In this document: piece by piece, positions 1 to 34,542 of the stretch
Layout of the letters: every line of letters starts with the position of its first letter
Numbering within the stretch: position 1 is the first letter of the stretch
Assembly: GCA_030651965.1 (NCBI GenBank)
Contig: JAUSBQ010000387.1
Span: 1-34,542, forward strand
Source: Pseudolabrys sp.
GTDB taxonomy: Bacteria > Pseudomonadota > Alphaproteobacteria > Rhizobiales > Xanthobacteraceae
Reading direction: 5' to 3'
Length of the DNA stretch: 34,542 bases
Translations under genes and position numbers: made by a program
The notes under the pieces: generated by a model
Seen by the model: the letters and a program-made list of their open reading frames with translations, nothing else
Database searches by the model: none
What the model was told of the DNA's origin: nothing

Positions 1-105
1 GTACAGCGGACACATCCGCCGCCGCGTCTTGTGACCCAAGCGATCCAGAAATGGTTCGAGCCAGCGTGCAAGCTCATCTTCCCACTTCGACGTCGTGTCT
101 ACCAT
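1..105 (-). mobile_element. IS701-family transposase, N-terminal fragment running off the window
   Basis: The minus strand from the ATG at 105 reads MVDTTSKWEDELARWLEPFL and continues DRLGHKTRRMCPLY to the window edge. The WEDEL-RWL-PFLDRLGHK-R--MCPLY pattern is typical of the N-terminus of IS701-type DDE transposases. A good ribosome site (GGAGGG, about 8 bases upstream) supports this start. Only 35 codons are in the window, so I cannot tell whether the gene is intact. It reads out of the window, so its upstream IS end should lie somewhere between 106 and about 250. Confidence 0.75.
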
Positions 106-131
106 TGGTCGGCCCTCCAGAAGCCGACCAC

Positions 132-251
132 TCATGAATCATTGAAAATCTGATTCGGGAATCCAGTTTCGTCGATAAATCCAAAAATCTGCCAAAGTAG
201 TGCTAGTACGAGTAATCCAATCCCTACTAGCGTCGCGAACTTAACCATCAT
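132..251 (-). CDS. Possible small single-pass membrane protein (39 aa)
   Basis: This ORF is too short for the ORF track. It starts at the first of two adjacent ATG codons and reads MMVKFATLVGIGLLVLALLW, then a short polar tail ending in NDS. Residues 5-25 form a convincing hydrophobic helix. A GGGGGA stretch directly upstream could serve as ribosome site. I know no family for it. It lies between an IS701 transposase start and an unrelated small ORF, and its 3' part overlaps dyads that could be an IS end, so it may be accidental. Confidence 0.35.
   Translation of the reverse strand: MMVKFATLVGIGLLVLALLWQIFGFIDETGFPNQIFNDS
136..163. repeat. Overlapping short dyads upstream of the transposase
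   Basis: GAATCA (136-141) and TGATTC (151-156) form a 6-bp inverted repeat, and GATTC-GG-GAATC (152-163) forms a second one sharing an arm. This lies 31-58 bases upstream of the IS701 transposase start. It could be part of the IS terminal inverted repeat or a transposase operator. The other IS end is outside the window, so neither can be tested here. Confidence 0.35.
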
Positions 252-295
252 TCCCCCAATCGAGACCAGACCCACAGCACACAAAGGTTGCCAAA

Positions 296-469
296 ATGAA
301 TGGGACTATAAATATTGCGCAAGCCTTAAAAGATGAAGTTGCGCGCCTCCGTCGAGTCTTGGCGCAGAATATCAAGGTGGGCGAAACTTTTCCCGGTGAT
401 AGTCAAGTCAAGCGGATCGAAGCTCTCATTGATCAACTTGACGATTCAATAAAGCTAAGCGACAGATAA
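296..469 (+). CDS. Small hypothetical protein (57 aa)
   Basis: This ORF is below the track cut-off. The start is ATG at 296 with AAAGG at 283-287, a suitable ribosome-site distance, and the stop is TAA at 467-469. The protein begins MNGTINIAQALKDEVARLRR and ends DDSIKLSDR. It is largely charged and amphipathic, with probable helices at residues 7-25 and 37-55 and no cysteines or membrane segment. The coding DNA is AT-richer than the surrounding chromosome, like the nuclease gene downstream. It ends at the left copy of the direct repeat that brackets the nuclease gene. I do not recognise the family. Confidence 0.5.
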   Translation: MNGTINIAQALKDEVARLRRVLAQNIKVGETFPGDSQVKRIEALIDQLDDSIKLSDR

Positions 470-523
470 GCTGAGCCCGTCGTCCTCTCGGCTCGTATCC
501 ACCACACCCGCCCAATGGCAAGC
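469..523. repeat. Left copy of an imperfect direct repeat bracketing the nuclease gene
   Basis: The stretch AGCTGAGCCCG, then GTCCTCTCGGCTCGTATCCA, then CGCCCAATGGCAAGC recurs in the same order and orientation at 1487-1558. The core at 482-501 matches 1509-1529 apart from one inserted base and one substitution. This copy begins on the last base of the 57-aa ORF's stop codon and ends 46 bases beyond the nuclease stop. It can form only a weak GAGCC/GGCTC hairpin. Confidence 0.6.
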
Positions 524-569
524 AGGCCGCAGGGCTCTTATTGCGGATTCACAAGTGCTTGCAACGCCG

Positions 570-1403
570 TCACGGCGTGACAATAGCGCGAGGCAATGAG
601 CCTGAACCGTCCTCCACGGGAGCGACAACTGGCTGCTCTTCAACTTCTCGGGCCGATGACTTCTTCCGACTCGCTGCTCTTTGGAGTCGCTTGACGTTCT
701 GAGCAGCCGCTTTTGCTTCCTCTCCGTCGATAAGGTCGCGCTTGATGATATCATTTACGAGCAATGAACGCAGATAGTCGATATCTACTTTGATGCCAGA
801 GCCGAGACGACGAATCTCTTTTCTGAGGTCGTCCAGCATGTCATCAGAAACCAACAACGCGGCCACGGTGAATTTGTTTGTGACCTGTTTTTGATGGAGC
901 AAGTCAGCCATCGTGCTCTTTGAAAAGCCCTCACGACTGAGGTTACCAAAGCACTCCAAGATTTCACCGCTTTTTGGGCTTGATGAAATGAGGTCAACTT
1001 CGCAGACTAAAATCTTTTCTATGGGCTGGCCAAAGTGAACCTTATAGACTCGCCACATCGCACCATTGGTGAGCACAACCCATTCGATTCCTTCGTTAGC
1101 GGCGTAATCAATAGCTTGCTTGACGTGAATATCTTTGAGTTCGATGCCGATAGCTTTGACCTCGATAAGATATCTTATCGTGTCGTCTACTCTTACGGCT
1201 AAGTCGACAAACGTCCCACGAATGGCATATTGGCTAGTTACCTCATGGTATTTGTCATATCCGCATGCATCGGCCAAAATATCATTGATGACGGTGACCG
1301 TGTCGGCCTCGCTGATGTCTTTCTTTTGTATCGCCGACAGGACGCCCTGATAGCGCTTTAGCTGTGTTGAAATGCGTGCCGATACTTTTGCCGATATGCC
1401 CAT
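570..1403 (-). CDS. PD-(D/E)xK nuclease with HsdR N-terminal-type domain (277 aa), probable defence cargo
   Basis: The protein resembles stand-alone proteins carrying the N-terminal nuclease domain of type I restriction R subunits (HSDR_N families). The nuclease core is visible at residues 60-100: TFVDLAV with Asp67, then YLIEVKA with Glu81 and Lys83, then KQAIDYA with Gln97 and Tyr100, the usual Q-xxx-Y element after the catalytic strand. The segment EWVVLTNGAMWRVYKV fits the next strand. No helicase motor follows, so it is not a full HsdR. The C-terminal 100 residues are charged, with a KRLQRAASRKKSS basic patch. I chose ATG at 1403, preceded by GGTGGGGG, over the 76-codon longer ORF because a promoter lies inside that extension. 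There are no methylase or specificity genes nearby. A role in degrading foreign DNA is inference; it could also be a regulatory or orphan nuclease. Confidence 0.75.
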   Translation of the reverse strand: MGISAKVSARISTQLKRYQGVLSAIQKKDISEADTVTVINDILADACGYDKYHEVTSQYAIRGTFVDLAVRVDDTIRYLIEVKAIGIELKDIHVKQAIDYAANEGIEWVVLTNGAMWRVYKVHFGQPIEKILVCEVDLISSSPKSGEILECFGNLSREGFSKSTMADLLHQKQVTNKFTVAALLVSDDMLDDLRKEIRRLGSGIKVDIDYLRSLLVNDIIKRDLIDGEEAKAAAQNVKRLQRAASRKKSSAREVEEQPVVAPVEDGSGSLPRAIVTP

Positions 1404-1445
1404 CGAGACCCCCACCAATTCCGAATACAAAGGCGCGCGCACGCC

Positions 1446-1474
1446 ATTAGAATGCATACGGGCAGTTGTGTCGA
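1446..1474 (-). promoter_or_regulatory. Sigma70-type promoter for the nuclease gene
   Basis: On the minus strand TCGACA (1469-1474) and TCTAAT (1446-1451) are separated by exactly 17 bases. Each hexamer matches the consensus at five of six positions. Transcription would start near 1439, leaving a leader of about 36 bases before the ATG at 1403. It sits between the terminator-like hairpin at 1491-1522 and the gene, so the nuclease appears to be transcribed independently of the phage operon. Confidence 0.6.
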
Positions 1475-1486
1475 GACGAATCTGAG

Positions 1487-1558
1487 AGCTGAACCCGAGA
1501 GGAGCCATGTCCTCTCGGGTTCGTATCCAGCGACCGCACGACGCCCGAGGGGGCAAGC
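1487..1558. repeat. Right copy of the imperfect direct repeat bracketing the nuclease gene
   Basis: Same order of blocks as 469-523: AGCTGAACCCGAG, GTCCTCTCGGGTTCGTATCCA, CGCCCGAGGGGGCAAGC. This copy contains the 13-bp hairpin at 1491-1522. The block TCCTCTCGGG also occurs in the tRNA-Arg remnant at 10232-10276, which may be coincidence. The pair brackets the nuclease gene and its promoter as a module of about 1 kb. Confidence 0.6.
1491..1522 (-). terminator. Perfect 13-bp hairpin at the end of the phage-gene operon
   Basis: GAACCCGAGAGGA (1491-1503) pairs perfectly with TCCTCTCGGGTTC (1510-1522) around a 6-base loop. It lies 60 bases downstream of the last phage-type gene (stop at 1583) and just upstream of the nuclease promoter. 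There is no T-run on either side, so classical intrinsic termination is uncertain; it may act as an RNA-stabilising or insulating structure. Confidence 0.45.
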
Positions 1559-1582
1559 GTCGGATGGGCCGGCCGCTGAAAC

Positions 1583-2149
1583 TCAATCCACTAAATGCAA
1601 CCCGCGCTTTTCGGCCAGCGCCGCAAGCCACGTCGATGGTCCCTTGGGCTTCTCATTGACGAGCGGCACTGGAGTGCCGACCGGCGCGCCGGGGTGTGCG
1701 ATGCTGTGGCCGCCTTCGACCTTGTCCCATGACGCGAGGCTCGTGCCGGTGTCGTCGAGTTGGACATAGCGATTGCAGACGACATGCTTTGGCAAAGCCT
1801 CGGGCCATCCGGCCGGATACGGATTCGCGTTGCCCTCAAGCGTGGCCTTGATGAATTTCGTCATGCCTTCCACGGCATCCCACGCTGCTTGCCGCGCAAG
1901 TTCAAGATACTCGGCGTCGTCGCCTTCACCCGAGGCAAGCGAAGCGGCTGACCGTTGCCGCTGTGTCGTCTCCGTCTCGATGGCGCGCGCGTGGCTGACC
2001 TCCTCGGGCGCATGTTCGGGGAGCGGCTCGTAAGTATTTCGAAGCCGCGTCCATTCCGACTCGGCGTAGTTGAGTTGCCGAATGAGCGATGCGTTTTCGC
2101 GTTCGAGCACTCGCACGCGGTCGCGCATTTCAAATGCTGCATTTCCCAT
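1583..2149 (-). CDS. Hypothetical phage-element protein with N-terminal coiled coil (188 aa)
   Basis: The start at ATG 2149 (MGNAAFEMRD) is chosen over the longer ORF because GGGAGGGAAG lies directly upstream and the preceding gene stops at 2151. Residues 8-40 (RVRVLERENASLIRQLNYAE) form a heptad-like coiled coil. The middle is acidic, and the C-terminal half is rich in Pro, Gly and Trp (ANPYPAGWPEALPKHVVCNR, GPSTWLAALAEKRG). It is the last gene of the minus-strand phage operon, one base after the 267-aa gene, so the two are probably made together. I do not recognise a family; no capsid, portal or tail motif is visible. Confidence 0.65.
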   Translation of the reverse strand: MGNAAFEMRDRVRVLERENASLIRQLNYAESEWTRLRNTYEPLPEHAPEEVSHARAIETETTQRQRSAASLASGEGDDAEYLELARQAAWDAVEGMTKFIKATLEGNANPYPAGWPEALPKHVVCNRYVQLDDTGTSLASWDKVEGGHSIAHPGAPVGTPVPLVNEKPKGPSTWLAALAEKRGLHLVD

Positions 2150-2150
2150 T

Positions 2151-2954
2151 TTACTTCCCTCCCGCTGCCAACGCGGCAATCTTCTTTGCGGCTTCGCCTT
2201 TGCCACTCTTCAACTGAGGCGGCTGTAGGTCAGCGTACTTGCTGACAAAGGCCCCACCCGCGCTCTCGACCTTGGACAGCACAGCGCGCACCGCGCCAAG
2301 CTGTTCGAACTCCCCCTTGGTCGCGGGGAAATACTGAGCGGCGAAGATTCGCAACTCGGCGTGCTGCTTGCGGTCGAAGCCCGAGACGAAGGGCGAGGCG
2401 TCGAGGATGGCCGCGACCGTTTCGAGGTCGCCGTCCATGACGGCCCTATGGAAGAAGTCCGTTCGGTCGCCGGGTTTCATCGATTTGACGTGCTCACGGA
2501 TTTCGCTCGCAACCTGCGAGACCGACGTCTTGTCGGCGTTCGGGTTGACGAGCTTGGCCGCAATCGACTTCTCGATGTCAGCAACGCTTGCCTCGATTGC
2601 CTTGCGCTGACGGTCAACGACTTCGCCGGCACGCCCGAAGGAGCGGGACATTGCTTCGCGGAGCGATTCCTCTTGGCCGTTGACTTGATAATTCCCGGCC
2701 GGCTCGCCATTGCGGGAATTCAGATGCACGACTTCGCCGGTCGGGGTTGCGGTGCTCGTGACGTATTTCTTGACGTCAGTCATGTCGCCGAGCGCGTCGT
2801 GCATCGTCCGCATCGCCACCTCTGCCGCACCGAATGCACGGGAGCCGGGTGTGCCCGGTTTATCGAGAACAGAGCGGTGCGGCAGCAGCATCATCGGCGA
2901 TACTGCCAGCGGCAGGTCGGCGCGGATGGTCGGCTTTTCATTTTCATTTGGCAT
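2151..2954 (-). CDS. Hypothetical phage-element protein (267 aa)
   Basis: The start at ATG 2954 (MPNENEKPTI) has GGAGACC about 8 bases upstream; the longer ORF start overlaps the terminase end and lacks a site. The N-terminal 80 residues are low in structure. Residues about 110-180 are predicted helical and charged (SLREAMSRSFGRAGEVVDRQ), followed by a segment reading FFHRAVMDGDLETVAAILDA that resembles an ankyrin-like helix pair. The C-terminus is Lys/Ala/Gly rich. It sits directly after TerL, where a tailed phage would usually carry its portal gene, but it is far too short and shows no portal features. Function unknown. Confidence 0.65.
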   Translation of the reverse strand: MPNENEKPTIRADLPLAVSPMMLLPHRSVLDKPGTPGSRAFGAAEVAMRTMHDALGDMTDVKKYVTSTATPTGEVVHLNSRNGEPAGNYQVNGQEESLREAMSRSFGRAGEVVDRQRKAIEASVADIEKSIAAKLVNPNADKTSVSQVASEIREHVKSMKPGDRTDFFHRAVMDGDLETVAAILDASPFVSGFDRKQHAELRIFAAQYFPATKGEFEQLGAVRAVLSKVESAGGAFVSKYADLQPPQLKSGKGEAAKKIAALAAGGK

Positions 2955-2986
2955 TTTCGGTCTCCAGTTCTGGTTCGAGTTGAGTC

Positions 2987-4372
2987 TTATTCCCCGGCTT
3001 TTCGGGAGTATCGCCAAACCGCAGGCGGTGTGTTGCAGAAGTATCGAAGCGCATCGCAGGAATGGTCGTTTGCCCCGGAGTCCAAATCATCCGGCTTGCG
3101 CGGGTCGCGGATGATGAACGGTGCGGTCTGCCAGAAGTGGCTGCAGCGCGCCGAAAGCATGAGCCCCGGTTTGCCGGTCTTGTCGCGCGTGGCGATGAGG
3201 CGGTTGCGAATCGCGGCCCATCCTTGGATGCGGCCCTTGGCCGGCTTTGTCAGGTAGACATTTTCCGTCCTGAAATAATTCAGGAGCGTGTCCTCATTGC
3301 CCGAGAGGCCGACCGCATCGTCGCCGACCCCGTTTGCTGCCATATTGTAGCGGGCGCAAATCTCTCGAATCGATTCCGCGACCTTGCTCGGCGGCCAGCC
3401 GAGTCCGGCGCTGATGTCATCGGGACGATGCGTGGACAATTCGTCAAATATGATGAGCGTCCCTTTCGGGCCGACGCCTTTAATCGAATCCGAGAGATAG
3501 CCGCCGAACAATGTGACGCACGGTGCTGCCGTTCCCCAATCGAGCGCGAGTGACTTGGCGTAGAGTATGTCCGTGGAGAACGGCAACGCGCTCGGCAGCA
3601 TGTGAGTGGCCTCGCTCAAGCAGTCGGCGAAGAACGCGCCGCGTGCGATGTTCCATGAACCCGAGAGCCAAGCCTCGGCCAGCGCCTCGTCGCCGCTGCA
3701 CGACGCAAGAATTTTTGTTTTATAGTCGGCGTGATTCAGATACGGATTGTCCAAGTACGTGCCAGCGCAATGCACCCACGTCTCGCCTTCAACTACAAAG
3801 GGGTGCCACGCAGGCGCGGCCGAAATGTACTTCGATTGGAGCAGTTGATGCTGCGAACCCCCTGGGTTGGCGGTCATTATGGTGGCAAGCGGGATATCTG
3901 CTGGCGACCTCAGGTTCGATTTCAAAAGCTGAACCCACCGCATTTCGCGCAGCAGACCGGCTTCGTCGATGCAGAGCAGCGTGGTTTCGCGGCCCATGTA
4001 TTTGCTGACATCGCGATGCGATTCCAACTGACCAAATTCGACGGTGCCGCCGTCCGCGATGCGAACCATGTGCTCTTGCTTATTGAAGCGGGCCCGCCCT
4101 CCGGGAAATGCTTGGTCCAGAATCGTCACCATCAGTTCTTCGATGGCCTGAAGCCCTTTGTAGTTCTCGCGCAGAATTAGAACCTTCGCCGCCGTCCCGT
4201 ATTTCGTCAGGTGGCGCAAGATGCGCAGCGCCATCGCGTGCGTCTTGCCGGGACCGCGCCCGCCTTCGAGAAGCAGATTCCAGACCTCGGGAATTTTCAG
4301 AACGCGGCTCTGCCATTCTGTTGGCTGGATGCCGGCGTGAACCGGTGCCTTCATGGTGTCGGTCATAGTCAT
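2987..4372 (-). CDS. Terminase large subunit (461 aa)
   Basis: TerL is the ATP-driven motor and nuclease that packages phage DNA into procapsids. The ATPase half shows Walker A GGRGPGKTH (residues 37-45), Walker B LLCIDEAG (132-139) and a coupling-type IMTANPGG (about 165-172). The RNase H-like nuclease half keeps its acidic residues: LALDWG (Asp278), GVGDDAV (351-352) and GANDHSCDALRYF (436, 440). The family looks like the PBSX/Terminase_3-6 group, and the length is normal for it. The start at 4372 overlaps the TerS stop by four bases (ATGA); the longer ORF runs out of frame through TerS. All catalytic residues are present, so the protein looks functional although no capsid genes follow it. 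Confidence 0.88.
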   Translation of the reverse strand: MTMTDTMKAPVHAGIQPTEWQSRVLKIPEVWNLLLEGGRGPGKTHAMALRILRHLTKYGTAAKVLILRENYKGLQAIEELMVTILDQAFPGGRARFNKQEHMVRIADGGTVEFGQLESHRDVSKYMGRETTLLCIDEAGLLREMRWVQLLKSNLRSPADIPLATIMTANPGGSQHQLLQSKYISAAPAWHPFVVEGETWVHCAGTYLDNPYLNHADYKTKILASCSGDEALAEAWLSGSWNIARGAFFADCLSEATHMLPSALPFSTDILYAKSLALDWGTAAPCVTLFGGYLSDSIKGVGPKGTLIIFDELSTHRPDDISAGLGWPPSKVAESIREICARYNMAANGVGDDAVGLSGNEDTLLNYFRTENVYLTKPAKGRIQGWAAIRNRLIATRDKTGKPGLMLSARCSHFWQTAPFIIRDPRKPDDLDSGANDHSCDALRYFCNTPPAVWRYSRKAGE

Positions 4373-4905
4373 CGCGTGGTCCCTCCTGTGCCCGAGAGAG
4401 GGGCAAGCGCGACCGGCCGGGTGACCTTGGGGCGCTCGTTGATGACGCGCATGTACTGCTCGGGTGTGTACGAATCCGGCAGGACGATGGTGATGTTCGG
4501 TGCCGTGGTCGGCGGCGCGGCAGTCTCGGTGTACCCATGGCGCGTCTTGAGCAGGAAAAGCGCGGCGACGGCATAGCCTTTGCGCGCCGCCTGCTTCAAA
4601 ATGTCGACAAGCTCCATCTCCTCCAGAGCAGCGCCGTGCTCCCACGCAACGCGGCACCGCTCATCGCGTTGGAAGAGCTTCTGCAACGTGGCCTTGGTAA
4701 GGCCCATCTCGGCGGCGATGAGATTCTGACTCGCGCCATCGCTGGCACGGCGCTTGATGAACTCTAAACCGGTGTCGGTTATGCTGACGGTGCCGAGCTT
4801 ATCGTCGGCGCGCGTGATGTACGGCGGCATAGGCATGGCGACCGATGCGATGAATGATGCCGTCTCGTCGTCGGCCGGCGCGGGAGTTTGTTTCGGCTTC
4901 TTCAT
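4369..4905 (-). CDS. Probable terminase small subunit (178 aa)
   Basis: TerS recognises the packaging site and hands DNA to TerL. Residues about 45-80 form a helix-turn-helix (FIKRRASDGASQNLIAAEMG, then LTKATLQKLFQRDERCRVAW) like those of small terminases. The following segment, AWEHGAALEEMELVDILKQAARKG, resembles the oligomerisation helices. The position immediately before TerL with an ATGA overlap is the normal one. It also overlaps the upstream 78-aa ORF by four bases. In phage satellites an altered TerS redirects helper packaging; here TerL is carried too. Confidence 0.75.
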   Translation of the reverse strand: MKKPKQTPAPADDETASFIASVAMPMPPYITRADDKLGTVSITDTGLEFIKRRASDGASQNLIAAEMGLTKATLQKLFQRDERCRVAWEHGAALEEMELVDILKQAARKGYAVAALFLLKTRHGYTETAAPPTTAPNITIVLPDSYTPEQYMRVINERPKVTRPVALAPLSGTGGTTR

Positions 4906-5138
4906 TCGCCCCTCCCAGCCTGATTCAAAAATTCGGCGCGTTCTCGACGCTCGCGTTCGCGCAACTCCTCGGGCGTCAATTTGATGGTGACCGGAGCCGG
5001 GCCTTCGGGAAGCGTGAGCGCGGCGGCAACCTTCGCAAGGTGCGCGAGCGACTCGGCGGTCGGCGCGGGTCGAGGCGTCTCGGGTTGCGCAGCGACGGCA
5101 CGTTGTGCGGCGATGAATGCGGCGGTCTTATCGGTCAT
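4902..5138 (-). CDS. Small hypothetical phage-element protein (78 aa)
   Basis: The sequence begins MTDKTAAFIAAQRAVAAQPE and ends with a charged helix (KLTPEELRERERRERAEFLN). Both ends overlap neighbours by four bases (ATGA), a strong sign of translational coupling and of a real gene. Its Ala/Pro-rich middle suggests a linker between two helices. I recognise no family. The position next to terS suggests an accessory or regulatory role in packaging, which is inference only. Confidence 0.6.
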   Translation of the reverse strand: MTDKTAAFIAAQRAVAAQPETPRPAPTAESLAHLAKVAAALTLPEGPAPVTIKLTPEELRERERRERAEFLNQAGRGE

Positions 5139-5308
5139 GATGTGGTCTCCTTGGGCTTGTGCGCGGTGTCGTCCTTACCTACGGCGTTCCACTCCGCCTC
5201 TTGCATGGCGAGCAATGCGCGCCGCGCGGCGCGGGCCTGCCTTGCGTGGATTTGGCGGCACTCGTGCGCAGGGTCATGTGCGATGCCGGAGCGATAGCGG
5301 TCGGTCAT
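5135..5308 (-). CDS. Small basic hypothetical protein (57 aa)
   Basis: It begins MTDRYRSGIAHDPAHECRQI and is rich in Arg, His and Ala, with one central helix (RQARAARRALLAMQEAEW). The start at 5308 overlaps the preceding stop by four bases (ATGA), and its own stop overlaps the next start the same way. The longer ORF in this frame is a shadow running through the non-coding repeat region. A nucleic-acid-binding role is possible from composition but not shown. Confidence 0.55.
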   Translation of the reverse strand: MTDRYRSGIAHDPAHECRQIHARQARAARRALLAMQEAEWNAVGKDDTAHKPKETTS

Positions 5309-5646
5309 GGCTTGGCCCTCCGTTGGGGCGCGCCAGTGCGGCGCGTATCGTCGTATGTTCCGAACTCGCCGCGTGCGGCCTTGGCCCGAAAGTGTGAGTC
5401 GATGGTCGCGCCGGCCTCGATGCGCTGGTGAGCCGTGGTGAAACCCAAGGGCTCGCCCCGGCCAATCACATTGGCATCGCGCGTCATCGGGTTGCGCGCG
5501 CCGCTGTTCACCTTGGCGGCCGGCCAAGGCGCGGCCGGCGGACTCAGCGGTGCCCTGTGCGACGGCGCGGCCGGACGGCCGATGGCGCGCGGCGGTGGAT
5601 TCATCGCGCCAATGAGGGCTGAGAACGGGCGAGTCGGTGCGTTCAT
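5305..5646 (-). CDS. Hypothetical phage-element protein (113 aa)
   Basis: The start at ATG 5646 (MNAPTRPFSALIG) has GGGAGGCC directly upstream, a clear ribosome site, so I reject the longer ORF start at 5928. The N-terminal half is a Pro/Ala-rich disordered tail. The C-terminal half (RNPMTRDANVIGRGEPLGFT, then ERIEAG-type sequence with SHFRAKAARGEFGTYDD) looks folded and carries a conserved-looking GRGEPLGF segment. It is the first gene after the origin-like repeats and heads the small-protein/terminase operon. No family recognised. Confidence 0.6.
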   Translation of the reverse strand: MNAPTRPFSALIGAMNPPPRAIGRPAAPSHRAPLSPPAAPWPAAKVNSGARNPMTRDANVIGRGEPLGFTTAHQRIEAGATIDSHFRAKAARGEFGTYDDTRRTGAPQRRAKP

Positions 5647-6054
5647 GGCTGGCCTCCCTGTGCGATGGCCCGAGAAGCCGTGCAGGCGGTGCCGATAGGG
5701 GCGAGAAAGGCGGCCGATTTGCACGAACGCCGTGCGTTCCCCCTGCAATTGCTGGAAGTCGGTGCAAGAAGTGGCCGCCGTTGGCGCAGAACTTCGTTTC
5801 GACCCGCTGTCCGTGTGGCAGTCGGCGGCCTTTTTGGCGCGGCCGGGACGCGGTTGGCGGGCGAAAACCCGAGAAGCCGGGAGTCCTGAGTCCCGTGGAG
5901 TCCAATGGACTCCGCATCGTGCTCCCACCCCATCCGAAGGGAGGCTGGTTTCGACTCGACGTTGAGACCAGAGGAAGATGCTGAGTCCATTGGACTCGGT
6001 TGGACTCGGGACTCGGCTTCCTTGCTTTTCGGGTTAAAAATCAATGGTGCCTCC
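5647..6054. other. 408-bp non-coding stretch between helicase and small-protein operon
   Basis: No ORF here has a ribosome site or sensible protein. The stretch holds the mirrored GAGTC/GACTC array described separately (5879-6015), an AT-rich patch next to it (GGTTAAAAATCAATGG at about 6031-6046), and short hairpin-forming sequence (GCACG-AACGC-CGTGC). The region must also carry the promoter for the gene starting at 5646, though I do not see convincing hexamers. Confidence 0.6.
5879..6015. repeat. Mirrored GAGTC/GACTC array, candidate replication origin of the element
   Basis: GAGTC or GACTC occurs at 5881, 5888, 5898, 5908, then 5983, 5993, 6003 and 6010, with an extra GACTC at 5953. Spacings are 7-10-10 in the left cluster and 10-10-7 in the right cluster, and orientations are mirrored. 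The two clusters therefore form a long imperfect inverted repeat of about 37 bp (shared core GAGTCCATTGGACTC) separated by about 66 bases. An AT-rich patch follows at about 6031-6046. P4-type helicase/primase proteins bind iterons at their own origin, and this array lies immediately downstream of such a gene, so an origin is the best reading. An operator array for the adjacent operon is the alternative. Confidence 0.6.
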
Positions 6055-7563
6055 TCAAAATGGGATTTCAGGGGCGTCGACCGGAGGCGCGCGCTCCTCG
6101 GGCAACGGCAATCGGATTCCCAAGAGTCCCCGAGGCCGTTGTGAATCGATTGCCGCCGCAATGCGGTGGCGTTTGACAGTCGGCGATGCGGCCAGCACGG
6201 CCTCGCACAATTCGGTCTTGATGTCGGGACGCGCTCCGTTGCTGGCGCACCATTGCTGGTAAGCGACATATAGGGCGGTCTCGGTGATGAACGCTTTCGC
6301 ATCCAGCACGCAGCACTCTTCAACGAATGTTGCGGTCGGTGATGCGGCGCGCTGGAAGCTCTCCTTGGCAGCGTCACTGGATTCAGTCTCAGTGAATTTG
6401 CCATTCGCTTTAAGGCGGTCGTATCCCTCCAATGCCCAATTCAGAATTCCCGGCAGTTCGGTCCTTAGTTTGTCCGTGAGCGCCTTGTCCTCGCGACCAA
6501 CGAAAGTATTCGTCATGCGAAGCACAACTAGGCGAGCGCTGAACGCGGAAGAGTCGTCAGCGAAATTCGGGATTTTGTTTACCAGCAGGAGAAAACGAGT
6601 GAGCAGCTTCCCGACCCAAGAGACTCTATTTTTGCGGTCGACTTGTACGTTGTCTTCGCCGCTGATGGCTTTGAGGTGACCAGTGACGGTTACCTTGTCA
6701 ATCTTGGGGCCTATCGCAGCCTCCGAGATGATGGCCGCAGTCTTGGCAATAAGCGGTTGCCGACCGAATGGCTCCTGCGCGAGCGCCTGCAGCGAAGATG
6801 CTGCGACGTTCAATTCGCCGAGCAGCATGGTGATGACGCGGGCGATTGTGCCTTTGCCGCTGCGTCCCGGCCCGAGAAGGACGAAAATCTTCTGCAACGA
6901 AGTATCGGGAAGCAGCAGGTATCCCATAATCTCCTGCAGCAAAAACACTTCGCCGGCCGTAGTGCTATCGAGATTCGATGGCCAGTATTGTTCGAGCGTG
7001 TTGAGCCAAAGTGGACATGCGGCATCCGGGTCGTAGTCAAAATTCAGTGCGTTCCGCGTAAAGAAATTTGGCGTTGGCTCAGCGCATTTTCGAGTCGGGA
7101 CATGCAGAATGCAGTTCTGCAAGCTGATGCATTCCAATGGCGAAGGATTGCCGGCGTCATTCAGCCAGCATGGCGGAGCCATCTCGTCGCGCGCGGTGTA
7201 ACTCTCGCATTTGAGCGCGTGAAAGAGCGCCGACCACTGCTTGGGCTCCGCGTCATAGGGCCGTTCGACCCACGCGCCTCCGTCTTCGCCTTGCACCCTA
7301 ACCACTGCCCAATTGAAGAACGAGACGATGTCAGACATCACCGCGAGGTCTTCAAGCTCGTGATAGGCACCCTTGCGGTAGTCGAGGAAGTCGCCATTCC
7401 AATGCAGCAGCGTGGGACGCTTGCACTGGCGGAACTTCTCGGCAGTCGTAACCCAGTCCTTCCGCTGGAGAACGACAGGGAGCCGGAAGTCGCGAGGTGG
7501 CGCGGCTAGCTGCTCTATGCTCTCGGGTTCGGGCCGGGTCACCGGGCGCGTGACTTTGTTCAT
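6055..7563 (-). CDS. Phage/plasmid D5-P4-type SF3 helicase, primase-associated (502 aa)
   Basis: The protein belongs to the family annotated as phage/plasmid primase P4 C-terminal or D5-like helicase, which unwinds the origin and drives replication of phages, satellites and plasmids. The D5_N-type region is about residues 150-225 (LWLNTLEQYW, FLLQEIMGYLL). Walker A is GPGRSGKGT (231-239), Walker B lies around AAIISEAAIG (276-285), and the SF3 sensor and arginine region is FLLLVNKIPNF--DSSAFSARLVVLRM (324-350). No zinc finger, TOPRIM or archaeo-eukaryotic primase motif is visible in the short N-terminus, so primase activity is doubtful; P4 alpha itself is much longer. The start overlaps the upstream stop by four bases (ATGA). 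The GAGTC/GACTC array follows its stop. Confidence 0.85.
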   Translation of the reverse strand: MNKVTRPVTRPEPESIEQLAAPPRDFRLPVVLQRKDWVTTAEKFRQCKRPTLLHWNGDFLDYRKGAYHELEDLAVMSDIVSFFNWAVVRVQGEDGGAWVERPYDAEPKQWSALFHALKCESYTARDEMAPPCWLNDAGNPSPLECISLQNCILHVPTRKCAEPTPNFFTRNALNFDYDPDAACPLWLNTLEQYWPSNLDSTTAGEVFLLQEIMGYLLLPDTSLQKIFVLLGPGRSGKGTIARVITMLLGELNVAASSLQALAQEPFGRQPLIAKTAAIISEAAIGPKIDKVTVTGHLKAISGEDNVQVDRKNRVSWVGKLLTRFLLLVNKIPNFADDSSAFSARLVVLRMTNTFVGREDKALTDKLRTELPGILNWALEGYDRLKANGKFTETESSDAAKESFQRAASPTATFVEECCVLDAKAFITETALYVAYQQWCASNGARPDIKTELCEAVLAASPTVKRHRIAAAIDSQRPRGLLGIRLPLPEERAPPVDAPEIPF

Positions 7564-7991
7564 GGCCGCTCCTGCAATTTGCCGGTGGCGTCGACCACGC
7601 CGCTACGCATTCCGTAGGACTCACCCGCGAGAGGGCTTGGCATCGCAACGCTGAATCCGGTCGTTTCACCGAAGAAGCAGCCAAGCCAAGCGATGTCATC
7701 GGCGTCGTCTGCGGTATCAAACGTTCCCGACCCGACAACTCTGTTGTCGGCGTCGATAAGTGTATAGGTGTACGGCGGAGCAATTCCGGCGGCGCGGTTG
7801 GCCTCAAGAATTTTCGCTGTCTTGTCGCGCACCATCCAGTAGTAGTCGCGGCGTCGTTCGGCGACCGGCATTCCGTTTGGAATGAGAAAGACGTTTTCCG
7901 TGTCATCGCGCTCGTACCAAGTGAGCATGCGAAGTTTCCACAGCTTGCCAGCGCCGAAGCCCGGCGGCGTTGCGACCGTGGGTGCGCTCAA
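7560..7991 (-). CDS. Hypothetical phage-element protein (about 143 aa)
   Basis: The ORF extends to an ATG at 8039, but that start lies deep inside the upstream gene. A TTG at 7991 overlaps the upstream stop as TTGA, matching the four-base overlaps used throughout this operon, so I prefer it; an internal ATG at 7928 (MLTWYERDD) is a second option. The protein contains LWKLRMLTWYERDDTENVFL and APPYTYTLIDADNRVVGSGT, suggesting a beta-rich fold in which a DADNRVVGSG turn is prominent. No catalytic motif is recognised. Its position between the Xis-like gene and the helicase suggests a replication or regulatory accessory. Confidence 0.55.
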   Translation of the reverse strand: MSAPTVATPPGFGAGKLWKLRMLTWYERDDTENVFLIPNGMPVAERRRDYYWMVRDKTAKILEANRAAGIAPPYTYTLIDADNRVVGSGTFDTADDADDIAWLGCFFGETTGFSVAMPSPLAGESYGMRSGVVDATGKLQERP

Positions 7992-8305
7992 GATTGCACC
8001 GACTTCACAAAGGCGTTTACGCCGCCATTGCGAATCCATGTGTCGAGCGCGTCACGGTGGAAGCGGCGACCGTTTCCGACCTTCACCGACTCCGGCGCGG
8101 TCTTTTCTGAAACGTACCGTGCGAGCGTCTGCTCGCTGATGCAGATGTAGTTCGCCGCCTGTTGAGCGGTAAACCAAACCTTTGGCGCGAGGAAACCGCC
8201 AGCGATAAGGGCGGCAACAGCAGCCTCACCACCGGCAATGCCCGCCTGGCGGAAGCCATCGGCGAAAAAGTCTTCGTTGGTTTTGAGTTCGGGAATCGAC
8301 GACAT
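7988..8305 (-). CDS. Helix-turn-helix protein, Xis/AlpA-like (105 aa)
   Basis: Residues about 43-95 form a MerR/HTH_17-type winged helix: WFTAQQAANYICISEQTLAR, then YVSEKTAPESVKVGNGRRFHRDALDTWI. This domain is shared by excisionases, AlpA-type activators and many phage regulators. The start at 8305 has GGGAGGTC directly upstream; the longer ORF start is rejected. It is the first gene of the minus-strand operon leading to the helicase, so it likely controls excision and/or early expression, as AlpA-like proteins do in satellites. Which of these it does cannot be decided from sequence. Confidence 0.75.
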   Translation of the reverse strand: MSSIPELKTNEDFFADGFRQAGIAGGEAAVAALIAGGFLAPKVWFTAQQAANYICISEQTLARYVSEKTAPESVKVGNGRRFHRDALDTWIRNGGVNAFVKSVQS

Positions 8306-8592
8306 AGCGGACCTCCCGCCCCGTAGGGCTTTGGGCTCGCCAGCGATACGAGGCTGCAGCGTGCGCCTCTTCCCCATCCTGCCGAGCCGGTGTCCGAAGA
8401 ATCCGGTTTAAGGTAGGGGCCGCTTATCAATCCGCACGGCGCTCGTCGCTGCCGTGAGGTGGCATTATTAAAGGCGTCGTACTCAATCTCAGGGTTTGCA
8501 GTCAAGTCGCCGGTTCGTGTTAACCCTTGACCCGCTGAATTGCGGGTTTTGCGTCAATCCTTCTGCAACGTTTTTCGTTGCACAATTCGGTC
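8306..8592. promoter_or_regulatory. Divergent control region of the element with two dyads
   Basis: This region separates the leftward operon (start 8305) from the rightward wHTH gene (start 8593). Near the wHTH gene are CCCGC-TGAATT-GCGGG followed by TTTT (8531-8550), a terminator-like hairpin, and TGCAACG-TTTTT-CGTTGCA (8564-8582), a perfect 7-bp dyad typical of an operator. On the minus strand TTTAATAATG (about 8464-8473) could hold a -10 element, but no well-spaced -35 is seen. The arrangement resembles a lysis-lysogeny-type switch between two DNA-binding proteins. Confidence 0.5.
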
Positions 8593-8883
8593 ATGGGTAG
8601 GGTCCAATCCGCCATATTGCGCTGCCTCCGCGACGGCGTGGCGCTGACGACCCGAGAATTGACGGTCGGCGCATTCAATACTTGGACTCCGTCAGGCGCG
8701 TCCGCTGTGCGCCGCGCGTTGGCCACTCTCAAGGCCGACAAGCTGGCATCCTGCACGGCACGGCGCTGGCGACTTCACAAGGCGCTTGGTCAAACGAAGC
8801 GGCGCAAACCGAAAAAATCGAAGCAGTGGACAGCGAGGCAGGGCCGCGACGAATTGGCCGGGCAGGAGGAATTGCCGCTCTAA
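8593..8883 (+). CDS. Small basic winged-helix-like protein (96 aa)
   Basis: The sequence MGRVQSAILRCLRDGVALTT, RELTVGAFNTWTPSGASAVR and RALATLKADKLASC fits a compact winged helix, in which a helical reading unit is followed by an effector-like wing. The C-terminus is very basic (QTKRRKPKKSKQW). It is the only element gene on the plus strand, faces the integrase gene and overlaps its stop by about four bases. No ribosome site precedes the ATG at 8593; a TTG at 8578 is possible, and it would overlap the dyad at 8564-8582. It is a candidate repressor of the leftward operon, by position only. Confidence 0.6.
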   Translation: MGRVQSAILRCLRDGVALTTRELTVGAFNTWTPSGASAVRRALATLKADKLASCTARRWRLHKALGQTKRRKPKKSKQWTARQGRDELAGQEELPL

Positions 8884-10034
8884 CCCTTCATTAGTTGCAT
8901 CATGCGCGCACTGATTTTTCGCTGCGCAGCCCGCAACGACGAACCGACCAGCAGCGCCCGCGTGATGTAGCCTTGGCTGACACCGACCAGCGAATGCCCG
9001 AGGAGCAAGCGGATATCCAGTTCATTGACGCCGATTTGCGCGGCGACCGTGCGATAGGTGTGCCGCCCGGCGTTGCCGCTGTGCGTGAGTTTGCGGTGCC
9101 TCTCGTGCGTTTCAATGAGGTGGCCGTCCTTGCCGGGACCGGGAAAGACCCATTCGTTGCTGCGTGCCTCGAACGCGATGCGGCCGGCGGCGCGCGCGAG
9201 CTTTAGCTGTCGAACGATTGGCAGGCTCATCGGAATCTCAATATCAATGCCGGTCTTGGTCTTGCCAATTACGACCTTGCGTTTGGCGCAATCGACACCG
9301 TCCCAACGCAAGCGGGCAAGCTCTCCGGGCCGCATGCCAGTCAGCACGCAAAGCCGATGGTAGGCCGCACGCAAAGCGTCTTTCTCTTCGATGGCATCGA
9401 CCTGCGCTGCCCATGCTGGAAACTCGGCGAATGGAATTGCGCGGTTCGCGCGCTCTTGCTTGTTCCACTGAACGCCGGTCGCCGGGTGCATAGCTGGCAG
9501 TGAACGGTTGAATTTCTGCGCATGGCGATAGGTTGCCCGAAGGAGGCGAGCCGCATTGTTCGCCTGTACAGGGCCGCGCTTTTTGGAAAGCGCGAGGTGC
9601 CAGTCGCGTACCTTCTCGGGTGAATTCGAAATATCCGCGAGCGACTGATGTTCCCATAGCCCGAGGCAACGCTTGAAGATGCCTTCGCAGTCCGCCAGCC
9701 AACGGGTCCGTAGCGTGGCTTTGTACGCTACGAACGCTTCCGCCAACGTGACGCCGCGCGGCGGGGTGATGACGAACTTGCCGACCGCCCGCTCACCGAT
9801 GATTTCGAGCACCCGAGCGCGCGCTTGGTCGGCCTTAACGTGCGGCCACTCACCGAGCTTGCGGCTGATTGTCTTGCGGTGGCCGTTTTCACGCCCCTCC
9901 GACTGGTACCGAAAGGTCTTCCGCTTCATGCCGACGCGAAGCATGAGACCGGGGGTTTTGGAATCCCGGTGGACAATGCCGGCGCTGGAAGTGGCGAACG
10001 GAATCCGCTTGATGGCCGTGTCGGTGAAAATCAT
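8880..10034 (-). CDS. int: Tyrosine-type site-specific integrase (384 aa)
   Basis: The protein integrates and excises the element at the tRNA-Arg(CCU) gene. The N-terminal arm-binding domain begins IKRIPFATSSAGIVHRDSKT, the DUF4102/P4-integrase-like layout. A SAM-like core-binding domain follows at about 115-200. The catalytic domain contains TGMRPGELARLRWDG (first Arg), KTKTGIDIEIPM (beta-hairpin Lys), GRHTYRT (His-x-x-Arg), LLGHSL (His) and QGYITR (Tyr). All catalytic residues are present. The start at 10034 has GGAGGGAC just upstream. The gene's 5' end faces the attachment site 198 bases away, the usual layout for tRNA-targeting elements. Confidence 0.92.
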   Translation of the reverse strand: MIFTDTAIKRIPFATSSAGIVHRDSKTPGLMLRVGMKRKTFRYQSEGRENGHRKTISRKLGEWPHVKADQARARVLEIIGERAVGKFVITPPRGVTLAEAFVAYKATLRTRWLADCEGIFKRCLGLWEHQSLADISNSPEKVRDWHLALSKKRGPVQANNAARLLRATYRHAQKFNRSLPAMHPATGVQWNKQERANRAIPFAEFPAWAAQVDAIEEKDALRAAYHRLCVLTGMRPGELARLRWDGVDCAKRKVVIGKTKTGIDIEIPMSLPIVRQLKLARAAGRIAFEARSNEWVFPGPGKDGHLIETHERHRKLTHSGNAGRHTYRTVAAQIGVNELDIRLLLGHSLVGVSQGYITRALLVGSSLRAAQRKISARMMQLMKG

Positions 10035-10104
10035 AGGTCCCTCCATTTCGCCGAGCAATTGCAGGGGTTTCTGCAGGGGGCTCGGGGGACGGGACGACTA
10101 GCTC

Positions 10105-10213
10105 GAACCAGTGGGTCGCAGGGGTAGAAACGACCTTCTTGGTGAACTTCGCCTGTAATGTGTGGCCTTTCGGAGCCTCCTCAGGGTAGGTTGATAACCA
10201 GCGAGAACCAGTG
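10105..10213. repeat. Candidate integrase arm-type repeats
   Basis: GAACCAGTG occurs at 10105-10113 and 10205-10213, exactly 100 bases apart and in the same orientation. A related AACCAG lies at 10196-10201. They lie between the integrase start and the tRNA core, where arm-type binding sites of tyrosine integrases are normally found. Only two full copies exist, so chance cannot be excluded. Confidence 0.4.
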
Positions 10214-10231
10214 ATAATTCGCTTGGCGAGA

Positions 10232-10276
10232 TTCCTAAACCGAAGGTCGGAGGTTCGACTCCTCTCGGGACCGCCA
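10232..10276 (+). other. Attachment site: 3' remnant of tRNA-Arg(CCU)
   Basis: The sequence can be numbered as a tRNA: U32 U33, anticodon CCT (34-36), A37, the 3' anticodon strand ACCGA, the variable loop, T-arm GGAGG-TTCGACT-CCTCT, acceptor 3' strand CGGGACC, discriminator G and encoded CCA ending at 10276. The matching 5' parts are missing: no GGTCCCG lies about 60 bases upstream, and the preceding bases cannot pair with the anticodon 3' strand. It is thus a duplicated 3' end left by integration, not a working tRNA. The intact gene should lie off the left edge of the window with the same 45 bases. Confidence 0.85.
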
Positions 10277-10296
10277 CGCGTTCACATCACAAGAAC

Positions 10297-11601
10297 TCAA
10301 TACTTCACAACGGGCCCGCGACCCAGCGTGCGGAAGACGAGTTCGGCCACAGCCAGCAACCGATTATCGGCATAGGGCGCGCCGACAAGCTGAATGCCGA
10401 CCGGCAAACCGCGCGCTCCTGCATGTGTCGGCAATGTCACGGCCGGCGTGCCGAGCTGGGTCCAGATGCTTTGAAAGCGGTGGTTGCCCGTCTCGCTCAA
10501 GCCGAGCGGGGCTTCGCCCTGCGCCGCCGGCACCAACAGGACGTCCACGTCGGCGAAACCGTCGCCGAGTCGCTTGCGACAATTTTCGACCCGCATGCAT
10601 GCATCGAGGTAACGCTCGCGTGGTATTGCAAAGCCGTTGCTGATCGTCTTGGCCAAACTTGCACTGATGAGATCACGGTGGGTATGCCATTCAAAGGCCA
10701 TGCCGCGCGCCCGCTCAAAATCATTGACGATCACGCGGGCCATCGGCAAGTCGTCGAAGGAAGCGGGCAAAATAACTTCGCTCACGGAAAAGCCCGACTT
10801 CGCCAAACCCGCGGCGGCGTTGTCGACGGCCTCGCGTGTCGCGAGCTCGGCCGTTTCCCAGGCATAGTTACGGCAGACGCCGACGCGGACCGGCGTTTTT
10901 TGCGGGAGCCAGCCGACCGGCTCTGCATTGGTGAGAACACGCATGGCGAGTTCGACGTCCTCGACCGTGCGCGCCATGAGACCGACCGTATCGAGACTTT
11001 CGGCCGCCGGCTTGACGCCCTGACGGTTGATGAGACCAAAGGTCGGCTTGTAACCGACGATGCCGCAATAGGAAGCCGGTCGTTGCACCGACCCGCCTGT
11101 TTGCGTTCCCAGCGCAACAGCCGCCATACAATCCGCCACAGCGGCGCCTGAACCGCTCGACGATCCTCCGGGTGTATGGGAGGGATTATGGGGATTGGTG
11201 GTTTCCCCGGCGGTTGTCCCGGCGAATTCACAAGTGACGGTTTTGCCAAGGATCAGCGCACCGGCGGCGCGCAATAACGCGACGCAGGACGCGTCTGATC
11301 TGGTGCGATAACCGCGATAAATTGGCGAACCCATCTGTGTGGGCATGTCGAAGGTCTCGATAATATCCTTCACCCCGACGGGGACGCCGTGCATCGGCCC
11401 GCGCTCGGCCTGGGAATCCAGGGCGCGCGCCTGACGGAAAACCAGATCGCGGTCGAGGAAAGACCATGCGTGAATGGTCGGCTCCCGCCGGTCGATACGA
11501 TCCAAGCAAGCCTGCGCGATATCTTCGCAACGCAGCGAGCCGGCGCGTACCCGCGCGGCGATTTCGGTTGCCGGCAACGCATTGAGAGAATGGTCGATCA
11601 T
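10297..11601 (-). CDS. Amidase-signature family amidase (434 aa)
   Basis: Amidase-signature enzymes hydrolyse carboxamides with a Ser-cisSer-Lys triad. The Lys is in GVKDI (Lys78), the Gly/Ser loop is TPGGSSSGSGAA (about 144-154, cis-Ser near 148), and the nucleophile is the Ser of QTGGSVQRPAS (about 171). YKPTFGLINRQGVKP follows as in GatA-like proteins. I start at ATG 11601 (MIDHSLNALP); the longer ORF runs into the upstream gene. It is the last gene of the leftward operon, 43 bases after the deacetylase-like gene. In context it could release ammonia from a linear half-amide made by ring opening. It is not GatA: there is no gatB or gatC, and the neighbours are catabolic. Confidence 0.85.
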   Translation of the reverse strand: MIDHSLNALPATEIAARVRAGSLRCEDIAQACLDRIDRREPTIHAWSFLDRDLVFRQARALDSQAERGPMHGVPVGVKDIIETFDMPTQMGSPIYRGYRTRSDASCVALLRAAGALILGKTVTCEFAGTTAGETTNPHNPSHTPGGSSSGSGAAVADCMAAVALGTQTGGSVQRPASYCGIVGYKPTFGLINRQGVKPAAESLDTVGLMARTVEDVELAMRVLTNAEPVGWLPQKTPVRVGVCRNYAWETAELATREAVDNAAAGLAKSGFSVSEVILPASFDDLPMARVIVNDFERARGMAFEWHTHRDLISASLAKTISNGFAIPRERYLDACMRVENCRKRLGDGFADVDVLLVPAAQGEAPLGLSETGNHRFQSIWTQLGTPAVTLPTHAGARGLPVGIQLVGAPYADNRLLAVAELVFRTLGRGPVVKY

Positions 11602-11644
11602 GTCATGACCCGGAGCATCGTCGTACTGGCAGGATACCGACTGG

Positions 11645-12547
11645 CTAGCTTCCTGGCACGATGCCGGGCGGGAGAGAAGCGGAATATTTGGCAATCTCGC
11701 CCGGCGAGGTGACCCATACGCTTTGCTCGAATGATTTATGAGTCAGAACACAGTCGAGCGCCTGGGCGAGCTGTCGCAATCGAAACGGTTGTCCGGCCAC
11801 GAAAGTATGCATCGATATTCCGAAGACAAGCGATTGTTCTTTGCTCTGTTCGAGCATGGTCTCGAACTGATCGACGATCATCTGCCGAAAGTCGGTCGCG
11901 GGTTGCGCGCGGCTCAACATCGTCGGGCTGTCATTGATCTCGATCGGATAGGGGACGGAAAGCAGCGGTCCCGATCTGGTCTTCATCCAGAACGGCTGAT
12001 CGTCCGCGGGCCAGTCCATGACGAAATCGTAGCCGGCCTCTTTGAGCAGATCGGGGGTAGTCATCGTCTCCGCGATCCACGGACCCATCCAGCCGAGAGG
12101 CCGCCGGCCGACATGTCTGTTCAATGTTGACGTTGCATCGCGGATCATCGCGGCTTCGGTCGGTTCGTCCATGTCCGACTGCCGTTCGGAATTCGTGTAT
12201 CCATGCCCGATAATCTCATCGCCGCGTTGGCGGATTTTCGCGATGATTTGCGGGCATCGCTCGCACACCGAGGCATTCAGCAAGTGGCACATGGGAAGCT
12301 TGAGCTTTTCCATGAGATCGAAAATGCGCCAGATGCCGACCCGGAGTCCGTAGTCCCGCCAGGCATAGTTGCGCGGATCGGGTTGCGGACCCAGGGCCGT
12401 CGGCGTGTGGCCCAATCCTTCGCCGAAGCTGAAGTCCTCGACATTCAGCGCGACATAGAACGCGAGGGATTTGCCGCCCGGCCAATGAAAGGGCGGGCGT
12501 TCGACGATCGGCGAATAGTCATAGCGGTCGTGACTGCGGATTTTCAT
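11645..12547 (-). CDS. Polysaccharide deacetylase-fold hydrolase, PuuE/allantoinase-like (300 aa)
   Basis: The protein has the NodB-homology fold in the version found in PuuE-type allantoinases, which open cyclic amides rather than deacetylate sugars. Seen features are RYDYSPIVERPPFHWPGGKS at the N-terminus, LNVEDFSFGEGLGHTPTALG, the metal-site segment DEIIGHGYTNSERQS, and GISMHTFVAGQPFRLRQLAQ near the end. There is no signal peptide, so it acts in the cytoplasm, unlike peptidoglycan deacetylases. The length matches PuuE-like enzymes and the cyclic imide hydrolases that I recall having this fold. It lies between a molybdo-hydroxylase and an amidase, which favours cyclic amide or imide ring opening. 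The exact substrate is inference. Confidence 0.8.
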   Translation of the reverse strand: MKIRSHDRYDYSPIVERPPFHWPGGKSLAFYVALNVEDFSFGEGLGHTPTALGPQPDPRNYAWRDYGLRVGIWRIFDLMEKLKLPMCHLLNASVCERCPQIIAKIRQRGDEIIGHGYTNSERQSDMDEPTEAAMIRDATSTLNRHVGRRPLGWMGPWIAETMTTPDLLKEAGYDFVMDWPADDQPFWMKTRSGPLLSVPYPIEINDSPTMLSRAQPATDFRQMIVDQFETMLEQSKEQSLVFGISMHTFVAGQPFRLRQLAQALDCVLTHKSFEQSVWVTSPGEIAKYSASLPPGIVPGS

Positions 12548-12571
12548 AGGGGCCTTCGCGGCATGGCAAGT

Positions 12572-14950
12572 TCATGGTGAAGGAGGCGTGACGGATTGCG
12601 GCTTTGGGCCGGCGCTTTGAAGAAGGGCTGCGAGTTCGAGGGGACGAATAGGAAATTGGCTCACGCGAACGCCAAATTCCGCAACTGCATTGTCAATCGC
12701 AGAGGCTATCGCCGCGGGAATAGCGATGACGCCGGATTCGCCGACGCCCTTCACCCCGAGCGGATTGAGCGGCGTTGGCGATTCGCGATGGCCGAGCTCG
12801 AACCTCGGCATTTCTGTCGCGGTCACCAGCAGGTAATCAGCGAACGTCGTCGTCTGCGGTTGGCCATCCTCGCCGTAGCCCATCCATTCGAATAGCGTGT
12901 TGCCGATGCCGTGCGCGATCGCGCCGACAATCTGGCCCTCGACGATGGCGGGATGAATGATCTTTCCGGCATCATGGATAAATACGACGCGGGTGACTTT
13001 GACATGCCCGGTAGCCGGATCGACTTCGACTTCGACGACGGCCGAGCCGTTGCCGTAAGTCATGGCGTCGATCACGACGGTCTCGGTCGCGTCGAGGCCG
13101 GGCGGCAGGTTGCCCGGCAGGCGGAACCCCGCGGCGCCGGCCATGGCTTCGGCGATCTTGCCGAGGGACAGGCTCATGCCGGTCGCACCTTTGACGAAAA
13201 CCTGGTCGCCTTCGATCTCAAGATCGGCGGCATCGGCTTCCAGCAAGTGACTGGCCGCCAACAGCACTTTCTTGCGAACGGCGACGGCGGCAACATGCGC
13301 CGATGAGCCCGCCATCACTGTCTGCCGGCTGTTAAAGCCGCCGAAGCCGACGGCGATCTTGGCGGAATCGCCAGTGGTGACGACGATACGATCCATCGCG
13401 CCACCGAGTTGTTCGGCGACCACTTGAGCCAACATGGTCTTGGTGCTTTGCCCCATCGCCGCGGCGCCGGTCGCGACATGGATCATGCCGGTTGGCGCGA
13501 CGCGGATGCTGACTTGTTCGTAGGGGCCGCGGCCTGTCGCTTCGACGAAGTTGGCCAGGCCAATACCGATGAACCGGCCCTGCGTGCGCGCCGCGCGCTG
13601 TCGCGCAGCGAAATCTTCCCAGCCGGCCTTTTTCAATGCATCTGCCTGGCAGGCCGGGTAGTCGCCGGAATCGAGAACGATCGGAATGCCGCCGCGCGTG
13701 ACGAAGCCTTTGGTGTAAGGCATGGCATGCGCCGGCACGAGGTTGCGGCGGCGGATTTCACCGCGGTCGATCTCGAGTTCGCGCGCGGCAAGATCGAGCA
13801 GCCGCTCCATGATAAAGACACCCTGCGGCTGGCCGGCGCCGCGGATAGGCGACACCGGCACCTTGTTGGTGAGCACGACCTGAACATCCATCCGAAATGC
13901 CGGAATGTCATAGGCCAGCGACAGTGCGGCCACCGCGCCCTGCGGAACCGTGAGACCACGTGCGGTGTAAGCACCATGGTCGTGCACCAACGTGCCGCGA
14001 ACCCCGAGCACCTTGCCGTCGCGATCGAGTGCGATCTCGGCGCTGCAATATTGATCGCGTTCTTGCGAGGTTGAGATGAAGTTTTCGCGTCGGTCCTCTA
14101 TCCACTTGATCGGTTTGCCGAGTATCATGGCGGCAATGGCGGTAGCAGCCTCTTCAGGATAGAATACAAGCTTCGGCCCAAAGCCGCCGCCGACGTCCGG
14201 CGTTACAACGCGGATCGATGACTCTTCGCGTTCCAGGATCTGAGCCAGCAGCCGCGCGGCCACCAGCGGCGTTTGCGTGGAGCTCCAGAGCGTCAGCCTG
14301 TCTTCAACCGCATCAAGCGAGGCGATGCAGCCACGGCACTCCATGGCGGCGGCGCAGCCCCGATGCATCCAGAAGGCTTCCTTGAAAACATGAGCCGCGC
14401 CGGCGAAGGCCGCATCGACATCGCCATAGGAACTCGCAAAGGCCGCCAGCAAATTATCTGGCCCGTCGCTATGGGCGAGTGCCGAGCCTGGCGACAGGGC
14501 TTTCTGACAATCGCCGACGGCCTGCAGGACCTCATACTCGATATCGATCAGCGCGAGCGCGTCCTCCGCGAGGTACGGATCATCGGCGATGACCATCGCC
14601 AGCGCTTCGCCGACATAGACGGTCTCATCGCCGGCCAGAATCGGCCGGTCGCGTTTTTGTCGGTAGCTGCGGTCGGGGAGGGCGACGGCGAGGCGGTCGG
14701 TGCGCGCGAATTGGCGGATATCGTCGCGCGTCAACACCGCATGGACACCCGGCATGACGAGCGCTGCGCCGGCATCGATCGACAGGATTTTGGCGTGGGC
14801 ATGCTGACTGCGGACGAAGGCCGCGTGCAGCATGCCATTCATATGGATGTCGGCGACAAATCGGCCTTTGCCGATCAGCAGATCACGATCTTCTAGCCGC
14901 GGCGTGCTTTGGCCAAAGGTCTTTGTATTGACGCTTGGGTCCGCCGTCAT
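12572..14950 (-). CDS. Xanthine dehydrogenase-family molybdopterin-binding subunit without adjacent partners (792 aa)
   Basis: Large subunits of this family hydroxylate N-heterocycles or aldehydes at a Mo-cytosine-dinucleotide centre. Seen motifs are STPRLEDRDLLIGKGRFVAD at the N-terminus, VGGGFGPKLVFYPEE (MCD binding), SPIRGAGQPQG (active-site loop), AAAMGQSTKT, and GVKGVGESG with the catalytic Glu near the C-terminus. The loop differs from the AYxCSFR of true CO dehydrogenases. No FAD or 2Fe-2S subunit gene is beside it; the nearest are in the divergent operon at 17239-18593. I chose ATG 14950 with GAAGG at 8 bases; a GTG at 14965 overlapping the regulator stop is possible. It is third in the operon after the reductase and the regulator. 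Confidence 0.88.
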   Translation of the reverse strand: MTADPSVNTKTFGQSTPRLEDRDLLIGKGRFVADIHMNGMLHAAFVRSQHAHAKILSIDAGAALVMPGVHAVLTRDDIRQFARTDRLAVALPDRSYRQKRDRPILAGDETVYVGEALAMVIADDPYLAEDALALIDIEYEVLQAVGDCQKALSPGSALAHSDGPDNLLAAFASSYGDVDAAFAGAAHVFKEAFWMHRGCAAAMECRGCIASLDAVEDRLTLWSSTQTPLVAARLLAQILEREESSIRVVTPDVGGGFGPKLVFYPEEAATAIAAMILGKPIKWIEDRRENFISTSQERDQYCSAEIALDRDGKVLGVRGTLVHDHGAYTARGLTVPQGAVAALSLAYDIPAFRMDVQVVLTNKVPVSPIRGAGQPQGVFIMERLLDLAARELEIDRGEIRRRNLVPAHAMPYTKGFVTRGGIPIVLDSGDYPACQADALKKAGWEDFAARQRAARTQGRFIGIGLANFVEATGRGPYEQVSIRVAPTGMIHVATGAAAMGQSTKTMLAQVVAEQLGGAMDRIVVTTGDSAKIAVGFGGFNSRQTVMAGSSAHVAAVAVRKKVLLAASHLLEADAADLEIEGDQVFVKGATGMSLSLGKIAEAMAGAAGFRLPGNLPPGLDATETVVIDAMTYGNGSAVVEVEVDPATGHVKVTRVVFIHDAGKIIHPAIVEGQIVGAIAHGIGNTLFEWMGYGEDGQPQTTTFADYLLVTATEMPRFELGHRESPTPLNPLGVKGVGESGVIAIPAAIASAIDNAVAEFGVRVSQFPIRPLELAALLQSAGPKPQSVTPPSP

Positions 14951-14961
14951 GCCGCGTGCCT

Positions 14962-15930
14962 TCACATCAGTGCGGTCGGCGGCTTGCCGCGTGCTGGACT
15001 CTTGGTCGGCGCGGGCTCGGCTTCCTCGGGCTCGTCATGATCGGTCGGACGGCCTTCGCCGGCCAGAAGACGGCGCACGCACTCGGCCGCCGCCTGTCCC
15101 TTCAAGCTGCGGCCCCACATTTCCTTGATCGCATTCTCATGAAAAGCCAGTGCATCCGGTGCAGAGGTGATCATCGCGACGCCGACGCGGACATTAGGCT
15201 CGCCGCCGAGCCGGAACGGACTCAAGACTAGAATATTGCGGTCCGGCTGGCGGAAAATCTGGAAGCCGGCATGCGGCAGGGTGTCGGTCACGATGCCGAT
15301 CTGGACGCCCATCGGCGGATCCTCGATCAGCGCCATGAAATGTTCGATTTCGGCCCGCGCCAGAGCCTTGCGCTTGACCAGCAGGTCCTGCGGCAACCCT
15401 TCGCGCCCAATCAGACCGTGATGAAGAAACCGTTCAATTTCCAGGGCCGACATCAGGTTGACGATGGTCGGCCGGCGGCGGCGGTAAATCTCTTTGCGCT
15501 CGCGCAGGATCGCCATGATCTTGGGAATGTCGCTGAGCGCCTTGGTCCTGTTGGCCACGTTCTTGGTGACGTTTTCGGTCAGAACCTCTTCCAGAGTCGT
15601 GTCGAAACGATCGGAGGCGAGCAGGAACGAGATCGGCCCCGAGAGCAGCATGATGTGCTCGGCCGATCCTTCAATCTGCCGCATGCGCTCGAAATAGGTC
15701 ACGGCCGACGGGATGTATTCGATCCCGACCCCGAGTAGCGACGGGATCGAGACCCCGAGCAGCTCGGCCAGCCGCTCCAAAGTTTCGATCTTGGCCAGTT
15801 CGCCTTTTTCGAACCGATACAGCGCGGTGCGCGAAATCCCGAGTTGCTTGGCGATCTCGTCGGCACTCAGCGCCGAGCCGAGGCGATAGGCCTTCAGGCG
15901 GTTGCCGATTTCGTCGTAACGGAAAGCCAT
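14962..15930 (-). CDS. XRE-family transcriptional regulator with large C-terminal domain (322 aa)
   Basis: Residues about 8-62 are a Cro/C1 helix-turn-helix (IGNRLKAYRLGSALSADEIA, KQLGISRTALYRFEKGELAK). The remaining 250 residues form a probable effector domain (VTYFERMRQIEGSAEHIMLL, MGVQIGIVTDTLPHAGFQIF, WGRSLKGQAAAECVRRLLAG). I see no shikimate-kinase-like P-loop, so it is not a BzdR/BoxR type. The C-terminal tail is disordered (EEAEPAPTKSPARG). Start ATG 15930 has GGAGC six bases upstream; the longer ORF is a shadow. It is embedded in the catabolic operon and probably controls it, with the dyad at 16970-16987 as a candidate operator. Confidence 0.82.
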   Translation of the reverse strand: MAFRYDEIGNRLKAYRLGSALSADEIAKQLGISRTALYRFEKGELAKIETLERLAELLGVSIPSLLGVGIEYIPSAVTYFERMRQIEGSAEHIMLLSGPISFLLASDRFDTTLEEVLTENVTKNVANRTKALSDIPKIMAILRERKEIYRRRRPTIVNLMSALEIERFLHHGLIGREGLPQDLLVKRKALARAEIEHFMALIEDPPMGVQIGIVTDTLPHAGFQIFRQPDRNILVLSPFRLGGEPNVRVGVAMITSAPDALAFHENAIKEMWGRSLKGQAAAECVRRLLAGEGRPTDHDEPEEAEPAPTKSPARGKPPTALM

Positions 15931-15955
15931 GATGGAGCTCCGAGGGCGAGTGCGC

Positions 15956-16948
15956 TCAAAGGTTGGGCGTGAGGACGATTCGGCCGCGCACGCGCCGGTC
16001 CAAAATGTCCTGTAATGCCTTGGCGAAGTCTTCGAAAGGATAGACGATAGTCGGGCTGGGAACGAGCTTGCCGGCCTCATACCAGGCGAAGATTTCGCGC
16101 ACGCATTCGGCCATCATATCCGGCATGCGCTTGCGATAGTCGCTGACCTGCAGGCCGCTGACCTCGATGTTTTTCAACAGCAGATAATTAGCCTTCACGG
16201 TCGGGATGCGACCCGCGGCAAAACCGATCACCACCAGGCGGCCCCGCCAGGCGAGTGCCCGCAACGCGGCGTCGAAGGCATCGCCGCCCACCGGATCGAT
16301 GACGACATCGACGCCTTTGCCATTATTGTGAGCGTAGACCTGCTCGCGCAGGCTATCGCGAAGATTATCCTGGCCCAGGTCGACGATCGCGTCGGCGCCG
16401 GCATCGCGCGCGAGTTGCGCCTTGTCGAGATTGGAGACCCCGGCCAGAACAGTCGCGCCGATCGCCTTGGCGAGTTGCACGGCCGCCAGCCCGACTCCGC
16501 CGGTGCTGCCGAGCACCAGCACGGTTTCGCCGGGGCGCAGACGCGCCCGTTCGCGAAGGGCAAACCACGACGTGTCGTAGACCAGGGCCATGGCGGCGGC
16601 ATCGACGAAGCTCATCGACGCGGGTAGCTTGAAACATTGATGGGCCGAGGCTTTCGCTTTCTCGGCGTAACCGCCTTGTTCGGCGAGCGTGAGAACGCGG
16701 TCGCCGATCTGAAAGCCGGTCACGTCCGGCCCAAGTGCGCTGATTGTCCCGGCAGGCAATTTGCCCGGCGCAAATGGCCGCTCCGGCAGGAACTGGTATT
16801 TGCCGGTCACGACCAGGGTATCGACTAAATTGACGGCGACCGCTTTGACGGTGACGACGACTTCGCCCGGGCCCGGCGTCGGATCGGGCAGTTCTCCCAT
16901 CAGGTGGCTGGCGATGGGCCCGAATTCCTTAACGACCGCTGCGCGCAT
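15956..16948 (-). CDS. MDR-family NAD(P)H-dependent oxidoreductase, quinone reductase-like (330 aa)
   Basis: It is a medium-chain dehydrogenase/reductase of the zinc-free quinone-oxidoreductase and acyl-CoA-reductase branch. The N-terminal GroES-like part runs MRAAVVKEFGPIASHLMGEL to about residue 120. The Rossmann motif is VLVLGSTGGVGLAAVQLAKA (GSTGGVG at 147-153), then GADAIVDLGQ and VIDPVGGDAFDAALRALAW. The zinc-ligand cysteines of true alcohol dehydrogenases are absent. It is the first gene of the leftward operon, 10 bases after a predicted transcription start and with AGGAG upstream. In the proposed pathway it could reduce an unsaturated ring or enoyl-CoA thioester; that assignment is inference. 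Confidence 0.82.
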   Translation of the reverse strand: MRAAVVKEFGPIASHLMGELPDPTPGPGEVVVTVKAVAVNLVDTLVVTGKYQFLPERPFAPGKLPAGTISALGPDVTGFQIGDRVLTLAEQGGYAEKAKASAHQCFKLPASMSFVDAAAMALVYDTSWFALRERARLRPGETVLVLGSTGGVGLAAVQLAKAIGATVLAGVSNLDKAQLARDAGADAIVDLGQDNLRDSLREQVYAHNNGKGVDVVIDPVGGDAFDAALRALAWRGRLVVIGFAAGRIPTVKANYLLLKNIEVSGLQVSDYRKRMPDMMAECVREIFAWYEAGKLVPSPTIVYPFEDFAKALQDILDRRVRGRIVLTPNL

Positions 16949-16964
16949 GCCGGCTCCTGCCGCG

Positions 16965-16992
16965 ATTATAATGGGCCTTGGCCCATTCCCAA
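16965..16992 (-). promoter_or_regulatory. Promoter of the leftward catabolic operon with embedded operator dyad
   Basis: On the minus strand TTGGGA (16987-16992) and a perfect TATAAT (16965-16970) are 16 bases apart. The spacer is filled by the inverted repeat AATGGGCC-TT-GGCCCATT (16970-16987). A dyad between -35 and -10 is the classical position for a repressor. The predicted start lies only about 10 bases before the ATG at 16948, overlapping the AGGAG site, so the leader would be very short. The encoded XRE protein is the obvious candidate binder. Confidence 0.55.
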
Positions 16993-17075
16993 AGTAAAGT
17001 GCGTCTCACAGGCTATGCCGTTTTTAGAACAATGGCCCGACAGGCGCAACAGCAACATAGGTGGCCACCAAGCGA

Positions 17076-17171
17076 GGCGGATAAATTTGCATTACTTCGA
17101 AAGGCCTTATCCGCCAGATTTTTGCGTGCAAATCCTCTGGGAGCCTTGTACTATTTAGTTTACAGAAAACT
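17076..17171. promoter_or_regulatory. Dyad-rich control region upstream of the rightward hydroxylase operon
   Basis: Three inverted repeats are nested or clustered: GGCGGATAA (17076-17084) with TTATCCGCC (17107-17115); ATTTGCA (17085-17091) with TGCAAAT (17127-17133); and AGTTT-ACAGA-AAACT (17157-17171). They occupy the 160 bases before the ATG at 17239. Such density is unusual for this window and suggests regulator binding or an mRNA structure. The motif CAGAAAACT within the last dyad recurs at 25879-25887, in the region shared by the ligase and aldolase genes. No well-formed -35/-10 pair was found for this operon. Confidence 0.45.
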
Positions 17172-17238
17172 TCCGCCGCTATCCCGGACTGAGACGACGG
17201 GGCTTGGCAGCGGAGCTCCCGTACCTGAAGGTTGGTTT

Positions 17239-18099
17239 ATGAAGCCCGCCCGATTTTGCTATCACCAGCCAACGACAGTCGATGAAGCCGTTGCCTTGCT
17301 CGGGCAACTGGCGCCGGAGGATGGCCGTATCCTCGCCGGCGGCCAAAGCCTCGTGCCGACCATGGCTTTCCGGATGGCGCAGCCGCCCCATCTGATCGAT
17401 ATCAACGGCATCGCCGAACTGGCCGGCATTGAAGTCGACGGTGACATTGTCCGCATCGGCGCCTGCGTGCGTCATACCGCTTTTGAGGTTGCCGGCGCCG
17501 TTCCGGGCGCGACGGGCGTGTGGCTCCGCAAGGTGGTCCGGCACATCGCGCATTATCCGATCCGCACCCGCGGCACATTTTGCGGCAGCGTCGCCAACGC
17601 CGATCCGGCATCGGAATGGTGCTGCGCGGTGACGGCGATTGACGGTCGTATCGTCGCGCGGAGCGCAAGCGGCGTGCGGCGGATCGCAGCGAACCAATTT
17701 TTCGAAGGGGTGATGGCGACCACGCGTCGGGACGATGAACTGGTGACATCGGTTGAACTGTCGCTGTTGCCGGAAGGCACACGCTGCGGCTTTGCCGAAT
17801 TCAGCCGCCGGCCCGGCGATTTCGCCATTGCCATGGCCATGGCCAGTTATCGGCTTGTCGACGGCAATCGTATTGCCGAAGCGCGCATTGCCGTCGGCGG
17901 CGCCGAGCCTATGCCGCGCCGGATCGCACAGGCCGAGGCCGAGCTCAACGGGAAAACGCCGTCGACGCCGGTTTTTGCGGCGGTCGCCGACGCGGCGGCC
18001 GCAGCCATCGATCCCATGGAAGACAGCAACAACACGGCCGACTACCGACGCGGCCTGGTGCGAACCATGACATTACGGGCGCTGGAGAATGCAGCATGA
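17239..18099 (+). CDS. FAD-binding (medium) subunit of molybdo-hydroxylase (286 aa)
   Basis: CoxM-type subunits pass electrons from the iron-sulphur subunit to an acceptor through FAD. The two FAD-binding signatures are present: ILAGGQSLVPTMAFR (residues 31-45) and TRGTFCGSVANADPASEW (110-127), the family's T-x-GG-x-x-x-HADP-type segment. The C-terminal CO_deh_flav domain contains ARIAVGGAEPMPRRIAQAEA. The usual His of the second signature is Asn here (VANADPASE). Start ATG 17239 has GAAGG upstream; the longer ORF start at 16978 falls in the control region. It overlaps the next gene by four bases (ATGA). First gene of an M-S-L operon. Confidence 0.9.
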   Translation: MKPARFCYHQPTTVDEAVALLGQLAPEDGRILAGGQSLVPTMAFRMAQPPHLIDINGIAELAGIEVDGDIVRIGACVRHTAFEVAGAVPGATGVWLRKVVRHIAHYPIRTRGTFCGSVANADPASEWCCAVTAIDGRIVARSASGVRRIAANQFFEGVMATTRRDDELVTSVELSLLPEGTRCGFAEFSRRPGDFAIAMAMASYRLVDGNRIAEARIAVGGAEPMPRRIAQAEAELNGKTPSTPVFAAVADAAAAAIDPMEDSNNTADYRRGLVRTMTLRALENAA

Positions 18100-18593
18100 G
18101 TGGAAACCCGAGCGACAAGGTCGAGATCGCCCTCGACGTCAATGGCCGGGTGCACCACGCCCGGGTCGAACCGCGCAAGACCCTGGTCGACGTCATCCGC
18201 GACGACTGCGGCCAAACCGGCACGCACATCGGCTGCGAGCATGGCGTTTGCGGTGCCTGCACCGTCTTGCTCGACGGCGAGCCGGTGCGCTCCTGTTTGA
18301 TGTTCGCGGTCCAGGCGCAGGGTTGCAAGATCCGCACGGTCGAAGGCCTCCAGTCGGGTAACGAGCTTCACCCGATGCAGCAGGCCTTCATGGATCATCA
18401 CGCTCTGCAGTGCGGGTTCTGTACGCCGGGCTTTCTGATGCTGGCGGTCGGCGTGCTCGAGAAACGACCGGACATATCGGACGAAGAGATGCTTGATGTT
18501 TTGTCATCGAATTTGTGCCGTTGCACCGGCTACCAGAACATCATCAAGGCAGTTAAGGCGGCAGCGCATACGATGAAGGCCGCCGATGACTGA
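18096..18593 (+). CDS. [2Fe-2S] (small) subunit of molybdo-hydroxylase (165 aa)
   Basis: CoxS-type subunits carry two 2Fe-2S clusters linking the Mo site to FAD. The plant-ferredoxin cluster ligands are GCEHGVCGACTV (Cys47, 52, 55) and Cys67. The second, helical-domain cluster uses LQCGFCTPGF (Cys106, 109) and NLCRCTGYQNI (Cys141, 143). All eight cysteines are present and the length is typical. It overlaps the M gene by four bases and the L gene by eight, so the three are surely co-translated. Confidence 0.95.
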   Translation: MSGNPSDKVEIALDVNGRVHHARVEPRKTLVDVIRDDCGQTGTHIGCEHGVCGACTVLLDGEPVRSCLMFAVQAQGCKIRTVEGLQSGNELHPMQQAFMDHHALQCGFCTPGFLMLAVGVLEKRPDISDEEMLDVLSSNLCRCTGYQNIIKAVKAAAHTMKAADD

Positions 18594-20931
18594 GACAGCA
18601 GACCGCTGGATCGGTGCTTCGGTCACGCGGCTCGAAGATCTCCCGCTGGTAACGGGACGCGGGCGCTTCGCCGGCGACATCGATTTTCCCCATCAACTGC
18701 ATATGCGGATCGTGCGCTCGCCTTACGCGCACGGCCGGTTGAAATCGGTGGATGCGGCGGCTGCTTTGGCCATGAATGGCGTGGCGGCGGTGTGGACCGC
18801 AAAAGATATAGCCGATCTGCCGCCGATTGAATTCCGCGAAGGACCGAACGAAAACCTGTCGCCTTACCGGCAGGCTGTGCTGGCGGCTGAATGGGTTCGC
18901 TATGTCGGCGAACCGGTGGCGGCGGTTTTTGCCGAGGATGCCTATGTGGCGGAAGACGCGGCGGAGTGCGTTTTCGTCAACATTGATGAATTGGAGCCTG
19001 TCCTCGACGCGGCTGCTGCGCCGACCGAACTTCGGCCCGGCCTCGGCACTGAATCGACGGTTTGCCGACAGGGTTATGGCAACGTTGACACCGCCTTTCG
19101 CGACGCTCACACGATCGTCGAACTTGATGTGTCTATTGGACGGCACTCTGCCGTGCCGTTGGAAACGCGCGGCGCCATTGGCCGCTACGATGCGGCGCGC
19201 GATGTCCTTGAACTGCATGGCGCGGCCAAAGTGCCGCATCGGAACCGGGAGTCGCTGGCGCGCATGTTGGGGCGCAGCACCGGTGGCGTTCACCTGTACG
19301 AAGGCCATGTAGGCGGCGGGTTTGGCGTCCGTGGCGAAATCTATCCAGAGGATGTCTTGGTGTTAGTCGCTGCGTTGCGGCTCGGGCGTCCGGTGAAATG
19401 GCTGGAAGATCGCCGCGAGCACATGATAGCGGCCAATCAGTCGCGGCAGCAGCGGCATCGCATACGCGCCGCCATCGATGGCGACGGCCGGCTCATGGCG
19501 ATTGACGATGATTTCTTTCACGATCAAGGCGCGTATCTGCGTACCCATGGCGCGCGAGTCGTCGATACCACCTGCGGCATCCTGCCGGGTCCCTACCGTC
19601 TGCCGCATTACCGCGTGGCGGGTCATGTACGCATGACCAACAAGACGCCGTGCGCGACTTACCGTTCGCCGGGGCGCTTTGAAAGCAATTTCGCGCGCGA
19701 ACGGCTCATGGATGCCATTGCCGATAAGCTTGGTTTGTCGCGCATTGAGGTGCGTCGCCGCAATTTGATCGCCGCGAGCGAAATGCCGTTCGAACGTCCG
19801 TTGGTCGCGCTGGGCGACGACGTCGTCTATGACTCCGGTCGATATGAAGCGTTGCTCGACAAGGCGCTGGCGCATATCGGTTGGGATGCCCTGCAGCGTG
19901 ACGTCGCATCCCGCCGCGCTGCCGGCGAATATGTCGGTCTCGGCGTCGCCATCTATGTCGAAAAAAGCGGCCTTGGGCCGACAGACGGCGCGCGGATTAA
20001 CATCCATACCAGCGGTGAGATCGAAGTCATCACCGGCGGTGCGTCGATCGGGCAGGGCTTCGAGACCGTGGTGGCGCAGGTTTGCGCCGAGATGCTGGGG
20101 AGCGATTATCGTCAGGTGCGGGTGGTGCACGGCAGGACCGATCGCATCGAATACGGCATCGGCGCGCATGCGACCCGTGCGACCGTCATGACGGCGAACG
20201 CGGCCGCCGTGGCGGCGAAAAAGGTTCGCGACAAGGCGCTCGATATGGCCGCCCAGTTATTGCAGGCCGATGCCGCCGATCTCGATATCGTCGGCGGATG
20301 CGTGGTCCGCACCGGCATGATTGGCGGCCCCGCCATCAGTCTGGGAGATATTGCGCACCACCTTCGGCCAACCTCGTCGACGCGCGGGGAACGCGATCCT
20401 GGCCTGTCGGCGGAAGGCTGGTTCAGCACGAGCCATATGACTTATCCCTATGGCGTGCAGATTGCGGTGGCCAAGATCGACAAGGGCACCGGCGCGGTGC
20501 GGATCGAAAAACTTCTGATTGCTTACGATATCGGCCGCGCCATCAATCCGATGTTGGTCGAGGGCCAATTGGTCGGCGGTTTCGCTCAGGGGCTCGGCGG
20601 CAGCTTACTTGAGGAGTTTCGCTACGATGAGCGCGGCCAGCCTTTGTCGGTGACCTTCGCGGACTATCTGTTGCCGACAGCGCAAGACGTGCCATTCGTG
20701 GACATCCTGCTGACGGAAGATGCGCCGAGTGGCGTTAATCCGCTCGGCATCAAGGGCGCTGGCGAAGGCGGAATTGCCGCGGCTGGCGCGGTGATCGCTT
20801 CGGCCGTGGACGATGCACTCGGTGCATCTGGCACAATTTCCCATCTTCCCATCATGCCGCAGCAGTTGAAGATGATGATCGACGCGTTTGAGGCGACGGG
20901 TGCTGCGGCCGCCTCGTCCGGCAGCGGTTGA
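18586..20931 (+). CDS. Molybdopterin-binding (large) subunit of molybdo-hydroxylase (781 aa)
   Basis: This is the catalytic subunit of the complete M-S-L enzyme. Landmarks in order are ASVTRLEDLPLVTGRGRFAG, YVGEPVAAVFAEDAYVAEDA, GHVGGGFGVRGEIYPEDVLV, VKWLEDRREHMIAANQSRQQ, active-site loop CATYRSPGRFESNF, IGQGFET, and GIKGAGEGGIAAAG with the catalytic Glu. The loop sequence TYRSPGR is unlike CO dehydrogenase and unlike the GAGQ loop of the 12572-14950 protein, so the two probably act on different substrates. A decayed close relative lies at 29191-30985. The C-terminus ends in a disordered Ala/Ser/Gly tail. Likely substrate: an N-heterocyclic acid, from context. Confidence 0.92.
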   Translation: MTETADRWIGASVTRLEDLPLVTGRGRFAGDIDFPHQLHMRIVRSPYAHGRLKSVDAAAALAMNGVAAVWTAKDIADLPPIEFREGPNENLSPYRQAVLAAEWVRYVGEPVAAVFAEDAYVAEDAAECVFVNIDELEPVLDAAAAPTELRPGLGTESTVCRQGYGNVDTAFRDAHTIVELDVSIGRHSAVPLETRGAIGRYDAARDVLELHGAAKVPHRNRESLARMLGRSTGGVHLYEGHVGGGFGVRGEIYPEDVLVLVAALRLGRPVKWLEDRREHMIAANQSRQQRHRIRAAIDGDGRLMAIDDDFFHDQGAYLRTHGARVVDTTCGILPGPYRLPHYRVAGHVRMTNKTPCATYRSPGRFESNFARERLMDAIADKLGLSRIEVRRRNLIAASEMPFERPLVALGDDVVYDSGRYEALLDKALAHIGWDALQRDVASRRAAGEYVGLGVAIYVEKSGLGPTDGARINIHTSGEIEVITGGASIGQGFETVVAQVCAEMLGSDYRQVRVVHGRTDRIEYGIGAHATRATVMTANAAAVAAKKVRDKALDMAAQLLQADAADLDIVGGCVVRTGMIGGPAISLGDIAHHLRPTSSTRGERDPGLSAEGWFSTSHMTYPYGVQIAVAKIDKGTGAVRIEKLLIAYDIGRAINPMLVEGQLVGGFAQGLGGSLLEEFRYDERGQPLSVTFADYLLPTAQDVPFVDILLTEDAPSGVNPLGIKGAGEGGIAAAGAVIASAVDDALGASGTISHLPIMPQQLKMMIDAFEATGAAAASSGSG

Positions 20932-21148
20932 AGGCCGACCCGCGTCGCAGCCTAAGGAACAGGCGCACACCGGCGCTTTCAGCGGCATTCGAAGGGAAGT
21001 GTAATATTTTTTGTATTAGTCCTTGATTTGTTTCAAATCCCCTGTTGAACTGAGCTCTGCTGAACTTGCGGCCCCGCCTCGGTGGTTTGGAAGCTTCGTC
21101 TTCCATGCGCACAAGGCGGATTACTCAATTGCGATCAGGGAGATTTCC
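20932..21148. promoter_or_regulatory. Intergenic region before the TRAP transporter, with a dyad
   Basis: This 217-base gap separates the hydroxylase operon from the transporter. It contains AT-rich TGTAATATTTTTTGTATTAG (21000-21019) followed by a perfect dyad GATTTG-TTT-CAAATC (21025-21039). The drop in GC and the dyad suggest the transporter's promoter and operator, though I cannot define well-spaced hexamers. A track ORF starting at 21023 runs through the region in frame with the binding protein, but the gene's signal peptide begins at 21149. Confidence 0.45.
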
Positions 21149-22132
21149 ATGCGTAGACTTATCGCGACAACCGCAACGATCCTGCTGGTTTCGATCAGCA
21201 CCTCACAAGCTAAGCCGTTAAATCTGACGCTTTGCGGTGCAAGCCCAGGCGGCTTGTGGTCGCTCGTGGGAGCCGGTGTCGATGCGAGCGTGAAGGCGGC
21301 CTATCCGGGGTCGGTCATCACTTATCAGACATCGAGTGGCGGCCCGGCCAATGTGCTTCAGGTCAAGAGTGGAAAATGCGAACTCGGGATGGCGAATGAC
21401 GGCGACCTGATTTTCGCCATCGAAGGCAAGCCGCCGTTCAAGAGCCCGGTCAGCGGTCTCAAGGCTGTTGCCGTACTTTATAACTGGACGCCGGTCATGT
21501 GGATTGCGCGCCGCGACTTCCTCGCGAAATACGGTATTAAAGATCTCGGCGATCTCGTGAACAAGAAACCGCCGGTCCGCCTCGCATTCAACCGCCGCGG
21601 CCTTCTGACCTCGGCCATGACGGATTCGACGCTGAAAGCGCTTGGCGTCACCCCCAAGGATATTGAGTCGTGGGGCGGCTCGGTTCAATACCAGGCGTCG
21701 AACGAGCAGGCGCAGTTGATGAAGGACGGGCGCATCGACCTGCTCGCCAACACCTTATTCGAGGGCCATCGCTCCATCGCCGAAATGGCACAGTCCGTCG
21801 ATCTCGCGATGCTTGACCTGCCCGAGCGGGCGATCACGCCGGTTATCAAGGAGTTCGGCCTGAAGCCGTGGACCATCAAGGCCGGTACGCATCCTTGGCA
21901 GAAAATCGACGCACATACCGTCACCACCAGCGTCATCCTCTTCGTCGACGAGAAAATGGACGAGCAGACCGTCTATGACATCACCAAGGCGATGATCCAG
22001 CATCCGGAGGGGATGGGCGCCGTTTCGGAAGCGATGAAGCGTTTCAAACCACCTGTCATGATCGAGCAATCGGCAGCACCCTTCGCCGAAGGTGCGATCA
22101 GGGCCTACAAAGAAGCCGGTTTGATGAAGTGA
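21149..22132 (+). CDS. TAXI-family TRAP transporter solute-binding protein (327 aa)
   Basis: It is a periplasmic receptor for a Na+- or H+-coupled TRAP importer. Residues 1-21 form a signal peptide (MRRLIATTATILLVSISTSQ, cleavage after ...SQA). The mature N-terminus LTLCGASPGGLWSLVGAGVD, followed by YQTSSGGPANVLQVKSGKCELGMA, is the TAXI pattern. GGGAG lies upstream of ATG 21149. The permease gene begins 46 bases after its stop. TAXI receptors generally bind carboxylates, so an aromatic or N-heterocyclic acid is a reasonable ligand here, but this cannot be read from sequence. Confidence 0.9.
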   Translation: MRRLIATTATILLVSISTSQAKPLNLTLCGASPGGLWSLVGAGVDASVKAAYPGSVITYQTSSGGPANVLQVKSGKCELGMANDGDLIFAIEGKPPFKSPVSGLKAVAVLYNWTPVMWIARRDFLAKYGIKDLGDLVNKKPPVRLAFNRRGLLTSAMTDSTLKALGVTPKDIESWGGSVQYQASNEQAQLMKDGRIDLLANTLFEGHRSIAEMAQSVDLAMLDLPERAITPVIKEFGLKPWTIKAGTHPWQKIDAHTVTTSVILFVDEKMDEQTVYDITKAMIQHPEGMGAVSEAMKRFKPPVMIEQSAAPFAEGAIRAYKEAGLMK

Positions 22133-22178
22133 GCAGCGTGACTTCTGCGTCTGCGATCGTCCGGTTTCGGAGCCGGCT

Positions 22179-24086
22179 ATGAGGGTCTTCGCTTCACTCG
22201 TTTCGACGGGCGTCAGGCGGCAGCCGCACGGTTTTATGGGTCACATCTTCCGTGCGTTTGCCGTCTGCGTGGCGTGCTATACGATCTGGGCCGCGGCCTT
22301 TTCGACCTGGGACCTGGTCGCGCGGACTATGGTTTTTCTCTGCATGATGCTTGTGCTGGTGTTCCCGATGGTCGGACACGGCGAACGTGCAAATTCTGAC
22401 CATCCGTCGATCATCGACTGGATTCTTTCAGCTTCGGCGCTTGCCTGTCTCCTTTTTTTCCTTTTCGAAGTCGATACGATCGCTGTTCGCATTACGCTGT
22501 TTGATCCGTTGCCGATCGGTTACTGGATTTTCGGCGTAATGGTCTTGCTCCTCTCGCTCGAGGCGGCGCGGCGGACGGTGGGCATGGGGCTCACCAGCCT
22601 GGTGATCGCGCTGATGGTCTATAATCTCGGCGGTCATCTCCTCACCGGCACGCTCAAACATGGGCTTATTACGCCGGCTCACCTGCTTGATATCATGGTC
22701 TTTACGACTGACGGTTTGTTCGGCGTTCCGATCCAGGTGACAGCCAGCTACGCTTTTCTTTTTGTTCTCTTTGGTGTGCTGCTTGAGCGCGCTGGAGGCG
22801 GCGAATTCTTTTTCGGGCTAGCTGCCTCAATTTCGGGGCGCAAGGTCGGCGGACCGGCAAAGGTCGCGGTATTCTCGTCCGCGCTCTTCGGTACGTTGTC
22901 GGGCAGCCCGACCTCGGACGTTATGACCACCGGATCGGTGACGATTCCGATCATGAAGCGGCTCGGCTATCCAGCGGTGCTTGCGTCGGCGGTCGAGGTC
23001 GCTGCTTCAACCGGCGGCAGTATCCTTCCGCCCGTGATGGGCTCCGCTGTTTTCATCATGGTCGAATTTACCGGAATTTCTTATGTTTCGATCGCGATCG
23101 CCTGCATTATTCCGGCGCTGCTCTATTACCTCGGCATTTACGTGCAAGTTCATTTGCGCTCGGTCAAGCTCGGGCTGCGCGGGTTGCCTGAGGACCAGAT
23201 ACCAAGGCTTTTGACGACATTGAAATCAGGGGGCACATTCATCGTGCCGCTGGTGACTTTGGTGACAGCGTTAGGGCTCGGATATAGCCCGACCATGGTT
23301 GCGCTGTTCGGCGCCGCGTCGGTGATCGTCGTTTGGGTGCTGCGGTGGCGGACCTTCTCGGTCGGCAATTTGTACGACGCCGTCGCACAGACAGCCTTCA
23401 ATATGGTTGCGGTGACCGGCGCTTGCGCCGCCGCCGGCATGGTGATCGGCGGGATCACGATGACTGGCCTCGCCGGCAAAGTCTCGGAACTGCTGGTGTT
23501 GGCGGGCGGATCCAACATGGCGCTGACCCTCGTCATAGCGGCGGCACTTACGATCTTTCTCGGAATGGGCATGCCCACGCCGGCGGCCTATGCTCTCGCC
23601 GCGGCGCTGCTGGCACCGACTCTGATCAACGTGTTCGATCTGCCGGTGCTGCAATCGCATCTTTTCCTTCTGTATTTTTCTGTTCTGTCGGCGATGACAC
23701 CGCCGGTTGCGGTCGCCGCTTATGCTGCCGCGGCCATATCGCACGCTAATCCGATGAATATTGCCGTGGCGGCCTGCCGGCTTTCCCTGGCTGCCTTCGT
23801 CTTGCCATTTGCTCTTATCTATGACCCTGCCATCCTGTTGCAGGGCACCGTGCTCGATATCCTTGTCTCGGTTATTACAGTAGCGCTCGCGGTCGTTCTG
23901 CTGTCGGTTGCCGCAGAAGGCTTCTATCGCGTCAAGCTCCCGTGGTGGAGCCGGGTGATCTGCGTTGCCGCTGCCTTTTGCTATTTGATCCCAACGACGT
24001 TGAGTTTGCTCTATGGCACAGTCGCCATGGCGATCGCATTGCTGCCGCTGAAGCCGTGGCGGAGCGTCACGACGCCGGCCGTATAG
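22179..24086 (+). CDS. TRAP transporter fused permease (4TM + 12TM type, 635 aa)
   Basis: This is the membrane partner of the TAXI receptor, with the DctQ-like and DctM-like parts fused as is standard for TAXI systems. The N-terminal third has several helices (FAVCVACYTIWAAAFSTWDL, IDWILSASALACLLFFLFEV, YWIFGVMVLLLSLEAARRTV). The DctM-like core includes FGTLSGSPTSDVMTTGSVTI, VAASTGGSILPPVMGSAVFI and ALTIFLGMGMPTPAAYALAA, the conserved ion/substrate region. The C-terminus adds two to four more helices. Its 3' end faces the ligase gene across 36 bases with no visible hairpin terminator. Confidence 0.92.
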   Translation: MRVFASLVSTGVRRQPHGFMGHIFRAFAVCVACYTIWAAAFSTWDLVARTMVFLCMMLVLVFPMVGHGERANSDHPSIIDWILSASALACLLFFLFEVDTIAVRITLFDPLPIGYWIFGVMVLLLSLEAARRTVGMGLTSLVIALMVYNLGGHLLTGTLKHGLITPAHLLDIMVFTTDGLFGVPIQVTASYAFLFVLFGVLLERAGGGEFFFGLAASISGRKVGGPAKVAVFSSALFGTLSGSPTSDVMTTGSVTIPIMKRLGYPAVLASAVEVAASTGGSILPPVMGSAVFIMVEFTGISYVSIAIACIIPALLYYLGIYVQVHLRSVKLGLRGLPEDQIPRLLTTLKSGGTFIVPLVTLVTALGLGYSPTMVALFGAASVIVVWVLRWRTFSVGNLYDAVAQTAFNMVAVTGACAAAGMVIGGITMTGLAGKVSELLVLAGGSNMALTLVIAAALTIFLGMGMPTPAAYALAAALLAPTLINVFDLPVLQSHLFLLYFSVLSAMTPPVAVAAYAAAAISHANPMNIAVAACRLSLAAFVLPFALIYDPAILLQGTVLDILVSVITVALAVVLLSVAAEGFYRVKLPWWSRVICVAAAFCYLIPTTLSLLYGTVAMAIALLPLKPWRSVTTPAV

Positions 24087-24122
24087 TCTCGGCCGATCGA
24101 TGACAACGCGCAGGGACGTTCC

Positions 24123-25787
24123 TTAAGTCTTGGCGGGCCACCGGACCGGCGTCGGTGTAACGCTGCCGTCCGCGATCCAGTCGGTGACGTCGCGCTTCCT
24201 GACTTTGCCGCTGGCGGTCAGGGGAATTTCGGCGAGTTCGAGGAAGTATTCCGGCATGTCGTATTTTGACAGCCCGATCTCGTTGAGATGGCCGAGAATT
24301 TCGTTGGGGCTCACCTTCATGCCGGGCCGGAACACGACCGCCAGGCATACCTTTTCACCGAGCCTTTGATCGGCGACCGGCACGGCTGCGGCACGTTGGA
24401 TGGCATGATGCGAGGACGCCAGCGCCTCGATCTTGGCCGGGAAGATATTGTGACCGCCCCGAATGATGACATCCTTCTTGCGGCCGGTAATGCGCAGGTA
24501 TCCGTGTTCATCGACCCAGCCGAGGTCGCCGGTCATGAACCAGCCGTCCCGGTTGAAAGAATTCTCGGTGGCGGTCTGATCGTCAAAATAGCCAAGCATC
24601 AGGCTGGCGCCTCGGCCGCCGATCTGGCCGACCTGGCCGGGGGCCAGCGGCCGGTTTTGATCCTCGCGGTCGAAAATCTTGACCTCATAACCCGGGCAGG
24701 AGCGGCCGCTGCTCTCGACGATGAGCTTGGCGTCGTCGTCGGGCAGCGTGTACTGGTGTGAGCAGGTCTCGGTCATGCCGTAGCCGCTTTGCGGCACGAT
24801 CCCGTGCTTCAACAAGTCGGCGACGACCTCGCGCGGTGCCGAGGCGCCAGAAATTCGAAAGCCCTTGAGCTTACCGATCCCGGACAGCTTTTTCGCCTTG
24901 ACCTCGGCCAGGAGGTCGATCGCATGCGTTGGCACGCCGATCAAAAATGTCGTGCCGGTTTCAATAAGGCGGTCGACCAGACTGTGGCCACGCGGCAGAT
25001 CGTGCACCACGAGTTCGCCGCCGACCAGCAGCGCCATGATGATCGCGCCGAAGCCGAGATTATGGCTCAGCGGACTGAGGGTGTAGATCACCGCGTCTTC
25101 GGTGATGCTCCAATCGGCTGTTAGCGCGCGTGCATTGGCCAGCAGCGTATTGTCGCTGTGCATGACCCCTTTTGGCGTGCCGGTCGTGCCGGATGTAAAG
25201 GCCAGATAGAGAACGCGATCGGGATTTTGCGGTGCCGGCGGAAAATGCGCAATGTCATCCGCTGCCTTGGCAGCGACAATTCCGGGCGCCGTCTGACCGG
25301 CGATTTTCTCGAGCCGATAGGCGTGCCGCAGGTCTTCGAGCGTGGCTGTTTGCTCAAATAGATCGTGTTTATCGGCATCCGCGCCGTAGCCGCTCTCGGC
25401 GATAACGGCTGACGCCCGCATGCGTTTCAGGAGCTCAACTATGTCGCCGACGGTGTGGTCACGATGCAGCGACGGGCAGCAGACGTAGCCGTTACGTGAA
25501 CAGGCCACCAAGGCGATGACCGTGTCGAGCCGGCTGGGCAACCAGACAGCGACCCGTTGTCCGGCAATGACGCCGCGCTCAGCTAAATCGGCCGCCAATG
25601 TGTCGGCAGCCAGTAGCAGTTGCCGGTAGGTCAAGGCCGATTGGCTGCTACGGACGGCGACTTTGTCAGGGGTGCGTTCCGCATGCGTCTGGACCAGCGC
25701 ATAGACAGTTTGGGCACGCCAAAACCCACTCTCGTAATGTTTCCTAGAACCCTCGGCGCTAAACAGCGTCAGCAGCGTGTTGGACAT
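24123..25787 (-). CDS. AMP-forming acyl-CoA ligase (554 aa)
   Basis: The enzyme activates a carboxylic acid with ATP and CoA. Motifs are the phosphate loop LAFTSGTTGTPKGVMHSD (TSGTTGTPKG at 198-207), SGYGMTETCSHQYTLPDDDA, GWFMTGDLGWVDEHGYLRIT, GRKKDVIIRGGHNIFPAKIE and PLTASGKVRKRDVTDW with the conserved C-terminal Lys. Overall it resembles cyclohexanecarboxylate/benzoate-type ligases more than acetyl-CoA synthetase. I chose the ATG for MSNTLLTLFS rather than the GTG ten codons upstream; neither has a strong ribosome site. It is transcribed against the transporter and divergent from the aldolase-like gene. In the proposed route it would make citrazinyl-CoA or a related thioester. Confidence 0.9.
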   Translation of the reverse strand: MSNTLLTLFSAEGSRKHYESGFWRAQTVYALVQTHAERTPDKVAVRSSQSALTYRQLLLAADTLAADLAERGVIAGQRVAVWLPSRLDTVIALVACSRNGYVCCPSLHRDHTVGDIVELLKRMRASAVIAESGYGADADKHDLFEQTATLEDLRHAYRLEKIAGQTAPGIVAAKAADDIAHFPPAPQNPDRVLYLAFTSGTTGTPKGVMHSDNTLLANARALTADWSITEDAVIYTLSPLSHNLGFGAIIMALLVGGELVVHDLPRGHSLVDRLIETGTTFLIGVPTHAIDLLAEVKAKKLSGIGKLKGFRISGASAPREVVADLLKHGIVPQSGYGMTETCSHQYTLPDDDAKLIVESSGRSCPGYEVKIFDREDQNRPLAPGQVGQIGGRGASLMLGYFDDQTATENSFNRDGWFMTGDLGWVDEHGYLRITGRKKDVIIRGGHNIFPAKIEALASSHHAIQRAAAVPVADQRLGEKVCLAVVFRPGMKVSPNEILGHLNEIGLSKYDMPEYFLELAEIPLTASGKVRKRDVTDWIADGSVTPTPVRWPAKT

Positions 25788-25966
25788 TGACGATACAACC
25801 CGACGGCGCGAGGCCACTTTTAAAGACTGACAAGGCGAGCAGCGACCTTGTGGGCGAGTTATTAACGCAGGAGTAAAGCAGAAAACTGTTCCGTTTTTTA
25901 TACATATCCATATTATATTACAATGCCATCACCGCTAGCCGCCTCTGCGCCACCAGGATATCTTTA
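25788..25966. promoter_or_regulatory. Divergent AT-rich region between ligase and aldolase-like genes
   Basis: The stretch at about 25880-25922 (CAGAAAACTGTTCCGTTTTTTATACATATCCATATTATATTACAA) is by far the most AT-rich piece in the catabolic half. It must hold the promoters of both divergent genes. CAGAAAACT matches the same nine bases in the dyad before the 17239 operon, and ATATTACA is the complement of TGTAATAT before the transporter. No convincing pair of hexamers with standard spacing was found. Confidence 0.45.
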
Positions 25967-26671
25967 ATGGAAGCCTCGAAACGGTTGCTGGCTACCGCAA
26001 ACCGTATTCTGGCGCAGGAGGGCGTCCTGGACGCCTTCGGCCATGCCAGTTTGCGGGACCCGGCCGATGCAAGCCGCTTTATCCTTTCCCGGTCGCTCGC
26101 GCCCGAGCTTGTCACCCAGGAGGACATCCTCGCCTTCGATCTGATGTCGCAGCCGATCGGCCCGACCGATACGCCGCTTTATTCCGAGCGGGTCATCCAC
26201 GGCGCGATATATCGGGCGCGGCCCGACGTCATGGCGATCTGCCATCATCACGCACCGCCGCTGCTGCCATTTTGTCTCGCCGATCTGAAGCTGCGGGTCG
26301 TCACCCAATTGGGGGCGACCATCGGCAAGCAGGTGCCCGTTTGGGACCAGCGCGACGAATTCGGCGCCACCAACCACCTTGTTGTCCGCGAGGACGAAGC
26401 GGTATCCTTGGCACGTTGCCTTGGGCCGCATTCGATCGTGCTGATGAAGCGGCACGGCGCGACAGTGGTCGGCTCGACGATCGAGCAACTGACGTTCCGG
26501 TCGATATACAGCTGCCGAGACGCCGAGTTACAACTGCGCGCCTTGACTTACGGCGCTGTCGATTCGTTCAGCGACGCGGAAATCGACGCGGCGTCCCGCT
26601 ATTCCCAGGCGACGCTTTCGCGCGCCTGGGAATACTGGAATTCGCGGCTCGCCGCCACGCCATCCCACTAA
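25967..26671 (+). CDS. Class II aldolase/adducin-family protein (234 aa)
   Basis: Members use a zinc ion held by three His to cleave or decarboxylate hydroxy acids. Seen are FGHASLRDP (residues 24-32, the G-x-x-S-x-R phosphate/substrate loop), the acid in YSERVIHGAIY (72-82), the metal pair ICHHHAP (91-97) and the third His in LMKRHGATVVG (near 163). The size is standard. AGGA stands nine bases before the ATG. It lies 52 bases before tcuA and may share its transcript. I do not know its substrate; a decarboxylase or aldolase step on a side product, or a role unrelated to the ring pathway, are both possible. Confidence 0.85.
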   Translation: MEASKRLLATANRILAQEGVLDAFGHASLRDPADASRFILSRSLAPELVTQEDILAFDLMSQPIGPTDTPLYSERVIHGAIYRARPDVMAICHHHAPPLLPFCLADLKLRVVTQLGATIGKQVPVWDQRDEFGATNHLVVREDEAVSLARCLGPHSIVLMKRHGATVVGSTIEQLTFRSIYSCRDAELQLRALTYGAVDSFSDAEIDAASRYSQATLSRAWEYWNSRLAATPSH

Positions 26672-26723
26672 GCGCAAAGTTGTCGCTCTTGCTTTCCTAT
26701 CGACTGGTGGTACCGCACTGATC

Positions 26724-28118
26724 ATGAACATAAACGAGATTTTCGATGTAGTGGTGGCAGGCGGCGGCAATGCCGCGCTGTGCGCTGCGATTACGGCCGC
26801 CCGCGCCGGCCGAAAGGTCGTCGTGCTCGAAGGCGCGCCGCAATTCTATCGCGGCGGCAACACCCGCCACACGCGAAACCTGCGCTGCGCCCATGACGGC
26901 ACCGCGTCGAACATGGCAGGGCCTTACGATCCGGCCGAGTTCCTCGACGATTTGTATCGCGTCACCGGTGGCGAGACCGACAAGGCGCTGGCGCAACTGA
27001 CCATTGCGCGCTCGCACGAACTGATCCCGTGGATGAACAAGCAGGGCGTATTCTTTCAGCCGCCGCTCGGCGGCACGCTGTCGCTCGGCAAGACCAATGC
27101 GTTTTTCCTCGGCGGCGGACGTGGCATGTTGAACGCGCTGTACCGCCAGGCGGAATCCCTCGGCGTTGTTTGCGTTTACGATGCCATGGTGACGGCGCTG
27201 AACGTGGAAAATGGCTTCTTCGTCTCGGCGACGATCAAGTTCGACGGTGCCGAAAAGGAAGTGCGCGGCCGGACTTTTGTTGCTGCTTGCGGCGGCTTCG
27301 AGGCCAATATTGAGTGGCTGCGCGAATACTGGGGCGATGCCGCCGACAATTTCATCATTCGCGGCACGCCCTATAATCGCGGCGCGGTGCTGCGCATGCT
27401 GCTCGACAAGGGCGTGATGCCGGTCGGCGATCCGACGCAATGCCACGCCATCGCGCTCGATGCCCGCGCGCCGAAGTTCGACGGCGGCATCGCTACGCGC
27501 CTCGACAGCGTCGTCTTCGGCATCATGGTCAATCGCGACGGGCAGCGTTTCTATGACGAGGGCGAGGAAATTTGGCCAAAGCGCTATGCCATCTGGGGCC
27601 GGCTGATTGCCCAACAACCGGACCAAATCGGCTATTCGATCCTGGATTCGAAATCGATTCACATGTTCATGCCGTCGATTTATCCCGCGATCGTGGCCGG
27701 CACCATCGGCGAACTGGCGAGCAAGCTGGAGCTTGACCCGGTTGCCGTCGAAAAAACCGTCGCTGACTTCAACGCCGCGGTTCAGCCCGGCACGTTCGAC
27801 CACACCGTGCTAGACGATTGCCGCACGGAAGGACTCGCGATTCCGAAAAGCCACTGGGCACGAAAGATCGACACGCCGCCTTATTATGCCTATCCGCTTC
27901 GGCCAGGCATCACCTTCACTTATCTCGGAGTCCGCGTGAACGAGGAGTCCCGCATGATCCTAGCCGACGGCAAACTCGCGGCCAACATGTTCGCCGCCGG
28001 GGAGATCATGGCCGGCAACGTGCTGGGCAAGGGCTATCTCGCCGGCATCGGCATGACCATCGGCGCAGTGTTCGGACGCCTCGCTGGCGAGGGGGCAGCC
28101 AAGCATGCGCGGAATTGA
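26724..28118 (+). CDS. tcuA: FAD-dependent tricarballylate dehydrogenase TcuA-like (464 aa)
   Basis: TcuA oxidises tricarballylate (propane-1,2,3-tricarboxylate) to cis-aconitate. It is a fumarate-reductase-like flavoprotein. The FAD dinucleotide fold is DVVVAGGGNAALCAAITAAR with VVVLEGAP (residues 8-39), followed by RGGNTRHTRNLRCAHDG. The capping domain holds HELIPWMNKQGVFFQPPLGG, and the C-terminal FAD contact is NMFAAGEIMAGNVLGKGYLA. The gene overlaps tcuB by 14 bases, the defining neighbour. No tcuC-type transporter or tcuR-type LysR gene is next to it, so tricarballylate is more likely made inside the cell than imported. Confidence 0.9.
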   Translation: MNINEIFDVVVAGGGNAALCAAITAARAGRKVVVLEGAPQFYRGGNTRHTRNLRCAHDGTASNMAGPYDPAEFLDDLYRVTGGETDKALAQLTIARSHELIPWMNKQGVFFQPPLGGTLSLGKTNAFFLGGGRGMLNALYRQAESLGVVCVYDAMVTALNVENGFFVSATIKFDGAEKEVRGRTFVAACGGFEANIEWLREYWGDAADNFIIRGTPYNRGAVLRMLLDKGVMPVGDPTQCHAIALDARAPKFDGGIATRLDSVVFGIMVNRDGQRFYDEGEEIWPKRYAIWGRLIAQQPDQIGYSILDSKSIHMFMPSIYPAIVAGTIGELASKLELDPVAVEKTVADFNAAVQPGTFDHTVLDDCRTEGLAIPKSHWARKIDTPPYYAYPLRPGITFTYLGVRVNEESRMILADGKLAANMFAAGEIMAGNVLGKGYLAGIGMTIGAVFGRLAGEGAAKHARN

Positions 28119-29190
28119 TCCCACGCGCTCCGCTGCGCTGACCGAAGCCGACCGGCTGATGACAATCTGCAATGCCTGCCGCTATTGTGAGGGCCTGTGC
28201 GCCGTGTTTCCGGCGATGGAAAAACACCGTACCTTCGGCGAAGGCGATCTCAATTATCTCGCCAATCTCTGCCATCAGTGCGGTGCGTGTTATTCCGATT
28301 GCCAATATTCGCCGCCGCACGAGTTCAACGTCAACGTGCCGTCTGCACTCTCTAAAGTGCGCAACGACAGTTACGAGCAATATGCCTGGCCGCGCGCCTT
28401 CGCCGGCGCATTTGCCCGCAACGGGCTGTTCATCACGTTGCTGGCTTCAGGGAGCGTCGCGGCCTTCATCGCCGGCTTCGTTGCGCTTCGCGATCCTGCG
28501 GTGTTGTTCGGACACCACGCCGGCGACTTCTACAAACTGATGCCGCATAACGCGATGGTGGCGATCTTCGGGACGGTCTTTATCTATGCCATCCTGGCGC
28601 TGACCATGAGCCTGCGGGCGTTCTGGCGCGACATTAACGGTGCGGGATCGGGCGCGGCGGTGGCCGAGGCGACTCACGATGCCGGGCATCTCACCTATCT
28701 CGGCGGCGGCGGTGGCGGCTGCACGTCGGAAAACGAGAAGCCGTCGGCGCAACGGCGCATCTTCCATCATCTGACATTCTACGGCTTTATGTTCTGCTTC
28801 GCGTCGACGTCGGTGGCGACGGTCTACCACTATGCGCTCGGCTGGCATGCGCCTTACCCGCTCACGAGCCTGCCGGTGCTGCTCGGCATTATTGGTGGCG
28901 TAGGGCTGCTGGCTGGACCCGCCGGGCTATTCCTGTTGGCGCAAAAACGCGATCCGGTCTTGGTCGACAGACCGCGCCTCGGCATGGATGTCGCGTTCCT
29001 TACAATGCTCTTTCTGACCGCCCTGACGGGCTTTGCGCTCATGCTGCTGCGTGATTCCAGCGCGATGGGCCTGTTGCTCGCGATCCATCTCGGCGTTGTG
29101 CTCGGGCTGTTCCTGAGCCTGCCTTACGGCAAATTCGTCCACGGCATGTACCGCTATTTGGCGTTGGTAAAATTCAACAAGGAGGGCTGA
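28105..29190 (+). CDS. tcuB: TcuB-like iron-sulphur/membrane electron-transfer protein (361 aa)
   Basis: TcuB re-oxidises the flavin of TcuA and passes electrons to the respiratory chain. Two ferredoxin-type clusters are visible: CNACRYCEGLC (Cys22, 25, 28, 32) and CHQCGACYSDC (Cys56, 59, 62, 66). About six membrane helices follow, including GLFITLLASGSVAAFIAGFV, MVAIFGTVFIYAILALTMSL and MGLLLAIHLGVVLGLFLSLP, with several helix His residues that could hold haem. The length is normal for TcuB/CitB. It ends exactly where the decayed L-subunit remnant begins. Confidence 0.9.
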   Translation: MRGIDPTRSAALTEADRLMTICNACRYCEGLCAVFPAMEKHRTFGEGDLNYLANLCHQCGACYSDCQYSPPHEFNVNVPSALSKVRNDSYEQYAWPRAFAGAFARNGLFITLLASGSVAAFIAGFVALRDPAVLFGHHAGDFYKLMPHNAMVAIFGTVFIYAILALTMSLRAFWRDINGAGSGAAVAEATHDAGHLTYLGGGGGGCTSENEKPSAQRRIFHHLTFYGFMFCFASTSVATVYHYALGWHAPYPLTSLPVLLGIIGGVGLLAGPAGLFLLAQKRDPVLVDRPRLGMDVAFLTMLFLTALTGFALMLLRDSSAMGLLLAIHLGVVLGLFLSLPYGKFVHGMYRYLALVKFNKEG

Positions 29191-30985
29191 TCGAGCCTTA
29201 CGACGGTCACCCTCGCCGCGGATGGTGTCGCGGGCGAATTCGCGGCGGGGTACGGCACTGAAGCGACGGTCTTAAGCAAGGGCTACGGCGATGTCGAAAC
29301 GGCATTTCGCGCCGCGCATGCCGTTGTAGAGCTCAAACTCACGATCGGGCGCCACTCCGGGGTGCCGTTCGAAAAGCGCGGGGCGATCGCGCGCTACGAT
29401 GCAGCGCGCGACGCGCTCGAACTGCACGGCGCCGCGAAAATTCCGTATCGGAATCGGGACCTGCTCGCCAGTTGGCTCGGCCGTAATCCGATCTCGATCC
29501 GAGGATTTGCTGGTTTGCGTCGCCGCGCTTCGGTTCTGCCGCCCCGTCAAATGGATCGAGGACCGGCGCGAGCATTTGATAGCGACCAATCATTCCCGTC
29601 AGCGGCATCATCATGTGCGCGCCGCGATCGATGCCCATGGTCACGTGCTGGCCATTGATGAGGGTTGTCGGTATGACGGCCGGCAGGCTGCCCGGACCTT
29701 ATCGTATCCCCGCAGATCGGGCTGTCGGCCATTTGCGTCTCACCAACAAAACGCCAGCCGCGGCCTACCGTTCGCCCGGCCGTTACGAAAGCACTTTCGT
29801 CCGCGAGCGGCTCTTCGATGCCATCGCCGCGAAGCTCGGTATCGATCGTATCGAATTGCGCCGCCGCAATCTCATTGCAAAAACCGAGATGCCTTTCGCC
29901 CGACAAATGGAAGTCCTCGGTGAGCAAGCCTATGATTCAGGCAAGTACGAGGGGCTGCTCGACAAGGCGCTTGCGGTCTTCGATTAGGATAGTTTGCAGG
30001 TGGAACTGAAGCGGCGCCGGATGGCTGGCGAGTTGGTTGGCGCCGGCGTCAGCATCTCGACCGAGGAAAGCCGCTTTGGTCCCGCCGATGGCGTGAAGGT
30101 CGCGGTCGATACCACGGGCGCGGTCGAAGTCGTCACCGGCTCGGCCTCTGCCGGCTAGGGCGTCGAGACAGTGATGCTTCCCGTGCGACCGTCATGACTG
30201 GTTCCGCCACGCGTATCGCCGCGGGCGAACCGCGCGCCAAGGCGCTCGAAGTCGCGGCCGACTAATGCAAGCGCCCGCCGACAGGCTCGAGATTATCGAC
30301 GGGAAGATTCTTCGCAAGGACCTCCGTCGGGGCCCTCCATGAGTTCGGCGAAATTTCAGGTCATCTCGCGCCAACCTCGAAAACCCTTGGCGATCGCGAG
30401 CCGGGACTCTCCGCCTTTGGCTGGTTCCGGACCGAATACATGAACTATGCCTACAGCGTTCATATGGCCGTGCTGAAAGTGGATAGCGAGATCGGCGCGG
30501 TGGCGGTCGAGCGCTATCTTGTCGCGTTCGACGTGGGGCGCGCTGTCAATCCAAGACCGATCAAGGGCCAGATTGTCCGCGGCTTTGCCCAAGGCCTCGG
30601 CGGCGCATTGATGGAAGAATTTCTCTATGACGCTCACGGCGAGCTCCTATCGGTCACTTTTGCCGATTTCCTGATGCCGACGGCATCCGATGTGCCGACC
30701 ATCGATGTCCTGATCACGGAAGATGCGCCGAGCCCGTGCAACCCGCTCGGCATCAAGGGCGCCGGTGAGGCCAGCATCACCGGCGTTGGCGCGGCCATTG
30801 CCTCGGCGATCGACGATGCCATCAGCGAGCCGGGCGCCGTCATGCAGCTCCCGGTCACGCGAAAACGGCTGAAGAAGTTTTTCGCTGCTGATTCCCAGGA
30901 GCGTTTGGCGTCCGTGACGCTTCTGAATGGTCCCGACGAGCGCCGCTTGTCCCAAAAAGTTGACAGTGTGCCGATAGCAACATAA
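29191..30985 (+). pseudogene. Decayed molybdopterin-binding subunit, paralogue of the 18586-20931 gene
   Basis: Translation in several frames gives successive blocks matching the intact paralogue. They are GYGTEATVLSKGYGDVETAF; RGAIARYDAARDALELHGAA; then in another frame EDLLVCVAALRFCRPVKWIE; then AAAYRSPGRYESTFVRERLF; then VNPRPIKGQIVRGFAQGLGG and GIKGAGEASITGVG. The first ~140 codons are absent. About 20 codons including the GGGFG motif are deleted before the first frame change. In-frame TAG codons stand at 29985-29987 (where the paralogue has Trp) and 30156-30158 (where it has Gln of GQG). More deletions lie between 30159 and 30440. The last 180 codons are open. This is an old duplication now lost. 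Confidence 0.9.
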
Positions 30986-30988
30986 CGT
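30960..30988 (+). promoter_or_regulatory. Candidate sigma70 promoter for the second hydroxylase operon
   Basis: A perfect TTGACA (30960-30965) is followed after exactly 17 bases by TAACGT (30983-30988), which matches the -10 consensus at three positions. Transcription would start near 30995, about 40 bases before the ATG at 31036. The -35 box lies inside the 3' end of the pseudogene, so remnant sequence may have been kept because it carries this promoter. Confidence 0.5.
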
Positions 30989-31035
30989 TTCAACACAGAG
31001 GCTTTTGCACTGTCAGAGTTTCAGGCCGTTAGATA

Positions 31036-31890
31036 ATGACCAGTTTCGACTTGGTGGAACCGCGATCGCTCGAAGAGGCGTTCAGGTATCTTGACCCCAG
31101 TGATCCTGCGATCCGGCCCTTTGGGGGCGGAACGGCGCTTATGCTCATGATCAAGGCTCAGATGTACAAGCCGCAGCGGCTTGTCAGTCTCGGCCGGCTC
31201 GGCGGCCGCTTCAGCGGCATATCCTTTGATGCGAATGCGTGCCGTATCGGCGCCATGACAAGGTTTGCGACGCTCGAACACTCGCCTGAAATCGCCGCAC
31301 GCTTGCCCGTCATCACGGAAGCGATGAAGACGCTGGCGAACGTGCGCGTGCGCAATGTTGCGACCGTCGGCGGCAATCTCGGCCATGCCGATCCGCATCT
31401 CGATCTGCCGCCGATCTGGCTCGTCCTCGACGCCAAGGTAACCGTCGTCAATCGCGGCGGCGAGCGCGTGCTGCCCGTAGCCGATATATTTTCCGGCTAC
31501 TACGAAACCACGCTGGGCAACGACGAACTCATCGCCGAGGTGGAAGTGCCGGTGCGGCAAGGCTGGCGCTCGAAGTACGTCAAGGTCACGACGCGCGCGA
31601 CCCACGATTGGCCGGCGCTCGGCTTGGCAATTTCCGTCCAGATCGATGGGCACTTGATCAAAGATCTGCGGATCGTGCTCAGCGCCGCGGTCGACTTCCC
31701 TCGACGGCTTCTCGGCGCGGAGGCGGTTCTTCGCGGCGCTGCGATCGACGAGCCCTTATTGCAGCGTGCGGGCGAAGCCGCGGCCGAGGAGGCGGATATG
31801 GAATCTGACAGCCGCGGCACCGGCGACTACAAACGTCATCTTCTGCGTGCGCATCTTCGACGCGCAGTCCTGGCCCTCGCGGCGGAGTGA
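31036..31890 (+). CDS. FAD-binding (medium) subunit of second molybdo-hydroxylase (284 aa)
   Basis: A CoxM-type flavoprotein. The two signatures are IRPFGGGTALMLMIKAQ (about residues 26-42) and VRVRNVATVGGNLGHADPHLDLPP (103-126), here with the canonical TVGGNLxHADP, unlike the variant in the first operon. The C-terminal domain contains LRIVLSAAVDFPRRLLGAEA. The gene overlaps the large-subunit gene by four bases (ATGA). The ribosome site is weak. Gene order here is M-L-S, against M-S-L in the first operon, which suggests a separate origin rather than a recent local duplication. Confidence 0.9.
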   Translation: MTSFDLVEPRSLEEAFRYLDPSDPAIRPFGGGTALMLMIKAQMYKPQRLVSLGRLGGRFSGISFDANACRIGAMTRFATLEHSPEIAARLPVITEAMKTLANVRVRNVATVGGNLGHADPHLDLPPIWLVLDAKVTVVNRGGERVLPVADIFSGYYETTLGNDELIAEVEVPVRQGWRSKYVKVTTRATHDWPALGLAISVQIDGHLIKDLRIVLSAAVDFPRRLLGAEAVLRGAAIDEPLLQRAGEAAAEEADMESDSRGTGDYKRHLLRAHLRRAVLALAAE

Positions 31891-34181
31891 CAGAGGCGCC
31901 CATGACATCTTTCCGCAACATCGATCGCTCGGTTCCGCGCCTGGAAGGGCGCGAGAAAGTGACCGGCAAGGCCGAGTACGTTCATCATCTGCGGCTGCCG
32001 GGAATGCTCTATGGAAAGATATTCCGGAGCACGGTCCCGCACGGCCGCATCAAGCATATCGACGTCTCCGCCGCTGCGGCAGTGGAAGGCGTCTACCGCG
32101 TCGTTACGATCGACGACATTCGCACCATAATCCCTCATCCCTATTACGGGCCGGCCTTCCACGACCAGCCGGTTCTGGCGGACGGCAAGGTTCGTTTCGC
32201 CGGAGAGCCTGTGGCGGTGGTGATTGCCACGGATAGACGCGTCGCGGAGGAAGCTGCCGGCCTCATCACGGCCGAGTACGAAGAATTGCCGGCGGTCTTC
32301 GATGAAGTCGAGGCAATGACCTCGGACGTGATCGTGCATGACGAATTGAAGCCGGCTGCTACATTCCCGGACCTGCAACATCTCAAAGGACGTTCGGGTA
32401 CCAATGTCGCGCTTGATTACAAACTTCGCCGCGGCGACGTCGATGCTGGCTTTGCCGCGGCTGATCGTATTTTCGAGCACACCTTCCGCAATCAGCAAGT
32501 GATGCACACGCCGCTGGAGCCCTTCGTCACCGTGGCGGAGCCGGGCGATGGCCGCATGACGCTCCACACTGCGTCGCAGGGGCCTTCTTTCGTCCGCATC
32601 GAGATTGCGCGCCTACTCGGCTGGCCGGAGAATCGCGTCCGTGTCAAAGTTCCGTTTCTTGGGGGCGGCTTTGGCGGCAAGCTTTACATCAAGCTGGAAG
32701 CGCTGGTCGCGTCCCTGGCGTTGCTGGTCCAGTGCCCGGTGAAGATCTCGCTCACCATGGAAGAGCAGTTCTTCATGGTGACGCGCCACCCTTGTACAGT
32801 CCGGATCAAGAGCGGCGTGAACAACGACGGAAAGATCGTCGCACGCCGCTGCGATGTGATTTGGAACGGCGGCGCCTATGCCGATATCGGCCCGCGCGTG
32901 ACGCAGAAGGCCGGTTTCACGTCCGCAGGGCCCTACGACATCGAGAACGTATCGATCGATTCATACGCGGTTTACACCAATCGTCCGCCCGCCGGCGCGC
33001 TGCGCGGCTTCGGCGCGCCACAAACCGCGTGGGCCTACGAAACCCACATGGACATGATTGCCGACGCGTTGGGGATGGATCAGATCGAATTCCGGCGCAA
33101 AAACCTGCTGCGGGAGGGACGCGAACAGGCAACCGGAACGCCGATGCGCGACGCGGCGCTGGATGCCGTGCTCGATCAGGTGTCAACCCGCATGGCCTGG
33201 AGTGAGCCAGTCGATCGCGGCACGGGACGCATTCGGCGCGGCCGCGGCATAGCGGTTGGCTTCAAGGGGATTACGGCGCCGACGACATCGGTCGCCATGG
33301 TCAATTGCTATGCCGATGGAAGCTGCGCCTTGTATATCGGCACCGTCGATATGGGGCAGGGCTCCGACACCGTGATGGCGCAGATCGCAGCCGAGGTGCT
33401 GGAGATCGATGCCGAATCGATTCGCGTCATTCATTCCGATACCGACGTGACGCCCTACGACATGGGTACATTAGGTTCGAGGTCGACGTTCCACATGGGC
33501 ACGGCGGTTCTTCTTGCCGCCAAGGACGCCAAGAACAAGATCGCCGAGCTTGCGCGCGAACTTTCGCTGCCGCCGGGCAACAACCTGCCGTTGCCGGAGC
33601 TGTTCCGCCGCAAATACGGCATGCAGGCCGGTAATATCATCGGCACAGGCAGCTTCATCCCCGATTACGAAAAGCCCGAAAAAGACACCGGCAGGTCGAC
33701 CAAAGCCACGCCGTTCTGGGGCGTCGGCGCGTCCGGTGCGGAGGTAGAGGTGGACACCGAGACCGGGCATTTCACCGTAACCAAGCTAGTCAATGTGGCC
33801 GATGTTGGAGTCCCTCTCAATCCGAAGCTTGTGCAAGTGCAACTGTCCGGCGCGGCCATCATGCAACTCGGGTTCACGCTCACAGAAGAGATGATCTTCA
33901 GCGAAGGCCAACTCACCAATGGCTCCTTCGCTGATTACAAAATTCCGACATTGCTCGACTTGCCGGCCGAATTCATCAACGAATGTGTCGAATCACGGCA
34001 GAACGACGGGCCTTTCGGCGCCAAAGGGGCAGGAGAAACCAGCACGATTGCCCTCTCTCCCGCCATCGGCAATGCGTTGGCCGATGCGATCGGCATCCGT
34101 CTCACTGACCTGCCGCTGACCCCGGAGAAGGTTTTCAAGGCCTTGTCGGACGCCAAGCGCCTCTGGTCCGCAGGAGGGTAA
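31887..34181 (+). CDS. Molybdopterin-binding (large) subunit of second molybdo-hydroxylase (764 aa)
   Basis: Landmarks are RSVPRLEGREKVTGKAEYVH, VRFAGEPVAVVIATDRRVAE, PFLGGGFGGKLYIKLEALVA, active-site loop AGALRGFGAPQTAWAYETHM, VDMGQGSDTVMAQIAAEVLE, and GPFGAKGAGETSTIALSPAI with the catalytic Glu. The LRGFGAPQ loop and the GGFGGK segment are closer to xanthine dehydrogenase, 4-hydroxybenzoyl-CoA reductase and nicotinate-hydroxylase types than to the two other L proteins in the window. A first ATG (MTEAP) overlaps the M gene; a second (MTSFRNIDRS) is five codons on. The third subunit follows after one base. Confidence 0.92.
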   Translation: MTEAPMTSFRNIDRSVPRLEGREKVTGKAEYVHHLRLPGMLYGKIFRSTVPHGRIKHIDVSAAAAVEGVYRVVTIDDIRTIIPHPYYGPAFHDQPVLADGKVRFAGEPVAVVIATDRRVAEEAAGLITAEYEELPAVFDEVEAMTSDVIVHDELKPAATFPDLQHLKGRSGTNVALDYKLRRGDVDAGFAAADRIFEHTFRNQQVMHTPLEPFVTVAEPGDGRMTLHTASQGPSFVRIEIARLLGWPENRVRVKVPFLGGGFGGKLYIKLEALVASLALLVQCPVKISLTMEEQFFMVTRHPCTVRIKSGVNNDGKIVARRCDVIWNGGAYADIGPRVTQKAGFTSAGPYDIENVSIDSYAVYTNRPPAGALRGFGAPQTAWAYETHMDMIADALGMDQIEFRRKNLLREGREQATGTPMRDAALDAVLDQVSTRMAWSEPVDRGTGRIRRGRGIAVGFKGITAPTTSVAMVNCYADGSCALYIGTVDMGQGSDTVMAQIAAEVLEIDAESIRVIHSDTDVTPYDMGTLGSRSTFHMGTAVLLAAKDAKNKIAELARELSLPPGNNLPLPELFRRKYGMQAGNIIGTGSFIPDYEKPEKDTGRSTKATPFWGVGASGAEVEVDTETGHFTVTKLVNVADVGVPLNPKLVQVQLSGAAIMQLGFTLTEEMIFSEGQLTNGSFADYKIPTLLDLPAEFINECVESRQNDGPFGAKGAGETSTIALSPAIGNALADAIGIRLTDLPLTPEKVFKALSDAKRLWSAGG

Positions 34182-34182
34182 T

Positions 34183-34542
34183 TTGACCGCGCCTCGCCGT
34201 ATCAGCTTCGCACTGAATGATGTGCCGGTATCCATCGACGTGATGCCGCACGAAACGCTTGTCGAAGTTCTGCAATATCGCCTCGACCTGAACGGGGCGC
34301 GCGAGAGCTGCGGTCAGGGCCTGTGCGGCTGTTGCACGGTTTATGTCGATGCGCAGCCCGTGTCGGGCTGTCTGTTTCTGGCGGTTCTTGCCGACGGGAC
34401 ACGGGTGCGAACCATTGAAGGGCTCGCCCAGGGTAAGCAGCTCGATCCTGTTCAGCAGGCCTTTATCGATGCCGGCGCATTCCAATGTGGATTCTGTACC
34501 CCCGGCTTCATCATGATGGTAAAGCAACTGCTCAAGCAGAAC
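34183..34542 (+). CDS. [2Fe-2S] (small) subunit of second molybdo-hydroxylase, 3' end outside the window
   Basis: This ORF is missing from the track because it has no stop in the window. TTG at 34183, with GGAGGG five bases upstream, begins (M)TAPRRISFALNDVPVSIDV. The plant-type cluster ligands are ESCGQGLCGCCTV (Cys43, 48, 51) and Cys63; QCGFCTPGF (Cys102, 105) starts the second cluster. The window ends at residue 120, before the expected C-R-C-T-G-Y motif. No in-frame ATG lies near the start, so TTG appears to be genuine. It completes the M-L-S operon. Confidence 0.9.
   Translation, partial: MTAPRRISFALNDVPVSIDVMPHETLVEVLQYRLDLNGARESCGQGLCGCCTVYVDAQPVSGCLFLAVLADGTRVRTIEGLAQGKQLDPVQQAFIDAGAFQCGFCTPGFIMMVKQLLKQN

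Follow-up and report, generated by a model that had tools for sequence, protein, structure and literature searches.

The window, a 34,542-nucleotide stretch of Pseudolabrys sp. DNA that forms one complete contig (C358) of a 468-contig draft genome, carries near its left end a compact gene set on the minus strand. Reading inward from the right border, 45 bp of the 3' part of a tRNA-Arg(CCT) gene (attR; 10232–10276, plus strand), with the same sequence as in the intact copy on contig C123, precede a tyrosine integrase gene (8880–10058; PF00589 (Phage_integrase), E 3e-11; PF13356; phrog_1, 2e-33) and a gene for an AlpA/Xis-like HTH_17 regulator (7988–8377; PF12728, 1e-8; phrog_66, excisionase and regulator, 3e-7). 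Between these two genes lies a 101-aa open reading frame on the plus strand, opposite to the operon (8578–8883). A 159-aa protein that matches no Pfam or PHROG family (7560–8039) is followed by an SF3 helicase of the D5/DUF5906 type (6055–7563; DUF5906, 3e-13; D5_N; Pox_D5; PHROG primase, 7e-62), which in relatives is fused to an N-terminal primase-like part. Beyond a gap that contains a probable replication origin, three small operon proteins of 113 aa (5305–5646; ATG at 5646 with a ribosome-binding-like GGGAGG upstream, a longer frame also being in the ORF list), 57 aa (5135–5308) and 78 aa (4902–5138) lead into the small terminase TerS (4369–4905) and the 461-aa large terminase TerL (2987–4372; Terminase_3, 2e-7; phrog_2, 3e-22). 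Downstream of TerL are a conserved protein predicted to be all-helical, here called g288 (2151–2954), and a 207-aa protein with no Pfam or PHROG match (1583–2206).

Five ATGA overlaps, read directly from the window sequence, join consecutive genes: one between the 159-aa protein and the helicase (7560/7563), one at either end of the 57-aa gene (5305/5308 and 5135/5138), one between the 78-aa gene and TerS (4902/4905) and one between TerS and TerL (4369/4372). The integrase, Xis-like protein, helicase, TerS and TerL of the original prediction were all recovered on the minus strand by Pfam, PHROG and ORF analysis, as was the operon with four-base overlaps. Its claim that capsid genes are missing also agrees with our Pfam and PHROG scan of the window, in which the element showed no portal or capsid gene and no tail gene.

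The extent first given for the element, 1583–10276, held at its right end, the tRNA-Arg remnant, and had to be revised at its left, where the element continues past 1583 toward the window's edge. An HSDR_N-like protein with the N-terminal fold of restriction-enzyme R subunits (570–1409, minus strand, start codon uncertain; PF13588, E 8e-7) is probable cargo; it had no match in a PADLOC scan. At the edge itself lie the first 35 codons of a transposase gene (1–105, minus strand), which we take to be IS701-like; a 445-aa transposase ORF with a near-identical beginning is present on contig C78.

The left border and the tRNA-Arg(CCT) target

The assembly probably breaks at position 1 because this transposase has a copy on contig C78, and since the contig ends inside the transposase, the attL of the element lies off the contig. 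The intact tRNA-Arg and the 45-bp repeat had been expected to the left of the element. An intact tRNA-Arg(CCT) gene does exist, as one copy in the draft genome, but on contig C123. Joining the element to that gene was considered and rejected, the draft having a single tRNA 5' half, and a tblastn search of the C123 stretch with the element's proteins found nothing. Remnants of the tRNA 3' part occur on contigs C58, C339 and C186 as well as in the window, indicating that this gene is a repeated integration target. On C58, a Wadjet JetABCD defence operon adjoins the remnant (L007:10193–17278). Separately, short exact direct repeats about 10 kb apart in the chromosomal right flank of the window (20174–20759 and 30180–30762) suggest duplicated (paralogous) genes.

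By analogy, the element should end within about 2.5 kb past the contig edge, the insertion sequence not counted, which would leave too little room for a head-and-tail module. A search of the whole draft genome for PF04860 (portal), PF05065 (HK97 capsid) and PF03354 gave no match; PF03354 missed the window TerL because it matches other TerL families.

Relatives share the gene plan, and seven have defined ends

TerL searches recovered nine further loci (L057/L020, L058, L059, L060, L061, the second element on the same contig (L021), L062, L063 and L092) with an integrase, a primase-helicase, TerS and TerL, followed in eight of the nine by a g288 homologue. Every part of this plan was located in each locus apart from the primase of L061, the TerS of L059 and L060, the g288 of L092 and the individual integrase assignments for L060 and L062; the Pfam scan gave two further integrase matches. 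A TerS candidate in L060 (4022–4513) was dropped for poor alignment. Both ends could be defined in seven of the nine, six by direct repeats of tRNA genes enclosing 9.8–12.7 kb and one by a split tRNA-Arg. The repeats measure 46 bp at tRNA-Lys in L057 (9.8 kb), 49 bp at tRNA-Lys in L060 (10.2 kb), 47 bp at tRNA-Gly in L062 (10.9 kb) and 56 bp at tRNA-Thr in L063 (10.4 kb); two elements on one Hyphomicrobium contig use halves of the same tRNA-Pro(GGG) gene, with repeats of 53 and 43 bp and lengths of 11.7 and 12.7 kb. The gene order thus recurs elsewhere with defined att borders, as the original prediction had proposed to establish.

Several of these loci have features of their own. On the Hyphomicrobium contig (L021/L055/L056, 13464–37951), two different terminase-bearing elements stand head to tail in the one tRNA-Pro(GGG). 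L059 (5383–15663; RFJA01000102.1) interrupts the host's tRNA-Arg(CCT) gene at the anticodon loop; when the flanks of the element are joined across a 10-bp core, ARAGORN recognises an intact tRNA-Arg. This element also has its own complete tRNA-Arg(CCT) (15330–15406), apparently a substitute for the split host gene, and a type VI retron reverse transcriptase adjoins it. L060 (JAAYDF010000213.1) is a closed family member in a contig binned as Phycisphaerae, which reflects either a host range across phyla or a misbinned contig.

The family is sparsely distributed in the genomes searched: TerL of the satellite group was found in 3 of 398 order-level genomes and a strong g288 match in 3 of 385 class-level genomes, the window's own genome being counted in both. 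Two scans of viral contigs yielded no close relative of the element, in the second case among the matches listed. A plasmid search returned one TerS-like/TerL pair, from Skermanella. On this Skermanella mucosa plasmid (L094:8348–10374), an HGGxSTG protein gene precedes the terminase gene among IS elements, with no portal gene after it; the pair is possibly a relic of a related element.

No structural gene family was found in closed relatives

In an ordinary prophage, genes for portal, capsid and tail should appear ahead of the intact tRNA, and the relatives with two known ends allow this to be checked. No structural family was found in any of the seven. Across 107 further ORFs from the relatives and from a related element that has no TerL (L082, described below), none of the Pfam matches at E<=1e-4 was to a portal, capsid or tail family; all 14 families detected were regulatory, recombination, ATPase, unknown-function or defence families. 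Structural PHROG families were likewise absent from the best 25 of the 49 matched by the relatives' ORFs. The prophage loci with a related TerL (L022–L024) have a portal-sized gene of about 600 aa directly after TerL.

Cargo in the relatives includes an XamI restriction-modification pair, a pPIWI-associated nuclease, a type VI retron reverse transcriptase and a GIY-YIG nuclease, and is mostly anti-phage defence. Features by which phage satellites are recognised are found here: site-specific, att-bounded integration, a size far below that of a phage and no full virion gene set.

The terminase appears to be maintained

The window TerL keeps its Walker A (GGRGPGKT) and Walker B (CIDE) motifs and the acidic nuclease residues D278, D351/D352 and D440, motif invariance having been scored across the first four satellite TerLs aligned. 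Its dN/dS, about 0.3 in the pairs tested and rough given high synonymous change, indicates that TerL is maintained under purifying selection. Maximum-likelihood analysis of 31 TerLs places the ten element TerLs in one group (support 100/100) on a long branch and leaves 20 phage and prophage TerLs outside it; the phage rows were chosen by similarity searches, and a wider sample could alter the grouping. The Skermanella plasmid TerL falls on the phage side. Taken alone, the window TerS is weakly defined (an HTH only; phrog_3064 at 0.07). It is assigned by its position 5' of TerL and by alignment with the proteins encoded just 5' of TerL in relatives; four of these proteins match phrog_309 (terminase small subunit). 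Judged from sequence, TerL and TerS look as expected of a motor still in working order.

A conserved protein follows TerL

g288 has no Pfam or PHROG match and no convincing PDB match, and a tblastn search with one homologue against 50,697 phage records (E 0.01) gave no match. Its AlphaFold2 model is all-helical (mean pLDDT 79) and retrieved nothing at E<=0.001 in Foldseek searches of the PDB and viral models; the highest-ranked hits (TM < 0.4, E > 0.05) were unspecific proteins with long helices and were discarded. Assignment as capsid, portal or scaffold by homology was therefore dropped for want of PHROG, PDB or Foldseek support, and by its model g288 is not visibly a capsid or portal protein. 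Its dN/dS is about 0.6–0.8 in the pairs tested, again a rough value with high synonymous change; such fast evolution might fit a protein that faces a variable partner. As a speculation, g288 could serve as an adaptor at the portal, as a scaffold or in interference.

L082 (7624–15978), a closed element of 8.3 kb in a single-contig genome, sits at tRNA-Lys. It encodes a homologue of g288 together with an AAA_25 ATPase and a small DUF5681-like protein, but a TerL match was not found in it; elements with g288 therefore do not always have TerL. L082 may be a variant that depends on the TerL of its helper. Matches to g288 in L083 and L080 were weak, and L083 showed no core gene.

A probable replication origin follows the helicase gene

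The gap after the helicase gene holds eight copies of GAGTCC/GGACTC within 134 bp (5881–6014, no strand assigned), arranged as two mirrored groups of four with spacings of 7-10-9 and 9-10-7. In 200 dinucleotide shuffles of the element, no 6-mer reached eight copies per 140 bp. The corresponding gap holds different repeats in six relatives (L058, L059, L063, L062, L057 and L021), for example GGACCGATC in L058 and CCCGACTT in L059, these motifs having been picked by eye and the shuffle tests on them being post hoc; in L060 and L092 no clear repeats stand out at this position. By analogy, the repeats resemble the iteron origins of replicons that encode their own initiator, and the window repeats are likely to be a replication origin. 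The satellites P4 and SaPI replicate autonomously with such initiator proteins of their own (PMC7145576).

Interpretation and alternatives

We consider it probable that these elements form a family of self-replicating satellites whose own complete terminase fills helper procapsids with satellite DNA. The anatomy of the element, the borders of its relatives and the conservation of its genes are the observations on which this reading builds; excision, replication, packaging and use of a helper are the steps that we infer from them. Counting against this reading are the viral-contig scans, which gave no close relative among the matches listed, the position of the left end beyond the contig, the g288-bearing L082 with no TerL match, and the small chance that an orphan ORF encodes a capsid or portal that escaped recognition. 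The anatomy of the locus shows the element seated in tRNA-Arg(CCT), placed there by its tyrosine integrase. A helper signal, probably acting through the AlpA-like protein, would trigger excision, and the SF3 helicase would drive replication from the iterons at 5881–6014. TerS would then select satellite DNA, and TerL would dock on the portal of helper procapsids and fill them, the helper providing capsid, portal, tail and lysis. More speculatively, g288 would probably fit the foreign motor to the helper head or block the helper's own motor. A stronger version, in which these satellites replace the helper's entire terminase and g288 serves as an adaptor for the portals of unrelated helpers, is put forward only tentatively and has somewhat less than an even chance of being right.

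The main rival, which we regard as improbable, also describes a satellite or mobile island, with TerL and TerS acting in interference, as a portal decoy or nuclease, while the helper's motor does the packaging. Satellites commonly disturb helper packaging, and L082 pairs g288 with a DUF5681-like protein in an element without TerL, both of which fit such a role. However, ATPase and nuclease motifs are both kept in the window TerL, and TerS is co-conserved directly 5' of TerL, as expected of a working motor.

Decay is a still poorer fit. Under this explanation the locus is a degraded prophage from which the head and tail genes have disappeared, with TerS and TerL as leftovers, consistent with the relationship of the window TerL to tailed-phage TerLs (phrog_2) and with the several orphan att remnants and the edge insertion sequence in this genome. 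The closed relatives already contradict it: nine divergent loci repeat the plan, their frames are intact, their att sites clean and their sizes confined to a narrow range, and TerL forms its own clade under purifying selection. We find it highly unlikely. Least credible of all is a minimal virus or capsid-forming satellite whose shell protein (g288 or another orphan ORF) escaped recognition, for although g288 is conserved, belongs to no known family and occupies the usual portal/capsid place after TerL, its all-helical model matched no capsid or portal fold in Foldseek at E<=0.001, and ten kb with replication genes and cargo leave little room for a tail.

Comparison with known satellites

The proposed satellite family resembles the PICIs (SaPI-type phage-inducible chromosomal islands), with which it shares an integrase, an Xis/AlpA-like regulator, its own replication genes with a nearby origin (probable here), att-bounded ends and a size of about 10–15 kb; many PICIs also have TerS. 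PICIs depend on the TerL of the helper, to which they add a TerS or Rpp of their own (PMC10690885). They carry TerS at most, whereas an intact TerL is present in the window and nine relatives, followed by the conserved g288 in the window and eight of them. The cfPICI (capsid-forming PICI) and Mulch/Flayer satellites do carry both TerS and TerL, but together with portal and capsid (PMC10690885); portal, capsid and head Pfam families are absent from the window and from the 107 ORFs of relatives.

The PICMIs of the Vibrionaceae are modelled on an integrase, AlpA (PF05930/PF12728) and a DUF5906 primase, and no terS or other known packaging-redirection gene has been identified in them (PMC10803314). 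Counterparts of all three model genes occur in the window, and a defence cargo hot spot is shared. In contrast, PICMIs require Fis, which is not among the Pfam matches of the window and relatives (PF02954), and the window family has TerS-TerL. P4 relies on the terminase of its helper, acting at cos sites, and on Sid/Psu. P4-like elements share an integrase and a D5-type primase-helicase with the window family, which shows no P4-specific Pfam family (Psu/Sid) at E<=1e-4, distant versions being possible. Ordinary prophages differ in having portal, capsid and tail genes rather than g288 after TerL, and the closed relatives are without structural families.

The sections of a review of mobilizable elements covered here name no class that has TerS and TerL yet lacks a shell (PMC11389934). 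We have not found such a family described in the part of the literature that we covered, and an earlier description may exist. Among known satellites, some turn the packaging motor of the helper to their own use and others encode a motor along with a shell; a conserved family with a complete motor and no shell falls between the two. The family makes it testable whether a foreign TerL works on another phage's portal, and the satellite TerL clade and g288 provide search profiles for alphaproteobacterial satellites.
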